From contig NZ_VDFU01000006.1 of the NCBI RefSeq assembly GCF_006152115.1, positions 124,001-188,000 on the forward strand: a DNA stretch of 64,000 nt, given 5' to 3'. A model generated the notes under the pieces. It made no database searches. It saw only the letters and a program-made list of their open reading frames with translations, and had not been told where the DNA came from. This stretch comes from Rubellimicrobium rubrum (GTDB taxonomy: Bacteria; Pseudomonadota; Alphaproteobacteria; Rhodobacterales; Rhodobacteraceae). Positions 1 through 64,000 of the stretch are shown piece by piece (the stretch's first letter is position 1; the number at the start of each line of letters is the position of its first letter). The position numbers were made by a program, and so were the translations under genes.

Positions 1-2
1 CG

Positions 3-470
3 GGCCGCCTGATGATTCAGAAGATCACGGACTATCGGCTGCATCTGGCGCAGCGTCGAGACGCTCCTGCGATCGCCACGCTGTCCGAGCTGAGGGGACG
101 TCCCGTGGTGGGCTACATTCCCGACATGATCTTCGATCGTGCGCTCGACTACTTGGGTGACCTGGATCTTGGGATGGTGCAACTCGCGTCGAACTCGGTC
201 CCTGTTCAACTCCAGTTGCTCCGTCAAGGCGGTGTAGGGATAGTCCACGATTTCGCGTTGCCGTTCGCGCCCGAGCTGGCCCGAATCCTCACCGGTCAGG
301 TCAGCTTCGTTCGCGCTTTCTATCTGGTTCGTCACGACGCCGACCGCCGGTCCGAGCGCATGACTCGTCTGGCCGACGCGATCGTCCAGGGCGTCCGTGA
401 CGAAGTTGCTCGCCTTGAGGGTCTTGCGCGCTTGACAGAGGAGCAGGGTGGCACAACCCTTGGGTCATAG
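3..470 (+). CDS. LysR-family transcriptional regulator, C-terminal part (5' truncated by window edge)
   Basis: The reading frame is open to the left edge, so this is the end of a gene that starts outside the window. About 155 residues are visible. They match the effector-binding domain of LysR regulators: a strand with GYIPDMIF, then a region with SNSVPVQLQLLRQG and GIVHDFALPF, which is typical of the co-inducer cleft. The DNA-binding helix-turn-helix would lie upstream and cannot be seen. The gene ends just before a CBS-domain gene on the same strand. Target genes cannot be inferred. Confidence 0.75.
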   Translation, partial: GRLMIQKITDYRLHLAQRRDAPAIATLSELRGRPVVGYIPDMIFDRALDYLGDLDLGMVQLASNSVPVQLQLLRQGGVGIVHDFALPFAPELARILTGQVSFVRAFYLVRHDADRRSERMTRLADAIVQGVRDEVARLEGLARLTEEQGGTTLGS

Positions 471-489
471 CGCAGTCAGGGAGACCGCC

Positions 490-924
490 ATGCTCGTGAG
501 ACAGATCCTCAAGTCTAAGGGGAACGACAGCGTTCTTACGATCCGCTCCGATGCCACGGTGGCCGACGCCGCCCGCATCCTCTCCGAGCGGCGGATCGGC
601 TGTCTCGTGGTCAGCGAAGATGGGACCCGGCCTTCGGGCGTCATCTCCGAGCGTGACATCGTCCGGGAGATGGGCGTTCGGGGGGTAGAGTGCTTTGAGG
701 AGACGGTTTCGCAGCTGATGACCGAGGATGTCGTCACGTGCAACTGCGACGATCAGGCCGACGATGTCCTGATCCGCATGACGGAAGGCCGCTTCCGCCA
801 CCTGCCTGTCATGGACGGCGGCACCATGATCGGCCTGATTTCCATCGGGGATGTTGTCAAGGCTCGCCTTTCGGAGCTGTCCATGGAAAAGGATGCTCTT
901 GAAGGGATGATCACGGGGCGTTGA
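490..924 (+). CDS. CBS-pair domain protein
   Basis: A 144-residue protein made almost entirely of two CBS motifs, residues about 8-60 and 78-130. Each carries the usual pattern of a hydrophobic strand, GVISERD or GLISIGD, and a helix. Such stand-alone CBS pairs bind adenosyl nucleotides and sense energy or redox state. The ATG at 490 was chosen over an in-frame ATG at 448 because AGGGAG sits directly upstream and the longer form would overlap the LysR gene. The stop codon shares one base with the start of coaD (TGATG), so the two are probably translationally coupled. The partner or target is unknown. Confidence 0.85.
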   Translation: MLVRQILKSKGNDSVLTIRSDATVADAARILSERRIGCLVVSEDGTRPSGVISERDIVREMGVRGVECFEETVSQLMTEDVVTCNCDDQADDVLIRMTEGRFRHLPVMDGGTMIGLISIGDVVKARLSELSMEKDALEGMITGR

Positions 925-1421
925 TGCGGATCGGCTTATATCCGGGGACGTTCGATCCGGTCACACTCGGCCATCTCGACATCATTCGCCGGGCCTGCAC
1001 CCTTGTCGATCGCCTAGTCATCGGCGTGGCCATCAACCGCGACAAAGGGCCTCTTTTCTCGCTGGAGGAAAGGGTGGCCCTGATCGGGGGAGAGATCACA
1101 GCCATCGAACAGTCGAGCGGGACGCACATCGTCGTGCATCCGTTCGAAAACCTCCTGATCGACTGCGCCCGTGACGTGGGCGCCTCGGTAATCATTCGAG
1201 GGCTCCGAGCCGTCGCCGATTTTGAGTACGAGTTTCAGATGGTCGGGATGAATCGGACTCTCGACGACTCGATAGAAACGGTCTTCCTGATGGCGGAGGC
1301 GCGGCACCAAGCCATTGCTTCCAAGCTCGTCAAGGAGATCGCTCGTCTGGGCGGAGACACCTCGCGCTTCGTGACTCCGGCCGTGAATACCGCCCTGCGG
1401 CAACGGTTTCCCGGAAAATGA
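924..1421 (+). CDS. coaD: Phosphopantetheine adenylyltransferase
   Basis: Catalyses the penultimate step of coenzyme A synthesis, transfer of AMP from ATP to 4'-phosphopantetheine. The 165-residue length is normal for the family. The N-terminus shows the nucleotidyltransferase signature with T14 and the GH pair at 16-17. The block around GLRAVADFEYEFQM is the substrate-binding region, and KLVKEIARLGGD is the C-terminal ATP-contact helix. ATG at 924 is preferred; an upstream TTG at 921 is also in frame. The start overlaps the stop of the CBS gene by one base. Confidence 0.97.
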   Translation: MRIGLYPGTFDPVTLGHLDIIRRACTLVDRLVIGVAINRDKGPLFSLEERVALIGGEITAIEQSSGTHIVVHPFENLLIDCARDVGASVIIRGLRAVADFEYEFQMVGMNRTLDDSIETVFLMAEARHQAIASKLVKEIARLGGDTSRFVTPAVNTALRQRFPGK

Positions 1422-1496
1422 AAGGACATGTCCGCAAGCCGTGTTGGTCTGCTTGGCCTGCCTCGTTGGTCTTGCTCACAGCGGAGCGTTGAGGCC

Positions 1497-1871
1497 CTAT
1501 CCGCCTTGATCCGTCTTTGCCTCTTGGACCTCTTGGACGTCGTTCGGGAGCATGGAGGGGCAATGGCGAAACAGCACGAACGCTAGAGGATCGCCAGCGC
1601 GGTAGATACCCCTTCGAACATCAGCAAAAACTACAACATCCATCGGGTGGCCGCAGGTTGTCCTAACTGAGCAGCGGAAGGCCGATCGAAGTTGAGTCCA
1701 GGAAATGCCGGCCTGCCGGCAGTTGACAGCATCGGCTGGCATGGCCCGTGCGGTCCTCGCAAGCATATGATGCAGATGCTCTGCGACCCAATCTTCGCTG
1801 GGCGGCCAGGCGAGGGCCACTCCCACGGCAAGCAGGGTTGCAACGACGGAGAGGAGTGCCATGCGTTTCAT
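1497..1871 (-). CDS. Small secreted protein of unknown function
   Basis: A 124-residue predicted protein. Residues 1-21 look like a Sec signal peptide: KR, then a hydrophobic stretch LLSVVATLLAVGVALA. The mature part has four cysteines (residues about 50, 67, 75 and 104), consistent with a periplasmic disulfide-bonded protein. No family is recognised. Only a weak ribosome-binding site precedes the ATG. It lies alone between coaD and a DUF1127 gene. The call rests on the signal peptide and the lack of any better frame. Confidence 0.5.
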   Translation of the reverse strand: MKRMALLSVVATLLAVGVALAWPPSEDWVAEHLHHMLARTARAMPADAVNCRQAGISWTQLRSAFRCSVRTTCGHPMDVVVFADVRRGIYRAGDPLAFVLFRHCPSMLPNDVQEVQEAKTDQGG

Positions 1872-2058
1872 AGGTTGTCCGGAGAGGAGCGGAGCGTCGG
1901 TTACCGAGCCGTCTCTACCACAACATAGCTTCGCAAGTTGTCAGCTTGGCAGTGAACCATGCCCGACCAAGAAATCGTCACTTCGGAAGGTTTGCTAAGG
2001 TTGCAAAACTCAGAACCCTCAATCTGTCTCACATGACCCGCAGACACCTCCAAACGAA

Positions 2059-2080
2059 AAGGCCGCCCAAAGGCGGCCTT
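2059..2080 (-). terminator. Rho-independent terminator of the DUF1127 gene
   Basis: A perfect 9-base inverted repeat (2059-2067 and 2072-2080) with a 4-base loop. Read on the minus strand the stem is followed by TTTT. It lies 22 bases past the stop of the minus-strand DUF1127 gene. Confidence 0.8.
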
Positions 2081-2102
2081 GGTAGGCAGTATCCCGGTCC
2101 GG

Positions 2103-2261
2103 TCAGCCGTAAACGGCTAAATGCGCCAAGCGCTCGGCGTCGCCGGGATGGATGTTGAGGTCGTCAGCCAGGTGGGCCGGAATTCCGCGAAGTTCGTTCA
2201 GCGTACGGCGATAAGCGGCGCGCTTCTCCATCGCGGAGCGGAGATGCGTAATCAAAGACAT
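2103..2261 (-). CDS. DUF1127 small protein
   Basis: A 52-residue basic protein of the DUF1127 family. The conserved pattern is a helix with RRTLNELRGIP, then LADDLNIHPGDAERLA. ATG at 2261 is chosen because GAGGATAACC lies directly upstream; an in-frame start further out would add an unrelated N-terminus. In Rhodobacter such proteins are small RNA-binding or stress-linked factors, some co-transcribed with regulatory RNAs. A strong terminator follows immediately, giving a short monocistronic unit. Confidence 0.85.
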   Translation of the reverse strand: MSLITHLRSAMEKRAAYRRTLNELRGIPAHLADDLNIHPGDAERLAHLAVYG

Positions 2262-2468
2262 GGTTATCCTCGGGTGCGGCAGGCCGCCCATCGGCCCGCT
2301 GACTGAGATATGGGCGACGCTGCGCTGCGGCACCAGCGACGGATCAGGCTATCCGGCATGCAGTGAATGCATAACATTTGTGCGCTGCTGTCATCGCAAG
2401 GTCACAGACGACGAACAAAGCAGGCGTTCGGCGCGTTGGAGGACGTCATGCATGCGTCGGAGAACTGA

Positions 2469-3434
2469 ATGAGCCGCTTTCGATCAGCACTTCCTGTCAT
2501 TCTGGTCGTCTCTGCCGGCCCTGCTGGGGCTCAACTGGTCGTGACGCCCGAGGCGATCGAGGCGGCGAATTACATTGCAGGCGATCTGCCCGACGATCCG
2601 TCGCCTCTCACGGCCAAGCTGCAGATCCTTCTTGATCGGGCCGGCATCTCACCCGGAGTCATCGACGGTCGAAAAGGTGGGATGTCCGAAAGCGCGATTC
2701 GGGCCTTTGAAGCCCGGCAAGGGCTTCCAGTGGACGGGGTGATTGACGCGGTCGTGTGGGATGCGCTTGGGGGTCCTTACTCACCCTCGGTCCTGCAACT
2801 CCACACGATCACTCCGGAGGATATGGCCAACATTGTCTCGTCGTTGCCAGAGGATTACGCGCAGTTGGCCGCCATGGACTGGCTGGGCTACCGGCGGACC
2901 AGCGAGATGCTGGCCGAGCGCTTTCACATGGATGAGGACTTTCTCTTGTCCATGAACCCGTCGGCTCGCTTTGTTGCGGGTGAGACCATCGTGGCCGCTG
3001 ATCCGGGCGCTTTCACCGGAGGCAGCGTAGCAAGGGTGGAGGTTCGGAAGGGCGAAAGTCGGCTGGCCGCGTTTGACGACTTTGGGCAGATGCTGGCGAA
3101 CTACCCTGTCACCATCGGATCATCCTTCACGCCCTCGCCTGAGGGACTCGTTGAGGTAACGGCGATCGCGCATCTGCCGACCTACCACTACGATCCTGAG
3201 AACTTCGTCCAAGGGGAGAACACTGATCCCCTGGTTCTTCCGCCAGGGCCGAACGGTCCTGTGGGATCGGTCTGGATCGACCTGTCCAAACCCACCTATG
3301 GCCTCCATGGCACCCCAGAGCCTTCGGTCCTGTTTCAAAGGGCCAGTCATGGTTGTGTCCGGCTCACCAACTGGGACGCCGAGGAACTCGCCAGTTTGGT
3401 GCGGGAAGGCACGGTGGTGGAGTTTGTCGAATGA
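2469..3434 (+). CDS. L,D-transpeptidase with peptidoglycan-binding domain
   Basis: A 321-residue exported enzyme predicted to form 3-3 cross-links in peptidoglycan or attach proteins to it. Residues 1-21 are a signal peptide ending near AGAQ. A peptidoglycan-binding type 1 domain follows at about 45-105 (LQILLDRAGISPGVIDG, AIRAFEARQGLPVDG). The YkuD catalytic domain occupies the C-terminal third. Its active site is visible as H280, H294 and the nucleophile C296 in SHGCVRL. The stop overlaps the start of the next gene as ATGA, so the two cell-wall enzymes are coupled. Confidence 0.93.
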   Translation: MSRFRSALPVILVVSAGPAGAQLVVTPEAIEAANYIAGDLPDDPSPLTAKLQILLDRAGISPGVIDGRKGGMSESAIRAFEARQGLPVDGVIDAVVWDALGGPYSPSVLQLHTITPEDMANIVSSLPEDYAQLAAMDWLGYRRTSEMLAERFHMDEDFLLSMNPSARFVAGETIVAADPGAFTGGSVARVEVRKGESRLAAFDDFGQMLANYPVTIGSSFTPSPEGLVEVTAIAHLPTYHYDPENFVQGENTDPLVLPPGPNGPVGSVWIDLSKPTYGLHGTPEPSVLFQRASHGCVRLTNWDAEELASLVREGTVVEFVE

Positions 3435-4240
3435 GGGTTCTCGGATCGCTCCTGACACTTTGTTTCATGACGACAGGAGCCCAAGCCCAGGACCAGGGCG
3501 CCACCCAGCTTGCCCCGGACGATGCTCCTACGCCGGTGGTTCGTCCTGCTGATGATACTCCGGCTGACGCTAGGCCTGTGGAAGCAGAGTCCAAGGCCAT
3601 CGATGAGTCCGGGAAAAGGAACGATGTTCCGCACGCGCCGGAGTCGAAGCCTCTGGCATCCCCGATCCGCGAGACCTTGGCTGAACCAGAGGAGGAGCTG
3701 AGAGCCTGCTTGGCGGCCCTGACCGACCTCGGGGTGACCTTTGTCACGGGCGACCCGATCACGGAGGCGGAGGACCGTGATTGCGGGATGGTCAATCCAG
3801 TGACCATCACGGAGATCGCGACAGGGGTCGACCTTGAACCCGACGCGACCTTGCGTTGCAGTACGGCCTTGGCGGCTGCGCGGTGGGTCGCGGACGCGGT
3901 CGGTCCGTTCAGCCAGAAGCTCGGGGACCGGGGCCGCCTCGTGGGTCTGGATAACGGAACCGCCTATCTTTGTCGGCCGCGCGCCGATGGCGAAACATCC
4001 GAGCACGCTTTCGGCAACGCCCTCGATATCATGGCATTCCGGTTCGAGCGCGGTGATCCGATTCCCGTTCAACCCCGGGGCGGCGATGGAACGATTGAAG
4101 AGTCATTCCAGCGTGCTGTGCGGTCTGCCGCCTGTCTGGACTTCACCACCGTTCTGGGGCCGGGAAGCGATCCAGACCATCGCGACCACCTCCACTTGGA
4201 CGTGAAATGGCGCGAGAACGGGTTTCGGATCTGTCAATGA
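3431..4240 (+). CDS. Extensin-like C-terminal domain protein, probable peptidoglycan peptidase
   Basis: A 269-residue secreted protein. A signal peptide (1-20, ending GAQAQ) is followed by a proline- and acid-rich linker of about 70 residues. The Extensin-like_C domain (PF06904) has paired cysteines and the elements SEHAFGNALDI and DHLHLD. These resemble the metal-binding histidine and aspartate layout of D-Ala-D-Ala/M15-type peptidases, so a cell-wall hydrolase role is inferred. The start at 3431 overlaps the transpeptidase stop. The longer in-frame start at 3353 was rejected because it lies inside that gene and lacks the signal peptide. Confidence 0.88.
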   Translation: MRVLGSLLTLCFMTTGAQAQDQGATQLAPDDAPTPVVRPADDTPADARPVEAESKAIDESGKRNDVPHAPESKPLASPIRETLAEPEEELRACLAALTDLGVTFVTGDPITEAEDRDCGMVNPVTITEIATGVDLEPDATLRCSTALAAARWVADAVGPFSQKLGDRGRLVGLDNGTAYLCRPRADGETSEHAFGNALDIMAFRFERGDPIPVQPRGGDGTIEESFQRAVRSAACLDFTTVLGPGSDPDHRDHLHLDVKWRENGFRICQ

Positions 4241-4241
4241 A

Positions 4242-4264
4242 GGCAGTCCCCACAGGGGACTGCC
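4242..4264 (+). terminator. Hairpin between the convergent extensin-like gene and gap
   Basis: A perfect 10-base inverted repeat with a 3-base loop starts just after the stop codon of the plus-strand gene. There is no clear T-run on either side, so termination strength is uncertain. It sits between two convergent genes and could serve both. Confidence 0.5.
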
Positions 4265-4289
4265 AAGGCTATTCAGCCATGATCCTGCC

Positions 4290-5312
4290 TTAGATGAGCT
4301 TGCCCATGGCGACGGCCGTGTCTGCCATGCGGTTCGAGAAGCCCCACTCATTGTCGTACCAGGATAGGATCCGGCAAAGCGTGCCGTCCATGACCTTGGT
4401 CTGGTCCATGTGGAACACCGAGGAATGGGGATCGTGGTTGAAGTCCGACGAAACCAGCTTCTCCTCGGTGAAGCCAAGGATACCCTTCAGGCGGCCCTGG
4501 GCGGCACTGCGGATCGCCTCGTTGATCTCCTGGACCGACGTCGCGCGCCTGGCGACGAACTTGAAGTCCACAACCGAGACGTTGGGGGTAGGCACACGGA
4601 TCGACACGCCATCAAGCTTACCGTTCAGGTCGGGCAGAACCTTGCCCACCGCCTTGGCTGCGCCTGTCGAGGTCGGAATCATCGACAGGGCCGCTGCGCG
4701 GGCGCGGTACAGGTCCTTGTGCATCGTATCCAGCGTGGGCTGGTCGCCGGTGTAGCTGTGGATCGTGGTCATGAAGCCATGGTGGATGCCGATAGCCTCC
4801 TGAAGGACATAGGCGACCGGCGCGAGGCAGTTGGTGGTGCAGGACGCATTCGACACCACATGATCGTTGGCGTCCAACGACCCGTCGTTCACTCCGTAGA
4901 CGATCGTCTTGACCGCCTTATCGGTCGTCCACTCCTCGCCGGACACCGGGGCCGAGACGAGCACGCGCTTGGAGCCGTTCTGGAGGTGCAGCGCCGCCTT
5001 GGGCCCATCGGTGAAGATCCCGGTGCATTCCATCGCGATATCGACATTCTGCCAAGGCAGCTTGGTGGGGTCGCGTTCGGCGGTCACTTGCATGGGCCCG
5101 CGGCCCGCGTCGATCGTGTTCTCGGTGGTGGTGACGGTGCCGGGAAAACGTCCATGGACCGAGTCGTAGCGGAGCAGGTGGGCGTTGGTTTCGACCGGGC
5201 CCAAGTCGTTGATGGCAACAACCTCGATGTCGGTCCGGCCCGATTCGATGATGGCGCGCAGCACGTTGCGCCCGATGCGGCCGAAGCCGTTGATCCCCAC
5301 CTTGACCACCAT
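4290..5312 (-). CDS. gap: Glyceraldehyde-3-phosphate dehydrogenase, type I
   Basis: Oxidises glyceraldehyde 3-phosphate to 1,3-bisphosphoglycerate in glycolysis, or the reverse. The 340-residue length fits the family. The N-terminal Rossmann motif is GINGFGRIGRN. The catalytic cysteine is C158 within ASCTTNC. The segment INDLGP, with an acidic residue after the second strand, points to NAD preference. tkt lies close by on the same strand, a common arrangement of central carbon genes in this group, but the DoxX gene on the opposite strand separates them. Confidence 0.97.
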   Translation of the reverse strand: MVVKVGINGFGRIGRNVLRAIIESGRTDIEVVAINDLGPVETNAHLLRYDSVHGRFPGTVTTTENTIDAGRGPMQVTAERDPTKLPWQNVDIAMECTGIFTDGPKAALHLQNGSKRVLVSAPVSGEEWTTDKAVKTIVYGVNDGSLDANDHVVSNASCTTNCLAPVAYVLQEAIGIHHGFMTTIHSYTGDQPTLDTMHKDLYRARAAALSMIPTSTGAAKAVGKVLPDLNGKLDGVSIRVPTPNVSVVDFKFVARRATSVQEINEAIRSAAQGRLKGILGFTEEKLVSSDFNHDPHSSVFHMDQTKVMDGTLCRILSWYDNEWGFSNRMADTAVAMGKLI

Positions 5313-5443
5313 AGCCGTACTCCTTGTACCGGCGCGTCCGTTGCGCCATTGCGCGGCAACATGGCGATTCCGGCGCGAAGGTCAACCAAGCCTGTCGCAG
5401 GTCTCCCCTCGTGCCTTACCTCACCAGTCGGAGGGTCCAGGCC

Positions 5444-5827
5444 ATGATCGCACGTCCGCTCGCCTTGCTGGTCGCCAGACTTCTTTTTGCGCAGCTCTTC
5501 CTGCTCGGGTCGGTCCAGAAGTGGCTGGACCCACATACCGTGGAGCAGCTGCTCGCGGGCAAGGCCTGGCCCGAGTGGCTCGTCTGGCCCGCGCTCGTTT
5601 TCAATCTCATCGCCGGGATCATTCTGGTGCTGGGGATCTGGACTCGACCAGTTGCAGGCCTGCTGGCCGCATACTGCGTGGTCACGAGCCTGTTCCACTT
5701 CATCCCCGGCGATGGCTGGCAGATGTCGATCTTTGTCAAGAACTGGGCCATCGCGGGGGGATGTCTTGCCTTAGCGGCGGCCGGGCCGGGGCGCTGGGCG
5801 CTCCGGCCTGACCAACCGTCAAAGTAG
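5444..5827 (+). CDS. DoxX family membrane protein
   Basis: A 127-residue protein with about four hydrophobic segments and the DoxX-type layout: a first helix with [20 protein letters not shown], a second with [24 protein letters not shown], and a short cytoplasmic tail. DoxX proteins are small inner-membrane proteins linked to redox or thiol stress. ATG at 5444 has GGAGGG upstream; the longer in-frame start at 5324 would run into the gap promoter region. The 3' end overlaps the convergent tkt gene by 9 bases. Confidence 0.82.
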
Positions 5828-7831
5828 CGACTGAGCGATCCGGCACACGTTGTCGGACGTGATCCCGAACTGCTCGTACAGGACTTCGGCCGGCGCCGAG
5901 GCGCCAAAGCTCGTCATCCCCACGAAGGCGGCTTTGGCCTCACGACCGCCATCGCCCAGCAACCAGCGATCCCAGGACTGGCGCACGCCCGCTTCGATGG
6001 CGATCCGCACGGCACCCGGCGGCAGGACGCGACGCCGCACCCGTTCATCCTGCGCGGCGAACAGTTCCATGGAGGGCACCGAAACGACCCGGGTCCCGAT
6101 GCCCTGCTCCTCCAGTTTCCCGCGCGCGGCCATGGCGATCTCGACCTCGGAGCCGGTCGCCAACAGGATCACCTGACGCTTGCCCGTAGCCTCGGCCAGA
6201 ATATAGGCGCCCTGAGCCGACAGGTTCTTGTTGGTATGTTCGGTCCGGACGGGCTGCAGGTTCTGGCGTGACAGTGCCAGCACGGAGGGACCGGGGTGCG
6301 TCAAGGCCAGTTCCCAGGCTTCCGCGGTCTCGACCGTGTCGGCGGGGCGGAAGACGCGCAGGCCGGGCGTCGCGCGCAACATGGCCAGGTGCTCCACCGG
6401 CTGGTGGGTCGGGCCATCCTCGCCCAGCCCGATCGAGTCGTGGGTGAACACATAGACCACGCGTGCGCCCATCAGGGCCGAGAGCCGCACTGCTGGCCGT
6501 GCATAGTCGGCGAAGCACAGGAACGTTCCGCCATAGGGCACTACGCCCCCATGCAGCGCGATCCCGTTCATCGCGGATGCCATTCCATGCTCGCGGATTC
6601 CGTAATGGATGTAGCGGCCCTTACGGTTTCCGGGATCAAAGATGCCGAGATCCTTGGTCTTGGTGTTGTTGGACCCTGTGAGGTCGGCCGAGCCGCCGAG
6701 CGTTTCGGGCATGATGCCGTTGATGGCCTCCAGCACGATCTCGGAGGATTTGCGGGTGGCGACGCCTTTGGTCTCGGCCGAGGCTGCCTTCTTGACGTCC
6801 CGGATCGCTGCGGCAAGGCGGCGGGGCGGCTCGCCGGCCGCGATCCGTCGGAACTCGGTCTGCCGTGCGGCGGGAAGGGCGGTGATCCGCTCCTCCCATT
6901 CGGCGCGAAGTTGTGCGCCCCGACTCCCCATCTGCTCCCAGCGAGCCTTGATGTCCGCCGGGATCTCGAAGGCGCCATGCTCCCAGCCGTATACCGCACG
7001 CGTGTCGGCGATCAGCTTGGCGTCGGTGAGAGCACCATGACCCTTGGACGTGTCCTGCGCCGAGGAGCCCAGGGCGATGTGCGTGCGACAGGCGATCATC
7101 GAGGGCCGGGGGTCGGCCTTGGCGGCAATGATTGCCGCGTCGATGGCCGTCGGATCATGGCCGTCGATCGCCTGCACATGCCAGCCCGAAGCCGCGAAGC
7201 GCGCGCCTTGGTCCGTTTCATCTGCAATCGAGACCTTGCCGTCGATGGTGATGCCGTTGTCATCGAACAGAACGATCAGACGGGACAGCTTCTGTTTGCC
7301 CGCTAGGGCGATGGCTTCTTGGCTTACCCCCTCCATGAGGCAACCGTCGCCGGCAATGACATAGGTGTGGTGGTCGATGACCTTGGCCCCGAACCGGGCG
7401 CGCAGGGCCTCTTCGGCGATCGCGAACCCCACGGAATTAGCGAGGCCTTGGCCGAGCGGGCCGGTCGTTGTCTCCACCCCGGCTGTGTGATGCACCTCGG
7501 GATGCCCCGGCGTGCGCGATCCCCACTGCCGGAAGTTCCGGATCTGCTCGAGAGTCATATCGTCGTAGCCGGTCAGGTGGAGGAGCGCGTAAAGCAGCAT
7601 GGAGCCGTGTCCAGCCGACAGGATGACCCGGTCCCGGTCTGGCCAGAACGGAGCCTTGGGGTCGAATCTCAGGTGCTTGTCGAACAGCACGGTTGCCACG
7701 TCCGCCATGCCCATCGGCATTCCGGAATGACCAGAGTTGGCCGCCGCCACGGCATCGAGCGTCAGCGTGCGGATCGCGGCAGCAAGCCGCCAATGCTCGA
7801 AATGCGCGTTGCGCAGGCTCGCGATGTCCAT
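5819..7831 (-). CDS. tkt: Transketolase
   Basis: A 670-residue thiamine-diphosphate enzyme of the non-oxidative pentose phosphate pathway. It shows the N-terminal [14 protein letters not shown] and [18 protein letters not shown] blocks and a ThDP-binding GDG. The second-domain transketolase motif includes [21 protein letters not shown] good GAGGAG ribosome-binding site precedes the ATG. Given the xylose operon elsewhere in this window, it would also process xylulose 5-phosphate. Expression is probably independent of the plus-strand neighbours. Confidence 0.97.
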
Positions 7832-8033
7832 AAATCACTCCTCCCGGTTCCGGGCCTGACTTACCAGCGTAACAGGCAAGATCAAGCGTGGCTTCCAAGT
7901 CGTTCTCGAAAAAGGGGAGTCGCGCAATTGCGAGCGGCGCAGGTTTCCCATAGACTTTGGGCCGAACGGGCGCGGGAAGCGCTTGCGGAGCGGGGCGGCC
8001 TCCCGCCTTCGACAAGAATGAGGCGGGGGACGT

Positions 8034-8390
8034 ATGGACGAGTCAGGCGGTGCAGGCGATTTGGGCGATCTACTTGAGGCACGTCGCCGTATCGTCGCGG
8101 CGTTCGAGGGCATCGCCGGCGGGGCAGAGTCCTTGGCCGCCAAAGCGGCTTCGGCGGCCGAGATCGAACGCCTTCGGGTCGAATTGGATGACGAGCGCGT
8201 CGTCAATGCCCAACTTGAGGAGCGCGTCCGTGCCCTGCGCGAGCGCGAGAGCGATCGTGCAGCCCTCGAGGCAGAGGTGATCCGTCTCAGAGCCGAGGTC
8301 GAAGCCCTCAAGGCTGCCCGAGATGCCGAGCGCGGCGAGATCGATGCCGTTCTTTCCGAACTCATCCCAATCGTCGAGGAGGCGCGCTGA
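8034..8390 (+). CDS. Coiled-coil protein coupled to zapA
   Basis: A 118-residue acidic protein. Residues about 40-105 form an uninterrupted heptad-type coiled coil rich in Glu, Arg, Ala and Leu. There is no signal peptide or membrane segment. Its stop shares one base with the zapA start (CTGATG), so the products are probably made together. A helper role in Z-ring bundling, comparable with ZapB, is only an inference from the coiled coil and the neighbour. A GGGGGACG ribosome-binding site supports the start. Confidence 0.75.
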   Translation: MDESGGAGDLGDLLEARRRIVAAFEGIAGGAESLAAKAASAAEIERLRVELDDERVVNAQLEERVRALRERESDRAALEAEVIRLRAEVEALKAARDAERGEIDAVLSELIPIVEEAR

Positions 8391-8821
8391 TGCCACAAGT
8401 CGAAATCATCGTCGGAGGCCGCAGCTTCGAAGTGGCTTGCCAGCCCGGCGAAGAGCCATTCCTCAAGTCTGCCGCGGAGTTGCTGGATGTCGAGGCGTCC
8501 ACACTCAGCGAGCAGATCGGTCGCATGCCGGAAGCTCGGATGCTGTTGATGGCGGGCTTGCTGCTGGCAGACAAGACGGCCGGGCTTGAGGACCGCCTGC
8601 GGGAGGCCGAAGCAAAGGTCGCGCAACTCGAGGCCCAGCTTGCGGCGACGCCCAAGACCGTCGAAGTGCCGGTCGAGGTTCCGGTTGAGGTTCGCATCGA
8701 AGTCCCTGTCATCCCGGCCGAGGTTCGACAGTTGTTCATCGACGTGGCGGACGAGGCCGAGGCCCTGTCGAATGCGGTGCGACAGCTTGTTCCCGGTCAG
8801 GCAAAGAAGATCACGGCCTGA
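8390..8821 (+). CDS. zapA: Cell division protein ZapA
   Basis: A 143-residue protein that would bind FtsZ and cross-link filaments in the division ring. The N-terminal ZapA domain is visible (VEIIVGGRSFEVACQPGEE, LLDVEASTLSEQIGRMPEARMLLMAGLLLADK). A coiled coil follows, then a Val/Pro/Glu-rich repeat near residues 95-110 (VPVEVPVEV). Its length exceeds the usual ~100 residues because of this C-terminal extension. It is coupled to the upstream coiled-coil gene. Confidence 0.9.
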   Translation: MPQVEIIVGGRSFEVACQPGEEPFLKSAAELLDVEASTLSEQIGRMPEARMLLMAGLLLADKTAGLEDRLREAEAKVAQLEAQLAATPKTVEVPVEVPVEVRIEVPVIPAEVRQLFIDVADEAEALSNAVRQLVPGQAKKITA

Positions 8822-8842
8822 GCCGCCAGTCTGACAGGCGAT

Positions 8843-9003
8843 CCCGCTGTGTCGGCAGGGGCCTCAGCTGAACCGCAAAGCAGGAGCGCTTTCTATCCAG
8901 GCGCCCTGATGGTGCCCCGTGAGCACGGGACACCATCTTGGGATGAAGTGAGAACCCTCTGGCCCATGGGCCAAGTCTTGCAGTTCTGTACAGGCGAAGC
9001 GGG
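8843..9003 (+). ncRNA. ssrS: 6S RNA candidate
   Basis: A 161-base non-coding stretch directly after zapA, the place where 6S RNA lies in many proteobacteria. By hand it folds as one long rod. The outer stem pairs CCCGCT (8843-8848) with AGCGGG (8998-9003) and GCCT (8861-8864) with AGGC (8992-8995). A middle helix pairs GAAC/GCAA with TTGC/GTTC. A central open region is followed by a long apical hairpin (8908-8937). This matches the 6S shape, an open-promoter mimic that binds the housekeeping RNA polymerase. Ends are approximate and no covariance model was run. Confidence 0.5.
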
Positions 9004-9023
9004 TGCTTCGGGCCAGGAGAAGA

Positions 9024-9039
9024 GGGCCTTTGCAGGCCC
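9024..9039 (+). terminator. Short hairpin after the 6S candidate, before the convergent grxD
   Basis: A 6-base GC-rich stem (9024-9029 and 9034-9039) with a 4-base loop lies between the candidate RNA and the end of the minus-strand glutaredoxin gene. No good T-run follows on either strand. It is a weak terminator candidate. Confidence 0.35.
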
Positions 9040-9047
9040 GCAGGCTT

Positions 9048-9416
9048 TCAACCGTTGGCTTGACGGATCTCTTCGGCCTTGGCCTTGTCATATGCAACGC
9101 CCTTCTGATCGAGAAGAGTGTCCAGTTCGCCAGAAAGCGTCATTTCGGTGATGATGTCGCAACCGCCGACGAACTCTCCCTTGACGTAAAGCTGCGGGAT
9201 CGTCGGCCAGTCCGAAAAGTCCTTGATGCCCTGACGAAGCTCCGGGTCAGCCAAGACATTCACGTCCTGAAACTCGACGCCCATGTAGTTGAGGACGCCC
9301 GCCACGCGGGACGAGAAGCCGCATTGCGGCATGCTCTTGGTGCCCTTCATGAAGAGCACGACATCGTTCGACTGAACGGTTTCACGGATCTGGTCCAGTG
9401 CGGTCGTCGTAGTCAT
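9048..9416 (-). CDS. grxD: Monothiol glutaredoxin (Grx4/GrxD type)
   Basis: A 122-residue CGFS-type glutaredoxin with the active cysteine C32 in PQCGFSSR. The glutathione-binding [17 protein letters not shown] block lies further on. Such proteins carry and transfer [2Fe-2S] clusters and pair with BolA proteins. The bolA-like gene lies immediately upstream on the same strand (9542-9784), so the two probably form a functional pair. About 125 bases separate them, so they may have separate promoters. Confidence 0.95.
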
Positions 9417-9541
9417 CTCAGCGATCCTCTCGCTATCGTTTGTTTATCGAGATCCCAGGCACGGTTTGCAAGCTGATGCAGGCTGTGGAGAGAGCCAAGC
9501 CAAGTTCGGCGCATGTCATCAGCAGGGTGGCAGGCTCCTGA

Positions 9542-9784
9542 TCAATCCGGCGCCTTGGTCGTTAGCGCAAGCGCATGCAGTTCTCCGCTCGGCCCGTCCA
9601 TGCGACCCTTGAGCGCGGCATAGACGGCCCGTTGCTGCTGGACGCGGTTCATGCCGCGGAAGCTCTCGTCCACGACTTCGGCCGCATAATGGTTTCCGTC
9701 CCCTGCGAGGTCGGTGATGCTGATCCGCGCCTTGGGAAAGGCGGCGCGGATGAGCGTCTCGATGTCGTGGGCTTGCATGGCCAT
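9542..9784 (-). CDS. bolA: BolA family protein
   Basis: An 80-residue BolA-fold protein. It shows the family features ISITDLAGDGNHYAAEVVDESF and the helix with NRVQQQRAVYAALKG. BolA proteins bind monothiol glutaredoxins with a shared iron-sulfur cluster and take part in iron homeostasis. Location next to grxD fits this. The histidine in GDGNHY is at the position of the usual cluster ligand region. purL lies downstream-to-upstream on the same strand, about 60 bases away. Confidence 0.93.
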   Translation of the reverse strand: MAMQAHDIETLIRAAFPKARISITDLAGDGNHYAAEVVDESFRGMNRVQQQRAVYAALKGRMDGPSGELHALALTTKAPD

Positions 9785-9844
9785 CGGAGGGATCCTCGTG
9801 CGTTCGTTATAATGTAAGAAAGCGCCAGTGGACCCGCAAGTCAG

Positions 9845-12004
9845 CTAGACTACCGCGGCCTCAAAGGCAGTGCGCCACAAGGCCACCAGATCCAGCATGG
9901 AAGCATGCTCCTCTCCCAGGCGGAAAGACTCGCCATGGATGCGGCCGACCAGGACAGCCGGCACGCCGGCCTCTTGTGCCTTGGCGAGCACCCGGTCTGC
10001 ATCGTCGGGCCGGCACGCCAGAAGGTAGCGGGCCTGATCTTCTCCGAAGAGGGTGGGGAGGTCGGCCGCCTGCAACTCAACCCCGATCCCGGCGCTTTCG
10101 CCCATCTCAAAGGCTGCAAGCGCAAGACCGCCGTCCGCCAGGTCCGTGGCGGCTCGGATCAGAGTGCGGTTGGACAACACGAACTCCCCATGCTGCCGCT
10201 CCCTGGCGAGATCGACCGGCGGCGCGTCGCCTGCCTCGATGCCCAGTGCGGCAAGCAGCGCGGACTGGCCCAGATGTCCTCGCGTTTCTCCCACCAGCAC
10301 GAGCACGTCGCCGTCCTTGGCCGGCCCGCCGATGACCTCGTCCAAGGACTGCAGAAGGCCCACGCCTCCGATGGTCGGCGTAGGCAGGATCGCGCTGCCA
10401 TCTGTCTCGTTGTAGAGAGACACGTTGCCAGACACGATGGGGAAGTCGAGGGCGCGGCAGGCTTCACCGATGCCTTGGATCGCACCGACGAGTTGGCCCA
10501 TGATCTCAGGCTTTTCGGGGTTGCCGAAATTGAGGTTGTCCGTGGCAGCAAGCGGTCGCGCGCCAACGGCCACGAGGTTGCGCCAAGCTTCCGCGACAGC
10601 CTGCTTGCCGCCCTCAAACGGATTGGCCTTCACGTAGCGCGGCGTCACGTCCGAGGTGAAGGCCACGGCCTTGGCTGTCCCATGGACCCGAACGACGCCC
10701 GCGCCCATCCCGGGCCGCCGCACCGTATCGGCCCCGACCTGGCTGTCGTACTGTTCCCACACCCAACCTTTCCAGGCGTAGCTAGGGTCGGCGAGCAACG
10801 TCCTCAGCGCCTCGATTGCACTGATCGGAGGCGGCTCCGGTGCTTCGGCCGAGATGGGCGTAGACACCCAGGGCCGGTCGTACTCCGGTGCACTGGATGA
10901 AAGCTGCGACAACGGCAGATCCGCCTTGACCTCGTTGCCGAGCATGATGAGAAAACGGTCCTCGGGAATAGTCTCGCCCACAATGGCGAAGTCGAGGTCC
11001 CACTTCTCGAAGATCGCTCTCGCTTCGTCCTCCTTCTCGGGATTGAGCACCATGAGCATTCGCTCTTGGGACTCGGAGAGCATCATCTCGTAGGCGGTCA
11101 TATCCTTCTCGCGCACAGGTACGCGATCCAGGTCGAGCCGGATGCCCAAGCCCCCCTTGTCCCCCATCTCCACGGCTGAGCAGGTTAGTCCCGCCGCGCC
11201 CATGTCCTGGATCGAGATGACGGCTCCGGAGGCCATCAGCTCCATGCAGGCTTCCATGAGGCGCTTCTCGGTGAAGGGGTCGCCCACCTGCACGGTCGGG
11301 CGCTTCTCCTCGATGGTGTCGTCGAACTCGGCCGAGGCCATCGTCGCGCCGCCCACCCCGTCGCGCCCCGTCTTGGCCCCGAGATAGACCACCGGCATCC
11401 CTACGCCCGAGGCTGCCGAGTAGAAGATCGCATCCGTCCGGGCGAGCCCCGCCGCGAAAGCGTTCACGAGGCAATTGCCGTTGTAGGCTCGATGGAATCG
11501 CACCTCGCCGCCCACGGTGGGCACGCCAAAGGCGTTACCGTAGCCCCCCACGCCTTCCACGACGCCGGACAGCAGCCGCTTGGTCTTGGGGTGCGACGGC
11601 TCCCCGAAGCTCAGTGCGTTCATGGCAGCGATGGGCCGGGCGCCCATGGTGAAGACGTCCCGCAGGATGCCGCCCACGCCGGTCGCCGCGCCCTGGTAGG
11701 GCTCGATGTAGGAGGGGTGGTTGTGGCTTTCCATCTTGAAGACCAAGGCATCGCCGTCGCCCAGGTCCACGACGCCGGCGTTCTCGCCTGGGCCGCAGAT
11801 GACTTGGGGCCCGTTGGTATGCAGCGTCCGCAACCAGCGCTTGGACGACTTGTACGAGCAATGTTCATTCCACATGGCCGAGAAGATGCCAAGTTCGGTG
11901 AACGTGGGCAGGCGCCCGATAATGCCGATCAGCCGCTCGTATTCCTCGGGCTTGATGCCGTGAGCCGCGATGAGTTCAGGCGTGATCCCGGGTTCCGAGC
12001 GCAT
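9845..12004 (-). CDS. purL: Phosphoribosylformylglycinamidine synthase, large subunit
   Basis: The ATP-dependent amidotransferase large subunit of purine synthesis step 4, the form that works with separate PurQ and PurS. At 719 residues it is the small PurL type. [21 protein letters not shown] carries the conserved histidine region, and [26 protein letters not shown] the nucleotide-binding part. ATG at 12004 has GGAGG upstream. The longer frame to 12130 was rejected because it reads through a terminator hairpin. bolA and grxD lie downstream on the same strand. Confidence 0.96.
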
Positions 12005-12093
12005 GAGGGCCTCCGCTTTTGATGCTGACGGCCGTTTAGGATCTTGGGGCGTCCAGCGAAAGGGAGGCGTGCGGATTTGCTGTCGGGCGTCCC

Positions 12094-12121
12094 AAAAAAA
12101 AGCCGGGCTCAGAGGCCCGGC
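12094..12121 (-). terminator. Strong rho-independent terminator upstream of purL
   Basis: A GC-rich 7-base stem (12102-12108 and 12115-12121) is followed, on the minus strand, by eight T residues. It would stop leftward transcription coming from the LysR gene (or from a short RNA made between 12122 and 12270) before purL. On the plus strand no T-run follows. Confidence 0.85.
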
Positions 12122-12272
12122 GAAGTCCAACAGGGAGGTGAAAATGATGAACGCAAGACGCCATCATCTTCAGTTGCCCAATTAGGAGGCGTGCTGCTCT
12201 CTCACAAGTCGTATATGCCATACCCAGACGCAAACCTGACATGCAAGGATTGCATGACTCGCTCTCTGGTTG
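12122..12272. other. Intergenic stretch with possible small RNA or micro-ORFs
   Basis: This 150-base stretch ends in the strong minus-strand terminator at 12094-12121. On the minus strand it carries CACCTCCCTG (12131-12140 region), complementary to a Shine-Dalgarno sequence, just before the terminator stem. On the plus strand the same bases give an excellent ribosome-binding site before a 13-codon ORF (12144-12185). A second AGGAGG and a GTG-started 39-codon ORF with a CxxC pair follow. Whether it encodes a small RNA, peptides or neither cannot be decided by eye. Confidence 0.35.
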
Positions 12273-13172
12273 TTAGGCGGCGTCGCGGATCCGGCGACGA
12301 TGGGCTATGACTTCGTCCTGGACGAAGTCGCGGAACGCAGCGACCCGCTTGGACTGTCGAAGTTCCTCGGGGTAGGCGAGGAACACCGGAACCTCGCCGG
12401 ATTCGACATCGGGCAGGACGCGGACCAGCGTCGGGAAGTCTTCGGTGATGTAGTCCGGGATCACGCCGACTCCAAGGTCGTTGAGCGTGGCCTGAAGGAC
12501 GCCGAAGTAGTTGTTGATCGTCAGGAGGCTCTGTGGCTCGAAGCTGAGCAACTGTTCCGCGAGACTGGCCCCGGCGGTCACCTGGGCTGATGTGGGTCCC
12601 TGCGTGATGACGCGGTGCTGGGCGATGTCTTCCAGCTTTTCTAGTTTGGACGACCTTTCGAGATAGGTCCTGGAGGCGTAGAGGCCGATCCGGATCGCCA
12701 TCAGGCGTTTGCGGATCAGATCGGCTTGCGATGGCTCCTTCATGCGGATTGCCACATCGGCCTCGCGCATTGGGAGATCGAGAACCCGTTCCTCGAGCAT
12801 CAGGTGGATCTTGAGGTCGGGATAGCGCTCGTACAGCTTGGGCAGGCGTGGCGCGAGCCACAAGGTCCCGAAAGCGAGCGTGGTCGTGACCCGCAGTTCT
12901 CCGAACACCTCCTCCTCGCTGTCACGAATCCGCGCGGCTGCCGTCTCCAGGCGCTTGTTCATGGAGCGGGTGGCCTCGAACAGGAGTTCACCCTGTTCGG
13001 TGAGGATGAGGCCGCGCGCATGCCGGTGGAACAGGGTCGTGTTCAGGCTTTCCTCAAGCGCGCGGATCTGCCGGCTCACGGCGGACTGGCTCAGGTGGAG
13101 GCTGTCGCCGGCGTGTGTCAGGCTCCCGGCCGAGGCGACGGCATGGAATATCCGTAGCTTGTCCCAATCCAT
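12273..13172 (-). CDS. LysR-family transcriptional regulator
   Basis: A 299-residue full-length LysR protein. The N-terminal helix-turn-helix is clear (WDKLRIFHAVASAGSLTHAG, then LSQSAVSRQIRALEESL). The effector domain follows, with FGTLWLAPRLPKLYERYPDL. The divergently placed neighbour is murI, 296 bases away, and no metabolic gene adjoins it. The target is therefore unknown. A minus-strand terminator lies about 150 bases past its stop. Confidence 0.9.
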   Translation of the reverse strand: MDWDKLRIFHAVASAGSLTHAGDSLHLSQSAVSRQIRALEESLNTTLFHRHARGLILTEQGELLFEATRSMNKRLETAAARIRDSEEEVFGELRVTTTLAFGTLWLAPRLPKLYERYPDLKIHLMLEERVLDLPMREADVAIRMKEPSQADLIRKRLMAIRIGLYASRTYLERSSKLEKLEDIAQHRVITQGPTSAQVTAGASLAEQLLSFEPQSLLTINNYFGVLQATLNDLGVGVIPDYITEDFPTLVRVLPDVESGEVPVFLAYPEELRQSKRVAAFRDFVQDEVIAHRRRIRDAA

Positions 13173-13468
13173 GCATAATCCTCCCCGTCATCGCGAGCGC
13201 GGCGACATTAGCACGCAGCTATGAAGTTTGCGCTAAGGATGCAAAGGTGCCATGCGCTTTTTGCGCTTCACAGGGTGGTTCCGAGCACGAAGCTCCTTGA
13301 CGCGTCATCTCCGAATCAGTGGCCTCCAGCCCGATCGGGGCCGTGTGCATGGACCGGATGAGCGAGCGCCGATATGGATTCCCGCCCCGAAGACCCCTAT
13401 GACCCATCTCCATGGCCGGTCGCAGAAGCGGACGCGGGTCGAGGTCTTGATCCAAAGGGGCAGGCGCG
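13173..13468. other. Divergent promoter region between LysR gene and murI
   Basis: About 300 bases without a convincing gene. It must hold the promoters of both flanking genes. A 44-codon frame from ATG 13374 runs into murI in another frame; it has no good ribosome-binding site and was not called. No clear operator dyad was seen. Confidence 0.4.
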
Positions 13469-14281
13469 ATGGCAGTGGGTATCTTCGACAGTGGCCTGGG
13501 GGGGCTGACGGTCCTCGACGCGGTGGCGAAGCGATTGCCCGACGTGCCGCTGGCCTACTTCGGAGACAACGCCCACGCGCCCTACGGCGTCCGGGACGCC
13601 GATGACATCTTCCAGCTCACGACCGCTGCGACGGAGCGTCTGTTCCGGGCCGGCTGCGATCTCGTTATCCTGGCCTGCAACACCGCTTCGGCAGCCGCGC
13701 TGCGGCGGATGCAGGAGAGTTGGGTGCCCTCTGACAAGCGCGTCCTTGGCGTGTTCGTCCCCCTTATCGAAGCTTTGACCGAACGGCAGTGGGGCGACAA
13801 CTCTCCGCCCCGCGAGGTCTCGGTGAAGCATGTTGCGCTGTTCGCCACGCCAGCTACGGTCGCCTCGAGGGCGTTCCAACGCGAACTCGCGTTCCGTGCA
13901 ATCGGAGTGGACGTCGAAGCTCAAGCGTGCGGCGGCGTCGTGGATGCCATAGAAGAGGGCGACATGATCCTGGCCGAGGCGTTGGTGCGATCCCATGTGG
14001 ACGCGCTGCGGCGCAAGATGCCCAGCCCCGACGCCGCGGTCCTCGGCTGCACTCATTATCCTTTGATGGATAAGGTATTCCAGGATGCGCTGGGCCCCGA
14101 GGTCAAGGTGTTCAGCCAGGCAAACCTCGTGGCGGAAAGCCTTGCCGACTACCTCCGGCGCCATCCGGCCATGATCGGCCCAGGCCAAGAGTCCATGTTC
14201 CTGACCACCGGAAAACCCCGTCAAGTCTCTGATCGGGCCACCCAGTTCCTTCGCCGGCGAATCGAGTTCCAGGCCGCCTGA
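13469..14281 (+). CDS. murI: Glutamate racemase
   Basis: Interconverts L- and D-glutamate for peptidoglycan synthesis. The 270-residue length is typical. Catalytic features are D7 in FDSGLGG, C70 in ACNTAS, and C194 with H196 in LGCTHYP. The start is the ATG inside GGCGCGATGGCAGTG. It stands alone; the next gene on this strand is a DUF2171 gene 80 bases downstream. Confidence 0.96.
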
Positions 14282-14362
14282 CGTGAAGTCGGGCACCAAA
14301 CGCCGTCGGTTCGCGTTGGCGCAGGCCGTCACAGGGGCGGCCGTAAACATGGAGATTCGTAC

Positions 14363-14626
14363 ATGGCGGATGCGAGCCAGATCAAGGAACATGCAGAGGT
14401 CATCGGGGCCGACGGCGTCCATATCGGGACCGTCGACAAGGTCGAGGGTGACAGGATCAAGCTGACCAAGAAGGACAGCGGCCAGGCTCATTCGGACCAC
14501 CACCACTTCATTCCCATGAGCCTTGTTGCTGAGGTTGAGGCGGGCGACGTCGTCAGGCTGTCGGCGAACGCCGCCGTGGCGGCCGAGATGTTCGAGGAAG
14601 AAGAGGACGGCACTGCCCTCGACTGA
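14363..14626 (+). CDS. DUF2171 domain protein
   Basis: An 87-residue acidic cytoplasmic protein. It matches the DUF2171 pattern: an N-terminal IKEHAEVIGADGVHIGTVDKVEGDRIKL strand set resembling a PRC-barrel, then HHHFIP and a short C-terminal helix. No enzymatic residues are apparent. The function of the family is not known to me. The gene lies between murI and argC and shares their strand. Confidence 0.8.
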   Translation: MADASQIKEHAEVIGADGVHIGTVDKVEGDRIKLTKKDSGQAHSDHHHFIPMSLVAEVEAGDVVRLSANAAVAAEMFEEEEDGTALD

Positions 14627-14726
14627 GCCTCAAGCCACCCCAAGCCTTGCAGGCCCGCGACACCCTGCGCCGTTGCGCGCGGGGTGAGCAAGTCGTACAC
14701 GGCCCGTGACTTGCAGGGGGATCCGC

Positions 14727-15752
14727 ATGACTGCCAACGTAGCTGTCCTTGGTGCTTCGGGCTACACGGGGGCAGAGCTCGTCCGGCTCATCGCGACGCA
14801 CCCGGCGATGCGCGTCGCCGCCCTGACGGCGGACCGCAAGGCCGGTCAGTCGATGGCGCAAGTGTTTCCCCATTTACGGCACCTGGCGCTCCCGCAGCTC
14901 ACCACGATAGATCAGGTGGATTTCGCGGCCATCGACGTGGCCTTCGTGGCCCTGCCTCATGGGCTAAGCCAGTCGCTCGTGAAGAGCCTGCCTTCGGACT
15001 TGAAGATCGTCGACCTCGGCGCCGACTTTCGGCTGACGCCAGAGGGCTACCAGAGTTGGTACGGCAACGAGCATGTCGCGCCCGAGCTTCAGGCCGAGGC
15101 GGTGTACGGGTTGACCGAGTTCTATCGTGACCGCATCCGTGGCGCCCGGCTCGTCGCTGGGACGGGGTGCAACGCCGCGACGGTGCAGTTCGCCCTGCGC
15201 CCGCTGATCGAGGCGGCCCTCATCGATTTGGACGACATCGTCTGCGACTTGAAGAACGGGGTCTCTGGGGCCGGACGCTCGCTGAAGGAGAACATGCTCT
15301 TTGCCGAGCGGTCTGAGGACGTCGCGGGCTATTCGCAGGGCGGCAAGCATCGCCATCTGGGCGAGTTCGATCAGGAGTTCACCAAGTTGGCCGGCCGTGA
15401 CGTCCGGATCCTGTTCACGCCGCATCTGGTGCCGGTGAACAGGGGTATCCTGGCCTCGTGCTATGTCAAGGGAGACCCGGCGGCGATCCATGCTGCATTG
15501 AGCGATCGATATGCGGACGAGCCCTTCTGCGTGGTCCTGCCGATGGGCGAGCTTCCAGCCATGTCACATGTCCAGGGGTCCAACTTCGTCCATCTGGGCG
15601 TCGCTGGCGACCGGGTGGCGGGACGCACGCTGGTCGTTTCAACTCTGGACAACCTGAACAAGGGCTCCTCTGGCCAGGCGTTGCAGAACGCCAACCTGAT
15701 GCTGGGCCTTGATGAAACCGCGGGCCTGCTGCTCGCCCCCATCTTCCCCTGA
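14727..15752 (+). CDS. argC: N-acetyl-gamma-glutamyl-phosphate reductase
   Basis: The third enzyme of arginine synthesis, reducing N-acetylglutamyl phosphate with NADPH. The protein has 341 residues. The N-terminal [13 protein letters not shown] is the dinucleotide-binding motif, and the catalytic cysteine is C148 in GTGCNAAT. ATG at 14727 follows AGGGGG at a good distance; an earlier in-frame start at 14706 adds seven residues and has poorer spacing. ccmE follows 10 bases later, so they may be co-transcribed. Confidence 0.96.
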
Positions 15753-15762
15753 GGTTCCGGCC

Positions 15763-16239
15763 ATGATGCCCCTCAAGAAGAAGCGCCGCATCCAGGTCAT
15801 CGTGCTCGCGGCAGCGTCGCTCGCCCTGTCCACCGGTCTGATCGGCTATGCGATGCGTGACGGGATCAACTTCTTCCGCTCGCCTGCCCAGATCGTGGCC
15901 GAACCGCCGGGGCCGAACGAGGTTTTCCGGATCGGCGGCCTCGTTGAGGAAGACTCGGTCGTGCGCGGGCAAGGAGAGATGGTGACGTTCCGCGTGACGG
16001 ATGGCGGGGCCTCGATCCCAGTGACCTTCACGGGCATCCTCCCGGATCTCTTCGACGAAGGGCAGGGCATGGTGGGGCAGGGACGCTACGTTGACGGCGT
16101 TTTCGAGGCATCCGAAATCCTAGCCAAGCACGACGAAACCTACATGCCCAAGGAGGTCATCGACTCACTCAAGGAGCAAGGGGTCTACGTGGACCCGGAC
16201 GCGTCTGACGCAACGCACGACGCTCCAGTCACGAATTAA
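15763..16239 (+). CDS. ccmE: Cytochrome c maturation heme chaperone CcmE
   Basis: A 158-residue membrane-anchored periplasmic protein that binds heme covalently and hands it to the CcmF/CcmH ligase. A basic N-terminus with KKKRR is followed by one transmembrane helix (about 10-30). The beta-barrel domain follows. The heme-binding histidine is H123 in AKHDETYMP. Two adjacent ATGs (15763, 15766) could serve as start. Next on the strand come a phage-like lysis pair and then ccmF, which is an unusual interruption. Confidence 0.95.
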   Translation: MMPLKKKRRIQVIVLAAASLALSTGLIGYAMRDGINFFRSPAQIVAEPPGPNEVFRIGGLVEEDSVVRGQGEMVTFRVTDGGASIPVTFTGILPDLFDEGQGMVGQGRYVDGVFEASEILAKHDETYMPKEVIDSLKEQGVYVDPDASDATHDAPVTN

Positions 16240-16285
16240 CTCTCGTTCGGCATGCTGTCCCCAACATGTAAAATGGGGGCCAAGA

Positions 16286-16897
16286 ATGCCGACCGTCGAG
16301 CAGATCGCAAAGCAGATCGTTGTCCGCGAAGGGGGGTGGGTGAAGGATCCCGACGACCCTGGGGGGGCCACGAACCATGGCGTGACCCTCGCTACACTGA
16401 GGGGTCTCAGCTGGGATCTCGACGGCGACGGCGGGGTGTCGGAAAACGACCTCCGGCGACTTACGCCGGACCAGGCCGCTCGAATTTTCATCGAGCAGTA
16501 CTTTCTCGCGCCGCAAATTAACCGGCTGCCCGAGCCTTTGCGGGCTTCGGTCTTCGATATGCAGGTGAACGCGGGACTGCAAGCCACGAGGCTGCTACAG
16601 CAACTGCTGAACGACATGGGCTTCCCCTGCGCCGTCGATGGCGTGATCGGGCCCAAGACCATCGAGGCTGCCACGGCCGCCGCGCGCCTGGCCGGGCGCC
16701 ATCTGGTCGATGCGTATGGCATCGCTCGGCGCAATTATTACTATGCCTTGGCGGATCGGCGTCCGGCTTCGCGCAAGTATGTCCGGCGCAAGGACGGCGG
16801 AAAAGGTGGCTGGATCACCCGCGCGGAGGAGTTCATCTCCCCTCGGTTCCACCTGACCGAAACCCAACATCGCGAAAGGACGAGGAAATGGCGCTGA
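16286..16897 (+). CDS. GTA-type endolysin, glycoside hydrolase family 108 N-acetylmuramidase
   Basis: A 203-residue muramidase without a signal peptide, so it would need a holin to reach the cell wall. The family signature is at the N-terminus: E15 in REGGW, the probable catalytic acid, then DPDDPGGATNHGVT. A C-terminal peptidoglycan-binding-like part contains VDGVIGPKTIEAA. The next gene encodes a GTA-family holin and overlaps by 10 bases. In Rhodobacter capsulatus an endolysin/holin pair of this kind, encoded away from the capsid cluster, releases gene transfer agent particles. The same role is inferred here. No capsid genes are in the window. Confidence 0.85.
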   Translation: MPTVEQIAKQIVVREGGWVKDPDDPGGATNHGVTLATLRGLSWDLDGDGGVSENDLRRLTPDQAARIFIEQYFLAPQINRLPEPLRASVFDMQVNAGLQATRLLQQLLNDMGFPCAVDGVIGPKTIEAATAAARLAGRHLVDAYGIARRNYYYALADRRPASRKYVRRKDGGKGGWITRAEEFISPRFHLTETQHRERTRKWR

Positions 16898-17397
16898 CCA
16901 GCGTTCTGGCACGAGTGACCATGAGCCAGGTTCTCGACTTGGCGGATGCCATGCAGCGGCGGGCTCAAGAGGCAGGGCCGCCTCCCGGAGTCGATGCCCT
17001 CAAGCCTCGGTCCCGAGCGGCCTATGACAGGCTGATCGACGCTCTCAACCGGCTGCCTCGGCCTATGATGGTCTTGGGATCAATAGCCCTGATCGGTGCA
17101 GCACTGGTTGCGCCCGACTGGTTCGAACAGCGCATGGAGGCCCTGGCCCGCATGCCCGAGGGCCTGTGGTGGCTGCTCGGAGCCGTTCTGTCCTTGCATT
17201 TCGGATCGCGGTTCCAAGCTCATGCCCAAGATTTCCAGCGCGAGATGGTGGCCACGATAGCGACAACGGCGGCCGAGGCATCGCCAGCAATCATGGGACC
17301 CATTGCCTCACCCGGTCAGGACGCCGAGTTGATCGCATCAACGCTCGCCGTCGGCCCGAACTCCGCCTTAGAGGACTGGCGCGGCACGCATGCGTGA
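16888..17397 (+). CDS. Holin of the 3-TM GTA family
   Basis: A 169-residue protein matching the GTA_holin_3TM family in layout. A soluble N-terminus with KPRSRAAYDRLIDALNRLPRP leads to a first hydrophobic helix (MMVLGSIALIGAALVAPDW) and a second (LWWLLGAVLSLHFGSRFQAHAQDF). A variable cytoplasmic tail follows. Holins permeabilise the inner membrane so that the endolysin can act. It overlaps the endolysin gene by 10 bases, and ccmF starts 58 bases past its stop. Confidence 0.82.
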   Translation: MALTSVLARVTMSQVLDLADAMQRRAQEAGPPPGVDALKPRSRAAYDRLIDALNRLPRPMMVLGSIALIGAALVAPDWFEQRMEALARMPEGLWWLLGAVLSLHFGSRFQAHAQDFQREMVATIATTAAEASPAIMGPIASPGQDAELIASTLAVGPNSALEDWRGTHA

Positions 17398-17455
17398 CGA
17401 TCTGCCCCGGTTCGCCGTGCTTGGCGTGCCGGGGTCAGTGCAATATACCGGTTCC

Positions 17456-19417
17456 ATGATCGTAGAGCTCGGACATTTCGCCCTCATCCTGGCCCTTGGG
17501 GTCGCGTTTCTCCAGATGGTGGTCCCGCTTGTCGGGGCTCACAAAGGCTGGCGGAACTGGATGGAACTCGCGGCTCCCGCGGCTGCGACGCAGTTGATGC
17601 TTATCGGATTTGCATTCGCCGCGCTGACCTGGGCCTTCCTGTCATCGGACTTTTCGGTTCGGCTAGTTTTCGAGAACTCTCATTCCGCCAAGCCCTGGCT
17701 TTATAAGTTGACTGGTGTCTGGGGGAACCACGAGGGCTCGATGCTTCTCTGGGTTCTGATCCTCACGGCTTTCGGCGCCGCAGCCGCTCTATTCGGGAAC
17801 AACCTGCCACTGCCGTTGAAGGCACGGGTCTTGGCTGTTCAATCTTCGATCGGCGTGGCCTTTCTGGCCTTCATATTGCTGACCTCGAACCCATTCCTGC
17901 GGTTCGACGTGGCGCCGATGGACGGACGCGACCTTAATCCGCTTCTGCAGGACCCCGGGCTCGCCTTCCACCCGCCGTTCCTTTACCTCGGCTATGTCGG
18001 CCTCTCGATGGCGTTCTCGTTCGCCGTGGCTGCGCTGATCGAAGGCAAGGTCGATGCCGCCTGGGCCCGCTGGGTGCGTCCTTGGACCTTGGCCGCTTGG
18101 ATGTTCCTCACCGTAGGGATCGCTCTGGGGTCCTGGTGGGCCTACTACGAGTTGGGCTGGGGGGGCTTCTGGTTCTGGGATCCCGTCGAGAACGCTTCCT
18201 TCATGCCGTGGCTGCTTGCGGCTGCTCTGCTGCATTCTGCAGTGGTCGTCGAAAAGCGTGAGGCTCTCAAATCCTGGACGATTCTCCTCGCTATCCTCGC
18301 CTTCGGCTTCTCGCTGCTGGGCACTTTCATCGTCCGATCGGGCGTCATCACCTCGGTCCATGCGTTTGCCATGGACCCTGAGCGAGGGGTCTTCATCCTC
18401 GCGATACTCGCCTTCTTCGTCGGCGGCGCCCTTACGCTCTATGCCGCCCGTGCATCGGCGATGGAGTCCAAGGGCGTGTTCGGCATGGTGAGCCGCGAGG
18501 CCGGGTTGGTGCTCAACAACATTCTCTTGGCTGTCGCAGCGCTCGTGGTGTTCGTCGGCACCGTGTGGCCGCTCGTCGCGCAGATGCTTCTGGGGCGCGT
18601 CCTTTCGGTCGGCGCTCCTTTCTTCGATGCGGCTTTCACTCCGTTCATGGTCGCTCTGGCCGCCGTTCTTCCGATCGGTAGCATGCTGGCCTGGAAGCGT
18701 GGGGACATTGCCCGTAGCCTTCGCGTCCTTTGGCCCGCTCTGGTCCTGGCGCTGCTTCTTGCGGCCTTGGCTTGGACCCTTGGCACGGGCCGTTCCATGC
18801 TCGCGCTGGTTGGCACCGCCCTCGGGACATGGATCGTGGCTGGCGCGGCGACCGATTTGTGGCAACGGACGGGTCGATCTGGGGCCGCTCGCCTGCTGAG
18901 GCTTCCTGGCGCTGACTGGGGCAAGGCTGTGGCCCATAGCGGCTTGGGCGTCACCATTCTCGGTGTGTCGCTCCTCATGGCATGGCAGCAGGAGGATATC
19001 CGTACAGTGGCCCTGGGTAGCACTTACGAGGTCGGCAGTTATGGCTTCACCCTGAACGGGGTGGACGAGTTGGATGGCCCCAACTACCGGACGCTCATGG
19101 CCGATGTGACTGTTACCCAGGGGGCAAGCGAGGTCGCTCGCCTCTTCCCTGAAAAGCGGTTCTATCCGGTTGCTGCCATGCCCACCACCGAGGCTGCGAT
19201 CGACAATGGTCTGTTCCGTGACATCTACGTCGTGATTGGCGACCCGCAGGACGACGGAAGCTACGCAGTGCGGACCTATGTCAAGCCCTTCGCGAACTGG
19301 ATCTGGGGAGGAGCGATCCTCATGGCTCTCGGAGGTCTGTTGTCGCTGGGCGACCGCCGCCTTCGGGTGGCAGCAGGTGCAGCCAAGACATCGCGCTCGG
19401 CAGTGGCTGCCGAATGA
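17456..19417 (+). CDS. ccmF: Cytochrome c heme lyase subunit CcmF
   Basis: A large inner-membrane protein of 653 residues with many transmembrane helices. It takes heme from CcmE and, with CcmH, attaches it to apocytochrome c. The tryptophan-rich WWD signature is seen as GGFWFWDPVENASFMPW, and GVWGNHEGSMLLW lies nearer the N-terminus. ATG at 17456 gives the usual MIVELGHFALIL start; an upstream in-frame ATG at 17390 overlaps the holin stop. The stop overlaps the ccmH start (ATGA). Confidence 0.96.
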   Translation: MIVELGHFALILALGVAFLQMVVPLVGAHKGWRNWMELAAPAAATQLMLIGFAFAALTWAFLSSDFSVRLVFENSHSAKPWLYKLTGVWGNHEGSMLLWVLILTAFGAAAALFGNNLPLPLKARVLAVQSSIGVAFLAFILLTSNPFLRFDVAPMDGRDLNPLLQDPGLAFHPPFLYLGYVGLSMAFSFAVAALIEGKVDAAWARWVRPWTLAAWMFLTVGIALGSWWAYYELGWGGFWFWDPVENASFMPWLLAAALLHSAVVVEKREALKSWTILLAILAFGFSLLGTFIVRSGVITSVHAFAMDPERGVFILAILAFFVGGALTLYAARASAMESKGVFGMVSREAGLVLNNILLAVAALVVFVGTVWPLVAQMLLGRVLSVGAPFFDAAFTPFMVALAAVLPIGSMLAWKRGDIARSLRVLWPALVLALLLAALAWTLGTGRSMLALVGTALGTWIVAGAATDLWQRTGRSGAARLLRLPGADWGKAVAHSGLGVTILGVSLLMAWQQEDIRTVALGSTYEVGSYGFTLNGVDELDGPNYRTLMADVTVTQGASEVARLFPEKRFYPVAAMPTTEAAIDNGLFRDIYVVIGDPQDDGSYAVRTYVKPFANWIWGGAILMALGGLLSLGDRRLRVAAGAAKTSRSAVAAE

Positions 19418-19860
19418 GGGGGCTCGTTCTGGCCCTTCTCCTCTGGCCCACCGTTCTTCCTGCCGTCGAGCCGCAGGAGATCCTCGCGGACCCAGCGCTT
19501 GAGGCGCGTGCACGCGACATCAGCGACGGCCTGCGCTGCCCTGTCTGTCGAAATGAATCCATCGACGAATCACACGCCGAAGTGGCGCGTGACATCCGCC
19601 TGATGGTCCGGGAACGCTTGGTTGCTGGCGACAGCGACGATGCTATCCGGGCTGCCGTCGTCGCGCGATATGGCGAATATGTTCTGCTTCGCCCAACGGC
19701 GGACGGAGCGAACCTCGTTTTGTGGCTTGCAGGCCCTGCCATGCTGCTGGGTGGCTTGGGCTTGGGGCTGGCCGTGCTGCGCAGGCGCAGTGCCGCACAG
19801 GAGGAGCTTTCGCTCAGCCCTGAGGAAAAGTCCCGTCTTGATGATCTGCTGGGCGGCTAA
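19414..19860 (+). CDS. ccmH: Cytochrome c maturation thioreductase CcmH
   Basis: A 148-residue membrane-anchored protein that presents apocytochrome thiols to CcmF. A signal/anchor segment opens it. The redox pair is C42 and C45 in LRCPVC, and a C-terminal transmembrane helix (LAGPAMLLGGLGLGLAVL) follows. It overlaps ccmF by four bases. ccmG and ccmI, often in the same run, are absent here and must lie elsewhere. A bidirectional terminator follows. Confidence 0.95.
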   Translation: MRGLVLALLLWPTVLPAVEPQEILADPALEARARDISDGLRCPVCRNESIDESHAEVARDIRLMVRERLVAGDSDDAIRAAVVARYGEYVLLRPTADGANLVLWLAGPAMLLGGLGLGLAVLRRRSAAQEELSLSPEEKSRLDDLLGG

Positions 19861-19884
19861 GTCATCAGCCCTGGTCGGACATGC

Positions 19885-19912
19885 AAAAGGCCGCCCCTTG
19901 AGGCGGCCTTTT
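19885..19912. terminator. Bidirectional terminator between ccmH and gltA
   Basis: A perfect 11-base inverted repeat (19885-19895 and 19902-19912) with a 6-base loop. It has A and T runs at the stem base, so both the plus-strand ccm run and the minus-strand gltA can end here. Its core resembles the stem at 2059-2080. Confidence 0.9.
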
Positions 19913-19916
19913 CGTT

Positions 19917-21209
19917 TCAGCGGTTCTCGATCTCGATATAGTCGCGCTTGGACGCACCCAGATAGAGCTGCCGCGGCCGACCGATCTTGAGCTGCGGGTC
20001 GCTGATCTGCTCCTTCCACTGAGAGATCCATCCGACCGTACGCGCCAGTGCGAAAATCGGCGTGAACATTGAGGTGGGGAAGCCCATCGCCTCAAGGATG
20101 ATGCCCGAATAAAAGTCGACATTCGGGTAGAGCTTGCGCTGCACGAAGTAGTCGTCTTCCAGCGCGATCCGCTCCAGCTCCTGCGCGACTTGGAGCAAGG
20201 GATTGTCATGGACGCCCAGCAGTTCCAGAACCTCGTCGGCCGTCTGCTTCATGACTTTCGCGCGCGGGTCGAAGTTCTTGTAGACCCGGTGGCCGAAGCC
20301 CATCAGCCGCACGTTGGAGGACTTGTCCTTCACCTTGGCGATGAACTCGGGGATGCGATCCACTGTCCCGATCTCGCGGAGCATCTCGAGCGTGGCCTGG
20401 TTGGCGCCGCCATGGGCCGGGCCCCAGAGACAGGCGATGCCAGCCGCGATGCAGGCGAAGGGATTCGCGCCCGACGAGGAGGCCAGACGAACCGTGGACG
20501 TCGAGGCATTCTGCTCGTGGTCGGCATGGAGCGTGAAGATCCTGTCCATGGCACGAGCCAAGACCGGGTTCACATCATAAGGCTCGGCCGGAACGGCAAA
20601 GCACATGTGAAGGAAGTTTGCTGCGTAATCGAGATCATTGCGCGGATACACGAACGGCTGTCCGATCGAGTATTTGTAGGCCATTGCCGCGATCGTGGGC
20701 ATCTTCGCGATCAACCGGAACGCCGCCACTTCGCGGTGCTGGGGATCGTTGATATCGAGGCTGTCATGATAGAAGGCCGACATGGCCCCGACGACGCCCA
20801 CCATGGTCGCCATCGGGTGCGCGTCCCGGCGGAAGCCACGGAAGAAGTTGTGGATCTGCTCGTGCAGCATGGTGTGCCGCGTGACCGTCCCCTCGAACTT
20901 CTCGAGCTGGGCTGCGGTCGGGAGTTCTCCGTAGAGGAGGACGTAGCAGACCTCGAGGTAATGCGACTTCTCGGCAAGCTGCTCGATCGGGTAGCCGCGA
21001 TGCGTCAGGATCCCTGCATCGCCGTCAATGAAGGTGATGGTCGAGTCGCAGGCGGCTGTCGAGGTGAAGCCGGGATCATAGGTGAAAACGTCCGCTTGGC
21101 CGTAAAGCTTGCGGATATCGATGCAGTCCGGTCCCTCGGTGGGGGACAGGATCGGAAGCTGAACTTCCTTCCCGTCGATCGTGAGCGTGGCGGTCCGGTT
21201 CTCGGCCAT
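19917..21209 (-). CDS. gltA: Citrate synthase
   Basis: The first enzyme of the citric acid cycle, joining acetyl-CoA and oxaloacetate. A 430-residue type II, hexameric-type sequence. The catalytic region [12 protein letters not shown] is visible, as are [14 protein letters not shown] and the CoA-binding stretch. ATG at 21209 gives the standard MAENRTATL start; the frame opens at 21233. gltX ends 31 bases upstream on the same strand, so gltX-gltA is likely one operon. Confidence 0.97.
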
Positions 21210-21240
21210 GAAGGTGCCCCTTTGTTGTTCCACGGTCTCT

Positions 21241-22653
21241 CTACCCCTGGCGTGCTAAGGTGTCGTGAAGTCGCGCGATGGTCTCGTCCCGGCCAAGAAC
21301 AAGCATCATGTCGAACACGCTCGGCGCGACGGACCGTCCGGCCAGTGCCGCCCTGAGCGGCCCCGCCAGCTTGCCGAGCGTCGTTCCGTGCGCCTGTGCC
21401 CCAGCCGCCACGACCCCCTCAAGGGCCTCGCGCTCCCAAGTAGCATTGTGCAGGTGCGGCGTCAAATCCGCCAGTATACCGTGGGATACCGCATCCAGCG
21501 ACTTCGCGGCTGCAGCGTCAATCGCAAGAGGCCGCTCGGCCAACGCGAAATGGGCCTGCTCCAGCAGTTGCGGGATGGTCTTCGACTTCATCTTGGCAAA
21601 GGGCAGGGCAGCAAGGAACCGATCCCTGAGGTGGTCCGGCATCGGGGGTTGGTCCGTTGCTGCAAGGAACGCATCGACCTCGATCGCCAGCACATCGTCC
21701 GGCGTGCGCGCCATGTGCTGTCCCGAGACATTCTCGAGCTTCTTGAAATCGAAGCGGGCCGGCGACTTGCCGATTCCGGACAGGTCGAAGACGGCCATGG
21801 CCTCCTGGTCGCTGAAGACTTCCATGTCCCCGTGGCTCCATCCCAGCCGTGCCAGATAGTTCCGCATCGCCGATGCTAGATATCCCAAGGCCTGATAATC
21901 CGCCGTGGCCGTCGCGCCATGGCGCTTGGACAGCTTCTTGCCATCGGGTCCGAAGATAAGAGGCACATGCGCCATCACCGGGACAGGCCAGCCCATAGCC
22001 TCGTAGATCATCTTTTGCCGGAAGGCGTTCGTCAGGTGGTCGTCGCCCCGGATCACATGAGTGACGCCCATGTCGTGGTCGTCGACCACGACAGCCAGCA
22101 TGTAGAGCGGGGTGCCGTCCGCTCGCAGCATGACCATATCGTCGAGTTGGTCGTTCTGGATCGTGACCTCGCCCTGCACGGCATCGTGGATCGTCGTGGC
22201 CCCGTCCCTTGGTGCCCGGATGCGGATCACATAGGGCGCGTCGGGATGCTCGGAGTCGGGTGTGTCACGCCAGGGTGACCGATAAAGCGTCGAGCGTCCC
22301 TCAGCCCGCGCATTCTCGCGAAAGGCCTCGATCTCCTCAGGAGTGGCGAAACACTTGTAGGCCTGACCGGACGCCAGCATTGCCCGTGCGACCTCCGCAT
22401 GGCGGCCGGCGCGCTCGAACTGGCTAATCGGATCACCATCCCAATCGAGACCCAGCCAGTTCAGTCCGTCGAGGATCTTTCGGGTGTTCTCGGGCGTCGA
22501 TCGTGCGCGGTCCGTGTCCTCGATCCGGAGCAGGAACTTGCCACCACGGCCCCGGGCGAACAGCCAGTTGAACAGGGCCGTGCGCGCACCCCCGATATGG
22601 AGAGCACCCGTTGGCGAAGGCGCGAACCGGGTGACGACGGGAGCTTCGGACAT
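21241..22653 (-). CDS. gltX: Glutamyl-tRNA synthetase
   Basis: A class I aminoacyl-tRNA synthetase of 470 residues. The HIGH signature appears as [11 protein letters not shown], and the KMSKS counterpart as KKLSKRHG. The tRNA-binding C-terminal domain follows. Alphaproteobacteria often have two gltX-like genes, one acting also on tRNA-Gln; which form this is cannot be told by eye. The gene precedes gltA and lies divergent from comEC. Confidence 0.96.
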
Positions 22654-22713
22654 CGTGGTTAACCTCGCGTTATCATCCAGGGACTAGCCTGTCCGCAGGG
22701 CATTACTGAGCGG

Positions 22714-24864
22714 TTGAGGGCAGGACAAGTGCAGGTCGATCCGGCGGTCGTTACCACCACCGGGGCATTCGTCCGGGGCATTCGTTCCAAATTCTCGGCC
22801 ACCCGAATCGAAGCATCCCTGCTACGGCAGCGTGGGCATCTGCTCCCTTGGGCACCTGTGGCGATGGGAGCGGGCATCGGTATCTACTTCGCCATGTCCA
22901 CAGAGCCGTCTGCGGCGGTCTGGACCATCGTCGTGGCCGTCGGGCTCGCGTCAGCGTTGGCCGCCTGGTTCGTCCGCCAGGCTTTCGCCCCTTTGGTGTT
23001 GGGTCTGACACTAATGGTCGTGGGCGGAGCGCTGGCCGGCGTGCGGACTTGGACGGTCGCCGCGCCGGTCCTTTCCTTCCGATACTATGGCCCCATCGAG
23101 GGCCGGATCGTGGAGATCGACCGTTCGGCCTCCGATGCGCTCCGGCTTACGCTGGATCACGTCGTGCTCGAAGCTGTGACCCCCGAACGAACGCCAGAGC
23201 GCGTCCGGGTCTCGCTTCGGGGTGATCAGCGCTGGCTGGTGGCGGAACCGGGTCGCCGCGTCATGCTGACCGGGCATCTCGCCCCTCCTTCTGGACCGGC
23301 GGAACCCGGCGACTTCGATTTCCGTCGCATGGCTTGGTTCGAAAAGCTGGGGGCTGTCGGCTACACGCAGACGCCGGTTCTCACACGCGCACCACCCGAC
23401 GGCGGGCTGTGGCTGCCGCGACTGCGCACCGTTCTCTCCGAAGGACTGCGCAGTCGGATCGACGGGGATGCCGGTGGCCTTGCCGCTGCGGTCGCGACCG
23501 GCGACCGCTCGGGACTTTCGGCCGAGGCGAACCAAGCGATGCGCGATTCTGGGCTTTATCACCTCGTGTCCATCTCGGGCACGCACATGGGTCTTCTCGT
23601 AGCCTTCGTCTTCGGGCTGGTCCGCACGGGCATCGCTGCCGTGCCGCCAGTGGCCTTGCGGCTGAACGGCAAGAAGGTGGCAGCGTTTGTGGCCTTGCCC
23701 AGTGCGGCTTTCTACCTCGCCCTGGCCGGTCGGGATGTGGCGACCGAGCGCGCCTTCATCATGGTCGTGGTGATACTGGGGGCCGTGCTGGCCGACCGGC
23801 AGGCCATCACTCTTCGCTCGGTGGGGATCGCTGCCCTCATCGTCTTGGCGCTCCGGCCGGAAAGCCTGACCAACCCGGGTTTCCAGATGTCCTTTGCAGC
23901 CGTGGCCGCACTGAGCGCGACAGTCGGCCAATTTCCGGACGCGTGGCGGAGCGGCGCACGCAGGCGATGGATCGCGCCGGCCGCGCTTCTGCTGGGGTCG
24001 TCGCTGGTGGCCGGACTGGCGACCGGCCCATATGCTGGAGCTCACTTCAACCGCTTCGCTGCGTACGGCCTTTTAGCGAACTTGCTCGCCGCTCCGGCGA
24101 TGGGGCTCCTGATCATGCCTGGGGCCGTTCTTGCCGCGATCGGCAGCGCAGTCGGCCTCATGCAGCCGGCGCTCCTGATGCTGGAACTGGGCTGTCGCTG
24201 GACCCTGCTCGTCGCGGACGTCGTGGCCGGTCTTGACGGAGCCGCCGGTGGAGTCGCGACACCGCCGCCCTTCGTGCTTCCGATGTTTACTTTAGGTGGG
24301 CTCTTCCTTCTGCTCTGGCAGGGACACGCCCGTTGGCTGGGCCTTGCGGTCCTTGTGATGGCGCTTGCTTTCTGGCCGGCTGGGACGCGGCCGGACCTGC
24401 TGATTGCAGAGTCCGGAGGCGTCATGGCCGTATCCGGCGATGAGGGTCGTGCGGTCTCGCGCCCAAAGGGTGAAGGGTTCTCGGTAAAGGCATGGCTCGA
24501 GAATGACGGAGACATCGTTTCCCAGGAAGACGCCGCCCAGCGGCCTGGCATCCTGCGGGAGGAGCGCACCGCTTCCGCGCGGCTGGGCGAGACGGAGGTC
24601 CTGCTGGTCCGGGGCAAGATTGCGCTGAGCGCATTGGTCGGGTGCGATGGGGCGGATATCCTTGTCACCGATCAGGTCTGGGATGGAGCACGACCCTGCC
24701 TCGTTCTGGACACGGCCACGCTGGCCCGATCAGGCTCAGTAGCGGGGTGGGTCGAAGGGGCCGGCTTGCGACTTGTCGCGACCGAGGCCTTAGCAGGTGT
24801 GCGCCCTTGGACCTGCCCGAGCCGCAGCCGCGAAGACTGCCAATCGCCGGCGCTCGGCCCCTAG
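22714..24864 (+). CDS. comEC: DNA internalization channel protein ComEC/Rec2
   Basis: A 716-residue polytopic membrane protein that carries single-stranded DNA across the inner membrane during uptake. An N-terminal DUF4131-type region is followed by the Competence domain with the hallmark LYHLVSISGTHMGLLVAF. The C-terminal region resembles a beta-lactamase fold without the metal-binding histidine motif, common in this group. There is no ATG near the start: TTG at 22714 or GTG at 22729 are candidates. In Rhodobacter, ComEC is also needed by recipient cells for GTA-mediated transfer. Confidence 0.9.
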   Translation: MRAGQVQVDPAVVTTTGAFVRGIRSKFSATRIEASLLRQRGHLLPWAPVAMGAGIGIYFAMSTEPSAAVWTIVVAVGLASALAAWFVRQAFAPLVLGLTLMVVGGALAGVRTWTVAAPVLSFRYYGPIEGRIVEIDRSASDALRLTLDHVVLEAVTPERTPERVRVSLRGDQRWLVAEPGRRVMLTGHLAPPSGPAEPGDFDFRRMAWFEKLGAVGYTQTPVLTRAPPDGGLWLPRLRTVLSEGLRSRIDGDAGGLAAAVATGDRSGLSAEANQAMRDSGLYHLVSISGTHMGLLVAFVFGLVRTGIAAVPPVALRLNGKKVAAFVALPSAAFYLALAGRDVATERAFIMVVVILGAVLADRQAITLRSVGIAALIVLALRPESLTNPGFQMSFAAVAALSATVGQFPDAWRSGARRRWIAPAALLLGSSLVAGLATGPYAGAHFNRFAAYGLLANLLAAPAMGLLIMPGAVLAAIGSAVGLMQPALLMLELGCRWTLLVADVVAGLDGAAGGVATPPPFVLPMFTLGGLFLLLWQGHARWLGLAVLVMALAFWPAGTRPDLLIAESGGVMAVSGDEGRAVSRPKGEGFSVKAWLENDGDIVSQEDAAQRPGILREERTASARLGETEVLLVRGKIALSALVGCDGADILVTDQVWDGARPCLVLDTATLARSGSVAGWVEGAGLRLVATEALAGVRPWTCPSRSREDCQSPALGP

Positions 24865-24911
24865 CCCTCGCGAGAAGGGTGGCTTAACTTCTGCCCGACG
24901 AGGAGGTCCGC

Positions 24912-25397
24912 ATGAAACTGACAGGTGAGAAGTTTTTGGCCGTTCCGGCTGACCGAGTTTGGGCCGCTCTGATCGACCCTGATTTCTTGGGGACGCTGAT
25001 CCCGGGATGCGAGTCGATGACCGGAAGCCCGGAGACCGGCTATGACATCACCGTCCAGCGCAGCGTTGGCGGGATGTCGGCGCGCCTGTCAGGCCGTTTC
25101 GATTTGACCGACTTGGAACCGGGCCGGGGCTGCCTCTTGGCCGGGGAAGGGCGGGCGGCGGCGGCTGGGTTGGCCAAGGGAACGGCGCGCATCCGGCTCC
25201 TCCCAGAGGGGGAGGGAACGCGACTGACCTGGGATATCGACGCCGAACTGGGTGGCAAGCTTGCCAAGTTGCCCGACTTCGTGGTCGTGATGGCTGCGCG
25301 CAAGGTCGCGGATGGCTTCGTGGAACGGTTCGCCGCCGCCATCGAGAGCCGCCCGCAACAAGCCAAGGGTTGGTTCGGCCGGATCGTGCGCCCCTAG
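24912..25397 (+). CDS. CoxG-like SRPBCC domain protein
   Basis: A 161-residue protein of the carbon monoxide dehydrogenase subunit G family (START-like fold). Signature parts are the N-terminal VPADRVWAALIDPDFLGTLIPGCES and the later GTARIRLLPEGEGTRLTWD. No CO dehydrogenase structural genes are in the window, so a general ligand-binding role is more likely than the namesake one. A GAGGAGG ribosome-binding site precedes the start. The end overlaps the convergent SDR gene by four bases. Confidence 0.85.
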   Translation: MKLTGEKFLAVPADRVWAALIDPDFLGTLIPGCESMTGSPETGYDITVQRSVGGMSARLSGRFDLTDLEPGRGCLLAGEGRAAAAGLAKGTARIRLLPEGEGTRLTWDIDAELGGKLAKLPDFVVVMAARKVADGFVERFAAAIESRPQQAKGWFGRIVRP

Positions 25398-26170
25398 ACC
25401 CCAAGCCGGGCAGTCAGGCCACCGTCGATCCGAAGATCCGTCCCGGTCACGAAGGCCCCCTCGTCCGAGCAGAGCCAGGCCACCAGACCGGCGACCTCCT
25501 CGGACGTACCGATCCGGCCTACAGGATGGGCGCGCCCGAACATAGCGATGACATCCTCCGGGTCGCCGCCCGGACCAGCCAGTTGCGTAGCCCCGTACTC
25601 GAGAAGTGGCGTCCGGATGGACCCGGGGCTGATCGAGACCACCCGCACGCCATGGGGGGCGCAGTCCACCGCCATGGCGCGTGTCATGGCATGAACCGCC
25701 CCCTTGGTCGTGGCATAGCCCAGCACGTTCTTCTGGTTGGCAAACCCCTGGACCGAGGAGACGTGGATGATCGCGCCCTTGCCCTTTGCCTTGAGGTAGG
25801 GCCAAGCGTAGTGGCTCGTGGTGTAGAAGGCGCGGAGGTTCACCGCCATAACGCGGTCCCAGTCGGCGGGCGAGGTCGTCTCGAGATCGCCGTAGGTCTG
25901 GATTCCCGCGGCATTGACGAGGTGGTCGATGCCATGAAGGTCTCCCGCCGCACGAACCCAGGCCGCGACGCCCTCGTCCTGCGTCAGGTCCACACGGTCC
26001 ACGGTGATGGCGAGGTCTCCGGCCGCTTGCCGCGCAGCTTCGTTCAACTGCTCGTCGATCCCGCACAGATGAACCCGGGCTCCTTCCCGTGCCATGCGAA
26101 GCGCCGAGGCGAGGCCCATGCCGCTGGACCCAGTAATGAGCGCTGTCTGCCCCTGGAACCGGCCTCTCAT
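25394..26170 (-). CDS. Short-chain dehydrogenase, probable D-mannonate/fructuronate oxidoreductase
   Basis: A 258-residue classical SDR. The cofactor motif TGSSGMG is at the N-terminus, NAAG lies in the middle, and the catalytic YATTK is seen. Its start overlaps the uxuA stop as ATGA, so both are made from one message. Because UxuA acts on mannonate, an SDR coupled to it is a reasonable candidate to reduce fructuronate to mannonate in place of the usual UxuB. The substrate is an inference. Confidence 0.85.
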   Translation of the reverse strand: MRGRFQGQTALITGSSGMGLASALRMAREGARVHLCGIDEQLNEAARQAAGDLAITVDRVDLTQDEGVAAWVRAAGDLHGIDHLVNAAGIQTYGDLETTSPADWDRVMAVNLRAFYTTSHYAWPYLKAKGKGAIIHVSSVQGFANQKNVLGYATTKGAVHAMTRAMAVDCAPHGVRVVSISPGSIRTPLLEYGATQLAGPGGDPEDVIAMFGRAHPVGRIGTSEEVAGLVAWLCSDEGAFVTGTDLRIDGGLTARLGV

Positions 26171-27357
26171 TGGAGGACTCCGTAGGTTGGATGCGTCAGT
26201 GCGGTGAGAACGCCCCGAAGCTCCGCCAGTCCCTTAAGCCGACCGATGGCCGAATAGCCGGGAAGGGTCTTCTTGTCCTGATCGTCTAGAAGGAGGTGCC
26301 CGTGATCTGGACGGAACGGGATCAAGTGATCCGGGCGACCCTCTTCGCGACGACGCTCTTCCTCTGTCAGCAGCAGGGCCAGAAGCCGGACCATGTCGGC
26401 ATTCCCGACGAGGTGGTCGTCCTCGACGAAGGAGCCGTCGGGGTCGGTCGAGACGTTCCGAAGGTGCACGAAGTGAACGCGGTCGAGATACGATTCCAGC
26501 AGCATCGGGAGGTCGTTGTCCACCCGCGCGCCCAAACTTCCTGTGCAGAATGTCAGGCCGTTCTCACGCTCTGGCACTGCGGCGAAGATCGCATCGAGGT
26601 CCTGCGCGGTCGAGACGATGCGGGGAAGGCCGAACAGCGGGAACGGCGGGTCGTCAGGGTGGATGCAAAGCCGCACCCCGACCTCCCGCGCGACTGGGAC
26701 CACCGTCTCGTGGAAGGCTCGCAGGTTGGCGCGAAGGTCATCCGGCCCGATGTCACGGTACTGCGCGATGATGTTGGCGATGCCTTGGCGGCTATGGCTG
26801 TCTTCGGCACCCGGCAGGCCCGCGATGATGGTCCGTTCGAGCCGCTGCACCTCGTCGGACGTCATGGTCCGAAGCCGAGCCTCGGCTGTGGCGAGAAGGT
26901 CAAGCGTATAGTCCCGGTCGGCGTCGGGCCGGTCCAGGACGAACGCGTCGTAGGCCACGAAATCGGTCATGTCGAAGCGGAGCGCAAGGCCGCCCGACGG
27001 CATGGGATGGCGCAGCTCGGTCCGTGTCCAGTCCACCACCGGCATGAAGTTGTAGCAGATGATTTCCAGCCCGGCTCGGGCGAGGCGGCGCATGGTTTCC
27101 GCGAAGGCCGCCGTCGCGTCCCGGGCCGGCTCCCCCCCCAGCTTGATGGCGTTGGGGACGGGGATGCTTTCCACCACGGACCAGCGGAGGCCGGCGGCCT
27201 CGATCATCGCCCGGCGTTCGGCGATGCCATTCTCGGTCCAGACCTCGCCGCGATAGTGGTCGTGCAGCGCCGAGACGATCCCCGTCGCCCCGGCCTGCCG
27301 CACATGCGAGAGCGGGATCGGGTCCTTGGGCCCGAACCAGCGCCAGGTCTGTTCCAT
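26167..27357 (-). CDS. uxuA: Mannonate dehydratase
   Basis: Dehydrates D-mannonate to 2-keto-3-deoxygluconate in glucuronate catabolism. 396 residues; the N-terminal MEQTWRWFGPKDPIPLSHVRQAGATGIVSALH is characteristic, and the TIM-barrel metal-binding region includes RLCIHPDDPP and FCTGSLG. ATG at 27357 follows GGAGGACAGC; an upstream in-frame start at 27384 lacks this. It leads an operon with the SDR gene and is divergent from a cupin gene. Confidence 0.95.
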   Translation of the reverse strand: MEQTWRWFGPKDPIPLSHVRQAGATGIVSALHDHYRGEVWTENGIAERRAMIEAAGLRWSVVESIPVPNAIKLGGEPARDATAAFAETMRRLARAGLEIICYNFMPVVDWTRTELRHPMPSGGLALRFDMTDFVAYDAFVLDRPDADRDYTLDLLATAEARLRTMTSDEVQRLERTIIAGLPGAEDSHSRQGIANIIAQYRDIGPDDLRANLRAFHETVVPVAREVGVRLCIHPDDPPFPLFGLPRIVSTAQDLDAIFAAVPERENGLTFCTGSLGARVDNDLPMLLESYLDRVHFVHLRNVSTDPDGSFVEDDHLVGNADMVRLLALLLTEEERRREEGRPDHLIPFRPDHGHLLLDDQDKKTLPGYSAIGRLKGLAELRGVLTALTHPTYGVLQ

Positions 27358-27481
27358 GCTGTCCTCCGTCGTTGCGCGGGACAAAAGCCGAGCCGCGCCG
27401 TGCTGTAAAGCCTACCCCGTTGACCGTACGCCGTCTTTCGGGAATGCCCTGCGACGGTGCAGCCAATACGGAGATCCCATC

Positions 27482-27832
27482 ATGCCGACCGTCACCCGCC
27501 TGGGCACGCCCGGAGCCGAGCCGAACGCCGCCGACCTCGAAGGCTGGGTCAAGGTCGAGGGGCATCCCACGATGAAGACCTGGGTCCAGCACGCTGCCGC
27601 CGACGGCACAATGATCTCGGGCACCTGGGAGGCGACACCGGGCTCTTGGCACGCCACCTTCGTGTACTATGAGTTCGCGCACATCATGGAGGGCCGCGTG
27701 ACCATCACCGAGGACGGTGGCGAGCCGGTGACTTTCGGTCCCGGTGACGCGCTGGCGGTCGAGGCCGGGTTCAAGGGGGTCTGGCGGGTCGAGGAACCGG
27801 TGCGAAAGCACTTTGCGATCCGGCTCAAGTAG
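27482..27832 (+). CDS. Cupin domain protein (DUF861-like)
   Basis: A 116-residue single-domain cupin. The sequence GTWEATPGSWHATFVYYEFAHIMEGRVTITEDGG fits the Cupin_3/DUF861 family. It is divergent from uxuA and may share its regulation. Members of this family are small sugar- or ureido-acid binding proteins or isomerases, and no specific role can be assigned. ATG at 27482 has GGAG upstream. The frame opens further out but overlaps the uxuA promoter. Confidence 0.82.
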   Translation: MPTVTRLGTPGAEPNAADLEGWVKVEGHPTMKTWVQHAAADGTMISGTWEATPGSWHATFVYYEFAHIMEGRVTITEDGGEPVTFGPGDALAVEAGFKGVWRVEEPVRKHFAIRLK

Positions 27833-27838
27833 CCCGGT

Positions 27839-28585
27839 TCAGCCAAGCGCGTCCCCCGGCCTGAGCGGGACGCGCCCGGCTTCGGTCAGCAACCAGACGT
27901 CACGTCCGTCGATGAGCGCTGGGACGAGGGGACGTCCGTAACCTGCGCCTGCGTCGAGGTTCACCCGGTTGCCGTAATGGGCCGGTTCCTCGAGTGCGGT
28001 GTGACCATGGACGACAAGCAGACCATGATCGCTGTCGTCGTCCAGCCAGCCTTTTCGGATCCACATGAGATCTGTCGGCGCCTGCGCCACGAGCGGCACG
28101 CCCGGCCGAATGCCTGCGTGGACGAACACGGCCTGATCCGTCCGGTGGAGAAGGGGAAGGTTGTCGAGGAACACGCGATGCGCGACCGGTACCCTGGCCC
28201 GTGCCTCGGCCCAGATATCCGCAAGTGCGCGATCGTCCGGAACTTCCACGCCATAGCTTTCCAGCGTCTCGCGCCCGCCCAGGCGGTCGTGCAGCCAGGT
28301 GTAGGCCGGGTTCAGGCCAGGGTCGCGGGCCAGAGGATCATCAAGGAACAGCCGGAACATGAAATCGTGATTGCCCCGGATCGTTATCCAGCGACCGCCC
28401 GACACCGGACCGCGCCGAAGATACTCGACGACCTCCGCGCTGGCCGGTCCCCTGTCCGTCAGGTCGCCCAGGTGGACGATGGGCGCATCCTCTTCCGCCT
28501 GCGCCTGGTCGTCGGCAATCAGGGCGTGGGCGCGCCGGAGCTGGTCGATCTGGCCGTGGATGTCGCCAAGGACATAGGTCCGCAA
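27839..28585 (-). CDS. Metallophosphoesterase of the serine/threonine phosphatase family
   Basis: A 248-residue calcineurin-like phosphatase. The metal-binding blocks are all present: GDIHGQ near the start, GDLTDRGPAS, GNHDF, and a C-terminal GHTALE. The only workable start is TTG at 28585, two bases after the stop of the Anbu gene (TGACTTG), which implies translational re-initiation. The substrate could be a phosphoprotein or a dinucleoside polyphosphate. Joint expression with a protease-like gene is notable. Confidence 0.82.
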   Translation of the reverse strand: MRTYVLGDIHGQIDQLRRAHALIADDQAQAEEDAPIVHLGDLTDRGPASAEVVEYLRRGPVSGGRWITIRGNHDFMFRLFLDDPLARDPGLNPAYTWLHDRLGGRETLESYGVEVPDDRALADIWAEARARVPVAHRVFLDNLPLLHRTDQAVFVHAGIRPGVPLVAQAPTDLMWIRKGWLDDDSDHGLLVVHGHTALEEPAHYGNRVNLDAGAGYGRPLVPALIDGRDVWLLTEAGRVPLRPGDALG

Positions 28586-28586
28586 G

Positions 28587-29318
28587 TCAGAACACGAGAT
28601 CTGGAAGGGAATCGAACGCCTGCTTGAGCGCGTCGCCCCAGCCGTGGCTGATGGTCTGGAAATAGGCGTCGTTACCCCGGATGCGTCGGCTGATGCCTTT
28701 GCGCAGCGTGTCCCGTTCATAGACCTGCAAGTCCAGCGGCAGGCCCACGGACAGGTTGGCTTTGATGGTGGAATCAAAGCTGACCAGAAGCAGTTTCACG
28801 GCCGCCTCAAAGCTCATGTCGGGGTCGAAGGCCCGCACGAGGATGGGGCGACCGTACTTGAATTCCCCGATCTGGAGAAAAGGGGTATCCTCGCCCGCTT
28901 CGATGAAGTTACCCTCGGGATAGATGAGAAACAGTCGCGGCTCGGCTCCCTTGACCTGTCCGCCGACGATGATGGTGGCGTTGAAATGGCTTTCTGCCCT
29001 TTCGCCGTTCTCGCCGTTCTGCGCGATCACCTCCTTGAGGATGTTGCCCACGTATTTAGCGACCTGGAACATCGAAGGGAGCTGAAGGATGGCGGGGTGC
29101 CGCTCGGAAGGTGCGCGGTTCCGTTCGTCGATGAGCGACACGACAGCCTGCGTGGTGGCGAGGTTGCCTGCGGTCATGATCGTGATGACCGTTTCGCCTT
29201 CGTCCACCCACGTGAACATCTTGCGATAGGTCGAGATGTTGTCGAGCCCCGCGTTCGTGCGCGTGTCCGACATGAACACGAGCCCGCGGCCAAGTCTGAG
29301 CCCCACGCAGTAGGTCAT
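28587..29318 (-). CDS. Anbu-type proteasome-related subunit
   Basis: A 243-residue protein of the proteasome-type protease family. After removal of the first Met, Thr2 would be the N-terminal nucleophile (MTYCVGLRLGRGLVFMSDTRTNAG), and DNISTYRKM is typical. Anbu assemblies are ancestral relatives of HslV and the 20S proteasome. ATG at 29318 has a strong GAGGAGG. The usual Anbu partners, an alpha-E protein, an ATP-grasp protein and a transglutaminase-like protein, are not nearby; a metallophosphoesterase follows instead. Confidence 0.87.
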   Translation of the reverse strand: MTYCVGLRLGRGLVFMSDTRTNAGLDNISTYRKMFTWVDEGETVITIMTAGNLATTQAVVSLIDERNRAPSERHPAILQLPSMFQVAKYVGNILKEVIAQNGENGERAESHFNATIIVGGQVKGAEPRLFLIYPEGNFIEAGEDTPFLQIGEFKYGRPILVRAFDPDMSFEAAVKLLLVSFDSTIKANLSVGLPLDLQVYERDTLRKGISRRIRGNDAYFQTISHGWGDALKQAFDSLPDLVF

Positions 29319-29555
29319 GACGCCTCCTCGGGACGCGTTGCAGCGCCCCATGTCGAAAGTCACCGTCGGCCGTTCGCCGCCCGCTCCGGTCCGGCGCGTG
29401 ATACAGGAGTGCCTTCCCCATAGTCGAGACCCGTTGCAAGGCACACGCGGCGATTGCATCACAATCTCCGTTCAGGGTGTCTTGGCCGCCCGATCGTCGA
29501 TGCGGCGCGAGGCTGGCGAGCTTGGTCTGACAGTGGCCTTGGCTCGCGGCTGGGA

Positions 29556-32500
29556 TCAGTGGAAATCCCGGCTCTTGGGAATGATCCTGGCATCGCGCGG
29601 ATGAGCGTGAGTCGGGCTCCGGACGCTGCCCTGCACCGGGCGCACGACCTCGTCCGCACGGCTGAGGGCGGGTGAAAATCCTTCGGGCGCCAAGCGCAAA
29701 AGGGCATCCGTGCGGTCGATGAGACGCTCGGCTACGACATGCACGATCTCCACCTCGCGCTGGACATGACCTTCGACCACGAGCAGGCGGGCCTGCATGA
29801 CCACTTTGCGGTAGGTCTCCATCACCTTGGGCCAGACCACGAGGTTGGCCGTGCCGGTCTCGTCCTCAAGGGTGATGAAGCACACGCCCTTGGCCGATCC
29901 AGGCCTTTGGCGCACAAGGACCAGCCCGGCAAGCCTGACCCGCTGGAACGGACGCGTCCCGGCCAGGTCGGCTGCCGTGATGTAGCCTTGTGCCCTGAGG
30001 GAACGACGCAAGAAGGTCATGGGATGCGCCTTGAGCGACAGGCGCAGGGTCTGGTAGTCGGCCACGACCTGCTCGGGCAGGGGCATGGCCGGGAGCGGGA
30101 CCGTGGGCTCGGTCCCCTCGTCGGGCTTGCCTTCGAACAACGGCAGGTCGGGGGCGTCGCGGAGGGCGCCCGCTTCCCACAGTGCTTGGCGCCGGTCGAT
30201 GAACAGCGAACGCATGGCATCGGCCTCGGCCAGCCGCCTGACCCAAGCGGCCGAAAGTCCGGCGCGACGCTGAAGATCGGGGATGTCGCGGAAGGGCTCG
30301 TCACGGGCTGAAAGGAGACGCGTCGCGGCGGCTTGGGGCAGGCCTGATATGGTGCGAAGCCCCAGCCGCACCGCCATGCTGTCGCGCCCGTCTGGCACGA
30401 GCGTCGTGTCCCACTCGGACAGGTTCACGTCCGGGGGGCGCACCTCGACTCCATGATCCCGCATGTCGCGGACAATCTGGGCCGGAGCGTAGAATCCCAT
30501 AGGCTGCGAGTTGAGGAGCGCCGCCCCGAAGGCTGCCGGGACATGGCACTTGAGCCAGGACGACACATAAACAAGGAGTGCGAAGCTCGCTGCGTGGCTT
30601 TCGGGAAAGCCGTACTCGCCAAAGCCCTTGATCTGATCGAAGCAGCGTTTCGCAAAGTCCGGGTCGTAGCCGCGCTCCACCATGCGGCCGACCATCTTGT
30701 CCTGCAGCCGGTCGATCTGCCCGCGCGACCGAAAGGTCGCCATGGCCTTGCGCAACTCATTGGCCTCGGTAGGCGTGAAGCGGGCGGCTTCGATGGCGAT
30801 CTTCATAGCCTGTTCCTGGAAGATCGGCACGCCCAGCGTGCGACCCAGGATCTGCTTCAGTTCTGCCGGATCATGGGGCGGAGCGGGTGACGGATACTCG
30901 ACCGGCTCGCGTCCGTCGCGGCGACGCAGATACGGGTGTACCATATCGCCCTGGATGGGCCCGGGGCGGACGATTGCGACCTCGATGACGAGGTCGTAGA
31001 ATGTGCGCGGGCGCAGGCGCGGCAGCATGTTCATCTGCGCGCGGCTTTCCACCTGGAACACGCCGATGGAGTCGCCCTTGGACAGCATGGCATAGACGCG
31101 CGGATCCTCCTGCGGGATAGAAGCCAGGTCGTGCCGCACGCCGTGATGCGCCGCCACGAGGTCGAGCGCCTTTCGGATGCAGGTGAGCATCCCCAGCGCC
31201 AGGATATCGACCTTGAGGATGCCCAGCGTGTCGATGTCGTCCTTGTCCCATTCGATGAAGCTGCGGTCGGGCATGGCGCCGTTGCCGATGGGCACGGTTT
31301 CGATCAGCGGGCGTTCGGTCAGGATGAACCCGCCCACATGCTGGCTGAGGTGGCGGGGCATGCCGATCAGTTCGGACGCCAGCTTCACCGCACGGCGCAG
31401 GACAGGGTCCGACAGGTCGAGCCCGACCTCCTTCACGTTCCGCTCGGCGACCTCGCTGCCCCAGGACCCCCAGACCGTCTTGGCGAGGGCTCCGGTCACG
31501 TCCTCGGACAGCCCCATGACCTTGCCGACCTCGCGGATCGCCGACCGCGGACGGTAGTGGATCACGGTCGCGCAAAGGCCCGCGCGGTCGCGACCGTACT
31601 TGCCGTAGATGTGCTGGATCACCTCTTCGCGCCGCTCGTGCTCGAAGTCGACGTCGATGTCGGGTGGCTCCTTCCGTTCCTCGGAAATGAAGCGCTCGAA
31701 AAGAAGCTGGTGCGCGGCCGGGTCCACGGCGGTGATGCCGAGGACATAGCAGACGGCCGAGTTCGCCGCCGAGCCCCGGCCCTGGCATAGGATAGGCGTC
31801 CAGGGGTCCCCGGAGCCGTCGCCCTCGCGCGCGAAGCGAATGATGTCGTGGATCGTCAGGAAGTACCGCGCGATGTCGAGCTTCGCGATCATCGCCAGTT
31901 CCTTGCGGAGCGTGGCCTTCACGGCGACGGGCACGCCCCCCGAGTAGCGGCGGCCCGCGCTGTCCCAAGTGAGGCGCTCCAGATGCTCCTGCGGGGTGCA
32001 GCCCTCGGGGATCACCTCGCGCGGGTATTCATAGGCCAGTTCGGACAGCGAGAAATTGCACGCATCGGCCACCTCGCGCGTGGATCGGATCGCGTTCGGC
32101 CACTCGGCAAAGAGGCGGACCATCTCGGCGGGCGATTTCAGGTGCCGCTCGGCATTGGGCTCCAGCAGGAACCCGGCCTCGGCCAGCCTGACCTTCTCGC
32201 GGATGCAGGTCATGACATCCTGCAAGGGACGGCGGGCGGCCTCGTGATAAAGCACGTCGTTGGTGGCGAGGATGGACAATCCTAGCCGCGCCGCGATCCG
32301 GTCCAGCGCATTGATCCGCGCGCGGTCGTCGCCCCGGTACAGGTAGCTCACCGCGACGTGTCTGAGCGTGGAAAGCTTGCGTGCCAAGCTGCGGAGCTTC
32401 TGCGGAAATCCTTCCAAGGCGTCCGGTGGAAACAGGATGAGCTGGAGGCCGTCCGCATGGGCCGCGAGATCGTCCAAGGCGAGATCGCAGATCCCCTTGG

Positions 32501-32888
32501 CCTGCCATTCGCCATGGAGATCGCGCATCTTGCCCTTGGAAAGGAGGCGCGACAGTTGTCCGTACGCTTCCCGGTCGCGGGGGTAGGCCAGGAACTCCTC
32601 CCCGGTCACGAGGACGAGGCGGCAGCCGATCACGGGACGAAGGTTGGCCGACCGTGCCTCTGCATGAATTCGGACCACGCCGGCCAGGGTATTGCGATCG
32701 GCCACCCCCAAGGCATCGTAGCCCAGGGACCACGCCGTGGTGACAAGGTCCACGGCATCCGAAGCTCCGCGCAGGAAGGAAAAGCAGGTGGCGAGCCCCA
32801 GTTCCACGAAGGGCGCGCGGGAGTTCGGAGCGAAATTGTTCTCCTCCGACAGGGTCCGCTTGGGGTGCTGGTGGTCGTTCTCGGGCAT
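29556..32888 (-). CDS. dnaE2: Error-prone DNA polymerase DnaE2
   Basis: A 1110-residue C-family polymerase, the catalytic part of the SOS mutasome. It shows an N-terminal PHP domain beginning ELGLATCFSFLRGASDAVDLV, the palm with PDIDVDFEHERREEVIQH carrying the catalytic aspartates, and a C-terminal OB domain. It lies 24 bases after imuB and is the last gene of imuA-imuB-dnaE2. It replicates past DNA lesions at the price of mutations. The operon has a LexA box upstream of imuA. Confidence 0.96.
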   Translation of the reverse strand: MPENDHQHPKRTLSEENNFAPNSRAPFVELGLATCFSFLRGASDAVDLVTTAWSLGYDALGVADRNTLAGVVRIHAEARSANLRPVIGCRLVLVTGEEFLAYPRDREAYGQLSRLLSKGKMRDLHGEWQAKGICDLALDDLAAHADGLQLILFPPDALEGFPQKLRSLARKLSTLRHVAVSYLYRGDDRARINALDRIAARLGLSILATNDVLYHEAARRPLQDVMTCIREKVRLAEAGFLLEPNAERHLKSPAEMVRLFAEWPNAIRSTREVADACNFSLSELAYEYPREVIPEGCTPQEHLERLTWDSAGRRYSGGVPVAVKATLRKELAMIAKLDIARYFLTIHDIIRFAREGDGSGDPWTPILCQGRGSAANSAVCYVLGITAVDPAAHQLLFERFISEERKEPPDIDVDFEHERREEVIQHIYGKYGRDRAGLCATVIHYRPRSAIREVGKVMGLSEDVTGALAKTVWGSWGSEVAERNVKEVGLDLSDPVLRRAVKLASELIGMPRHLSQHVGGFILTERPLIETVPIGNGAMPDRSFIEWDKDDIDTLGILKVDILALGMLTCIRKALDLVAAHHGVRHDLASIPQEDPRVYAMLSKGDSIGVFQVESRAQMNMLPRLRPRTFYDLVIEVAIVRPGPIQGDMVHPYLRRRDGREPVEYPSPAPPHDPAELKQILGRTLGVPIFQEQAMKIAIEAARFTPTEANELRKAMATFRSRGQIDRLQDKMVGRMVERGYDPDFAKRCFDQIKGFGEYGFPESHAASFALLVYVSSWLKCHVPAAFGAALLNSQPMGFYAPAQIVRDMRDHGVEVRPPDVNLSEWDTTLVPDGRDSMAVRLGLRTISGLPQAAATRLLSARDEPFRDIPDLQRRAGLSAAWVRRLAEADAMRSLFIDRRQALWEAGALRDAPDLPLFEGKPDEGTEPTVPLPAMPLPEQVVADYQTLRLSLKAHPMTFLRRSLRAQGYITAADLAGTRPFQRVRLAGLVLVRQRPGSAKGVCFITLEDETGTANLVVWPKVMETYRKVVMQARLLVVEGHVQREVEIVHVVAERLIDRTDALLRLAPEGFSPALSRADEVVRPVQGSVRSPTHAHPRDARIIPKSRDFH

Positions 32889-32912
32889 CGGGCGGTCAGG
32901 CGTCAGGGCCTC

Positions 32913-34619
32913 TCATCCGAAGGCCCCCTGCACGTACCAGCGCGGCTCGGCCCCGCGCCCATCGCCCAGGAGCCCCTCGCGGAAAAGCCAGAAGCGACGT
33001 CCTTCGTGATCCTCGACGCGGTAGTAATCGCGCAGGCGCGTGCCGGGACGGTCGCGCCACCATTCCGGAGCGATCCTTTCCGGCCCTGCAAAACGCGTGA
33101 CACGATGGGTCACGCGCCGCCAGATGAACTGCGCGGGCGGGCCCTCGGGAACGGCATAAAGGACGCGTACCTCCTCGGGCGGGTCGAAAAGGCGCAGGGG
33201 ACGCGGCGCCTGAGGTACTGGCGGGGCGGGAGGGCTCGGATCAAGGGCGGGCACCCAGGCCTCGCGTCGCTCGGGAACGTGACTCTCGCGGAAGGCCGGA
33301 CGGGAGAGTGCGCGGGGGCCGAACCGCACGCCCAGGCGGTCCACGAGGCGCGCGAGGTCCTCGCCTTCGTCGCGCTGCCCATCCAGGCTGGGCTGCCGCG
33401 CGCTCAGGGGCTCCGCCAGCGTCGCCCCCAGCGTCACGAGGTCGAAGCCGAAGCCGGGATCCAGCGTCTCAAGCCGTCCTTCGAAAAGCCGGACCAGGTG
33501 CCTGGGGTCGCGGGTCGCGCGGGCCGTCGCTGCCTCGACGCCCGACACGGCGCCATCGCTGCGGAACACGGTAAGGGCAAGGCGGCGCGCGCCGAACCCC
33601 TTGGCGGCCAGCATGGAGCAGAGTTCCCCCGCCAGTGAGGGCAGGAGCGGCGTCGGGTCCAGCACGGGCTCCGAAAGGGCCGCACGGGCCAGGAACCGGG
33701 GCGGCTCGTCGGGGCAGGGCAGCGGCTCGGGAACACGCCCCATCATCTGGTCGAGCCGAAGGAGCGGGTTGTCCTTCGGCTCCGCTCGCGCAAAGCGTCG
33801 CGCGAGCGGCAGGCGCGGCACGACCGCGAGGTCGCCCACGGTCCTGAGGCCCAGGCGACGGAGGAGGAGCGCTGTCTCCTCTCGGATGCGGAGCGCCCGG
33901 ACAGGGAGCAGTGCCACGCGGGCGGCAAGGTCGGACGCCCCACAGACCTCCCGGCCCGAACCAAAGCGTGCGAGCGCCCAAGCCGCCCCCCGGGTCGGCG
34001 CAATGGCAAGGTGGACGGAAAGGCCCATTCGCCCTAGCCGGGCCTCGATCTCCCGCAGGAGCGCTGGTTCCCCATCCCAGAGATGGGTGGAGCCTGTCAC
34101 GTCCATGGCGATCCCGGTTCTCTCGGGCGTAGTCCATGGGCACCAGCGGCGCGACCAGAGCGCAAGGTCGAGAAGGGCGGCTCTGTCGCCGCGGGGGTCG
34201 GCCTCCTCGGCGCGAAGGTCGGAACAGACCGCCCGGGCATCGACCATGCGCAGGCCAGGGTGAACGCCCGCCGCCTCTGCGGCGGGGTTGGCGGCATGGA
34301 CGACCGGACCGTGAGGACCCTCCACCATGAGGGCGAAGGGAGCGTCCGCCGGCACAGCGGCTCCGCGACGCGTCTTGAGGGCCATTCGCCTTTCCACCGC
34401 GAAACGAGGCAGATGCAAGGAGAGGAGACGCCGTCCGGTGGCATCGGCCGGACCCCTGGGCTCAGGATGTTCGGGTTCGGGCGGACTCGTGGGGTTTCCC
34501 AGGGCGAAAGAACCGGGGCGGTCATGGGCCCTCTCCGGGCCGGCGATCCTGTCCGGAGACACCCGGTGCCCAGACGGAGGACGAGGCTGGCCGGTCCCGC
34601 TCATCATGGCCGCACCCAT
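32913..34619 (-). CDS. imuB: ImuB, inactive Y-family polymerase-like mutasome hub
   Basis: A Y-family-like protein of up to 568 residues that links DnaE2 to the beta clamp. The Y-family core begins near RRLLSLHLPRFAVERR. At that point the first catalytic acid of true DinB enzymes is missing, as expected for ImuB. The start is uncertain: ATGs at 34619 and 34607/34604 are candidates, and about 60 N-terminal residues are Pro/Arg-rich and may not all be translated. It follows imuA by about 18 bases. Confidence 0.92.
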   Translation of the reverse strand: MGAAMMSGTGQPRPPSGHRVSPDRIAGPERAHDRPGSFALGNPTSPPEPEHPEPRGPADATGRRLLSLHLPRFAVERRMALKTRRGAAVPADAPFALMVEGPHGPVVHAANPAAEAAGVHPGLRMVDARAVCSDLRAEEADPRGDRAALLDLALWSRRWCPWTTPERTGIAMDVTGSTHLWDGEPALLREIEARLGRMGLSVHLAIAPTRGAAWALARFGSGREVCGASDLAARVALLPVRALRIREETALLLRRLGLRTVGDLAVVPRLPLARRFARAEPKDNPLLRLDQMMGRVPEPLPCPDEPPRFLARAALSEPVLDPTPLLPSLAGELCSMLAAKGFGARRLALTVFRSDGAVSGVEAATARATRDPRHLVRLFEGRLETLDPGFGFDLVTLGATLAEPLSARQPSLDGQRDEGEDLARLVDRLGVRFGPRALSRPAFRESHVPERREAWVPALDPSPPAPPVPQAPRPLRLFDPPEEVRVLYAVPEGPPAQFIWRRVTHRVTRFAGPERIAPEWWRDRPGTRLRDYYRVEDHEGRRFWLFREGLLGDGRGAEPRWYVQGAFG

Positions 34620-34637
34620 CCGGCGTTCATTGCCCTC

Positions 34638-35303
34638 CTATCCCAGGGCGCGCAGGGGCGGTGCCGGGTCGGGTGCGGGGATGTGATGCCCCATGACGAG
34701 CCGTCCGTTCGCCGTGTCATGGCGCGCCACCCAGCGTCCGGGCATCCGACCTCTGGCACGGAACAACTCGGCCTGCCAGATCGGAGCCCCGGGCGCGCGC
34801 AAGTCGTCCGGCATGGGAGGAGAGGGCAGTGCGCTCACATGCCACCGCTCTCGCGCGGCGCTGAGATCCGTACGTGCAGCCCGGCGGAACAGCCAAGCCT
34901 GCATCCCGGATCGTTCCGAGCGAAGCGCCAGCCGCTTGGTCGCCGTGAAGTCCAATGCGGGCGGGTCGCCCCAGACCTCTCCGATTACATGGGCCAGGGC
35001 CGGGCAGCCCAGCGCCTCCTCCATGGCCCAAAGGACGTCGGCCGCACGCCTTACCTCCAGATACAGCAGGTCCACCGGGCGTCCGAGCAAAAAGGCCAGC
35101 CCCGTTGCATGAGGTCGGCCACCCTCGTGCCGCGACAGCCGGTCTTGCACCCAAAAGATCGGGCCGCGCGCTTTGGGCGTTATCTGCGCAAGCACGAAGC
35201 CTGTGGCTGCTCCATCGGTCGCTGTCGGAGAGAACACCTCGCACAAGGTGGGGAATCGGTCGGCCATCGAATCGGGAGCAGCGAGTGGATTGACGCACTT
35301 CAC
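34638..35303 (-). CDS. imuA: ImuA mutasome accessory protein
   Basis: A 221-residue protein of the alphaproteobacterial ImuA family, which resembles RecA and helps the DnaE2/ImuB mutasome. The Walker-type loop is degraded, but the strand order with FVLAQITPKARGPIFWVQDRL and the VDLLYLEVRRAADVLWAMEEAL helix is characteristic. It starts with GTG at 35303 preceded by GAGG. A perfect LexA box lies 20 bases upstream, so it leads a DNA-damage-inducible operon. Confidence 0.88.
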   Translation of the reverse strand: MKCVNPLAAPDSMADRFPTLCEVFSPTATDGAATGFVLAQITPKARGPIFWVQDRLSRHEGGRPHATGLAFLLGRPVDLLYLEVRRAADVLWAMEEALGCPALAHVIGEVWGDPPALDFTATKRLALRSERSGMQAWLFRRAARTDLSAARERWHVSALPSPPMPDDLRAPGAPIWQAELFRARGRMPGRWVARHDTANGRLVMGHHIPAPDPAPPLRALG

Positions 35304-35322
35304 GGAAACCTCTCGGGCGTGT

Positions 35323-35337
35323 GTTCTTGGTTTGTTC
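35323..35337. promoter_or_regulatory. LexA (SOS) box of the imuA operon
   Basis: GTTC, seven bases, GTTC. This is exactly the direct-repeat LexA site of alphaproteobacteria. It lies 20 bases upstream of the GTG start of imuA, where bound repressor would block the promoter. Confidence 0.9.
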
Positions 35338-35419
35338 TAGGCCGAGTCGTTTCCGTCGTCAAACGCTGCGCGCTTATTATTCCGAAGAAGCGGTTCAGAA
35401 GCAGCAGGTTGTTGAAAGC

Positions 35420-36676
35420 TCAGGCGCCCAAAGCCTCGTCGGTCGCGGCGATGAGGGCCAGCGCCGCCGCTCCTTGCGCCCAGACGAGGTCACCCCAGGC
35501 ATGGACCTCCACCCGGACCGGCAGACGCCCGGCCGGCAAGACGAGGCGCTGCATCTCGGCCAGTACCTCGTCGGCGTAGAGGAAATCGTAGCGCATCCGC
35601 TCCCCCGACAGGATCACGAGTCCGGGGTCGAACATCTGCACGAGGTTGGCCAGCCCCAACGCAAGATAGCGACCGGCACGGGCAAAGATCTCGCGCGCGG
35701 CCTCGTGGCCGGACTTGGCTTCGCTGAACAGCGTCTCGAGCATGGACCGAGGGCTTTGTGACTGACGGGGATCGCGGCCCAGGGCTGTCGCAGCCTCTCG
35801 TGCCAGGGCATAATCGGCCAGGTAGGCTTCAAGGCAGCCCCGCTGGCCGCAGCGGCAGAGCGCGCCATCAAGCCTGACCTTGGTATGGCCGATCTCCAAC
35901 CCCATGCCGCCCGCGCCGCGAAACAGGCGCCCACCCTGGACCAGACCCATGCCGACGCCGTGCTCGATGGTCACGACCGCGAAATCGGAAAGGGCTCGTC
36001 CCGCGCCGAACCACAGCTCCGCCAGAGTGAGCAAGTTGGAGTCATTGTCAATCTGCACCGGCACCCCGAACCGTGCGACGCAGGCTTCCCGAAGGGCGAT
36101 GCCGGTCCCTTCCAGCAAAGGTGACCAAGCGACCTGTCCCGCGTGATGCTCGACGAGGCCCGGCAGCCCGATCCCCAGCGCCGCTGCCGTTCGGCCGGGA
36201 GCACGGCTTCGCAGGTCCGCGACCAAGGCCTCCACCTCGTCCAGAAGCTCGTCTAGAGGGCGCCGGCCGGGCGAGGCGGCGCGGGCGGCATCGGCCAAGA
36301 TGCGACCCCCGAAATCGGCCAGGACCGCCGTATGCCGTTCGTCCCCGAGCTTCACGCCGATGACGCAGCGCCCCTCGGGCACGATCTCGAGAGCGACCGG
36401 CGGGCGGCCACGCGTCGCCTCGCGGCCATCCAGGGAGGCGCCGTCCACTTCGCGCAGGAGGCCCAGGGCAATCAGTTCGGCTGTGGTGGCCGTGACCGAT
36501 GCGGCGCTGATCCCAAGGGCGCGCGCCACGTCGGCCCGCGCTGCCCGGCCCTGAGCCCGGACGTGATCGAAGACCTGTCGGCGTAACGGGGTCTGGATGC
36601 GGGAGAGGGCCGGCATCACGGGACCAACCCCTTGGGGGCCGTCGCGCAGGACAACCGGGTCAGCAGGCTCAAACAT
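35420..36676 (-). CDS. xylR: ROK-family repressor of the xylose operon
   Basis: A protein of up to 418 residues. The N-terminal winged helix shows TPLRRQVFDHVRAQGRAARADVARALGIS. The ROK sugar-kinase-like domain follows, with GIGLPGLVEH and the zinc motif in GALCRCGQRGCLEAY. It is divergent from xylF, the usual place of the alphaproteobacterial ROK-type XylR, so repression relieved by xylose is inferred. Several in-frame starts exist near 36676 and 36616. There is no relation to the AraC-type XylR of E. coli. Confidence 0.88.
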   Translation of the reverse strand: MFEPADPVVLRDGPQGVGPVMPALSRIQTPLRRQVFDHVRAQGRAARADVARALGISAASVTATTAELIALGLLREVDGASLDGREATRGRPPVALEIVPEGRCVIGVKLGDERHTAVLADFGGRILADAARAASPGRRPLDELLDEVEALVADLRSRAPGRTAAALGIGLPGLVEHHAGQVAWSPLLEGTGIALREACVARFGVPVQIDNDSNLLTLAELWFGAGRALSDFAVVTIEHGVGMGLVQGGRLFRGAGGMGLEIGHTKVRLDGALCRCGQRGCLEAYLADYALAREAATALGRDPRQSQSPRSMLETLFSEAKSGHEAAREIFARAGRYLALGLANLVQMFDPGLVILSGERMRYDFLYADEVLAEMQRLVLPAGRLPVRVEVHAWGDLVWAQGAAALALIAATDEALGA

Positions 36677-36794
36677 CCTTCAGTGTCCGAAACATTTCCC
36701 TACCATCCGGCCCAAGCAGCCGAAAGCTGCCATAAAGATCACCAGAATGACAGGAAAAAAGCTGCTGTATAGGCGAAGATGGCTGATATTTCCT

Positions 36795-36824
36795 TTGACA
36801 AGCGAAGTTAAGATTGGGCATTCT
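36795..36824 (+). promoter_or_regulatory. Candidate promoter of the xylF operon
   Basis: A perfect TTGACA (36795-36800) is followed after 18 bases by CATTCT, a weak -10. The region around it is AT-rich compared with the rest. The ROK operator should overlap here, but no clear dyad was identified. Confidence 0.4.
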
Positions 36825-36962
36825 CCGCGAAAAAGAACGAGTCCCATCTAAGGCGATGTCCATTGGACGTGTCCGTCGAGGTGGGATCGGCACCTGAACA
36901 ACCCCTTCGGGCGGACGACGCTCGACCGGGTGAACTGAACGACCAACACAAGGGAGAGATCG

Positions 36963-37991
36963 ATGAGGAAATCCGTTCTGCTGACGACCGCCATGGTCGC
37001 CTTGGCCGGGTCCATGGCATTCGCCCAGGACGCCCCGACCGTCGGCGTGAGCTGGTCCAACTTCCAGGAAGAGCGCTGGAAGACGGACGAAGCGGCCATC
37101 AAGGCGGCTCTTGAAGCTGTCGGTGCCCAGTATGTTTCGGCGGACGCCCAATCCTCGTCCTCCAAGCAGCTCGCGGACATCGAGTCGCTGATCGCGCAGG
37201 GCGTCGATGCCCTGATCGTTCTGGCGCAGGACACCGCCGCCGTGGTCCCCGCCGTCCAGGCCGCCGCCGATGAAGGCATCCCCGTCATCGCCTATGACCG
37301 CCTAATCGAAGACCCGCGCGCCTTCTACATCACCTTCGACAACGTCGAGGTGGGCCGGATGCAGGCCCGTGCCATCCTCGAGGCCGCGCCCGAAGGCAAC
37401 TATGTCATGATCAAGGGCTCGCCCACCGATCCGAACGCGGACTTCCTGCGTGCCGGACAGCAGGAGGTTCTGCAGGAGGCGATCGACTCCGGCGCGATCA
37501 CTATCGTCGGCGAGGCCTACACGGACCAGTGGCTCCCCGCCAACGCGCAGCGGAACATGGAGCAGATCCTGACCGAGCAGAACAACGAGGTCACAGCAGT
37601 CGTGGCGTCGAACGACGGCACTGCGGGCGGCGTCGTGGCGGCGCTGACGGCCCAGGGGCTTCAGGGCATTCCGGTGTCCGGTCAGGATGCGGACCATGCC
37701 GCGCTGAACCGCGTGGCAGCCGGGACGCAAACCGTGTCCGTCTGGAAGGACGCACGCGAGCTTGGCCGCGTCGCGGGCGAGGTCGCCGTTCAGCTGGCCC
37801 AGGACACCGCACCCGACCAGATCGAAGGCGTTGAGCCGTTCACGACCCCTGGCGGCAACAACGTGAACGCGATTTTCCTCGACCCGCTCCCGATCACGCA
37901 GGAGAACCTGCAGGCCGTCGTGGATGCAGGCTGGATCACGCAGGAAGCCCTCTGCCAAGGCGTGACGGGCGGTCCCGCGCCCTGCAACTGA
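36963..37991 (+). CDS. xylF: D-xylose ABC transporter, periplasmic binding protein
   Basis: A 342-residue periplasmic sugar-binding protein. The signal peptide (1-21) ends AFAQD. The two-lobed type I binding fold shows [25 protein letters not shown] and ASNDGTAGG, as in XylF. A GGGAGAGATCG ribosome-binding site precedes the ATG. A strong hairpin follows the stop and probably gives this gene more message than the membrane components downstream. Confidence 0.95.
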
Positions 37992-38006
37992 GCACTGTCC
38001 CGACAT

Positions 38007-38034
38007 CGTGGCGCGCCCGAACGGGCGCGCCACG
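38007..38034 (+). repeat. Stable hairpin between xylF and xylH
   Basis: A perfect 13-base GC-rich inverted repeat with almost no loop and no T-run. Such hairpins after binding-protein genes usually protect the upstream message from decay or partly end transcription, raising xylF over xylHG. Confidence 0.75.
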
Positions 38035-38106
38035 CCAAGGGGTTAAGAAAGGCATAGGCCAGCAAAGCCCGGCCAGCCCTGGCGTATGGCCGTGGAGGAC
38101 GACAGC

Positions 38107-39408
38107 ATGAGCGACGTGGCAGGAACCGGGGCGGGCACGACGCCCAAACGCAGCCTGATGGCGCAACTCGAGATCGACACGCGGCTTCTGGGCATGCTCG
38201 GGGCCTTCGCGCTGCTCTGCCTCGTATTCACCGTCGTGACCGGTGGGACCTTCCTCAGCGCCCGCAACATCTTCAACATCACCATCCAGACTGTCTCGGT
38301 CGCCCTCATGGCCACCGGCATGGTCTTCGTGATCGTGACCCGGCACATCGACCTGTCTGTGGGTTCGGTGCTGGCCATGTGCTCGGCCGTCATGGCCGTG
38401 GTCCAGACGCAGTGGCTGCCTCAGGGACTCGGCCTGCCGCTCGGGCACTGGCTGATCGCCCCGGCCGCGATCCTGGCGGGCCTTGCCGTGGGCACCGCGA
38501 TCGGCGCCTTCCATGGCTATCTGGCCGGCTATCAGGGCATCCCGAGCTTCATCGTCACGCTGGGCGGACTCCTTATCTGGCGGAACGTGTCCTGGTACAC
38601 GACCGGGGGCCAGACTGTGGCCCCGCTCGACCGCACGCTCCTGATGTTCGGCGGGTCCGAGGGCACGCTTGGCCCGACCTGGTCCTGGGTCATCGCCATC
38701 CTGGCCTGCGTCGTAGCTGTCGCGGCCATCTGGTCTGCACGGGCCGGCAAGGCGCGACACGGCTTTCCCGTGAAGCCCGTCTGGGCCGAGGCAGCCATGA
38801 CCGCCATCCTCCTTGCCGCAGTGCTGGGCTTCACGGCCATCCTCAACTCCTACCTGATCCCCAGCGCCAAGCTCGAACGCATGTTCGAGGCGCGGGGGGA
38901 AACGATGCCCGAAGGGTTCACCCTAGGGCATGGCCTTCCGATCTCGGTCCTGATCCTGATCGTGGTCGCGGTCGCGATGACGGTGATCGCCCGCAAGACG
39001 CGGCTCGGACGCTACATCTTCGCCACGGGCGGCAACCCCGACGCGGCCGAGCTGTCCGGCATCAACACCCGCTGGCTGACGGTCAAGGTCTTTGCCCTCA
39101 TGGGCTTCCTGTGCGGGCTCTCGGCCCTTGTGGCGCAGGCCCGCCTGCAAAGCCACGCCAACGACATCGGTACCCTGGACGAACTGCGGGTGATCGCTGC
39201 CGCCGTGATCGGCGGCACGGCGCTGGCCGGCGGAATCGGTACGATCTATGGCGCAATCCTCGGCGCCCTCATCATGCAGTCGCTCCAGTCCGGCATGGGC
39301 ATGGTGGGCGTGGACACGCCGTTCCAGAACATCGTGGTCGGCGCCGTCTTGGTCATCGCCGTCTGGATCGACATCATCTACCGCAAGCGTTCGGGAGCCA
39401 TGAAATGA
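38107..39408 (+). CDS. xylH: D-xylose ABC transporter, permease
   Basis: A 433-residue inner-membrane permease of the ribose/xylose family with about ten hydrophobic segments. [17 protein letters not shown] is the family signature, and the C-terminal half has [28 protein letters not shown]. The start at 38107 follows GGAGGACGACAGC; the in-frame ATG at 38086 adds seven residues and lacks this. The stop overlaps the xylG start (ATGA). Confidence 0.95.
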
Positions 39409-40172
39409 CCGTGAACCGTTCCGGCACCCCGCTTCTGGAGATGCGCGACATCTCCATAGCCTTCGGCGGCGTCCGCGCCGTGGATCATGTCACCGTGGAC
39501 CTTTACCCGGGCGAGGTCGTGGGTCTCCTGGGCCATAACGGCGCAGGCAAGTCGACGCTGATCAAGATCCTGTCGGGGGCCTACAAGGCCGACAGCGGGG
39601 ACATCTTCGTCGAAGGGCGCAAGGTCGAGATCAACAATCCCCGCGACGCCCGGTCCCATAACATCGAGACGATCTATCAGACGCTGGCGCTGGCCGACAA
39701 TTTGGACGCGGCCTCGAACCTGTTTCTCGGGCGCGAGCTGACTACACCTTTCGGACTGGTGGACGACGCCCGGATGGAGGCCGAAACACGGCGGATCATG
39801 GGACGGCTCAACCCCAACTTCCGTAAGTTCGCGGAGCCGGTCAAGGCGCTCTCGGGCGGGCAGCGGCAGTCGGTGGCAATCGCTCGAGCCGTCTATTTCA
39901 ACGCGCGCATCCTGATCATGGACGAACCCACTGCTGCGCTGGGCGTCCACGAGACAGCGATGGTGGCCGAGCTGATCCGCGAGTTGAAGGCGCAGGGCTT
40001 AGGGATCTTCCTGATCAGCCACGACATCCACGACGTCATGGGGCTGTGCGACCGCGTGACGGTTATGAAGAACGGCAAGCTCGTGGGAAGCGAGAGGGTC
40101 GAGGATGTCACCGAAGACGACATTCTTTCCATGATCATCCTGGGCAAGAACCCGCGCCGAGAGGCCGCGTAG
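39405..40172 (+). CDS. xylG: D-xylose ABC transporter, ATP-binding protein (single domain)
   Basis: A 255-residue ATPase with one complete nucleotide-binding domain: Walker [10 protein letters not shown], signature LSGGQRQS, Walker [11 protein letters not shown], and the H-loop ISHD. The E. coli XylG has two such domains in about 510 residues; this one has only one and must act as a homodimer, like the FrcA type. It overlaps xylH by four bases. xylB follows 31 bases later. Confidence 0.93.
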
Positions 40173-40203
40173 GACGGCACGGTCCAAGAGAAGGAACAAC
40201 ACG

Positions 40204-41643
40204 ATGTATATCGGCCTGGACCTGGGCACCTCCGGGCTCAAGGGTGTGCTGATCGACGAAACGCAGGCGATCCGGGCAGAGGCCACGGCACCGCTCGATG
40301 TCTCGCGTCCCCATGACGGCTGGTCCGAGCAGGATCCTGCCGCCTGGCTCGCCGCCGCTGATCGAGTCATGCAGGATCTGCGGGCTAAGGCCGACCTGTC
40401 GGGCGTGCGAGGGATTGGCCTGTCCGGCCACATGCATGGCGCAACGCTCCTTGATGCCGGACATCAGGTCCTGCGGCCCTGCATCCTGTGGAACGACACC
40501 CGCAGTCACAAGGAGGCCGCGGCGCTGGACGCCGACCCGCGGTTCCGGGCTGTTACCGGAAATATCGTGTTTCCCGGCTTCACCGCTCCCAAGCTGGCCT
40601 GGGTTTGCAACAATGAGCTCGACCTCTTTGCCAAGGTCGCGCTGGTGCTGCTGCCCAAGGATTACCTGAGGCTTTGGCTGACCGGAGAAGCCGTGGCCGA
40701 GATGTCGGACGCGGCCGGGACGTCTTGGCTGGATACCGGACGGCGCGACTGGGACGACGGATTGCTTGAAGCGACCCATCTGACCCGCTCCAACATGCCG
40801 AGGCTGGTGGAAGGGTGCGAGGTGTCCGGTACGCTTCGTCCTGAGCTTGCTTCGCAATGGGGGCTACAGCAAGGCGTGGTCGTGGCCGGGGGCGGGGGCG
40901 ACAACGCCGCCTCGGCCGTCGGCGTCGGCGTCGTGCGGGCAGGGGACGCCTTCGTGTCCTTGGGAACTTCGGGTGTGCTGTTCGCGGCTTCGGATGCTTA
41001 TCAGCCAGACGCTGCCAGCGCCGTTCACACCTTCTGCCATGCCTTGCCCGGAACCTGGCATCAGATGGGGGTCATCCTGGCGGCTGCCGACGCGCTGAAC
41101 TGGTATGCCGGACTCGTGGATCGCAAGGCATCCGATCTGACGGGAGAACTGGGGGACTTGCGTGAGCCGGGGCGGACGCTGTTCCTACCTTATCTGGGCG
41201 GGGAACGGACACCGCATAACGACGCCGCCGTACGCGGCTCCTTCCTTCACCTCGATCACGCCACCGATCGCACCGCGCTGACACGCGCCGTGCTGGAAGG
41301 GATTACGCACGCCTTCCGCGACAGCTTCGACGCGCTTGTCAGCACCGGGACACGAATCGACCGGCTGATCGCCGTCGGTGGCGGATCGCGGTCCGAGTAC
41401 TGGGTCAAGGCCATTGCGACTTCGCTGGGCCTGCCCATCGAGATCCCCGTCGCGGGCGACTTCGGCGGCGCTTTTGGGGCAGCCCGGCTCGGCATGATGG
41501 CTGCCACCGGCGCGGGGGCCGAGATCGCGACGGCCCCCCAGATGGCCCGCACGGTCGATCCCGATCCGACGCTGACCCCGGCCTTCGCCGAGGCTCATGC
41601 CCGCTACCGCGACGCTTACCTGGCCCTCAAGGGCCGCGCCTGA
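40204..41643 (+). CDS. xylB: Xylulokinase
   Basis: Phosphorylates D-xylulose to xylulose 5-phosphate. A 479-residue FGGY-family kinase. The first nucleotide-binding motif is [15 protein letters not shown]; the substrate region [13 protein letters not shown] and the later [15 protein letters not shown] are typical. It acts on the product of xylA in the next position of the same operon. The ribosome-binding site AGAAGGAAC is good. Confidence 0.96.
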
Positions 41644-41657
41644 CCAGAGAGGTTATC

Positions 41658-42953
41658 ATGGCTGGTTATTTCGACGGCATTCCCGCGATCCGCTACGAAG
41701 GTCCGGAGACCGATAACGAGTACGCCTTCCGGCACTACAATCCGGACGAGGTCGTGATGGGCAAGACCCTGCGCGATCATCTCCGCTTCTCGGTCGCATG
41801 GTGGCACAGCTTCGCTTGGCCCGGCGGCGACCCGTTCGGCGGGCAAACCTTCGAGCGGCCGTGGTTCGGTGACACCATGGAGCTTGCGAAGCTCAAGGCC
41901 GACGAGGCCTTCGACATGTTCCGCATCCTCCAGGCGCCGTTCTTCTGCTGGCACGACGCCGACATCCGCCCGGAAGGCGAGACCCTGGCCGAGAACCTGT
42001 CCCGGCTCGATGAGATCATCGACCATATCGGACAGCGGATGGAGGGCACGGACATTCAGTGCCTTTGGGGAACGGCCAATCTGTTCTCACATCGCCGTTT
42101 CATGGCCGGCGCCGCGACGAACCCCGACCCCGAGGTGTTCCTGTTCTCGGCGGCGACCGTGAAGGCCTGCCTTGATGCCACCCACAAGCTGAAGGGTGCG
42201 AACTACGTTTTGTGGGGCGGGCGCGAGGGTTACGAGACGCTGCTCAACACCGACTTGAAGCGCGAGCGCCAGCAGGCTGGCCGCTTCCTGAGCATGGTCG
42301 TGGACTACAAGCACAAGATCGGCTTCGAAGGCACCATCCTCATCGAGCCCAAGCCCCAGGAGCCCACCAAGCACCAGTACGACTACGACGTCGCGACGGT
42401 GTACGGTTTCCTCAAGGACTTCGGCCTCGAGAACGAGGTGAAACTCAACGTCGAGCAGGGTCACGCCATCCTTGCCGGGCATTCCTTCGAGCATGAGTTG
42501 GCCCTGGCCGCATCGCTGGGCGTTCTGGGCTCCATCGACATGAACAAGAACGACTACCAGTCCGGCTGGGACACTGATCAGTTTCCGACCAACGTGCCGG
42601 AAATGATGCTGGCCTATTACGAGGTGCTGAAGGCCGGCGGCTTTACCACCGGCGGTACCAACTTCGACGCCAAGGTCCGTCGCCAGTCGCTCGACCCCGA
42701 GGATCTGATCCTTGCCCATGTGGGGGCGATGGATTGCTGCGCCGCCGGCCTCAAGGCGGCGGCCAAAATGCTCGAGGACGGCAAGCTGGAGCAGGCGCGG
42801 AACGAGCGTTATGCCGGCTGGGACCAAGTGCAGGATCTGCTGGGCTCCGATCTTGCCACGCTTCACGAACGGGCTTTGCGGGACAGCGTGAACCCCGAAC
42901 CGCGCTCGGGCCGTCAGGAGCGGCTTGAGAACCTGGTGAACCGCTATCTTTGA
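41658..42953 (+). CDS. xylA: Xylose isomerase
   Basis: Converts D-xylose to D-xylulose. A 431-residue class II enzyme. Metal-binding and catalytic blocks are [12 protein letters not shown] with the catalytic His, [26 protein letters not shown], and [18 protein letters not shown]. It closes the xylF-xylH-xylG-xylB-xylA run. Its product would flow through XylB into the pentose phosphate pathway, including the transketolase at 5.8-7.8 kb. Confidence 0.97.
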
Positions 42954-42956
42954 AAG

Positions 42957-42988
42957 GTTCGGGCCCAGCCGCAAGGTTGGGCCCGAAC
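42957..42988. terminator. Terminator hairpin between xylA and the convergent amino acid transporter
   Basis: A perfect 11-base inverted repeat (42957-42967 and 42978-42988) with a 10-base loop, three bases after the xylA stop. There is no strong T-run on the plus strand; on the minus strand it is followed by CTTTC. It can end both converging units. Confidence 0.65.
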
Positions 42989-42998
42989 ACTTGGCGGC

Positions 42999-43730
42999 CT
43001 AGCGGACCCGGCGAAGAAATTCCTGGGTCCGAGGATCGCGCGGGGCATCGAAGATTTGCGACGGCGGACCTTCCTCCACGATACGCCCGCCTTCCATGAA
43101 GATCACGCGATCCGCGATCTCGCGTGCGAACTGCATCTCGTGAGTCACGATCAGCATGGTTTGGCGCTGCTCGGCGATCCGGCGCATCAGATCCAGCACC
43201 TCGCCGACCCATTCCGGGTCCAGCGCCGAGGTCGGTTCGTCGAAGAGGATCAGCGGCGCATTGAGAGCCAGCGCGCGACCGATGCCGACACGCTGCTGCT
43301 GCCCCCCGGACAGGGACGCCGGGTAGGCGTCGGCCTTGTCGCTTAGGCCGATGTCCCGAAGGATCTCATCGGCGCGCGACGTCGCCTCGGCCTTGGGGAT
43401 GCCTTGCACGGTGACCAATGCTTCCGTGATGTTGCCCCGAGCCGTGCGGTTGGCGAACAGCGCATAATTCTGGAATACGAACGCCGTGCGGCGCCGCACG
43501 GCCAGGATCTGCGCCTTGGTGGCTTTGGCGACATCGACGGACAGGTCCCCGATCCGGATCGTGCCCTCGTCCGCGTGGTCCAGGAAATTGATGCAGCGGA
43601 GAAGTGTGGACTTGCCGGTACCAGAGGGACCGATAACCACGATCCGCTCTCCCGGCTGGATCGTCAGGTCGATCCCTCGAAGAACCGGCGTTCCGTTGAA
43701 CGCCTTGACCAGCCCGGTGACCGCGATCAT
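42999..43730 (-). CDS. Polar amino acid ABC transporter, ATP-binding protein
   Basis: A 243-residue ATPase of the HisP/GlnQ type with Walker A GPSGTGKST, Q-loop FQNYALF, signature LSGGQQQRV and Walker B LILFDEPTSALD. ATG at 43730 is the proper start; the frame stays open upstream inside the permease gene and is a shadow there. It overlaps the permease stop by four bases. Confidence 0.94.
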   Translation of the reverse strand: MIAVTGLVKAFNGTPVLRGIDLTIQPGERIVVIGPSGTGKSTLLRCINFLDHADEGTIRIGDLSVDVAKATKAQILAVRRRTAFVFQNYALFANRTARGNITEALVTVQGIPKAEATSRADEILRDIGLSDKADAYPASLSGGQQQRVGIGRALALNAPLILFDEPTSALDPEWVGEVLDLMRRIAEQRQTMLIVTHEMQFAREIADRVIFMEGGRIVEEGPPSQIFDAPRDPRTQEFLRRVR

Positions 43731-44401
43731 CGCGCGAGAGCCCGGTTCATGCGGACCTCGAGCCAGCGCTGCACGACAGACAGCGCCTCCACGACGACCC
43801 AATAGAAGATGGCGACCAGCAGGAAGGCCTCGAAGTAGCGGAAGCTGCTGGCGGCCTCCTTCTGTGCGGCGCCCATCATCTCGGTTACCCCCAGCGTGAA
43901 GGCTAGGGACGTGCCCTTGATCATGTCGATGAAGTAGTTGAGCAGTGTCGGCGCAGCGATGCGGGCCGCCTGGGGCAGGATGATCCGGCGCATCGCCTGG
44001 ACCTGGGTCATGCCGACGGCCTGGGTCGCCTCCCACTGACTCCGGTCCACGCCCAGGATTGCTGCCCGGATGCTTTCGGCCATGTAGGCCGAGAAGTGCA
44101 GCGTCAGGCCCGCAATAGCTGCCTGGACGCCATTGATGGCACTGAAGGCCGGCATCAGTTGCGGCAGGCCGTAGTAAAAAAGGAAGAGCTGGACCAGAAG
44201 CGGCGTGCCCCGGAAGAAGCTGATGAAAAACTGTACGATCTGGTTCAAGATCCGGACCCGAGCGACGCGGATCATCGCTAGGATCAAGGCCAGAACCAGC
44301 GCCAGCACCATGGCAGCCAAAGCCATTCCGAGGGTCAGGGGAAGGTACCGCAGCAGGATGGGCACGAGGCCCATCATGTAGTCGAGGTCTAGCGCCTCCA
44401 T
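43727..44401 (-). CDS. Polar amino acid ABC transporter, permease
   Basis: A 224-residue inner-membrane permease of the HisM/QM type. Hydrophobic segments and the EAA-loop region with AVGMTQVQAMRRIILPQAARIA are visible, and FRGTPLLVQLFLFYYGLP is the usual family block. ATG at 44401 lies five bases after the binding-protein stop. Only one permease gene is present, so it would act as a homodimer. Confidence 0.93.
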   Translation of the reverse strand: MEALDLDYMMGLVPILLRYLPLTLGMALAAMVLALVLALILAMIRVARVRILNQIVQFFISFFRGTPLLVQLFLFYYGLPQLMPAFSAINGVQAAIAGLTLHFSAYMAESIRAAILGVDRSQWEATQAVGMTQVQAMRRIILPQAARIAAPTLLNYFIDMIKGTSLAFTLGVTEMMGAAQKEAASSFRYFEAFLLVAIFYWVVVEALSVVQRWLEVRMNRALAR

Positions 44402-44405
44402 CACG

Positions 44406-45206
44406 TCACTCAGTCGCCACAGCCTCGGCCCCACTCGACTCGGCGCTTTCGGTGCCCGAGGTGGTCACGTCGATCCCGAGCCACTTTTCGGAGATGTCCC
44501 GAAGGGTGCCATTCTCTTTCAACGTGGTGATCGCCGCATCAACCTCGTCCCGCAGGGCGCGGCCTTCGTCATCGTCTCGGAACGGCAGGGCGTTCTGGAT
44601 TTCGCTGAACGGGTCGCCGGAGAGTTGGAGCGGCAGTTCGCTTTCCTGGATCGTCACGGCCGAAGACACGCGGTCCATGACAAAGGCATCCACCCGGCCA
44701 AGCGCCACATCCTGTTCGAGGTTGCTCTCGTAGGTACGGATGTCGATCTCGCTGGCAAAAGGCAGTTCGCGAAGAAGCTGCTCGAAATTCGATCCCAGGT
44801 TGACCGCGACCGAGCGGCCCCGAAGGTCATCCACCCCGTTGATCTCGGCGTTGCCCTCGCGGACAACCACTTGGGCGCCGTCGATGACATAGGGCTGTGT
44901 GAAGATGAACGCCTCCTCGCGCTCCGGCGTGATGGTGATCTGATTCGCCACCGTATCGATCCGGCCCGAGTCCAAGGCTCCGATCAGGCCCGAGAACGAC
45001 ATGGTCACAAAGTTGACCGGACGCCCGATCTCTTCGCCGACCGCATTCATGAAGTCGACTTCGAAGCCCTGAAGCACGTCCTGCTCAACAAAAGTGAAAG
45101 GGAAGTAGCCTCCCGACATGCCGACGTCGATGGGCTCGACCTCCTGTGCCTGTGCACCCATGGCGGCGATCGCAGCGATGGTGATAAGCCCGGGCAGCTT
45201 GGACAT
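44406..45206 (-). CDS. Polar amino acid ABC transporter, periplasmic binding protein (cystine-like)
   Basis: A 266-residue exported binding protein. The signal peptide (1-20) ends AQAQE. The sequence GGYFPFTFVEQDVLQGFEVDFMNAV and DTVANQITITPERE resembles cystine/FliY-type receptors more than histidine or glutamine ones, but the substrate is not certain. The C-terminal ~15 residues are a Ser/Glu-rich tail. It leads a three-gene operon with the permease and ATPase. Confidence 0.9.
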   Translation of the reverse strand: MSKLPGLITIAAIAAMGAQAQEVEPIDVGMSGGYFPFTFVEQDVLQGFEVDFMNAVGEEIGRPVNFVTMSFSGLIGALDSGRIDTVANQITITPEREEAFIFTQPYVIDGAQVVVREGNAEINGVDDLRGRSVAVNLGSNFEQLLRELPFASEIDIRTYESNLEQDVALGRVDAFVMDRVSSAVTIQESELPLQLSGDPFSEIQNALPFRDDDEGRALRDEVDAAITTLKENGTLRDISEKWLGIDVTTSGTESAESSGAEAVATE

Positions 45207-45472
45207 GGGCGGTCTCCTTGCAAAAGATGTCAGGTCAACGGGAGCCTGCGCACGCAGAACGTCGCGCCGCCAAGGCTGTTCCTCGGGACACAGATACCCC
45301 GCAGACCCGGAACGGCCAGGGGCGGGCGCTTGTCTCCTCGCCTGTGCTGGTCTAAGGTGCCTCTTGCAGAAAAGGTCGCCAAGGGGCGACTTGGAACTCC
45401 GCCCTGATGGCCCCGAGGGCCTCCCGATCCAACAGCGCTGCCGCGCTTTCTTGCCGGACCTGTGCCTGCACC

Positions 45473-47035
45473 ATGACGTACCGACTTCCTGTTGCCCTCC
45501 TTGCCTGCGTCATCTTCGCGGCGTTGTGCGTCGCATTCGTCCTGCTTCGGCCGCTCCTGCCCCTCGACGAGACGCGCTACCTGACGGTCGCATGGGAGAT
45601 GTGGATCGGCGGCTCGAAGCTGGTGCCGCATCTGAACGGCGACCTGTATGGGCACAAGCCGCCCTTCCTCTTCTGGCTCGTCAACATCGTTTGGGCGATC
45701 GGAGGGGTCAGCGAATTGGCTGCGCGTCTCGTGGCTCCGTCCTTCGGTGTATTCTCCGTGGCGTTGACGGCGCTGCTGGCGCGCCAACTCTGGCCCGAGC
45801 AGACGGATCGTGGCGGCAGGGCGGCCCTGATCCTCGCCACCACCGGAGTGTTCCTGCTGTTCGGGTCGGCCACGATGTTCGATGCGATGCTCACGGCGTC
45901 CGTCCTCCTGGCGATGATCGCTCTTTGGCACCTCGTTCACGACGGGCGCGCACGTTGGGCCGTGCTGCTGGGGGCAGCCGTCGCACTTGGAGTTTATGCC
46001 AAGGGTCCCGTCGTGCTGGTCCATGTCGTGCCGACAGCGTTGCTTGCTCCGGTCTGGCGCGACCGGACGACATCACTGCCCTTGGCGCGCTACCTTCTGC
46101 GGCTCGGACAGGCGCTTCTGGTCGCCCTTGGTCTAGTCGCTCTCTGGCTCGTACCGGCGCTCCTCCTCGGAGGAGCGGAGTACCGCGAGGAAGTCCTGTG
46201 GAGGCAGAGCGCCGGGCGCGTGGTTCAGGCCTTCGCGCACCAGAGGCCTTGGTGGTGGTTCCTGGCCGTCCTTCCTATCTATCTCTGGCCTTGGGCGTGG
46301 AGCCCTGCGGCCCTGGCCGCCCTGTCGCCCCGAGCCTTGGCTCGCGAGGAGGGCAGCAGGTTCCTGGTCGTGTGGGCGCTGTCTGCCTTGGTGGCGTTCT
46401 CGTTCATCAGCGGGAAGCAAACTCATTACCTGCTGCCCGAACTCCCAAGCGTCGCTCTCCTTCTGGCAGCGTCGACCCGGGAGGGCTCTCGCGGGTGGCG
46501 GGTGTTCGCTTTCCTGCCTGCTCTATTGCTGTTCGTCCTTGGGCCCGCGCTCGCCTTGGGGGTCATAGGCACGGCCGATTTGCCAGATCTTTCGATGCCC
46601 CTGGTGCCGGTGCTGGCAGCCATGGCCCTTGTCGCGCTGCTCGCTGGGGCGCTCTGGCGTGTGCCGGGACAGGTCGCGGCGACCGCCTTTGTAGCACCCC
46701 TGACGCTCCTGGCTTTCCACGCGCTGGCAGCGACGATCCTCGCGCTGACCCATGATCCCAGCCGGATCGGGCGCATCCTGGCGGCCCACCAAGACGCGGG
46801 GCTCGCCATTCAGGAGGCCGGCTACCACGGTCAGTTCGGCTTTGCGGGCCGCTTGTCCGTGCCGCTGAATGTCGTCCCGCGCCCCGAAGACGTGGCTGCC
46901 TGGGCGGCGGCCCATCCGGGCGGCATCATCGTCAGCGAACATCCTTTGGACGCTCAAGGCTATTCCGTCATCGCTCGGCAACCGTTCCGGGGTGGCGTCT
47001 ATACGATCTATCAGGTCGCCAAGGAGGCCTCATGA
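45473..47035 (+). CDS. ArnT-like membrane glycosyltransferase (family 39/83)
   Basis: A 520-residue polytopic protein. The first periplasmic loop has LDETRYLTVAWEM with the acidic residue typical of the active site, followed by HKPPFLFWLVN. This fits lipid-linked sugar transferases that modify lipid A or other periplasmic acceptors. ATG at 45473 is chosen; the frame opens at 45407 without a membrane helix. It overlaps the next GT2 gene as ATGA, and that protein would make the lipid-linked sugar donor. Confidence 0.87.
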   Translation: MTYRLPVALLACVIFAALCVAFVLLRPLLPLDETRYLTVAWEMWIGGSKLVPHLNGDLYGHKPPFLFWLVNIVWAIGGVSELAARLVAPSFGVFSVALTALLARQLWPEQTDRGGRAALILATTGVFLLFGSATMFDAMLTASVLLAMIALWHLVHDGRARWAVLLGAAVALGVYAKGPVVLVHVVPTALLAPVWRDRTTSLPLARYLLRLGQALLVALGLVALWLVPALLLGGAEYREEVLWRQSAGRVVQAFAHQRPWWWFLAVLPIYLWPWAWSPAALAALSPRALAREEGSRFLVVWALSALVAFSFISGKQTHYLLPELPSVALLLAASTREGSRGWRVFAFLPALLLFVLGPALALGVIGTADLPDLSMPLVPVLAAMALVALLAGALWRVPGQVAATAFVAPLTLLAFHALAATILALTHDPSRIGRILAAHQDAGLAIQEAGYHGQFGFAGRLSVPLNVVPRPEDVAAWAAAHPGGIIVSEHPLDAQGYSVIARQPFRGGVYTIYQVAKEAS

Positions 47036-47859
47036 CGCCGCCCCATGTTTCGGTAGTTCTGCCCGCGAAGGACGAGGAAGGCTGCATCGTCGGGGTCGTG
47101 ACGGCGATCGGCCAGGCGCTCGACGGCATCCCGCACGAGATCATCGTGGTGGATGACGGCTCGGGCGATGCTACCGCCTCGTTGGTTCGTGCGATGATGG
47201 CAGACAGGCCAAACCTGCGCCTCGTGCGCCATGATCGCGCCTGCGGACAGTCCGCCGCGATCCGCTCGGGCGTCATGGCGGCCAAGGGTACGATCATCGC
47301 CACGTTGGACGCGGATGGCCAGAACCCGCCCTCGGAGTTGCCCCGCCTCCTCGAGCCGTTCCTGGGTCCCGACGTGGATCTCAGCCTTGGGCTGGTTCAG
47401 GGGCAGCGCTTGGGACGCCGGGACACATTGTCCCGCAAGATCGCTTCTAAGGCAGCGAACGGCGTACGGGCTGCCCTGCTGGGGGATGGGCTACGGGACA
47501 GTGCCTGTGGAATGAAGGCCTTTCCCAGGGATGTGTTTCGGCGACTGGCCTACTTCGACCATATCCATCGCTTCATGGCAGCCATGGTCCTTCGGGAGGG
47601 TCTGGTCGTCCTGCCGATCGAAGTGGCTCACGAGCCCCGTCGGACCGGGCAGTCCAAGTATGGCAACATAGGTCGGGCCCTGGTGGGGGTGGTGGATCTG
47701 CTGGGCGTGGCCTGGTTGATGCGGCGTCGTCGTCTTTGTACTTCGTGGGAGGTGCGGGAGGACGCCCATCCTTCGACCACATGGTCCCTTCCGCCCTCGG
47801 GCCCAGCGGCCGAGCTTGCAGCTGGGCAACTGGGTTCGGCTCCCCTTGGCGCTGCGTGA
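47032..47859 (+). CDS. GT2 glycosyltransferase, dolichol-phosphate-mannose-synthase type
   Basis: A 275-residue GT-A enzyme. It shows VSVVLPAKDEEGCIVGVV, VVDDGSGD, LDADGQNPPSELPRL and ACGMKAFPRDVFRRL, as in polyprenyl-phosphate sugar synthases. It is coupled to the ArnT-like gene and probably supplies its donor. The last ~45 residues (after the RRRR near residue 232) are Pro/Ser/Ala-rich and unlike the family. A late frameshift or a divergent tail is possible. Confidence 0.85.
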   Translation: MTPPHVSVVLPAKDEEGCIVGVVTAIGQALDGIPHEIIVVDDGSGDATASLVRAMMADRPNLRLVRHDRACGQSAAIRSGVMAAKGTIIATLDADGQNPPSELPRLLEPFLGPDVDLSLGLVQGQRLGRRDTLSRKIASKAANGVRAALLGDGLRDSACGMKAFPRDVFRRLAYFDHIHRFMAAMVLREGLVVLPIEVAHEPRRTGQSKYGNIGRALVGVVDLLGVAWLMRRRRLCTSWEVREDAHPSTTWSLPPSGPAAELAAGQLGSAPLGAA

Positions 47860-48057
47860 GCCGCGACCAACCAGCCAAGCCCTGCACGATGCGGCTTCTA
47901 CGACCCAGGAGCCACGGCAACTGCCTTCGTTGACCTTGATTTAACGTCTCAGCGGTACTCTGGACCGGTGACCTGCCATACTCGGAAGACCTCGCGAGAG
48001 CGTTGGGAAGCAGGGTTCGGTGTACGGAACCAAGGGGTCGCGGTTGGGTAAGGTTCG

Positions 48058-48354
48058 ATGGGGACGACGATGGAAAGCCACCTCAAACATCCGAAGTACG
48101 GCATCCCGCTCCGAATTGCGCTGACCAACCAGGATGAGATCATGGGTCTGGTGTATGTGCAATGGAGCCAGCGCATCCGCGACCTCCTTTGCGAACGGGA
48201 CGCGTTCCTGCCCGTGCGGACGACCAAAGGCACCATCCTGCTCAACAAGGTCAATATCGTCCGGGTCGACATCCTGACCCTTGAGCAGATCACGAAAGAG
48301 CAGGAACTCTTCCCCGAGATCGACTTCGACTACCTGACCTACAACAGCTGGTGA
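48058..48354 (+). CDS. Small conserved protein, DUF6812-like
   Basis: A 98-residue soluble protein. The order of strands, PLRIALTNQDEIMGLVYVQWSQRIRDLLCERDAFLPVRT followed by GTILLNKVNIVRVDI, recalls small beta-rich proteins of the DUF6812 kind. I recognise the pattern but not a function. The start may be 48058 (with AAGG upstream) or 48070. It stands alone between the glycosyltransferases and a convergent DUF1513 gene. Confidence 0.65.
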   Translation: MGTTMESHLKHPKYGIPLRIALTNQDEIMGLVYVQWSQRIRDLLCERDAFLPVRTTKGTILLNKVNIVRVDILTLEQITKEQELFPEIDFDYLTYNSW

Positions 48355-48396
48355 CTGGGGCTTGGCTCCGGTCCGATACAGCGCTCGGGTCTGTGT

Positions 48397-49488
48397 CTAG
48401 ACGAAGTCGCCGGCGATCCGAACCAGATGGTTGTCCCATGCACCGTCATGCTGTCGCTGCCAGCCCGATGTGCTGCCCCTGAACCCGATAACGGCCCCAA
48501 GGCCTGTCGTCGCGACAAACCCCTCCGGTCCTGAACTCAAACCACAGGTGTCGGTCATCATGAGCCGATCGACCCAGCCGCCGGATTCAGTGTCCCAGAT
48601 ATGCACCTGTCCTCCGGGCGGAGACGATATGGCCACGCGTTCGCCGTCTTGAGACAGCGCCACGGACCCGGCGTATCCCCGCATCTCCGACTGCAGCGGG
48701 CCCGGAGCGGAAAGAAGGCGCGGCGCCTCCCCCTGGCGGTGCAATCCGATCAGCGGGGGGGCCTCGGCTTCGTCCCCGTGCCACTGCATGGCAAAGGCGA
48801 CCAATCCGTCCCCACGCAGGGCGAGATGCCGTATCGAGTTGCGCCACAGGTCAGGCGCGAGTTCCACGATATCCATCAGCCTGCCATTCGCATCGAAGTA
48901 AGACAGGTTCGGGCGCATCTCGGGGATCCCCAGGTCCACCTCGCCGGCGTCCGGGTGGGAGCCTATGCCGCCGTTGGCGACGACCAGCGTATCTGTTCCC
49001 GGAAGGCGACCAATATCATGGGGTCCAACGCCTCCTGAAGGAAATTCATCGATCTGCAGATAGTTCATGACTGCGTCCCGGACCGCGATCATGCCACGGT
49101 TGCCGTCAAAGTCGTTCTCGCTCGTGAACAGCAGGGACCCATCGCGCGAGAAGGTTCCATGGCCGTAGAAATGGCGTCCCTCGGCGGACTGCAGCGTTGC
49201 TTTGGGCTCTCCGGTCAGGCAGTCCAGGACCACCGCGAAGGTGCCCGGACGGCGTGCGAACGCCACCGCTTCGGCGCGCGTAGGGTGCGCTGCCGCTGCA
49301 TGGCCACGATCCGGCAGGGGAACCCGGAAGGTCTCAGTTCCGTCGCTGCTCAAGCCTGCCAGCACGTAAGCACCAGTCGGAAGCTTGGCAGCCGCCAGAT
49401 AGGCCGGACTCCCGACATCCGCCCAGGTCGGGCGCGGGACGATGGCCGCCATCGCCAATCCTGCCAGAAAGCCGCGTCGAGTCGCCAT
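48397..49488 (-). CDS. DUF1513 beta-propeller protein, Tat-exported
   Basis: A 363-residue periplasmic protein. The N-terminal TRRGFLAGL followed by a hydrophobic stretch is a twin-arginine signal. The rest has repeated blade-like segments (HGTFSRDGSLLFTSEND, VALSQDGERVAISSPPGG), a beta-propeller of the DUF1513 family. It is the last gene of an operon with two imelysins and a di-heme protein. In Pseudomonas the same set is iron-regulated. A role in iron handling is inferred from that. Confidence 0.87.
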   Translation of the reverse strand: MATRRGFLAGLAMAAIVPRPTWADVGSPAYLAAAKLPTGAYVLAGLSSDGTETFRVPLPDRGHAAAAHPTRAEAVAFARRPGTFAVVLDCLTGEPKATLQSAEGRHFYGHGTFSRDGSLLFTSENDFDGNRGMIAVRDAVMNYLQIDEFPSGGVGPHDIGRLPGTDTLVVANGGIGSHPDAGEVDLGIPEMRPNLSYFDANGRLMDIVELAPDLWRNSIRHLALRGDGLVAFAMQWHGDEAEAPPLIGLHRQGEAPRLLSAPGPLQSEMRGYAGSVALSQDGERVAISSPPGGQVHIWDTESGGWVDRLMMTDTCGLSSGPEGFVATTGLGAVIGFRGSTSGWQRQHDGAWDNHLVRIAGDFV

Positions 49489-49489
49489 C

Positions 49490-50500
49490 TCAGTCTCCGT
49501 CGGCCGCATTGAAGCCGGCCGCCACCCCGAGCGCGGGCCCAAGCTCTTCGTTGACGAGCGCGCTGATCCGATCCACGGAGGTCTTCAGCGCCTCGACCCG
49601 GAAGCGGCCTTCGGGGGTTGCCACGCCTGCGAAGATCGGATCGCCCAGCCCCGCTGCCAACCGCTCCGCCTGCTCGAAGGCGGCTTCAAGGTCCTGGGCG
49701 ACGCTGCCGGACGGGGCCAGCCGGGCTGAAAGATCGGACAAGGCGGCCAGGGACAACTGAACGTGGCGCAAGGACCGGCCCGAGCGTCGAGCCTCGGCTC
49801 GGGCGGGCTTCGGGTCGTCGAAGCTGCCCATGGGCCGAGCGAGTCGCGAGTCCGAGGTGAACTCTAGTCCTGCGCCAAGCGCATCGTAGAATTCCTGAAT
49901 CACGTCCGCTGCCGAGCGATAGGCCGCATTCTCGCCAGGCGACTGGAGCAGGGTCGCGTAATCGCCTGTCCAGTCGGCATATATGGCGGCAGCATTGGCG
50001 GCTATGTCACGGGCGATCGCTTGGACCAAGGCGCAGCGGTAAGACTCGGGTGCAAGCGTCGCGAACTCCTCGTCATAAAGCAGGAACTCGAGCGGGTAGA
50101 AGCCGCGGGCCGCGATCGAGACCTCGGCATAGCCCTTTTGCGAGACGACGACAGGGTCCTCGGCGGCGATCAGGCTGCGAAGGGCAGAGGGGGTGTCACC
50201 GCGCGGGTCGGGCCAGAAGGCCAAGGCATAGGCGCGATCGTCGGTCTCGGACGGGCCGAAGCGCAGGTGACTGACACCGATCCATGTATCGAACGCTTCG
50301 TTGAAGGCTGCACGTAGATCATCTGACTCGGGGTGGCAGTCGCTCTGGGCGGCCGCATCGAGCTTCGCCGCAGCCTCGTCGAGGGCGGCGTAACGTGGCA
50401 TGACATGGTTCTGCACCACGTCAGTGATCACCTCCGCCTGATCCTGGGCCAAGACAGGGGTGGAGAGGGTTACGCAAAGCGCAACAAGGGCAGGGCGCAT
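49490..50500 (-). CDS. Imelysin family protein (M75), degenerate motif
   Basis: A 336-residue exported helical-bundle protein. The signal peptide (1-18) ends VLAQD. The region equivalent to the GxHxxE motif reads GFYPLEFLLYDEE, so the histidine is replaced by tyrosine. The gene overlaps the stop of the upstream di-heme gene (TAATG). It lies one base from the DUF1513 gene. Imelysins are thought to bind iron or heme in the periplasm; with the His lost, this paralogue may play a different part from its neighbour. Confidence 0.87.
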   Translation of the reverse strand: MRPALVALCVTLSTPVLAQDQAEVITDVVQNHVMPRYAALDEAAAKLDAAAQSDCHPESDDLRAAFNEAFDTWIGVSHLRFGPSETDDRAYALAFWPDPRGDTPSALRSLIAAEDPVVVSQKGYAEVSIAARGFYPLEFLLYDEEFATLAPESYRCALVQAIARDIAANAAAIYADWTGDYATLLQSPGENAAYRSAADVIQEFYDALGAGLEFTSDSRLARPMGSFDDPKPARAEARRSGRSLRHVQLSLAALSDLSARLAPSGSVAQDLEAAFEQAERLAAGLGDPIFAGVATPEGRFRVEALKTSVDRISALVNEELGPALGVAAGFNAADGD

Positions 50501-52047
50501 TACAAGCTCTCCAGAAAGCGGATCAGGGCCTCGCGGTCGGCGCGCGGCATCGTCACGACCCTGTCACGCGGTGCCTGCGCCTCACCGCCATGCCACAGGA
50601 TGGCCTCCAAGAGGCTGCGAGCCCGACCGTCGTGCAGAAAGGTCGCCCGCCCACTGACCTGCTCGGTCAGGCCAACTCCCCAAAGCGGAGCGGTGCGCCA
50701 CTCGGTGCCGCTGGCTTGCCCTTCGGGGCGATGATCCGCCAGACCGTCGCCCATGTCGTGGAGAAGCATGTCGGTATACGGCCAGATCAGCTGAAAGCTT
50801 TGCTCGGGCCGATTCTCCAGGCGGTGGGTAACGAACGAGGGCTGATGGCAAGCGGGACAGCCGGTCTCGTGGAAGACCTGCTTGCCGCGCAACACCTCAG
50901 GGTCGCTTTCGTCGCGTCGTGCCGGGACGCCCAGGTTTCGGGCGTAGAAAGCCACGAGATCAAGGGACTCGTCATCCACCTCCAACCCGCCACGGGACGC
51001 GTCCCCGCCATCGGGGGCAGAGCGGCAAGCGAGTTGTACCTCGGTACATTCACCGAAAGCGGCCGCGTTCAAGGAGGTGGAGAGCCCCATGTCGCCGGCA
51101 AAGGCGGCCGCAGACTGTTCACGGATGGTGGCAGTTCCCGCCTTGTGCCCGAACCGTCCCAACGTGATCTCGCCGAACTCTGGCGACAGGATCATGTTGG
51201 GCCGGCCCGAGATGCCATCCTTGTCCGCATCATCCTCGTCGGCATGGGCCAGGATGTCCGAAGCGGGGATCGCCTCCAGAAGCCCGAGGCCGATCATCTG
51301 CGGCGCGATGCGCGGGCTCAGCATGGCATCCGGATGAAGCGGACCATAAGCCAGGTCCTGCAATTCATAGGTCGGCCGCCGAAGAAAGGCGGACTGCCCG
51401 TCCGAGAGCCGAACCTCGACGTCCTCGTAGGTGATCGCCAGCTTCGCTTCTGGGACCTGTCCTGCGACACCTCTTGTCTGGATCTGACTGCCATAGGTCG
51501 GCTCGGGCCAGGAGGCGAGGTACTCCCGGATCGCTCCCGCGCCCTCCTCGTCGGTGCTCGGGATCGAAACACGCAGGATCAGCGCCCCGGAGTCGTCGCC
51601 CAACCCGTCCGGGGGGTGACCCCGCCCGTCTTTGACATGGCAGCCTTGGCAGGACCGGGCGTTGAACAAAGGGCCGAGCCCATCCGAAGCCTGCGTCGAA
51701 GATGGGGACGACACCCAGGTCTTCCGGAACAAACCATTCCCGACCTTGAAATCCAACTCACCTTCGAAGCTCATGTTTCCCGAGGGCTGGGAGAATGCGT
51801 CGGCCGTCCCTCTGGCTCGCACGGTGGCCGCTCCTGCAGGCATTCCTTCATAGCGGTCCGACGTGGAAAAATCGCTTGGCGGCACCGTCACCGCAGCCAC
51901 GCGCCCGACCTCTTCCAATGTGCGCGGAATGGTACGGAGGTGCGGGTCCCCGACCGACTGGGCAAGAGGTGCCGCCAGGCCTGCCGTGCCGGCCAGAGCG
52001 AGCATGACGAAAAGCGGACGCGCTCCACTTCTGGCACTGGCAGGCAT
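50500..52047 (-). CDS. Di-heme oxidoreductase (DUF1111, thiol oxidoreductase-like)
   Basis: A 515-residue periplasmic cytochrome. The signal peptide covers residues about 1-27. Two heme c sites are seen, CQGCH in the first third and CPACH in the last third. A MauG/peroxidase-like layout is likely. The start at 52047 overlaps the imelysin stop (TGATG), and its stop overlaps the second imelysin. It may set the redox state of iron bound by the imelysins. Heme insertion would depend on the Ccm system found earlier in the window. Confidence 0.88.
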   Translation of the reverse strand: MPASARSGARPLFVMLALAGTAGLAAPLAQSVGDPHLRTIPRTLEEVGRVAAVTVPPSDFSTSDRYEGMPAGAATVRARGTADAFSQPSGNMSFEGELDFKVGNGLFRKTWVSSPSSTQASDGLGPLFNARSCQGCHVKDGRGHPPDGLGDDSGALILRVSIPSTDEEGAGAIREYLASWPEPTYGSQIQTRGVAGQVPEAKLAITYEDVEVRLSDGQSAFLRRPTYELQDLAYGPLHPDAMLSPRIAPQMIGLGLLEAIPASDILAHADEDDADKDGISGRPNMILSPEFGEITLGRFGHKAGTATIREQSAAAFAGDMGLSTSLNAAAFGECTEVQLACRSAPDGGDASRGGLEVDDESLDLVAFYARNLGVPARRDESDPEVLRGKQVFHETGCPACHQPSFVTHRLENRPEQSFQLIWPYTDMLLHDMGDGLADHRPEGQASGTEWRTAPLWGVGLTEQVSGRATFLHDGRARSLLEAILWHGGEAQAPRDRVVTMPRADREALIRFLESL

Positions 52048-53306
52048 CACTGGAACACAGCATCCGGCGCGTCAAGGCTGTCGGAGCCTTCTATGCTGAC
52101 GCCATTCAGGCCCAAAGCCGCCACCACGCGTTCGATGCTGCGGGTCTGATCGATCAGGCCATCGACCCCGGCCATGACCAGATCCTCGCCTTGGGCGTTG
52201 CCGCGCTCGAGCATCATGTCATACGCGAAGCCTTGCTCCGCCGCCGTCCGAATTGCGCCCAGCGCCGCCATGGTCGTGTCAAGCTTGGCCTGCATCTCGG
52301 CATCGAGGGCCGGATCCTTGGCCGACACGAGGTCGGACAGCGAAGGCCCGGACACCAGCGTGCCGTCCGTCCGGACGTACTCTCCCAGATAGACGTTCCT
52401 CACGCCCATGCCGTCATAGTAGTGGCTGTTATGCGTGTTGTCCGAAAAGCAATCATGCTCCTCCTCGGGATCGTTCAGCATCAAGCCAAGGCGCATGCGC
52501 TCTCCGGCCTGCTCTCCGTAAGACAGGCTGCCCATGCCGGTCAGGATCGCCGTCAGGCCGGCTGTTTCGTCGGCCAACACTGCCTCGCGCGCCGCGCCAC
52601 CTTCGGCCCACTGAGCCGCCATCCATTCCAGGTCGTCCACCAGCAGCCCGGTTGCCGCCAGCAGGTAGGCGGCACGGCGGTCGCAGTTGCCGCCCGTGCA
52701 CGAGTCACCCACGGCAAAGTCGGTCCAGGGACGGTTGCCAGCGCCAGGGCCGTGACCATTCAGATCCTGACCCCAGAGCAGAAACTCGATGGCGTGATAA
52801 CCCGTCGCCACATTGGCCTCGACCCCTGCGGCTTCGTGCAGGACATCGGCCAGAAGGTCGGTGCTGATCTCCGAGGCGTCCACCGTTTGCCCCGACAGGG
52901 AGAAGGACGGATGACCGATCACGTTGACGACCGCCGCCTCATTCTCGTCGGTCGGACCGCCATAGGAAGCATCGACATAGTCGATCAGTCCTTCGTCCAG
53001 AGGCCAGGAGTTCACCCGACCTTCCCAGTCATCCACGATGGGGTTCCCAAAGCGGAATACCTCGGTCTGCTGGTAAGGCACCCGCGCGCTGATCCAAGCG
53101 GCCCGTGCAGCCTCCAGCTTGTCCTGAGAGGGATCCGTTACCAGCTCGTGTATCGCTGCCTTAAGGGCCAGCGCCGTGTGATGGCTGTCCCCATATGCAG
53201 CCTCGGCTATGTTGGCATAGGTGTCGAGGACATCCCGGGCCTCCTGAGCGGTGGCGGGCAGCGCGCCCAAAGCAAGAGCCGAAGCAGCTAAGGTCAAGCG
53301 ATTCAT
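52047..53306 (-). CDS. Imelysin family protein (M75, IrpA-like) with intact motif
   Basis: A 419-residue exported protein. The signal peptide ends ATAQE. The GxHxxE motif is intact in GYHAIEFLLWGQD. A second block with THNSHYYDGMGVRNVYLG is typical of IrpA-type imelysins, larger than the paralogue at 49490. ATG at 53306 with AGGG upstream is preferred over the in-frame ATG at 53318. It leads a four-gene operon, and two dyads lie upstream. Confidence 0.9.
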   Translation of the reverse strand: MNRLTLAASALALGALPATAQEARDVLDTYANIAEAAYGDSHHTALALKAAIHELVTDPSQDKLEAARAAWISARVPYQQTEVFRFGNPIVDDWEGRVNSWPLDEGLIDYVDASYGGPTDENEAAVVNVIGHPSFSLSGQTVDASEISTDLLADVLHEAAGVEANVATGYHAIEFLLWGQDLNGHGPGAGNRPWTDFAVGDSCTGGNCDRRAAYLLAATGLLVDDLEWMAAQWAEGGAAREAVLADETAGLTAILTGMGSLSYGEQAGERMRLGLMLNDPEEEHDCFSDNTHNSHYYDGMGVRNVYLGEYVRTDGTLVSGPSLSDLVSAKDPALDAEMQAKLDTTMAALGAIRTAAEQGFAYDMMLERGNAQGEDLVMAGVDGLIDQTRSIERVVAALGLNGVSIEGSDSLDAPDAVFQ

Positions 53307-53355
53307 GAGGTCCCTCATCCCTCCCCGTCATCGGGGTAACCGAACCCGTCCCTGG

Positions 53356-53401
53356 GACAGATCGACGGACCTGTCAACCTGATTATTTCCGTCAGGATTG
53401 A
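53356..53401. promoter_or_regulatory. Dyads upstream of the imelysin operon, possible iron-responsive operator
   Basis: Two inverted repeats overlap here: GACAG (53356-53360) with CTGTC (53371-53375), and TCAACCTGA (53374-53382) with TCAGGATTGA (53392-53401), the latter with a one-base bulge. They lie 50-95 bases ahead of the first imelysin gene. Iron regulation of such operons is known, but the repressor here is not identified. Confidence 0.45.
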
Positions 53402-53562
53402 CTCTGGCCTTCAACAAGGTGCAAGGGGGTCTGCCTGCTCAGAGGCCGACGTTCAGCTTTGGACGGCGCGAAGCTGGCATGAAGTTGCCCCCGAGCAGGC
53501 GAGCTTTCCTGTGGGGAGCCACGGTTGGCAGGTTGCTGGGGGGACTAGTCGCCGTGCTCGCC

Positions 53563-54159
53563 TCAGATCGAGGTCGCTCCCTTCGGATAAAGTACGACTT
53601 GGGTGTCGGTGGGCACTCGTTCGTAAAGATCCACGATGTCGGCATTGATAAGACGCGCGCAGCCGTTCGAGACGGCCGCCCCGATCGTCTGTGGAGCATT
53701 GGTGCCGTGGATCCGAAGGAACGTGTCCCCCCGATCGGGCGTGAACAGGTAGAGTGCGCGCGCCCCGAGCGGGTTGTCCGGTCCGCCGGGCATCCCCTCC
53801 TCGGCATAACGTTCGTACAGTTCCGGCTCCCGCTCGACCATGTCGGGCGTGGGCTTCCAATCCGGCCACTCCTTCTTGGCGCCGACGAAGTACACGCCCG
53901 CTTCATAGAGACCAGGACGGCCAATCCCGCAGGCATAGCGAATGGCCATCTGGTCCGGCAGCGTCCAGTAGAGCGCGAAGCGGTTCGGATCGACGTGGAT
54001 CTGTCCAGCCGGAATGCCTGCCTGGATAGGCACCACCCGTGGTTGGAAGTCGGGAGGGAGGACTTGCGCAGCTTCGGACACCGTCTGGGCCAACGCCCCT
54101 GAGGCCACGACGCCCAGGCCCGCGAGGCCGGTTGTCAGGAGATGACGGCGTGTAAGCAT
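53563..54159 (-). CDS. L,D-transpeptidase (YkuD), Tat-exported
   Basis: A 198-residue enzyme. The N-terminus TRRHLLTTGLAGLG is a twin-arginine signal, an export route less usual for this family than Sec. The catalytic core has IHGTNAPQTIG and SNGCARL with the nucleophile cysteine. It probably forms 3-3 peptidoglycan links. ATG at 54159 has AAGGATC upstream; the frame opens at 54222 but without a signal. A different L,D-transpeptidase with a binding domain lies at 2469. Confidence 0.92.
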   Translation of the reverse strand: MLTRRHLLTTGLAGLGVVASGALAQTVSEAAQVLPPDFQPRVVPIQAGIPAGQIHVDPNRFALYWTLPDQMAIRYACGIGRPGLYEAGVYFVGAKKEWPDWKPTPDMVEREPELYERYAEEGMPGGPDNPLGARALYLFTPDRGDTFLRIHGTNAPQTIGAAVSNGCARLINADIVDLYERVPTDTQVVLYPKGATSI

Positions 54160-54331
54160 CGAAGATCCTTTCCTGTTCGGAATTTCGTCAGGAACGATCA
54201 AGGAGGCCGTTTGGTTCACCAATGGCTAGCTGGCTAGCTGGTCCCTTGCAGCCGGACTCCATTACCCGTCACGCGTGCCATGACTCGGTACAGGCCGCCG
54301 AACGCTGCGAGGAACCGACCGCATGGGAGGT

Positions 54332-54793
54332 TCAAGCTGCCAAGGACGGCTTGGGCCGGGGAAAGAGGGCCTCGACCTGATCGGCGCTGCACCCAGGCCC
54401 GACGCGGCGCGAAATCGTCTTCAGCACGGGCTCCATGGCGTCGTCGAGATACGGGGACAGCATCTCGAAGAAGGCGCTGGACACCTCGACCATCGCCACG
54501 GGCGACGAGACCCGGTCCAGCGAGCGGCAGAACCACGCCGCGTCGTCCAACCTGTTCTGGCAGGCTTGGGCGAGGCGGTTCGCGGCCGTGAGCCGCCGTT
54601 GAAGAGCCTGGGCAACCAGTCCCTGAGCGTGGTTGGGAAGCCCGTCGATCATGCTCAGCGTGACATCATACGAAACAAGAAGGCGCTGGGCCTCCTCAAG
54701 CGACCGCCTTGCCGCAGCGGCCGCGTCATGCCGGAGCGCGCGTCCAGCGACGAGTGCAGGAAGGGCAGGCAGGCTGATGGTCCTGGGTATCAT
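54332..54793 (-). CDS. Hypothetical helical protein, phasin-like in composition
   Basis: A 153-residue Ala/Leu/Arg-rich, mainly helical protein with no membrane segment. The spacing of LVAQALQRRLTAANRLAQACQNRL and SPVAMVEVSSAFFEMLSPYLDDAMEP is like that of phasin or polyhydroxyalkanoate-granule helix bundles. No polymer genes are nearby, and the ribosome-binding site is poor. The family call is weak. Confidence 0.4.
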   Translation of the reverse strand: MIPRTISLPALPALVAGRALRHDAAAAARRSLEEAQRLLVSYDVTLSMIDGLPNHAQGLVAQALQRRLTAANRLAQACQNRLDDAAWFCRSLDRVSSPVAMVEVSSAFFEMLSPYLDDAMEPVLKTISRRVGPGCSADQVEALFPRPKPSLAA

Positions 54794-55220
54794 CGGAGGG
54801 TGCTCTCACTTCAGGGGAAGTAAGCACATCACGTCATAGGACATGGATGCAATTAAGGAGAGATATTGGCGAAACACAGTCAATCAAAAGCTGAATGAAC
54901 TGACTGCCCGAAATGGCTTGGAGGCAGCTTGTCCCTGGGCAGGCCCTGCGATCCTTCTGCCTTTGTCGCAAGCGGGCGGGGAAAGCGGGTGCAGGTCGTC
55001 GACCACCCCGGCTGAGACACGTTCGTTCGCGCCCTTGGTCTCGATACCATCGCCTCGCATCATGTTGAGTCACCGAAAGGTGCCCGGTTAGCCTTGGACG
55101 AGGTCACTCCCGTCCTTGAGCTCTTCAGGCCCCCGGGTCCTGCGTTCTGCTGGCTGCTGGGTCACTTAGCCTAACTCAACCTTAACCTGAGTTGAAAAAC
55201 TTGAATCAATACAGAGACGT
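54794..55220. other. Gene-poor stretch
   Basis: About 430 bases with lower GC than the surroundings around 54830-54900 and 55180-55210. Several short frames exist on both strands (for example from ATG 54843), but none has both a good ribosome-binding site and a family match. No repeat, hairpin terminator or mobile-element end was recognised. Confidence 0.4.
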
Positions 55221-55541
55221 TCAGAGTTGCGCGCTTTCCTGGCCGATACGGACGTGAAGGGTCGGAGCGGAACGTCTGACCTGATCGAACAAGACACGTA
55301 GAAGGCGTCCGTTGACGGCCCTGCGACATGCATCCAGCACGATCCCCGGAAGTTCGTAGCCAAGATGTAGGGCGTCGATAAAGCCGTTTGCAGGACAGGA
55401 GTTTTCCGGAAGCAGCCACTCGGGAGACGCAACGGTTGATGGTGACCATACCTGCCTGGGCTCGCGATCATTTGGGCCATTCAACCCGCTGTCGTGGGTG
55501 CGTCGACGGCCATCTCGCAGGTGCAGAAAGAATTCGGTCAC
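55221..55541 (-). CDS. Possible small DUF6894-like protein (divergent or decayed)
   Basis: A 106-codon frame from GTG at 55541. The first ~20 residues (TEFFLHLRDGRRRTHDSG) look like the start of DUF6894 proteins, and a later LLRVLF fits the end strand. The middle is unlike the family. AAGGAG lies 11 bases before the start. It may be a real but divergent protein or a decayed gene. Confidence 0.35.
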   Translation of the reverse strand: MTEFFLHLRDGRRRTHDSGLNGPNDREPRQVWSPSTVASPEWLLPENSCPANGFIDALHLGYELPGIVLDACRRAVNGRLLRVLFDQVRRSAPTLHVRIGQESAQL

Positions 55542-55575
55542 TTTGTCAAGGATCTCCTTCCGGGTTAATACTTCG

Positions 55576-55589
55576 GTACTAAAAAGTAC
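55576..55589. promoter_or_regulatory. GTACT-N4-AGTAC dyad
   Basis: A perfect 5-base inverted repeat around AAAA, in the short AT-rich patch between the minus-strand DUF6894-like frame and the first LuxR-type regulator. Its size and place suit an operator, but no regulator is known to bind it. Confidence 0.35.
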
Positions 55590-55771
55590 AAAGCAGCCAA
55601 AATGGGGAAACCCGGGAACGGACTTGCGGTCAAGCCGTTTCGTGATGGGGCGAATGAGAGGCCTGCTGCTGCGCAGTCGTGCAGGGCGGGTAAGTGGATG
55701 GCAGGCACCGTGACCTTGGTTGGACGTGGTGTGCCGTCCGTTTGACGTGGCGATTTGATCGAGGTGGTGCC

Positions 55772-56428
55772 TTGTCCTTCAGCCCTATTCTGACGCGGGT
55801 TCTGGTCTATGACCCGAACCCCTTCCTCGCGAACTCGATCTGCAACGGGCTGGAGCTTTGCGGCCCGTTCACGGCCAAGTCCTGCAGTGGCGACGTTTCC
55901 AACCTGACGGGGGTGTGCTCGACCTTCCGCCCCAACATCATCGTTCTCGATCCGGCCCGAGTTCCCCTGAGCCCTGAGCAACTGACGAGCCAGGTGACGC
56001 GCGACCTGCCGAACTGCGAGATCCTGGGCTATGTGGCCGATGGCGATCGAACCGAGGCCGAGCGCTGTCTGGCAGGTGGCTTCGTCGGCGCCGTCTCCCA
56101 GGGACGCGGCCTCGAGGCACTGATCGAAGCGCTCGAGGCGGCCAAACTGGGGGGCATCTACGTGGACCAGTGCTTTGCCCGGTTTGCTGAACGTCGCGCT
56201 CTGGAGCTGGTCAAAGGTGATCCTGACGGTTCCGGCCGGCTGAGCGAGCGTGAACGCTACGTGATGGAACATGTAGCGCGAGGGTTCAGCAATAAGGAGA
56301 TCGCCGGCAAGCTGGGGCTCAGCCCCAAGACGATCGAGACTTACCGGTCACGTGCAGCCGGTAAATTGGGGCTGCGGCGCAAGACCGATATCGTCCAGTA
56401 TGCCCTGCGCAATAACTGGCTTGGCTGA
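55772..56428 (+). CDS. LuxR-type regulator with degenerate receiver domain (copy 1)
   Basis: A 218-residue protein. The N-terminal half follows a response-regulator fold: VLVYDPNP with D14, and IIVLDPARV with D60 at the phosphorylation site. The conserved lysine is replaced by Gln in VSQGR. The C-terminal GerE helix-turn-helix is strong (LSERERYVMEHVARGFSNKEIAGKLGLS, then TIETYRSRAAGKLGLRRKTDIVQYALRN). TTG at 55772 follows GAGGTGG. A close paralogue lies just downstream; both precede the alginate-type operon. Confidence 0.85.
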   Translation: MSFSPILTRVLVYDPNPFLANSICNGLELCGPFTAKSCSGDVSNLTGVCSTFRPNIIVLDPARVPLSPEQLTSQVTRDLPNCEILGYVADGDRTEAERCLAGGFVGAVSQGRGLEALIEALEAAKLGGIYVDQCFARFAERRALELVKGDPDGSGRLSERERYVMEHVARGFSNKEIAGKLGLSPKTIETYRSRAAGKLGLRRKTDIVQYALRNNWLG

Positions 56429-56583
56429 GCCACCGGACAGTTTGTGAGAACCAGCCCTACAGAGCCTGCGGATTTCCCCGACTGGAGTTCATGCTGGCCG
56501 GAACATAGCCCAGTCTTGGGGCGCCCCGGTGTTTTCGGGGAGGTCGGCGCCGCGACGGGGACGGGCGGCGGAGGAGCGGATTG

Positions 56584-57246
56584 ATGACGACCGCGATGAA
56601 GAAACAAGAGTTGAGGCATGTTGCCGTAGCGGTCCTGGACGCCAATCCCATCCTGGGCGAGGCGATGGTTCAGCATTTCAGTTCGAGCAAGTACTTCGGA
56701 CGCGATGATGTCGTCAGCCTGACTTGGGACAGGGCGCGCGATCTGGCGCATATTCGTCCATCCATCCTTGTCTTGGATCCGTCCCAGTCGCCAAGTGGCC
56801 TTGAAGATCTGGTCTCCGAACTGAGGTCGAGCGTGCCCGGCCTCCAACTGGTGGCGTATTCCTCGGCGCCGTCCGTGGATCTGGCCCGGACCTGCGTGAA
56901 CCTCGGATTCCGCGCGTTCGTTCCGAAAAGCGCTGAAAGTACCCAGTTGACCGGTGCGCTGACAGTCGTGGCCAATGGGGGAATGTATGTGGACCGGCAG
57001 TTCGTCGAGTGCCTGCTGCCGTCCTCGGCTCCGGCCGAGCCGCCGACGATGACCCAGCTGAGTCAACGGGAGGAAGCGATCCTCCGGCGCATCTCGCTCG
57101 GTCTCAGCCACAAGCAAATCGCGACCGAACTGGGTCTGAGCCATAAGACGGTGGATACCTATCGTGCACGGGGCATGCGCAAGCTTGGCCTTGCCGACAG
57201 GGGCGAACTGGTTCGCTATGCGCTGAAGCAGGGCTGGCTCGAGTAG
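56584..57246 (+). CDS. LuxR-type response regulator-like protein (copy 2)
   Basis: A 220-residue paralogue of the preceding regulator, ending alike (RYALKQGWLE versus QYALRNNWLG). The receiver is better preserved: D19, D65 in ILVLDPSQS and K115 in FVPKSAES. The GerE helix-turn-helix is intact (LSQREEAILRRISLGLSHKQIA). GGAGGAG precedes ATG 56584. No histidine kinase adjoins. The terminator at 57280 follows, so it is probably transcribed apart from algD. Confidence 0.87.
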   Translation: MTTAMKKQELRHVAVAVLDANPILGEAMVQHFSSSKYFGRDDVVSLTWDRARDLAHIRPSILVLDPSQSPSGLEDLVSELRSSVPGLQLVAYSSAPSVDLARTCVNLGFRAFVPKSAESTQLTGALTVVANGGMYVDRQFVECLLPSSAPAEPPTMTQLSQREEAILRRISLGLSHKQIATELGLSHKTVDTYRARGMRKLGLADRGELVRYALKQGWLE

Positions 57247-57279
57247 TTCGCTCCATCACTCACGATGACCGATGCTGAA

Positions 57280-57310
57280 GGGGGCGTGGCCGAGAGGCTG
57301 CGCCTCCTTT
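57280..57310 (+). terminator. Hairpin terminator after the second LuxR-type regulator
   Basis: A long stem made of GGGGGCG/CGCCTCC, two G-T wobbles and GCC/GGC around a GAGA tetraloop, followed by TTT. Part of it looks like the 5' end of a serine tRNA, but the hairpin explains the bases fully. Confidence 0.6.
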
Positions 57311-57545
57311 GTCATTCCAATGTGGACCGCTCGGTAGATCGGCCGCACTCACGGGCTGCGACACCTGACAGGGCATGTAGGGCAAAATCCTTCACAGCGC
57401 GGGAGTCGGAGGACAGCGCAGTAGGGATGATCCTTTCTGGCTGATCGCCTTCCCCGACTGATGGAGGTGCCAACGTCGGCCTAGAACCTGTGACAACTCC
57501 GGGGCCATTCTGCGGCCTCCTTGTGTTTTCGCGAAAGGGAACTTC

Positions 57546-58862
57546 ATGGCGAGAATTAGTGTGTTCGGGATCGGGTATGTCGGCGTGGTCTCGGCCGCAT
57601 GCCTGGCTCGCGATGGTCACGAGGTGGTCGCTGTCGATCTCGACCGCGAGAAGGTCCGGGCGATCAACGAGGGGCGTTCGCCCATCGTGGAGAAAGGACT
57701 GGACGAACTGCTCGCGGGCGTCGTGTCCGAGGGGCGGCTGCGTGCGACCACGGATGCGGCCGAAGCCATCGCTGCGACGGACGCGTCCTTTGTATGCGTC
57801 GGCACCCCAAGCGCACCCGACGGCTCGGTCGGCCTCGTCTTCGTGAAGGGCGTCTGCGAGTCCATCGGCAAGGCTGTGGCCGCCAAGGGCAGCTACCATT
57901 CGGTGATCATCCGCTCGACGATCGTGCCGGGGACGATGGTGAACACCTGCATTCCGGTCCTCGAAGCAGCATCCGGCCTCAAGGCAGGCGAAGGCTTCGG
58001 CGTCGGCTACTTCCCCGAGTTCCTCCGCGAGAGCACTGCGATCGAGGATTACTACGATCCGGGCCTGATCGTGTACGGCGCCCTGGATGATCGTACCGCC
58101 GAGGTTCTCAGGTCGCTGAACGATCATCTGCCCTGCGAGTCGCACCTCGTGGACCTCTCGACAGCCGAGATGGTCAAATACACGTCGAACTCCTGGCGCG
58201 CCGTGAAGATCACCTTCGCGAACGAGATCGGCAACATCGCCAAGGCCTGCGGGCTCGATGGGCAACTCGTGATGCGGATGCTCTGCAGCGACCACAAGGT
58301 TGCGATGTCGCCCGCTTTCCTTCGCCCCGGGTTCGCGTTCGGCGGCTCCTGTCTTCCTAAGGACGTCCGCGCCTTGCGCGCCTTGGCCGCTGACAAGGAC
58401 ACTCCCGCACCGCTTCTGGGCGCCGTGCTGGAAGCGAACGAGATGCAGATCTCTCGCGCCGAGCAGATGATTGAAGCTTCGGGCATGAAGAGCGTTGGCC
58501 TTGTCGGCATCAGCTTCAAGCCGGGCACGGACGACCTGCGGGAGAGCCCACTTGCCGACCTGGCCGCCCGCCTGATCGACAACGGCAAGGATGTCAGGGT
58601 CTATGACCCTTACGTGTCGGTGGCGTTCCAGAACCCGGCCGCTGCGAACCGCGGCAACGATGTGGTTCCTGATCTCGACATGCGGATGGCGGACAGCATC
58701 GACGACCTGATCGCGTCCACGGAGATCCTCATCGTCGGCAACTCCTACGAGGAAGCCCGAGAGCCGCTTTTGAGCGCCGTGGGCACGCGGCCGATCGTGG
58801 ACCTGACCCGGCTCGACCGGACCGTCCGGTCGAACGGCTCCTACCAAGGGATCTGCTGGTAA
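57546..58862 (+). CDS. algD: GDP-mannose 6-dehydrogenase
   Basis: Oxidises GDP-mannose twice to GDP-mannuronate, the committed step of alginate-type polymer synthesis. 438 residues, nearly the length of the Pseudomonas enzyme. The Rossmann motif is GIGYVGVVSAACLARDGHEV, and the catalytic cysteine is C269 in GGSCLPKD, against C268 in Pseudomonas AlgD. The AGGGAA ribosome-binding site is good. The gene leads algD-alg8-alg44-algA-algG-like; a ~235-base leader after the upstream terminator should hold the promoter. Confidence 0.95.
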   Translation: MARISVFGIGYVGVVSAACLARDGHEVVAVDLDREKVRAINEGRSPIVEKGLDELLAGVVSEGRLRATTDAAEAIAATDASFVCVGTPSAPDGSVGLVFVKGVCESIGKAVAAKGSYHSVIIRSTIVPGTMVNTCIPVLEAASGLKAGEGFGVGYFPEFLRESTAIEDYYDPGLIVYGALDDRTAEVLRSLNDHLPCESHLVDLSTAEMVKYTSNSWRAVKITFANEIGNIAKACGLDGQLVMRMLCSDHKVAMSPAFLRPGFAFGGSCLPKDVRALRALAADKDTPAPLLGAVLEANEMQISRAEQMIEASGMKSVGLVGISFKPGTDDLRESPLADLAARLIDNGKDVRVYDPYVSVAFQNPAAANRGNDVVPDLDMRMADSIDDLIASTEILIVGNSYEEAREPLLSAVGTRPIVDLTRLDRTVRSNGSYQGICW

Positions 58863-58866
58863 CCGC

Positions 58867-60330
58867 ATGCTGGGGCACGCCGCCTACCTCCTGTCCATGA
58901 TCGCGCTGGCCGCTGCCGTCGGGCGGCGGACTGCGGACGAACTGGGCACCCTCCTCATCGTGGTGGGGGTGCTTGGCCTGTGGCGGTACAGCTGGGCCGC
59001 GATCAACTTCGCACGAGCGGCGATCTATCTGCGCTGGGCCTACCCGCGACAGCGGGCCGAGGCCGAGCGCGCCTACCGTGCACGGCCAATCCCGGCGCAT
59101 GCCTTCTTCCTGGTGACGACCTACAAGATCGAGCCCGGCATCACGACGCGTGTCTACCGCTCGATCTTCGAGGCAGCCGCAGTCTCGAAAGGGGGGGCTA
59201 CCATCGTCGCGTCGGTAGTGGATGGTGCCGACCTGCGCATCATTCGCGAGCTGTTCGCTCGGATGCAGGGCAGTGCGTCCCATGTGAAGCTGGTGATCGA
59301 CCAGATCCCCGGGACGGGCAAGCGCGACGCGATCGCCCGTTCCCTGCGGATCATCGCGCGCGAGGCACCGTCCCCTCGGGACGTCCTCATCTTTGTGGAC
59401 GGCGACAGCTGCGTCCCTTTGGACATCGTGGACCGGTCTGCGCCCTTCTTCACCGATCCTCGCGTGGGCGCCCTCACGACAGACGAGACGGTCGAGATCC
59501 TCGACGCCCCTCTGTTTCGGGATTGGTTCGACCTTCGCTTCATGCAGCGGCAGGTCATGATGTGCTCCATGGCACTGAGCGGCCGCGTGCTCACGCTGAC
59601 TGGGCGCATGTCGGTCGTGCGCGCCGATCTTGCAACCCAGCCGAGCTTCATCAGCCACGTCCAGCACGACTTCATCGATCACTGGCGGCTCGGCCGCGTC
59701 AACTTCCTGACCGGCGACGACAAGTCGACCTGGTTCTGGCTTCTCAGCCGCGGCTTCCACATGACCTACCTTCCGGACGTGAAGTCGGTTTCCATGGAAA
59801 CCCAGCCTCTGCCGGGCTTCTTCGAGAGTGCATTCGCGCTCATGAAGCGCTGGTTCGGGAACATGATGCGGACCAATGGCCGTGCGGTGGCGCTCGGACC
59901 GCAGCGGATCGGGCTTTTCACCTGGTGGTCGGTGCTTGACCAGCGCGTGTCGGTCTGGACGACGCTGACCGGCCCGTGTGCTGTGCTCCTGACCACCATC
60001 CTTGTCGATCCTGTGGCACTGCCGGCCTACATCGCCTGGGTCATGTTCACGCGTTACGTGTTCTGTGCGGCCTTGTCGCTGTTTCGGCGTCCCGGCTTCC
60101 CCATCATCTATGTCCCGCTGCTGTACTTCAGCCAGGTGGCAGGAGCACTGGTGAAGAGCTCGGTGATGTTCCGGCTCGACCAGCAGAAGTGGACCCGGCA
60201 GGGATCGGGCAGTGGACGTGCGCCCAGAACCTTGGGTCAGCGGGTCCGCGCTGCGTCCTCCAACTACGTGCAACTGCTTGCCTATGGCTGGTTCGGCCTG
60301 GGCGTCCTCCTCCTTTCCGGAATCCTCTGA
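58867..60330 (+). CDS. alg8: Mannuronan synthase glycosyltransferase Alg8
   Basis: A 487-residue membrane GT2 enzyme that polymerises GDP-mannuronate into the chain. Hydrophobic helices at the N-terminus and three or more at the C-terminus flank a cytosolic catalytic domain. The latter has LIFVDGDSCVPLD for nucleotide-sugar and metal binding, TGDDKSTWFW and a KRWFGNMMRTN acceptor helix. It starts four bases after algD. Alg8 needs Alg44, encoded next. Confidence 0.92.
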   Translation: MLGHAAYLLSMIALAAAVGRRTADELGTLLIVVGVLGLWRYSWAAINFARAAIYLRWAYPRQRAEAERAYRARPIPAHAFFLVTTYKIEPGITTRVYRSIFEAAAVSKGGATIVASVVDGADLRIIRELFARMQGSASHVKLVIDQIPGTGKRDAIARSLRIIAREAPSPRDVLIFVDGDSCVPLDIVDRSAPFFTDPRVGALTTDETVEILDAPLFRDWFDLRFMQRQVMMCSMALSGRVLTLTGRMSVVRADLATQPSFISHVQHDFIDHWRLGRVNFLTGDDKSTWFWLLSRGFHMTYLPDVKSVSMETQPLPGFFESAFALMKRWFGNMMRTNGRAVALGPQRIGLFTWWSVLDQRVSVWTTLTGPCAVLLTTILVDPVALPAYIAWVMFTRYVFCAALSLFRRPGFPIIYVPLLYFSQVAGALVKSSVMFRLDQQKWTRQGSGSGRAPRTLGQRVRAASSNYVQLLAYGWFGLGVLLLSGIL

Positions 60331-60348
60331 GACCATGGGTGCCAAGAC

Positions 60349-61479
60349 ATGACGATGCGACCCGATCCACCCCTTCGCCAAGACACCCTCGGGACCTCCT
60401 CTCTTCCCGCCGGCCTCGGCGGCAATGAACATCCGCTTATCGACATCCCGTTCACGGTCTATGTTGACGGCCGCCAGTACACCGGTGCGGGCATCTCGCT
60501 GGTCGAGGCGCATGTCGTGGGGCTGGCCGATCCGGCTCTCGAGAACCAGAAGCGGCTAGTCAGGATCGCGTTCGACTTCGGCGGTTTTGCCGTATCGCTG
60601 CACCCCGAGGTCTGGATCGTCCGCGACTCTCCGCAAAGCCTCGTGCTCCGGTTCATCGACCCGACCGGCGAGCATCTTCCGCAGCTCCGCCATATACTGA
60701 ACGACTACATCTCGGGCGACATCACCTCGCTGGGTACGGTGATCCGAGCGGGGACGCTCACTTCGCCCAAGGCGGCGGGGCGGCCGACGGTTCGACGGAG
60801 CCCCTGGGCGGGTCTCAAGACCGTTCTCGGGACCATTCTCGCGCTCGTGCTGATGCTCGTGCTGCTGACAGTCGCGGCGACCCTGGTCGGCCGCCGAGTC
60901 CTCCTGACCGACCTGCCTGCGCCCGCGCAGATCGCGATCGCTGGCGAAACCCTGCGAGCAGTGGCGGACGGCCAGATCACCTATCTCGATCCGGAGGCGC
61001 CTCAGGGCGAGGTCGCCTATGCCGTCGCTTCCACCAGCGGCGAAACCCTGTCGATCGCGATGCCCTGCGACTGTCGGTCCGTGACGGTCGGCATCGCCGA
61101 AGGAAGCACGGTCCTGGCCGGGGAGCCTGTCCTGCGCCTGACGCAGGGAGAGCCGGTCACCATCGTGGAAGCGAACGTGCCGCGTCAGGATCTCTTCGCG
61201 CTGCAGCAGGCCGGCGGGGCGGAGATCCGTCTCAGTGACGGACGGACCGTATTCGGCCAGCTCGACAGCCGGACGTCGGCCGTCGATCTCGCTCCCGGTG
61301 AGGATCTGGTTCCTGTCCGTCTCATGCCGGAGGCACCTCTGTCGACCGATCTGGCAGGCCAGGCCGTGGCCCTTCGCATCCGTCGCGACGCGGGCAACCT
61401 TCTCGCCCCGGTTGCCGAAGGGTGGGCTGATGCCCGTGCCTTCCTGACCTCCCTCTGGGCTGGCGCTCGCCAGCCTTGA
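60349..61479 (+). CDS. alg44: Alg44-like polysaccharide co-polymerase
   Basis: A 376-residue protein with the Alg44 layout: an N-terminal cytosolic domain of about 150 residues, one transmembrane helix (about 163-183, VLGTILALVLMLVLLTVAATLV) and a periplasmic membrane-fusion-like domain. In Pseudomonas the N-terminal PilZ domain binds c-di-GMP and is essential. Here the RxxxR and (D/N)xSxxG motifs are not evident; the matching stretch reads GAGISLVEAHVVG. It lies between alg8 and algA. The call rests on layout and position more than on identity. Confidence 0.8.
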   Translation: MTMRPDPPLRQDTLGTSSLPAGLGGNEHPLIDIPFTVYVDGRQYTGAGISLVEAHVVGLADPALENQKRLVRIAFDFGGFAVSLHPEVWIVRDSPQSLVLRFIDPTGEHLPQLRHILNDYISGDITSLGTVIRAGTLTSPKAAGRPTVRRSPWAGLKTVLGTILALVLMLVLLTVAATLVGRRVLLTDLPAPAQIAIAGETLRAVADGQITYLDPEAPQGEVAYAVASTSGETLSIAMPCDCRSVTVGIAEGSTVLAGEPVLRLTQGEPVTIVEANVPRQDLFALQQAGGAEIRLSDGRTVFGQLDSRTSAVDLAPGEDLVPVRLMPEAPLSTDLAGQAVALRIRRDAGNLLAPVAEGWADARAFLTSLWAGARQP

Positions 61480-61520
61480 CCGCCCGACCGCCCCTGGAAG
61501 CCCGCAAGGAGACAGGCGAC

Positions 61521-62963
61521 ATGAAGTCCATCCATCCCGTGATCCTGTCCGGAGGCATGGGTTCCCGCCTCTGGCCGCTCTCGCGCGTGAAGCAGCCGAA
61601 GCAGTTCCAGCCGATCGACGGCGCGAACGGTCCGAGCTTTCTTCAGGCTACGGCGCTGCGCCATCGCGGCGACATGTTCCACGAGCCGACCATCGTCGCC
61701 AACGCTGCGCAAGTGGAGCTCATCTCGGAGCAGATGCTCGAGATCGGGTGCCATGCCCGCATCATCGGTGAGCCGGTCGGTCGGAACACGGGGCCGGCGG
61801 TCCTGGCGGCGGCCTTGCGTCTGCTGGAGACCGACCCCGAGGCGATCATGCTGATCCTGCCTTCGGACCATGTCGTGAACGGCGATCTGAACGGTGTCAT
61901 CGGGCGGGCTGGGGCGGCTGCGCGGGATGGTCACATCGTTCTGATCGGGATCGTGCCGCGCTATCCCGAGACAGGGTTCGGCTACATCACCGATGGAGGG
62001 GAACTCGAAGGGCGGCCCGGTCTTCACCGCGTCAAAGCGTTTGTCGAGAAGCCGGAGCTCGAGGTTGCGACCCGGCTTCTTTCCGAGGGTGGTTCGTACT
62101 GGGCTGCGGGGATCTCCGTAGTCCGCGCCGACCTGATCGTGAGTGAGTTCGGGCGTCTGGAACCCGCGACATTAGCCGCCGTGCGTCAGTCGCTGGACCA
62201 AGGGCGCGAGGTCGGGGGTGCGATCCTCCTTGCGGAGCTTCCCTTCTCCACGGCGCTCGACGAGCCGACCGAGCGCGCGATTTTCGAGCGTTCGCCGCAT
62301 GTGTCTTTGGCCCCGGCCAGCGTTGCATGGTCCGATGTCGGCGCCTGGACGGCGGTGCACAGCATCGGCGAAAAGAACGCTGCGGGCAACGTGCTCAGCT
62401 CCGAGGTGCTGGCCATCAACACGCGGAACTCCCTGGTGCGCGGCTGCGGCAAGCTGATCGCGGTGGTGGGCATGGATGACGTCATCGTGGTCGACACGCC
62501 GGATGCGCTGCTCGTGACCAATCACTCCAACGCCCAGTTGGTGAAGAACGCGGTCAACCAGTTGCTCAAGACGGGCCGTAGGGAAGTCGAGACGCATCTT
62601 CGCACGGGGCTGAGCCAAACCGACCTGCAGCCCGCTACGACTGGCGTGGCACGCATCGTCATCGAGTCAGGCAACCTTGGCACTGTTACCGGAACGGGGC
62701 AGGCCGGGTCCGTTGTAACCGTGGCCACCGGAACAGCCGTGCTCAAGATCGCGGGCGAGCCCGTGGGTGCCAAGGCGGGGGAGATCTTCTTCGTCCGGCC
62801 GGGCGAGACCGCCACGATCGCGAACGGCGGGACCGAGTCCCTGATACTTGTTTCAGTGGATATCGAGCCCTCGGCGGCAAAGCAGCAGCCCGCTCTGGAC
62901 GGGCTGCCCACGGGCGAGCTTGTCGATGCGTTGCAAGTCGGTCGGAGGCGCTTCGTTGCGTAA
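61521..62963 (+). CDS. algA: Mannose-1-phosphate guanylyltransferase (AlgA/ManC type) with degenerate isomerase domain
   Basis: A 480-residue protein. The pyrophosphorylase domain is intact: LSGGMGSRLWPLSR near the start, GRNTGPAVLAA, ILPSDHV and FVEKPE. It makes GDP-mannose for AlgD. The C-terminal cupin, in AlgA the phosphomannose isomerase, keeps a GTAVLKI-type strand but lacks the histidine-rich metal-binding block. The isomerase step is therefore probably done elsewhere. AAGGAG supports ATG 61521; an in-frame TTG at 61476 overlaps alg44. Confidence 0.9.
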   Translation: MKSIHPVILSGGMGSRLWPLSRVKQPKQFQPIDGANGPSFLQATALRHRGDMFHEPTIVANAAQVELISEQMLEIGCHARIIGEPVGRNTGPAVLAAALRLLETDPEAIMLILPSDHVVNGDLNGVIGRAGAAARDGHIVLIGIVPRYPETGFGYITDGGELEGRPGLHRVKAFVEKPELEVATRLLSEGGSYWAAGISVVRADLIVSEFGRLEPATLAAVRQSLDQGREVGGAILLAELPFSTALDEPTERAIFERSPHVSLAPASVAWSDVGAWTAVHSIGEKNAAGNVLSSEVLAINTRNSLVRGCGKLIAVVGMDDVIVVDTPDALLVTNHSNAQLVKNAVNQLLKTGRREVETHLRTGLSQTDLQPATTGVARIVIESGNLGTVTGTGQAGSVVTVATGTAVLKIAGEPVGAKAGEIFFVRPGETATIANGGTESLILVSVDIEPSAAKQQPALDGLPTGELVDALQVGRRRFVA

Positions 62964-64000
62964 CTCCTTGCCTCTGCTCGCGATGGCGCTCCCTGCCTGC
63001 CTTTGGGCCGGCACGGCCGCCATGGCGCAGCCTTCACCTGACGATGCGGCAGGTTGGCTGGCCGAGCGGAATCGTGCCCTCAGTCAGTTCGGCGCAGTCC
63101 TGCCACCACCGACGGCGGAAGAGACCGGGGACGACCGGGGCTTGGCACTGGTCGCAGACTCGGCGCCGCAGGTCGCGGCTTCGGACGTGCGCCTTGCCCT
63201 GACGCAGATGGCCCTGGCTGCCGGGTCAGCCGGACAGGCGGAGATCGCCGCCGCCCAACCGACCCGTGGTCCGGGCGCCATCTATCTTCGCGCCGGCGCG
63301 GCCACTCTGACCGAGCTTTTCGAGGCCACCCGCGGCACCGATCTGGAGTCGGTGCTGACGCGAGACGGGCAGCGATTCGTGGCTTCCCGGCCCATAGTCG
63401 TGGTCCAAGGGGCAACCCTACAGCTTGAACCCGGCGATGTGCTGACACTGGAAGCGAACGACGGGGCGTTCCTGCTATCCTTCGGCCATGTCGAGATGGC
63501 CGGAGCCACCGTGCGGGCCGATCCGGCGCCCTACTGGACCGAGGAAAGCTTCCGACCCTTCGTGGCGATCCTGGGGACGGGCACGCTGGACGCGTCATGG
63601 AGCGTGTTCGCCGGCCTGGGCTCGGACGTTGCCCCGTTTGCGAGCGGACTCTCGCTGGGGTCGGGCAGTCTTTTTGCGGCAACACGCAGTTCGGGGGTCC
63701 GCGACAGCCGCTTCATCGACACGCATGGCCTGTCGATCATTGGCAGCGACGGAGCCCGGGTCGTCGGCAACCGGTTCGACGGCGCCGAAGGCATAGCGAT
63801 CTCCGTGGACGACAGCGACCGGGTCGAGATCCGGGACAACGTCATCGTCGAGCCTGAAGGCCGGTTTGCCATTCGCGTGGACGGTCCTGCGACAGATGTC
63901 GAGGCGACAAACAACATCATGGTCGGGGGTCATCACGACGCCCTTCGTGTCGCGGCGGGCGCTTCGGCCGTGGACCTTTACGGAAACGTCATCGCCGATT
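62956..64000 (+). CDS. algG: AlgG-like mannuronan C5-epimerase (3' end beyond window)
   Basis: 348 residues of an exported right-handed beta-helix protein are visible, and the frame is open at the edge. TTG at 62956 inside the end of algA gives MRNSLPLLAMALPACLWAG and a signal peptide ending AMAQ, with GGAGG seven bases upstream; ATG 62983 would cut that peptide. After a Pro-rich linker come RPFVAILGTGTLDASWS, then beta-helix turns (GLSIIGSDGARVVGNRF, VEIRDNVIVEP). AlgG turns mannuronate into guluronate in the polymer. The catalytic DPHD-type region lies further on and cannot be checked. Confidence 0.78.
   Translation, partial: MRNSLPLLAMALPACLWAGTAAMAQPSPDDAAGWLAERNRALSQFGAVLPPPTAEETGDDRGLALVADSAPQVAASDVRLALTQMALAAGSAGQAEIAAAQPTRGPGAIYLRAGAATLTELFEATRGTDLESVLTRDGQRFVASRPIVVVQGATLQLEPGDVLTLEANDGAFLLSFGHVEMAGATVRADPAPYWTEESFRPFVAILGTGTLDASWSVFAGLGSDVAPFASGLSLGSGSLFAATRSSGVRDSRFIDTHGLSIIGSDGARVVGNRFDGAEGIAISVDDSDRVEIRDNVIVEPEGRFAIRVDGPATDVEATNNIMVGGHHDALRVAAGASAVDLYGNVIAD

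Follow-up and report, generated by a model that had tools for sequence, protein, structure and literature searches.

A variant alginate-type operon with altered enzyme sites and no detectable AlgE in Rhodobacterales and Rhizobiales

Here, we describe in Rubellimicrobium rubrum a twelve-gene operon that has a homologue for every canonical alginate gene except algE (11 of 12) and that recurs in conserved order in related genomes, with residue losses in several of the encoded enzymes. From these observations we infer the polymer product, its control and its exit route: the operon probably encodes a variant, synthase-dependent exopolysaccharide system of the alginate family that would produce unepimerized mannuronan, O-acetylated in the long form of the operon, without c-di-GMP gating at Alg44 and with export by a route other than AlgE. 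The gene set is plausibly enough for a mannuronate polymer, as a sequence-only reading of this DNA had proposed, but alginate in the M/G, c-di-GMP-gated and AlgE-exported sense is unsupported because AlgE is absent, the epimerase residues of AlgG and the isomerase site of AlgA are gone, and AlgL and the PilZ domain of Alg44 have changed.

The operon is a widespread lineage rather than an oddity, found in many marine and soil Alphaproteobacteria, and it provides a natural experiment for telling scaffold roles of alginate proteins from enzymatic ones, given that AlgG and, in one form of the operon, AlgX stay though their catalytic motifs are gone. It also raises the questions of which route would take a uronan across the outer membrane in the absence of AlgE and of what would switch synthesis in place of c-di-GMP at Alg44, and producers of unepimerized mannuronan would interest both polymer users and marine biofilm ecology.

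Locus and gene order

The window is the whole 64,000-nucleotide stretch that was analyzed (G000:C69:124001-188000, contig NZ_VDFU01000006.1), and it contains the following features.

55694..56428, + strand: LuxR/GerE-type regulator upstream of the operon (Pfam GerE, 1e-17)
56581..57246, + strand: second LuxR/GerE-type regulator, paralogous to the first (Pfam GerE, 3.9e-16)
57546..58862, + strand: algD, GDP-mannose 6-dehydrogenase (1mfz match)
58867..60330, + strand: alg8, family-2 glycosyltransferase, the putative uronan polymerase (Pfam Glyco_tranf_2_3, alignment, tree)
60349..61479, + strand: alg44, PilZ fold, one long helix (likely transmembrane) and MexA-like periplasmic domain (profile search, AlphaFold model)
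61521..62963, + strand: algA, mannose-1-phosphate guanylyltransferase with a degenerate type II phosphomannose-isomerase domain (TIGR01479)
62956..64000, on to C69:188467 (L002:6968), + strand: algG homologue, right-handed beta-helix without the epimerase site (AlgG structure profile)

The five ORFs from algD to algG lie head to tail on the + strand, with gaps of 4 bases between algD and alg8 and 18 between alg8 and alg44. The algA start is ATG 61521; starting instead from a TTG at 61476 would make algA overlap alg44. The algG gene starts at TTG 62956, overlapping algA, with an in-frame ATG at 62983, and runs past the window edge. These ORFs are confirmed as genuine; the tract is not a chance one because algD matches 1mfz, algA matches the GMP/PMI model and the order recurs in relatives. 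The proposal of an alginate-type operon in a Rhodobacterales-like genome was thus borne out, the genome's relatives being Rhodobacterales.

Beyond the window, the operon extends to the end of algL at C69:197622 (L002:16123), in the order algD-alg8-alg44-algA-algG-algI-algJ-(Sel1 protein)-algX-algF-algK-algL. The suggested search to the right accordingly recovered algI, algJ, algX, algF, algK and algL, and left algE missing.

Distribution, counting and phylogeny

The operon is common, in a conserved order, to a large clade of Rhodobacterales and Rhizobiales comprising 102 distinct loci, some of them incomplete. The clade counts exclude ten of 125 loci (L045-L053 and L096), and the residue counts of Alg44, AlgG, AlgA and AlgL also exclude 13 duplicates; counts for AlgX, AlgJ, LuxR homologues, lipoboxes and neighboring genes include the duplicates. 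Four canonical alginate operons served as controls for the residue losses.

In the Alg8 tree, the clade (102 rows) has a support of 100 and adjoins the Alg8 of the canonical operons, with two other alphaproteobacterial rows in between. The tree was built by a quick method from Alg8 proteins, without the cellulose (BcsA) and hyaluronan (HasA) synthases, and its deeper forks have supports of 87-90. The nearest relatives of the clade, both on long branches, are the Alg8 proteins of a Rhizobium etli 8C-3 plasmid cluster (L096) and of an alphaproteobacterial cluster, L211.

Precursor synthesis and polymerization

AlgD (P0001) matches the GDP-mannose dehydrogenase 1mfz almost from end to end (residues 3-438, E 2e-123), with 416 bits compared to 249 for the next match, a UDP-glucose dehydrogenase. 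AlgA (P0004) scores 318 bits against the TIGR01479 GMP/PMI model, under the curated cut-off of 373. Its guanylyltransferase half is conserved, whereas the isomerase motif HxHR was found in 2 of 96 clade proteins and Glu at the isomerase Glu column in none, as opposed to 4/4 canonical controls for each. Judged by these residues, AlgA has lost its isomerase site. The L206 protein, located by motif, is confirmed as a single open frame with the guanylyltransferase start. A second GMP/PMI gene elsewhere in the same genome has the isomerase motif intact. In the proposed mechanism, the guanylyltransferase half of AlgA together with AlgD would yield GDP-mannuronate, which Alg8 and Alg44 would polymerize across the inner membrane.

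Alg44 and regulation

The PilZ fold is present in Alg44: the profile matches Alg44 PilZ structures with E-values of 0.005-0.011, and the AlphaFold model superimposes on 4rt1 (TMt 0.80, rmsd 2.1). The c-di-GMP motif pair, RxxxR plus D/NxSxxG, is found in 0/101 clade proteins but is kept in 4/4 canonical controls and 10/11 wider comparators. The two aligned Arg columns contain Arg in 3/101 and 2/101 proteins and the Asp column contains Asp in none; the R...R...P pattern alone occurs in 12/101. Within D/NxSxxG, Ser is kept in 100/101 proteins, and Gly in 15/101 according to one alignment and 90/101 according to another. The divergence that had been noticed in Alg44 and AlgA is borne out. Alg44 appears to act without c-di-GMP switching through the known residues. 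In 65/73 long-form and 0/24 short-form loci (counting loci with at least 1.5 kb of upstream sequence), LuxR homologues lie no more than 2.5 kb upstream of algD, and in the long form these regulators may control synthesis.

Altered sites of AlgG and AlgL

The AlgG family profile matches the AlgG structures 4ozz and 4nk6 (E 3e-36 to 7e-36), such that the gene called algG-like is indeed an AlgG homologue, although the epimerase residues are gone. The DPHD motif is found in 0/96 clade proteins compared to 4/4 canonical controls, and the columns of D317, H319 and R345, each kept in 4/4 controls, are kept in 0, 1 and 3 of the 96, respectively. The predicted product would be mannuronan without guluronate. 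Catalytic mutations in AlgG are reported to leave alginate yield unchanged, whereas loss of AlgG, AlgX or AlgK changes it (PMC3815931). Together with the additional Sel1 protein, AlgG, AlgX and AlgK would mediate periplasmic passage of the chain, mainly as scaffold.

In AlgL, H202, which the canonical controls keep as His, is replaced by Leu in 37/37 clade proteins, and K66 by Arg in 36/37; Y256 and the R249-Y256 spacing are each kept in 36/37. The substrate-contact residues are altered in concert (K66R, H202L, Y259H), forming a uniform new site, (N/G)NLRAW, SRY and YQLH, in which N201, W205 and Y256 are retained. Such concerted change could point to a different polymer. AlgL may represent a changed or inactive lyase; it may also stay functional without H202 because the H202A variant of Pseudomonas aeruginosa AlgL is described as similar to wild type in vivo (PMC8829089).

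RTX/beta-helix proteins near 22 loci (21 not short-form, 1 short) were considered as replacement epimerases of the Azotobacter extracellular type, and this is unsupported: none of the 24 ORFs in this group contains a D(P/S)H(D/E) motif, and in the R. rubrum genome the query matched only via its repeat-bearing part, residues 405 onward.

Acetylation genes in long and short forms

The R. rubrum operon contains algI, algJ, algF and algX, the AlgF match scoring 31.8 bits against a cut-off of 34.4. In the short form of the operon, algI, algJ and algF are absent together and algX is retained. The Asp-His-Ser acetyltransferase triad of AlgX is found in 77/78 long-form and 0/25 short-form proteins, and the Alg8 tree implies two or more independent origins of the short form; AlgJ keeps its Asp-His-Ser triad. 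AlgI, AlgJ, AlgF and AlgX would O-acetylate the chain in the long form only. Loss of AlgI, AlgJ or AlgF is reported to leave secretion intact, whereas AlgX loss compromises it (PMC9734138). A Polysacc_lyase-like gene lies beside algD in 21/25 short-form loci, two of the 21 proteins having been checked with Pfam.

Export

No AlgE (PF13372) was found in the R. rubrum genome or in 24 of the 25 cluster genomes searched; the remaining one (G279) has PF13372 matches away from its cluster. In the positive control, PF13372 was detected inside the operon in 4/4 canonical genomes. The absence of AlgE is not unique to the clade because the genome of the outgroup L211 also lacks PF13372 matches, and an AlgE too diverged for detection by PF13372 is possible. 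AlgK is the weakest homologue link, at 31-43 bits through Sel1 repeats, with 924 aa here compared to open frames of about 460-480 aa in the canonical controls; a lipobox-like sequence occurs in 5/101 clade proteins. BLAST clustering of flanking ORFs was searched for an outer-membrane protein recurring beside the cluster, and no barrel was recognized by eye among the 14 largest groups; one group, first read as type I secretion, was set aside as an apparent mix of ABC proteins. The chain would exit via an outer-membrane protein other than AlgE.

Alternative explanations

In Salipiger mucosus, where a long-form cluster (L116) is present, an exopolysaccharide is reported to be built from glucose, mannose, galactose and fucose, and the components named for it include no uronic acid (PMC2953402). 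This counts against the mannuronan reading; the S. mucosus genome is described as containing many other exopolysaccharide genes (PMC4148975). The residue losses, too, speak only indirectly for a loss of activity.

A more far-reaching version, which we regard as possible but clearly the less probable, is that the lineage converted the alginate machine to scaffold-driven secretion of an unepimerized or altogether different uronan, with no c-di-GMP at Alg44, an AlgL site rebuilt rather than dead and a new outer-membrane route replacing AlgE. It is rather unlikely that the machine was recruited outright for a different beta-linked uronan, with AlgG and AlgL refitted: the uniformity of the AlgL site does not resemble random decay and the lyase-like gene of the short forms fits such a recruitment, but AlgD has GDP-mannose dehydrogenase as its closest match, AlgA retains a conserved guanylyltransferase half and Alg8 adjoins alginate Alg8. 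An ordinary M/G alginate operon under c-di-GMP control, only diverged and reordered, appears improbable despite its near-complete gene set and the clear kinship of AlgD and Alg8, given the clade-wide loss of DPHD, the PilZ motif pair and AlgL H202 and the missing AlgE, all of which the canonical controls keep. A decaying, non-functional remnant might explain the several lost catalytic motifs but is highly implausible in view of the long open frames, the conserved order, residues invariant across two orders and an AlgX triad that is retained alongside algI and lost without it.

Comparison with known systems

Like the Pseudomonas/Azotobacter operon, for which the order algD-8-44-K-E-G-X-L-I-J-F-A is given (PMC3815931), the variant alginate-family system favored here has a homologue of every gene except algE, Asp-His-Ser triads in AlgJ and long-form AlgX, and the PilZ plus MexA-like architecture of Alg44. 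It differs in gene order (D-8-44-A-G-I-J-Sel1-X-F-K-L), the extra Sel1 protein, the altered sites of four proteins and the longer AlgK. The alginate operons that Bundalovic-Torma et al. 2020 term 'atypical' are described as showing rearrangement and loss of algKE or modification genes in environmental deep-sea bacteria (PMC7112194), whereas the operon here retains algK as well as the modification genes and lacks algE; the passages describing those operons name no Rhodobacterales or Rhizobiales alginate cluster and do not discuss the catalytic residues of the enzymes.

In L096, the isomerase motif HxHR is already missing from AlgA, as in the clade. Unlike the clade, both L096 and L211 keep the AlgG DPHD and the Alg44 PilZ motif pair, and the losses of these two motifs therefore look derived within it.

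Operon layout and gene assignments

An ORF check on the window confirmed, as the sequence-only reading had described them, five head-to-tail ORFs: algD, alg8, alg44, algA and an algG homologue. The window covers G000:C69:124001-188000; the operon is cut by its end, and the remainder was found on the same contig beyond position 188000. Of the genes then named as worth seeking downstream, algI, algJ, algX, algF, algK and algL were recovered when the contig was read to its end; the exception was AlgE, for which PF13372 gave no match in the Rubellimicrobium rubrum genome. Coordinates are given in L002, the extracted operon region, where position equals window position minus 57499.

Genes from the end of the algG homologue onward
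L002:6968, end of the algG homologue
L002:6968-8383, algI, Pfam MBOAT
L002:8395-9504, algJ, Pfam ALGX
L002:9504-10343, Sel1-like protein, no Pfam match, Sel1 nature from profile and fold searches
L002:10340-11653, algX, Pfam ALGX
L002:11626-12288, algF, Pfam AlgF at 31.8 bits against a cut-off of 34.4
L002:12306-15080, algK (924 aa), Pfam Sel1 repeats
L002:15077-16123, algL, Pfam Alginate_lyase

Neighbors 3' of algG overlap or are separated by gaps of at most 20 bases. GDP-mannose dehydrogenase 1mfz was the best match of AlgD by a wide margin over the next, and AlgL matched Pseudomonas AlgL structures. AlgA fell short of the cut-off set for the bifunctional GMP/PMI model, with solved guanylyltransferases matched across its first 350 residues only. 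In the structure search, the single AlgG homologue as query did not recover AlgG structures, whereas the family profile did (E 3e-36). The Alg44 profile weakly matched Alg44 PilZ structures; its AlphaFold model (mean pLDDT 82, pTM 0.49) aligned with chains of 4rt1, 4xrn and 4rt0 over 101-107 columns (TMt 0.74-0.81), and the rest of the model matched MexA-like adaptors with low TM-scores. Both AlgK and the smaller Sel1 protein matched many Sel1 proteins, including AlgK structures that were not top-ranked, so that the name AlgK is based on the repeats and the operon context.

Two other gene sets lie nearby: GH1-like and GH43 glycosidase genes to the right of the operon, close to the contig end (extracted locus L003:694-5682), and an imelysin/di-haem oxidoreductase/imelysin set on the minus strand (window 49490-53318).

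Distribution of the cluster

In a search of 394 genomes of the family, 31 by table count encode Alg8 at ≥53% identity, and the remaining 29 of the 60 Alg8-matching family genomes contain only distant relatives (≤40%). Across the phylum sample, 24 of 398 genomes matched the Alg8 profile at E ≤1e-30. In the collection of named genomes, a relative is encoded by 308 of the 319 pattern stretches; the best 80 of the 308 belong, by record titles, to Rhodobacterales and Rhizobiales. The 14 matching plasmid records are from Rhizobium (9), Loktanella (2), Salipiger, Jannaschia and Tateyamaria (1 each); names in two annotated plasmid regions include nucleotide sugar dehydrogenase, glycosyltransferase, hypothetical protein, alginate O-acetyltransferase AlgF and alginate lyase family protein.

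After ten of 125 annotated loci were dropped as lying outside the alphaproteobacterial Alg8 clade, 115 were retained: 82 of a long form, 25 of a short form that jointly lacks algI, algJ and algF, and 8 cut or unassigned (102 distinct loci: 73, 22 and 7). The commonest gene order was D-8-44-A-G-I-J-Sel1-X-F-K (41 loci), followed by D-8-44-A-G-Sel1-X-K-L (25); in 11 loci the commonest order recurs with AlgX called at the AlgJ position, and 10 loci run the whole order through to a final L. Many long loci stop short of algL because the flank was 10 kb.

Loci L045-L053, from the same family, hold Alg8-like proteins of ≤40% identity, several with algD- and algA-like neighbors; algI/J/X/F-like genes also present in L046 and L053 suggest another acetylated polymer system. 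The long-form copies L068 (G346) and L072 (G183) lack recognized algD and algA, and the same genomes hold short-form copies with both (L069 and L066, respectively), which suggests a shared precursor supply.

Altered catalytic and binding sites

The controls were four operons (L207, L208, L214 and L216) from one family outside Alphaproteobacteria, taken for pseudomonads by gene order and content. Their gene set is canonical and its order nearly so, an AlgE match falls between algK and algG, and every tested motif of Alg44, AlgG, AlgA and AlgL is retained.

The Alg44 motif pair, RxxxR then D/NxSxxG, was present in 0/101 clade proteins versus 10/11 comparators; in aligned columns, the two Arg are kept in 3/101 and 2/101 and the Asp in none (controls 4/4). 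PilZ (PF07238) had no match anywhere in the R. rubrum genome in a search positive for 5 of 14 control genomes. AlgA retains HxH[RK] in 2/96 clade proteins, both from Cohaesibacter (controls 4/4), and the isomerase columns keep the three His in 4/96, 8/96 and 1/96 and the Glu in 0/96. A second GMP/PMI gene at G000:C24 has an intact SLQSHHHRSEHW motif, and thus the supply of mannose-6-phosphate need not fail. The AlgG DPHD motif was found in 0/96 clade proteins (controls 4/4), and the canonical residue occurs at the D317 column in 0/96, at H319 in 1/96 and at R345 in 3/96.

According to PMC3815931, loss of AlgG stops alginate production and catalytic AlgG mutations leave the yield unaltered, so an AlgG devoid of its site could be understood as a scaffold. 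In AlgL, H202 is replaced by Leu (37/37), K66 by Arg (36/37) and Y259 by His (35/37), with W205 (37/37), N201 (37/37) and Y256 (36/37) retained. Since P. aeruginosa AlgL H202A behaves like wild type in vivo despite no measurable activity, and R249A, R249E and Y256F are inactive and harmful (PMC8829089), the clade AlgL, judged by its residues, is best called altered rather than dead.

The nearest outgroups, L096 (a Rhizobium etli 8C-3 plasmid cluster) and L211, retain AlgG DPHD and the Alg44 PilZ motif pair, and no motif is missing from the four canonical operons; loss of these two features is therefore probably a derived state of the clade. In L096 the AlgA isomerase site is already missing. 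The Alg8 tree was made by a quick method with midpoint rooting and gave long-branch warnings, the deeper forks below the clade having support of 87-90. Another type of alginate-like operon, again from outside the class (L209 and L215, probably Gammaproteobacteria), likewise has an AlgG homologue without DPHD.

Predicted product and export

The predicted product is mannuronan. Against this stands the exopolysaccharide of Salipiger mucosus, reported to be composed of glucose, mannose, galactose and fucose (PMC2953402); many exopolysaccharide loci are described for its genome (PMC4148975), so the alginate-type cluster may not have been expressed. Among the top matches listed from the open PMC literature, no paper addressed this alphaproteobacterial cluster. 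Atypical alginate operons that have lost algKE or modification genes are described from deep-sea bacteria in PMC7112194, the supplements of which may include members of this clade.

PF13372 matched inside the operon in the four canonical genomes (E ≤8e-76). Of the 25 cluster genomes searched, 24 gave no match, nor did the genome of outgroup L211; in G279, the sole positive cluster genome, the matches sit on contigs other than that of the cluster. AlgK of Pseudomonas is an outer-membrane lipoprotein (PMC9734138), and a lipobox-like sequence occurs in only 5/101 clade AlgK proteins by a pattern uncalibrated on canonical AlgK.

Long and short forms

All three of algI, algJ and algF were seen in 64 of the 82 long loci; those showing fewer include some where algJ was taken for algX and some that are cut. 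The AlgX Asp-His-Ser triad is intact in 77/78 long-form proteins, the remaining one being gapped at Ser, versus 0/25 short-form proteins, which retain Asp and have lost His and Ser; AlgJ has the triad in 67/68. One group of the Alg8 tree, with support of 100, is made up of 21 short rows and the truncated L163, unassigned to a form. Martelella limonii (L166), a short form with the AlgX triad D-L-R, is placed apart, in a group of support 97, which implies, with the caution that its branch is long, that the short-form change occurred at least twice. The pattern, with AlgX kept and AlgI, AlgJ and AlgF gone, fits the requirement of Pseudomonas secretion for AlgX and not for the other three (PMC9734138).

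Among loci with sufficient upstream sequence, LuxR-type regulators precede the cluster in 65 of 73 long ones and in none of 24 short ones. Instead, a Polysacc_lyase-like gene close to the algD start was seen in 21 of the 25 short loci, 20 of these copies running on the opposite strand; two of the 21 proteins were checked by Pfam and are PF14099.

Short-form examples of the Polysacc_lyase-like gene
L095:12285-13283
L066:906-1862

RTX proteins with a beta-helix-like N-terminus adjoin 22 cluster loci (for example, L148:4183-6960 and L115:5265-7403), and the R. rubrum genome contains many RTX-repeat matches, 92 of them to one RTX query.
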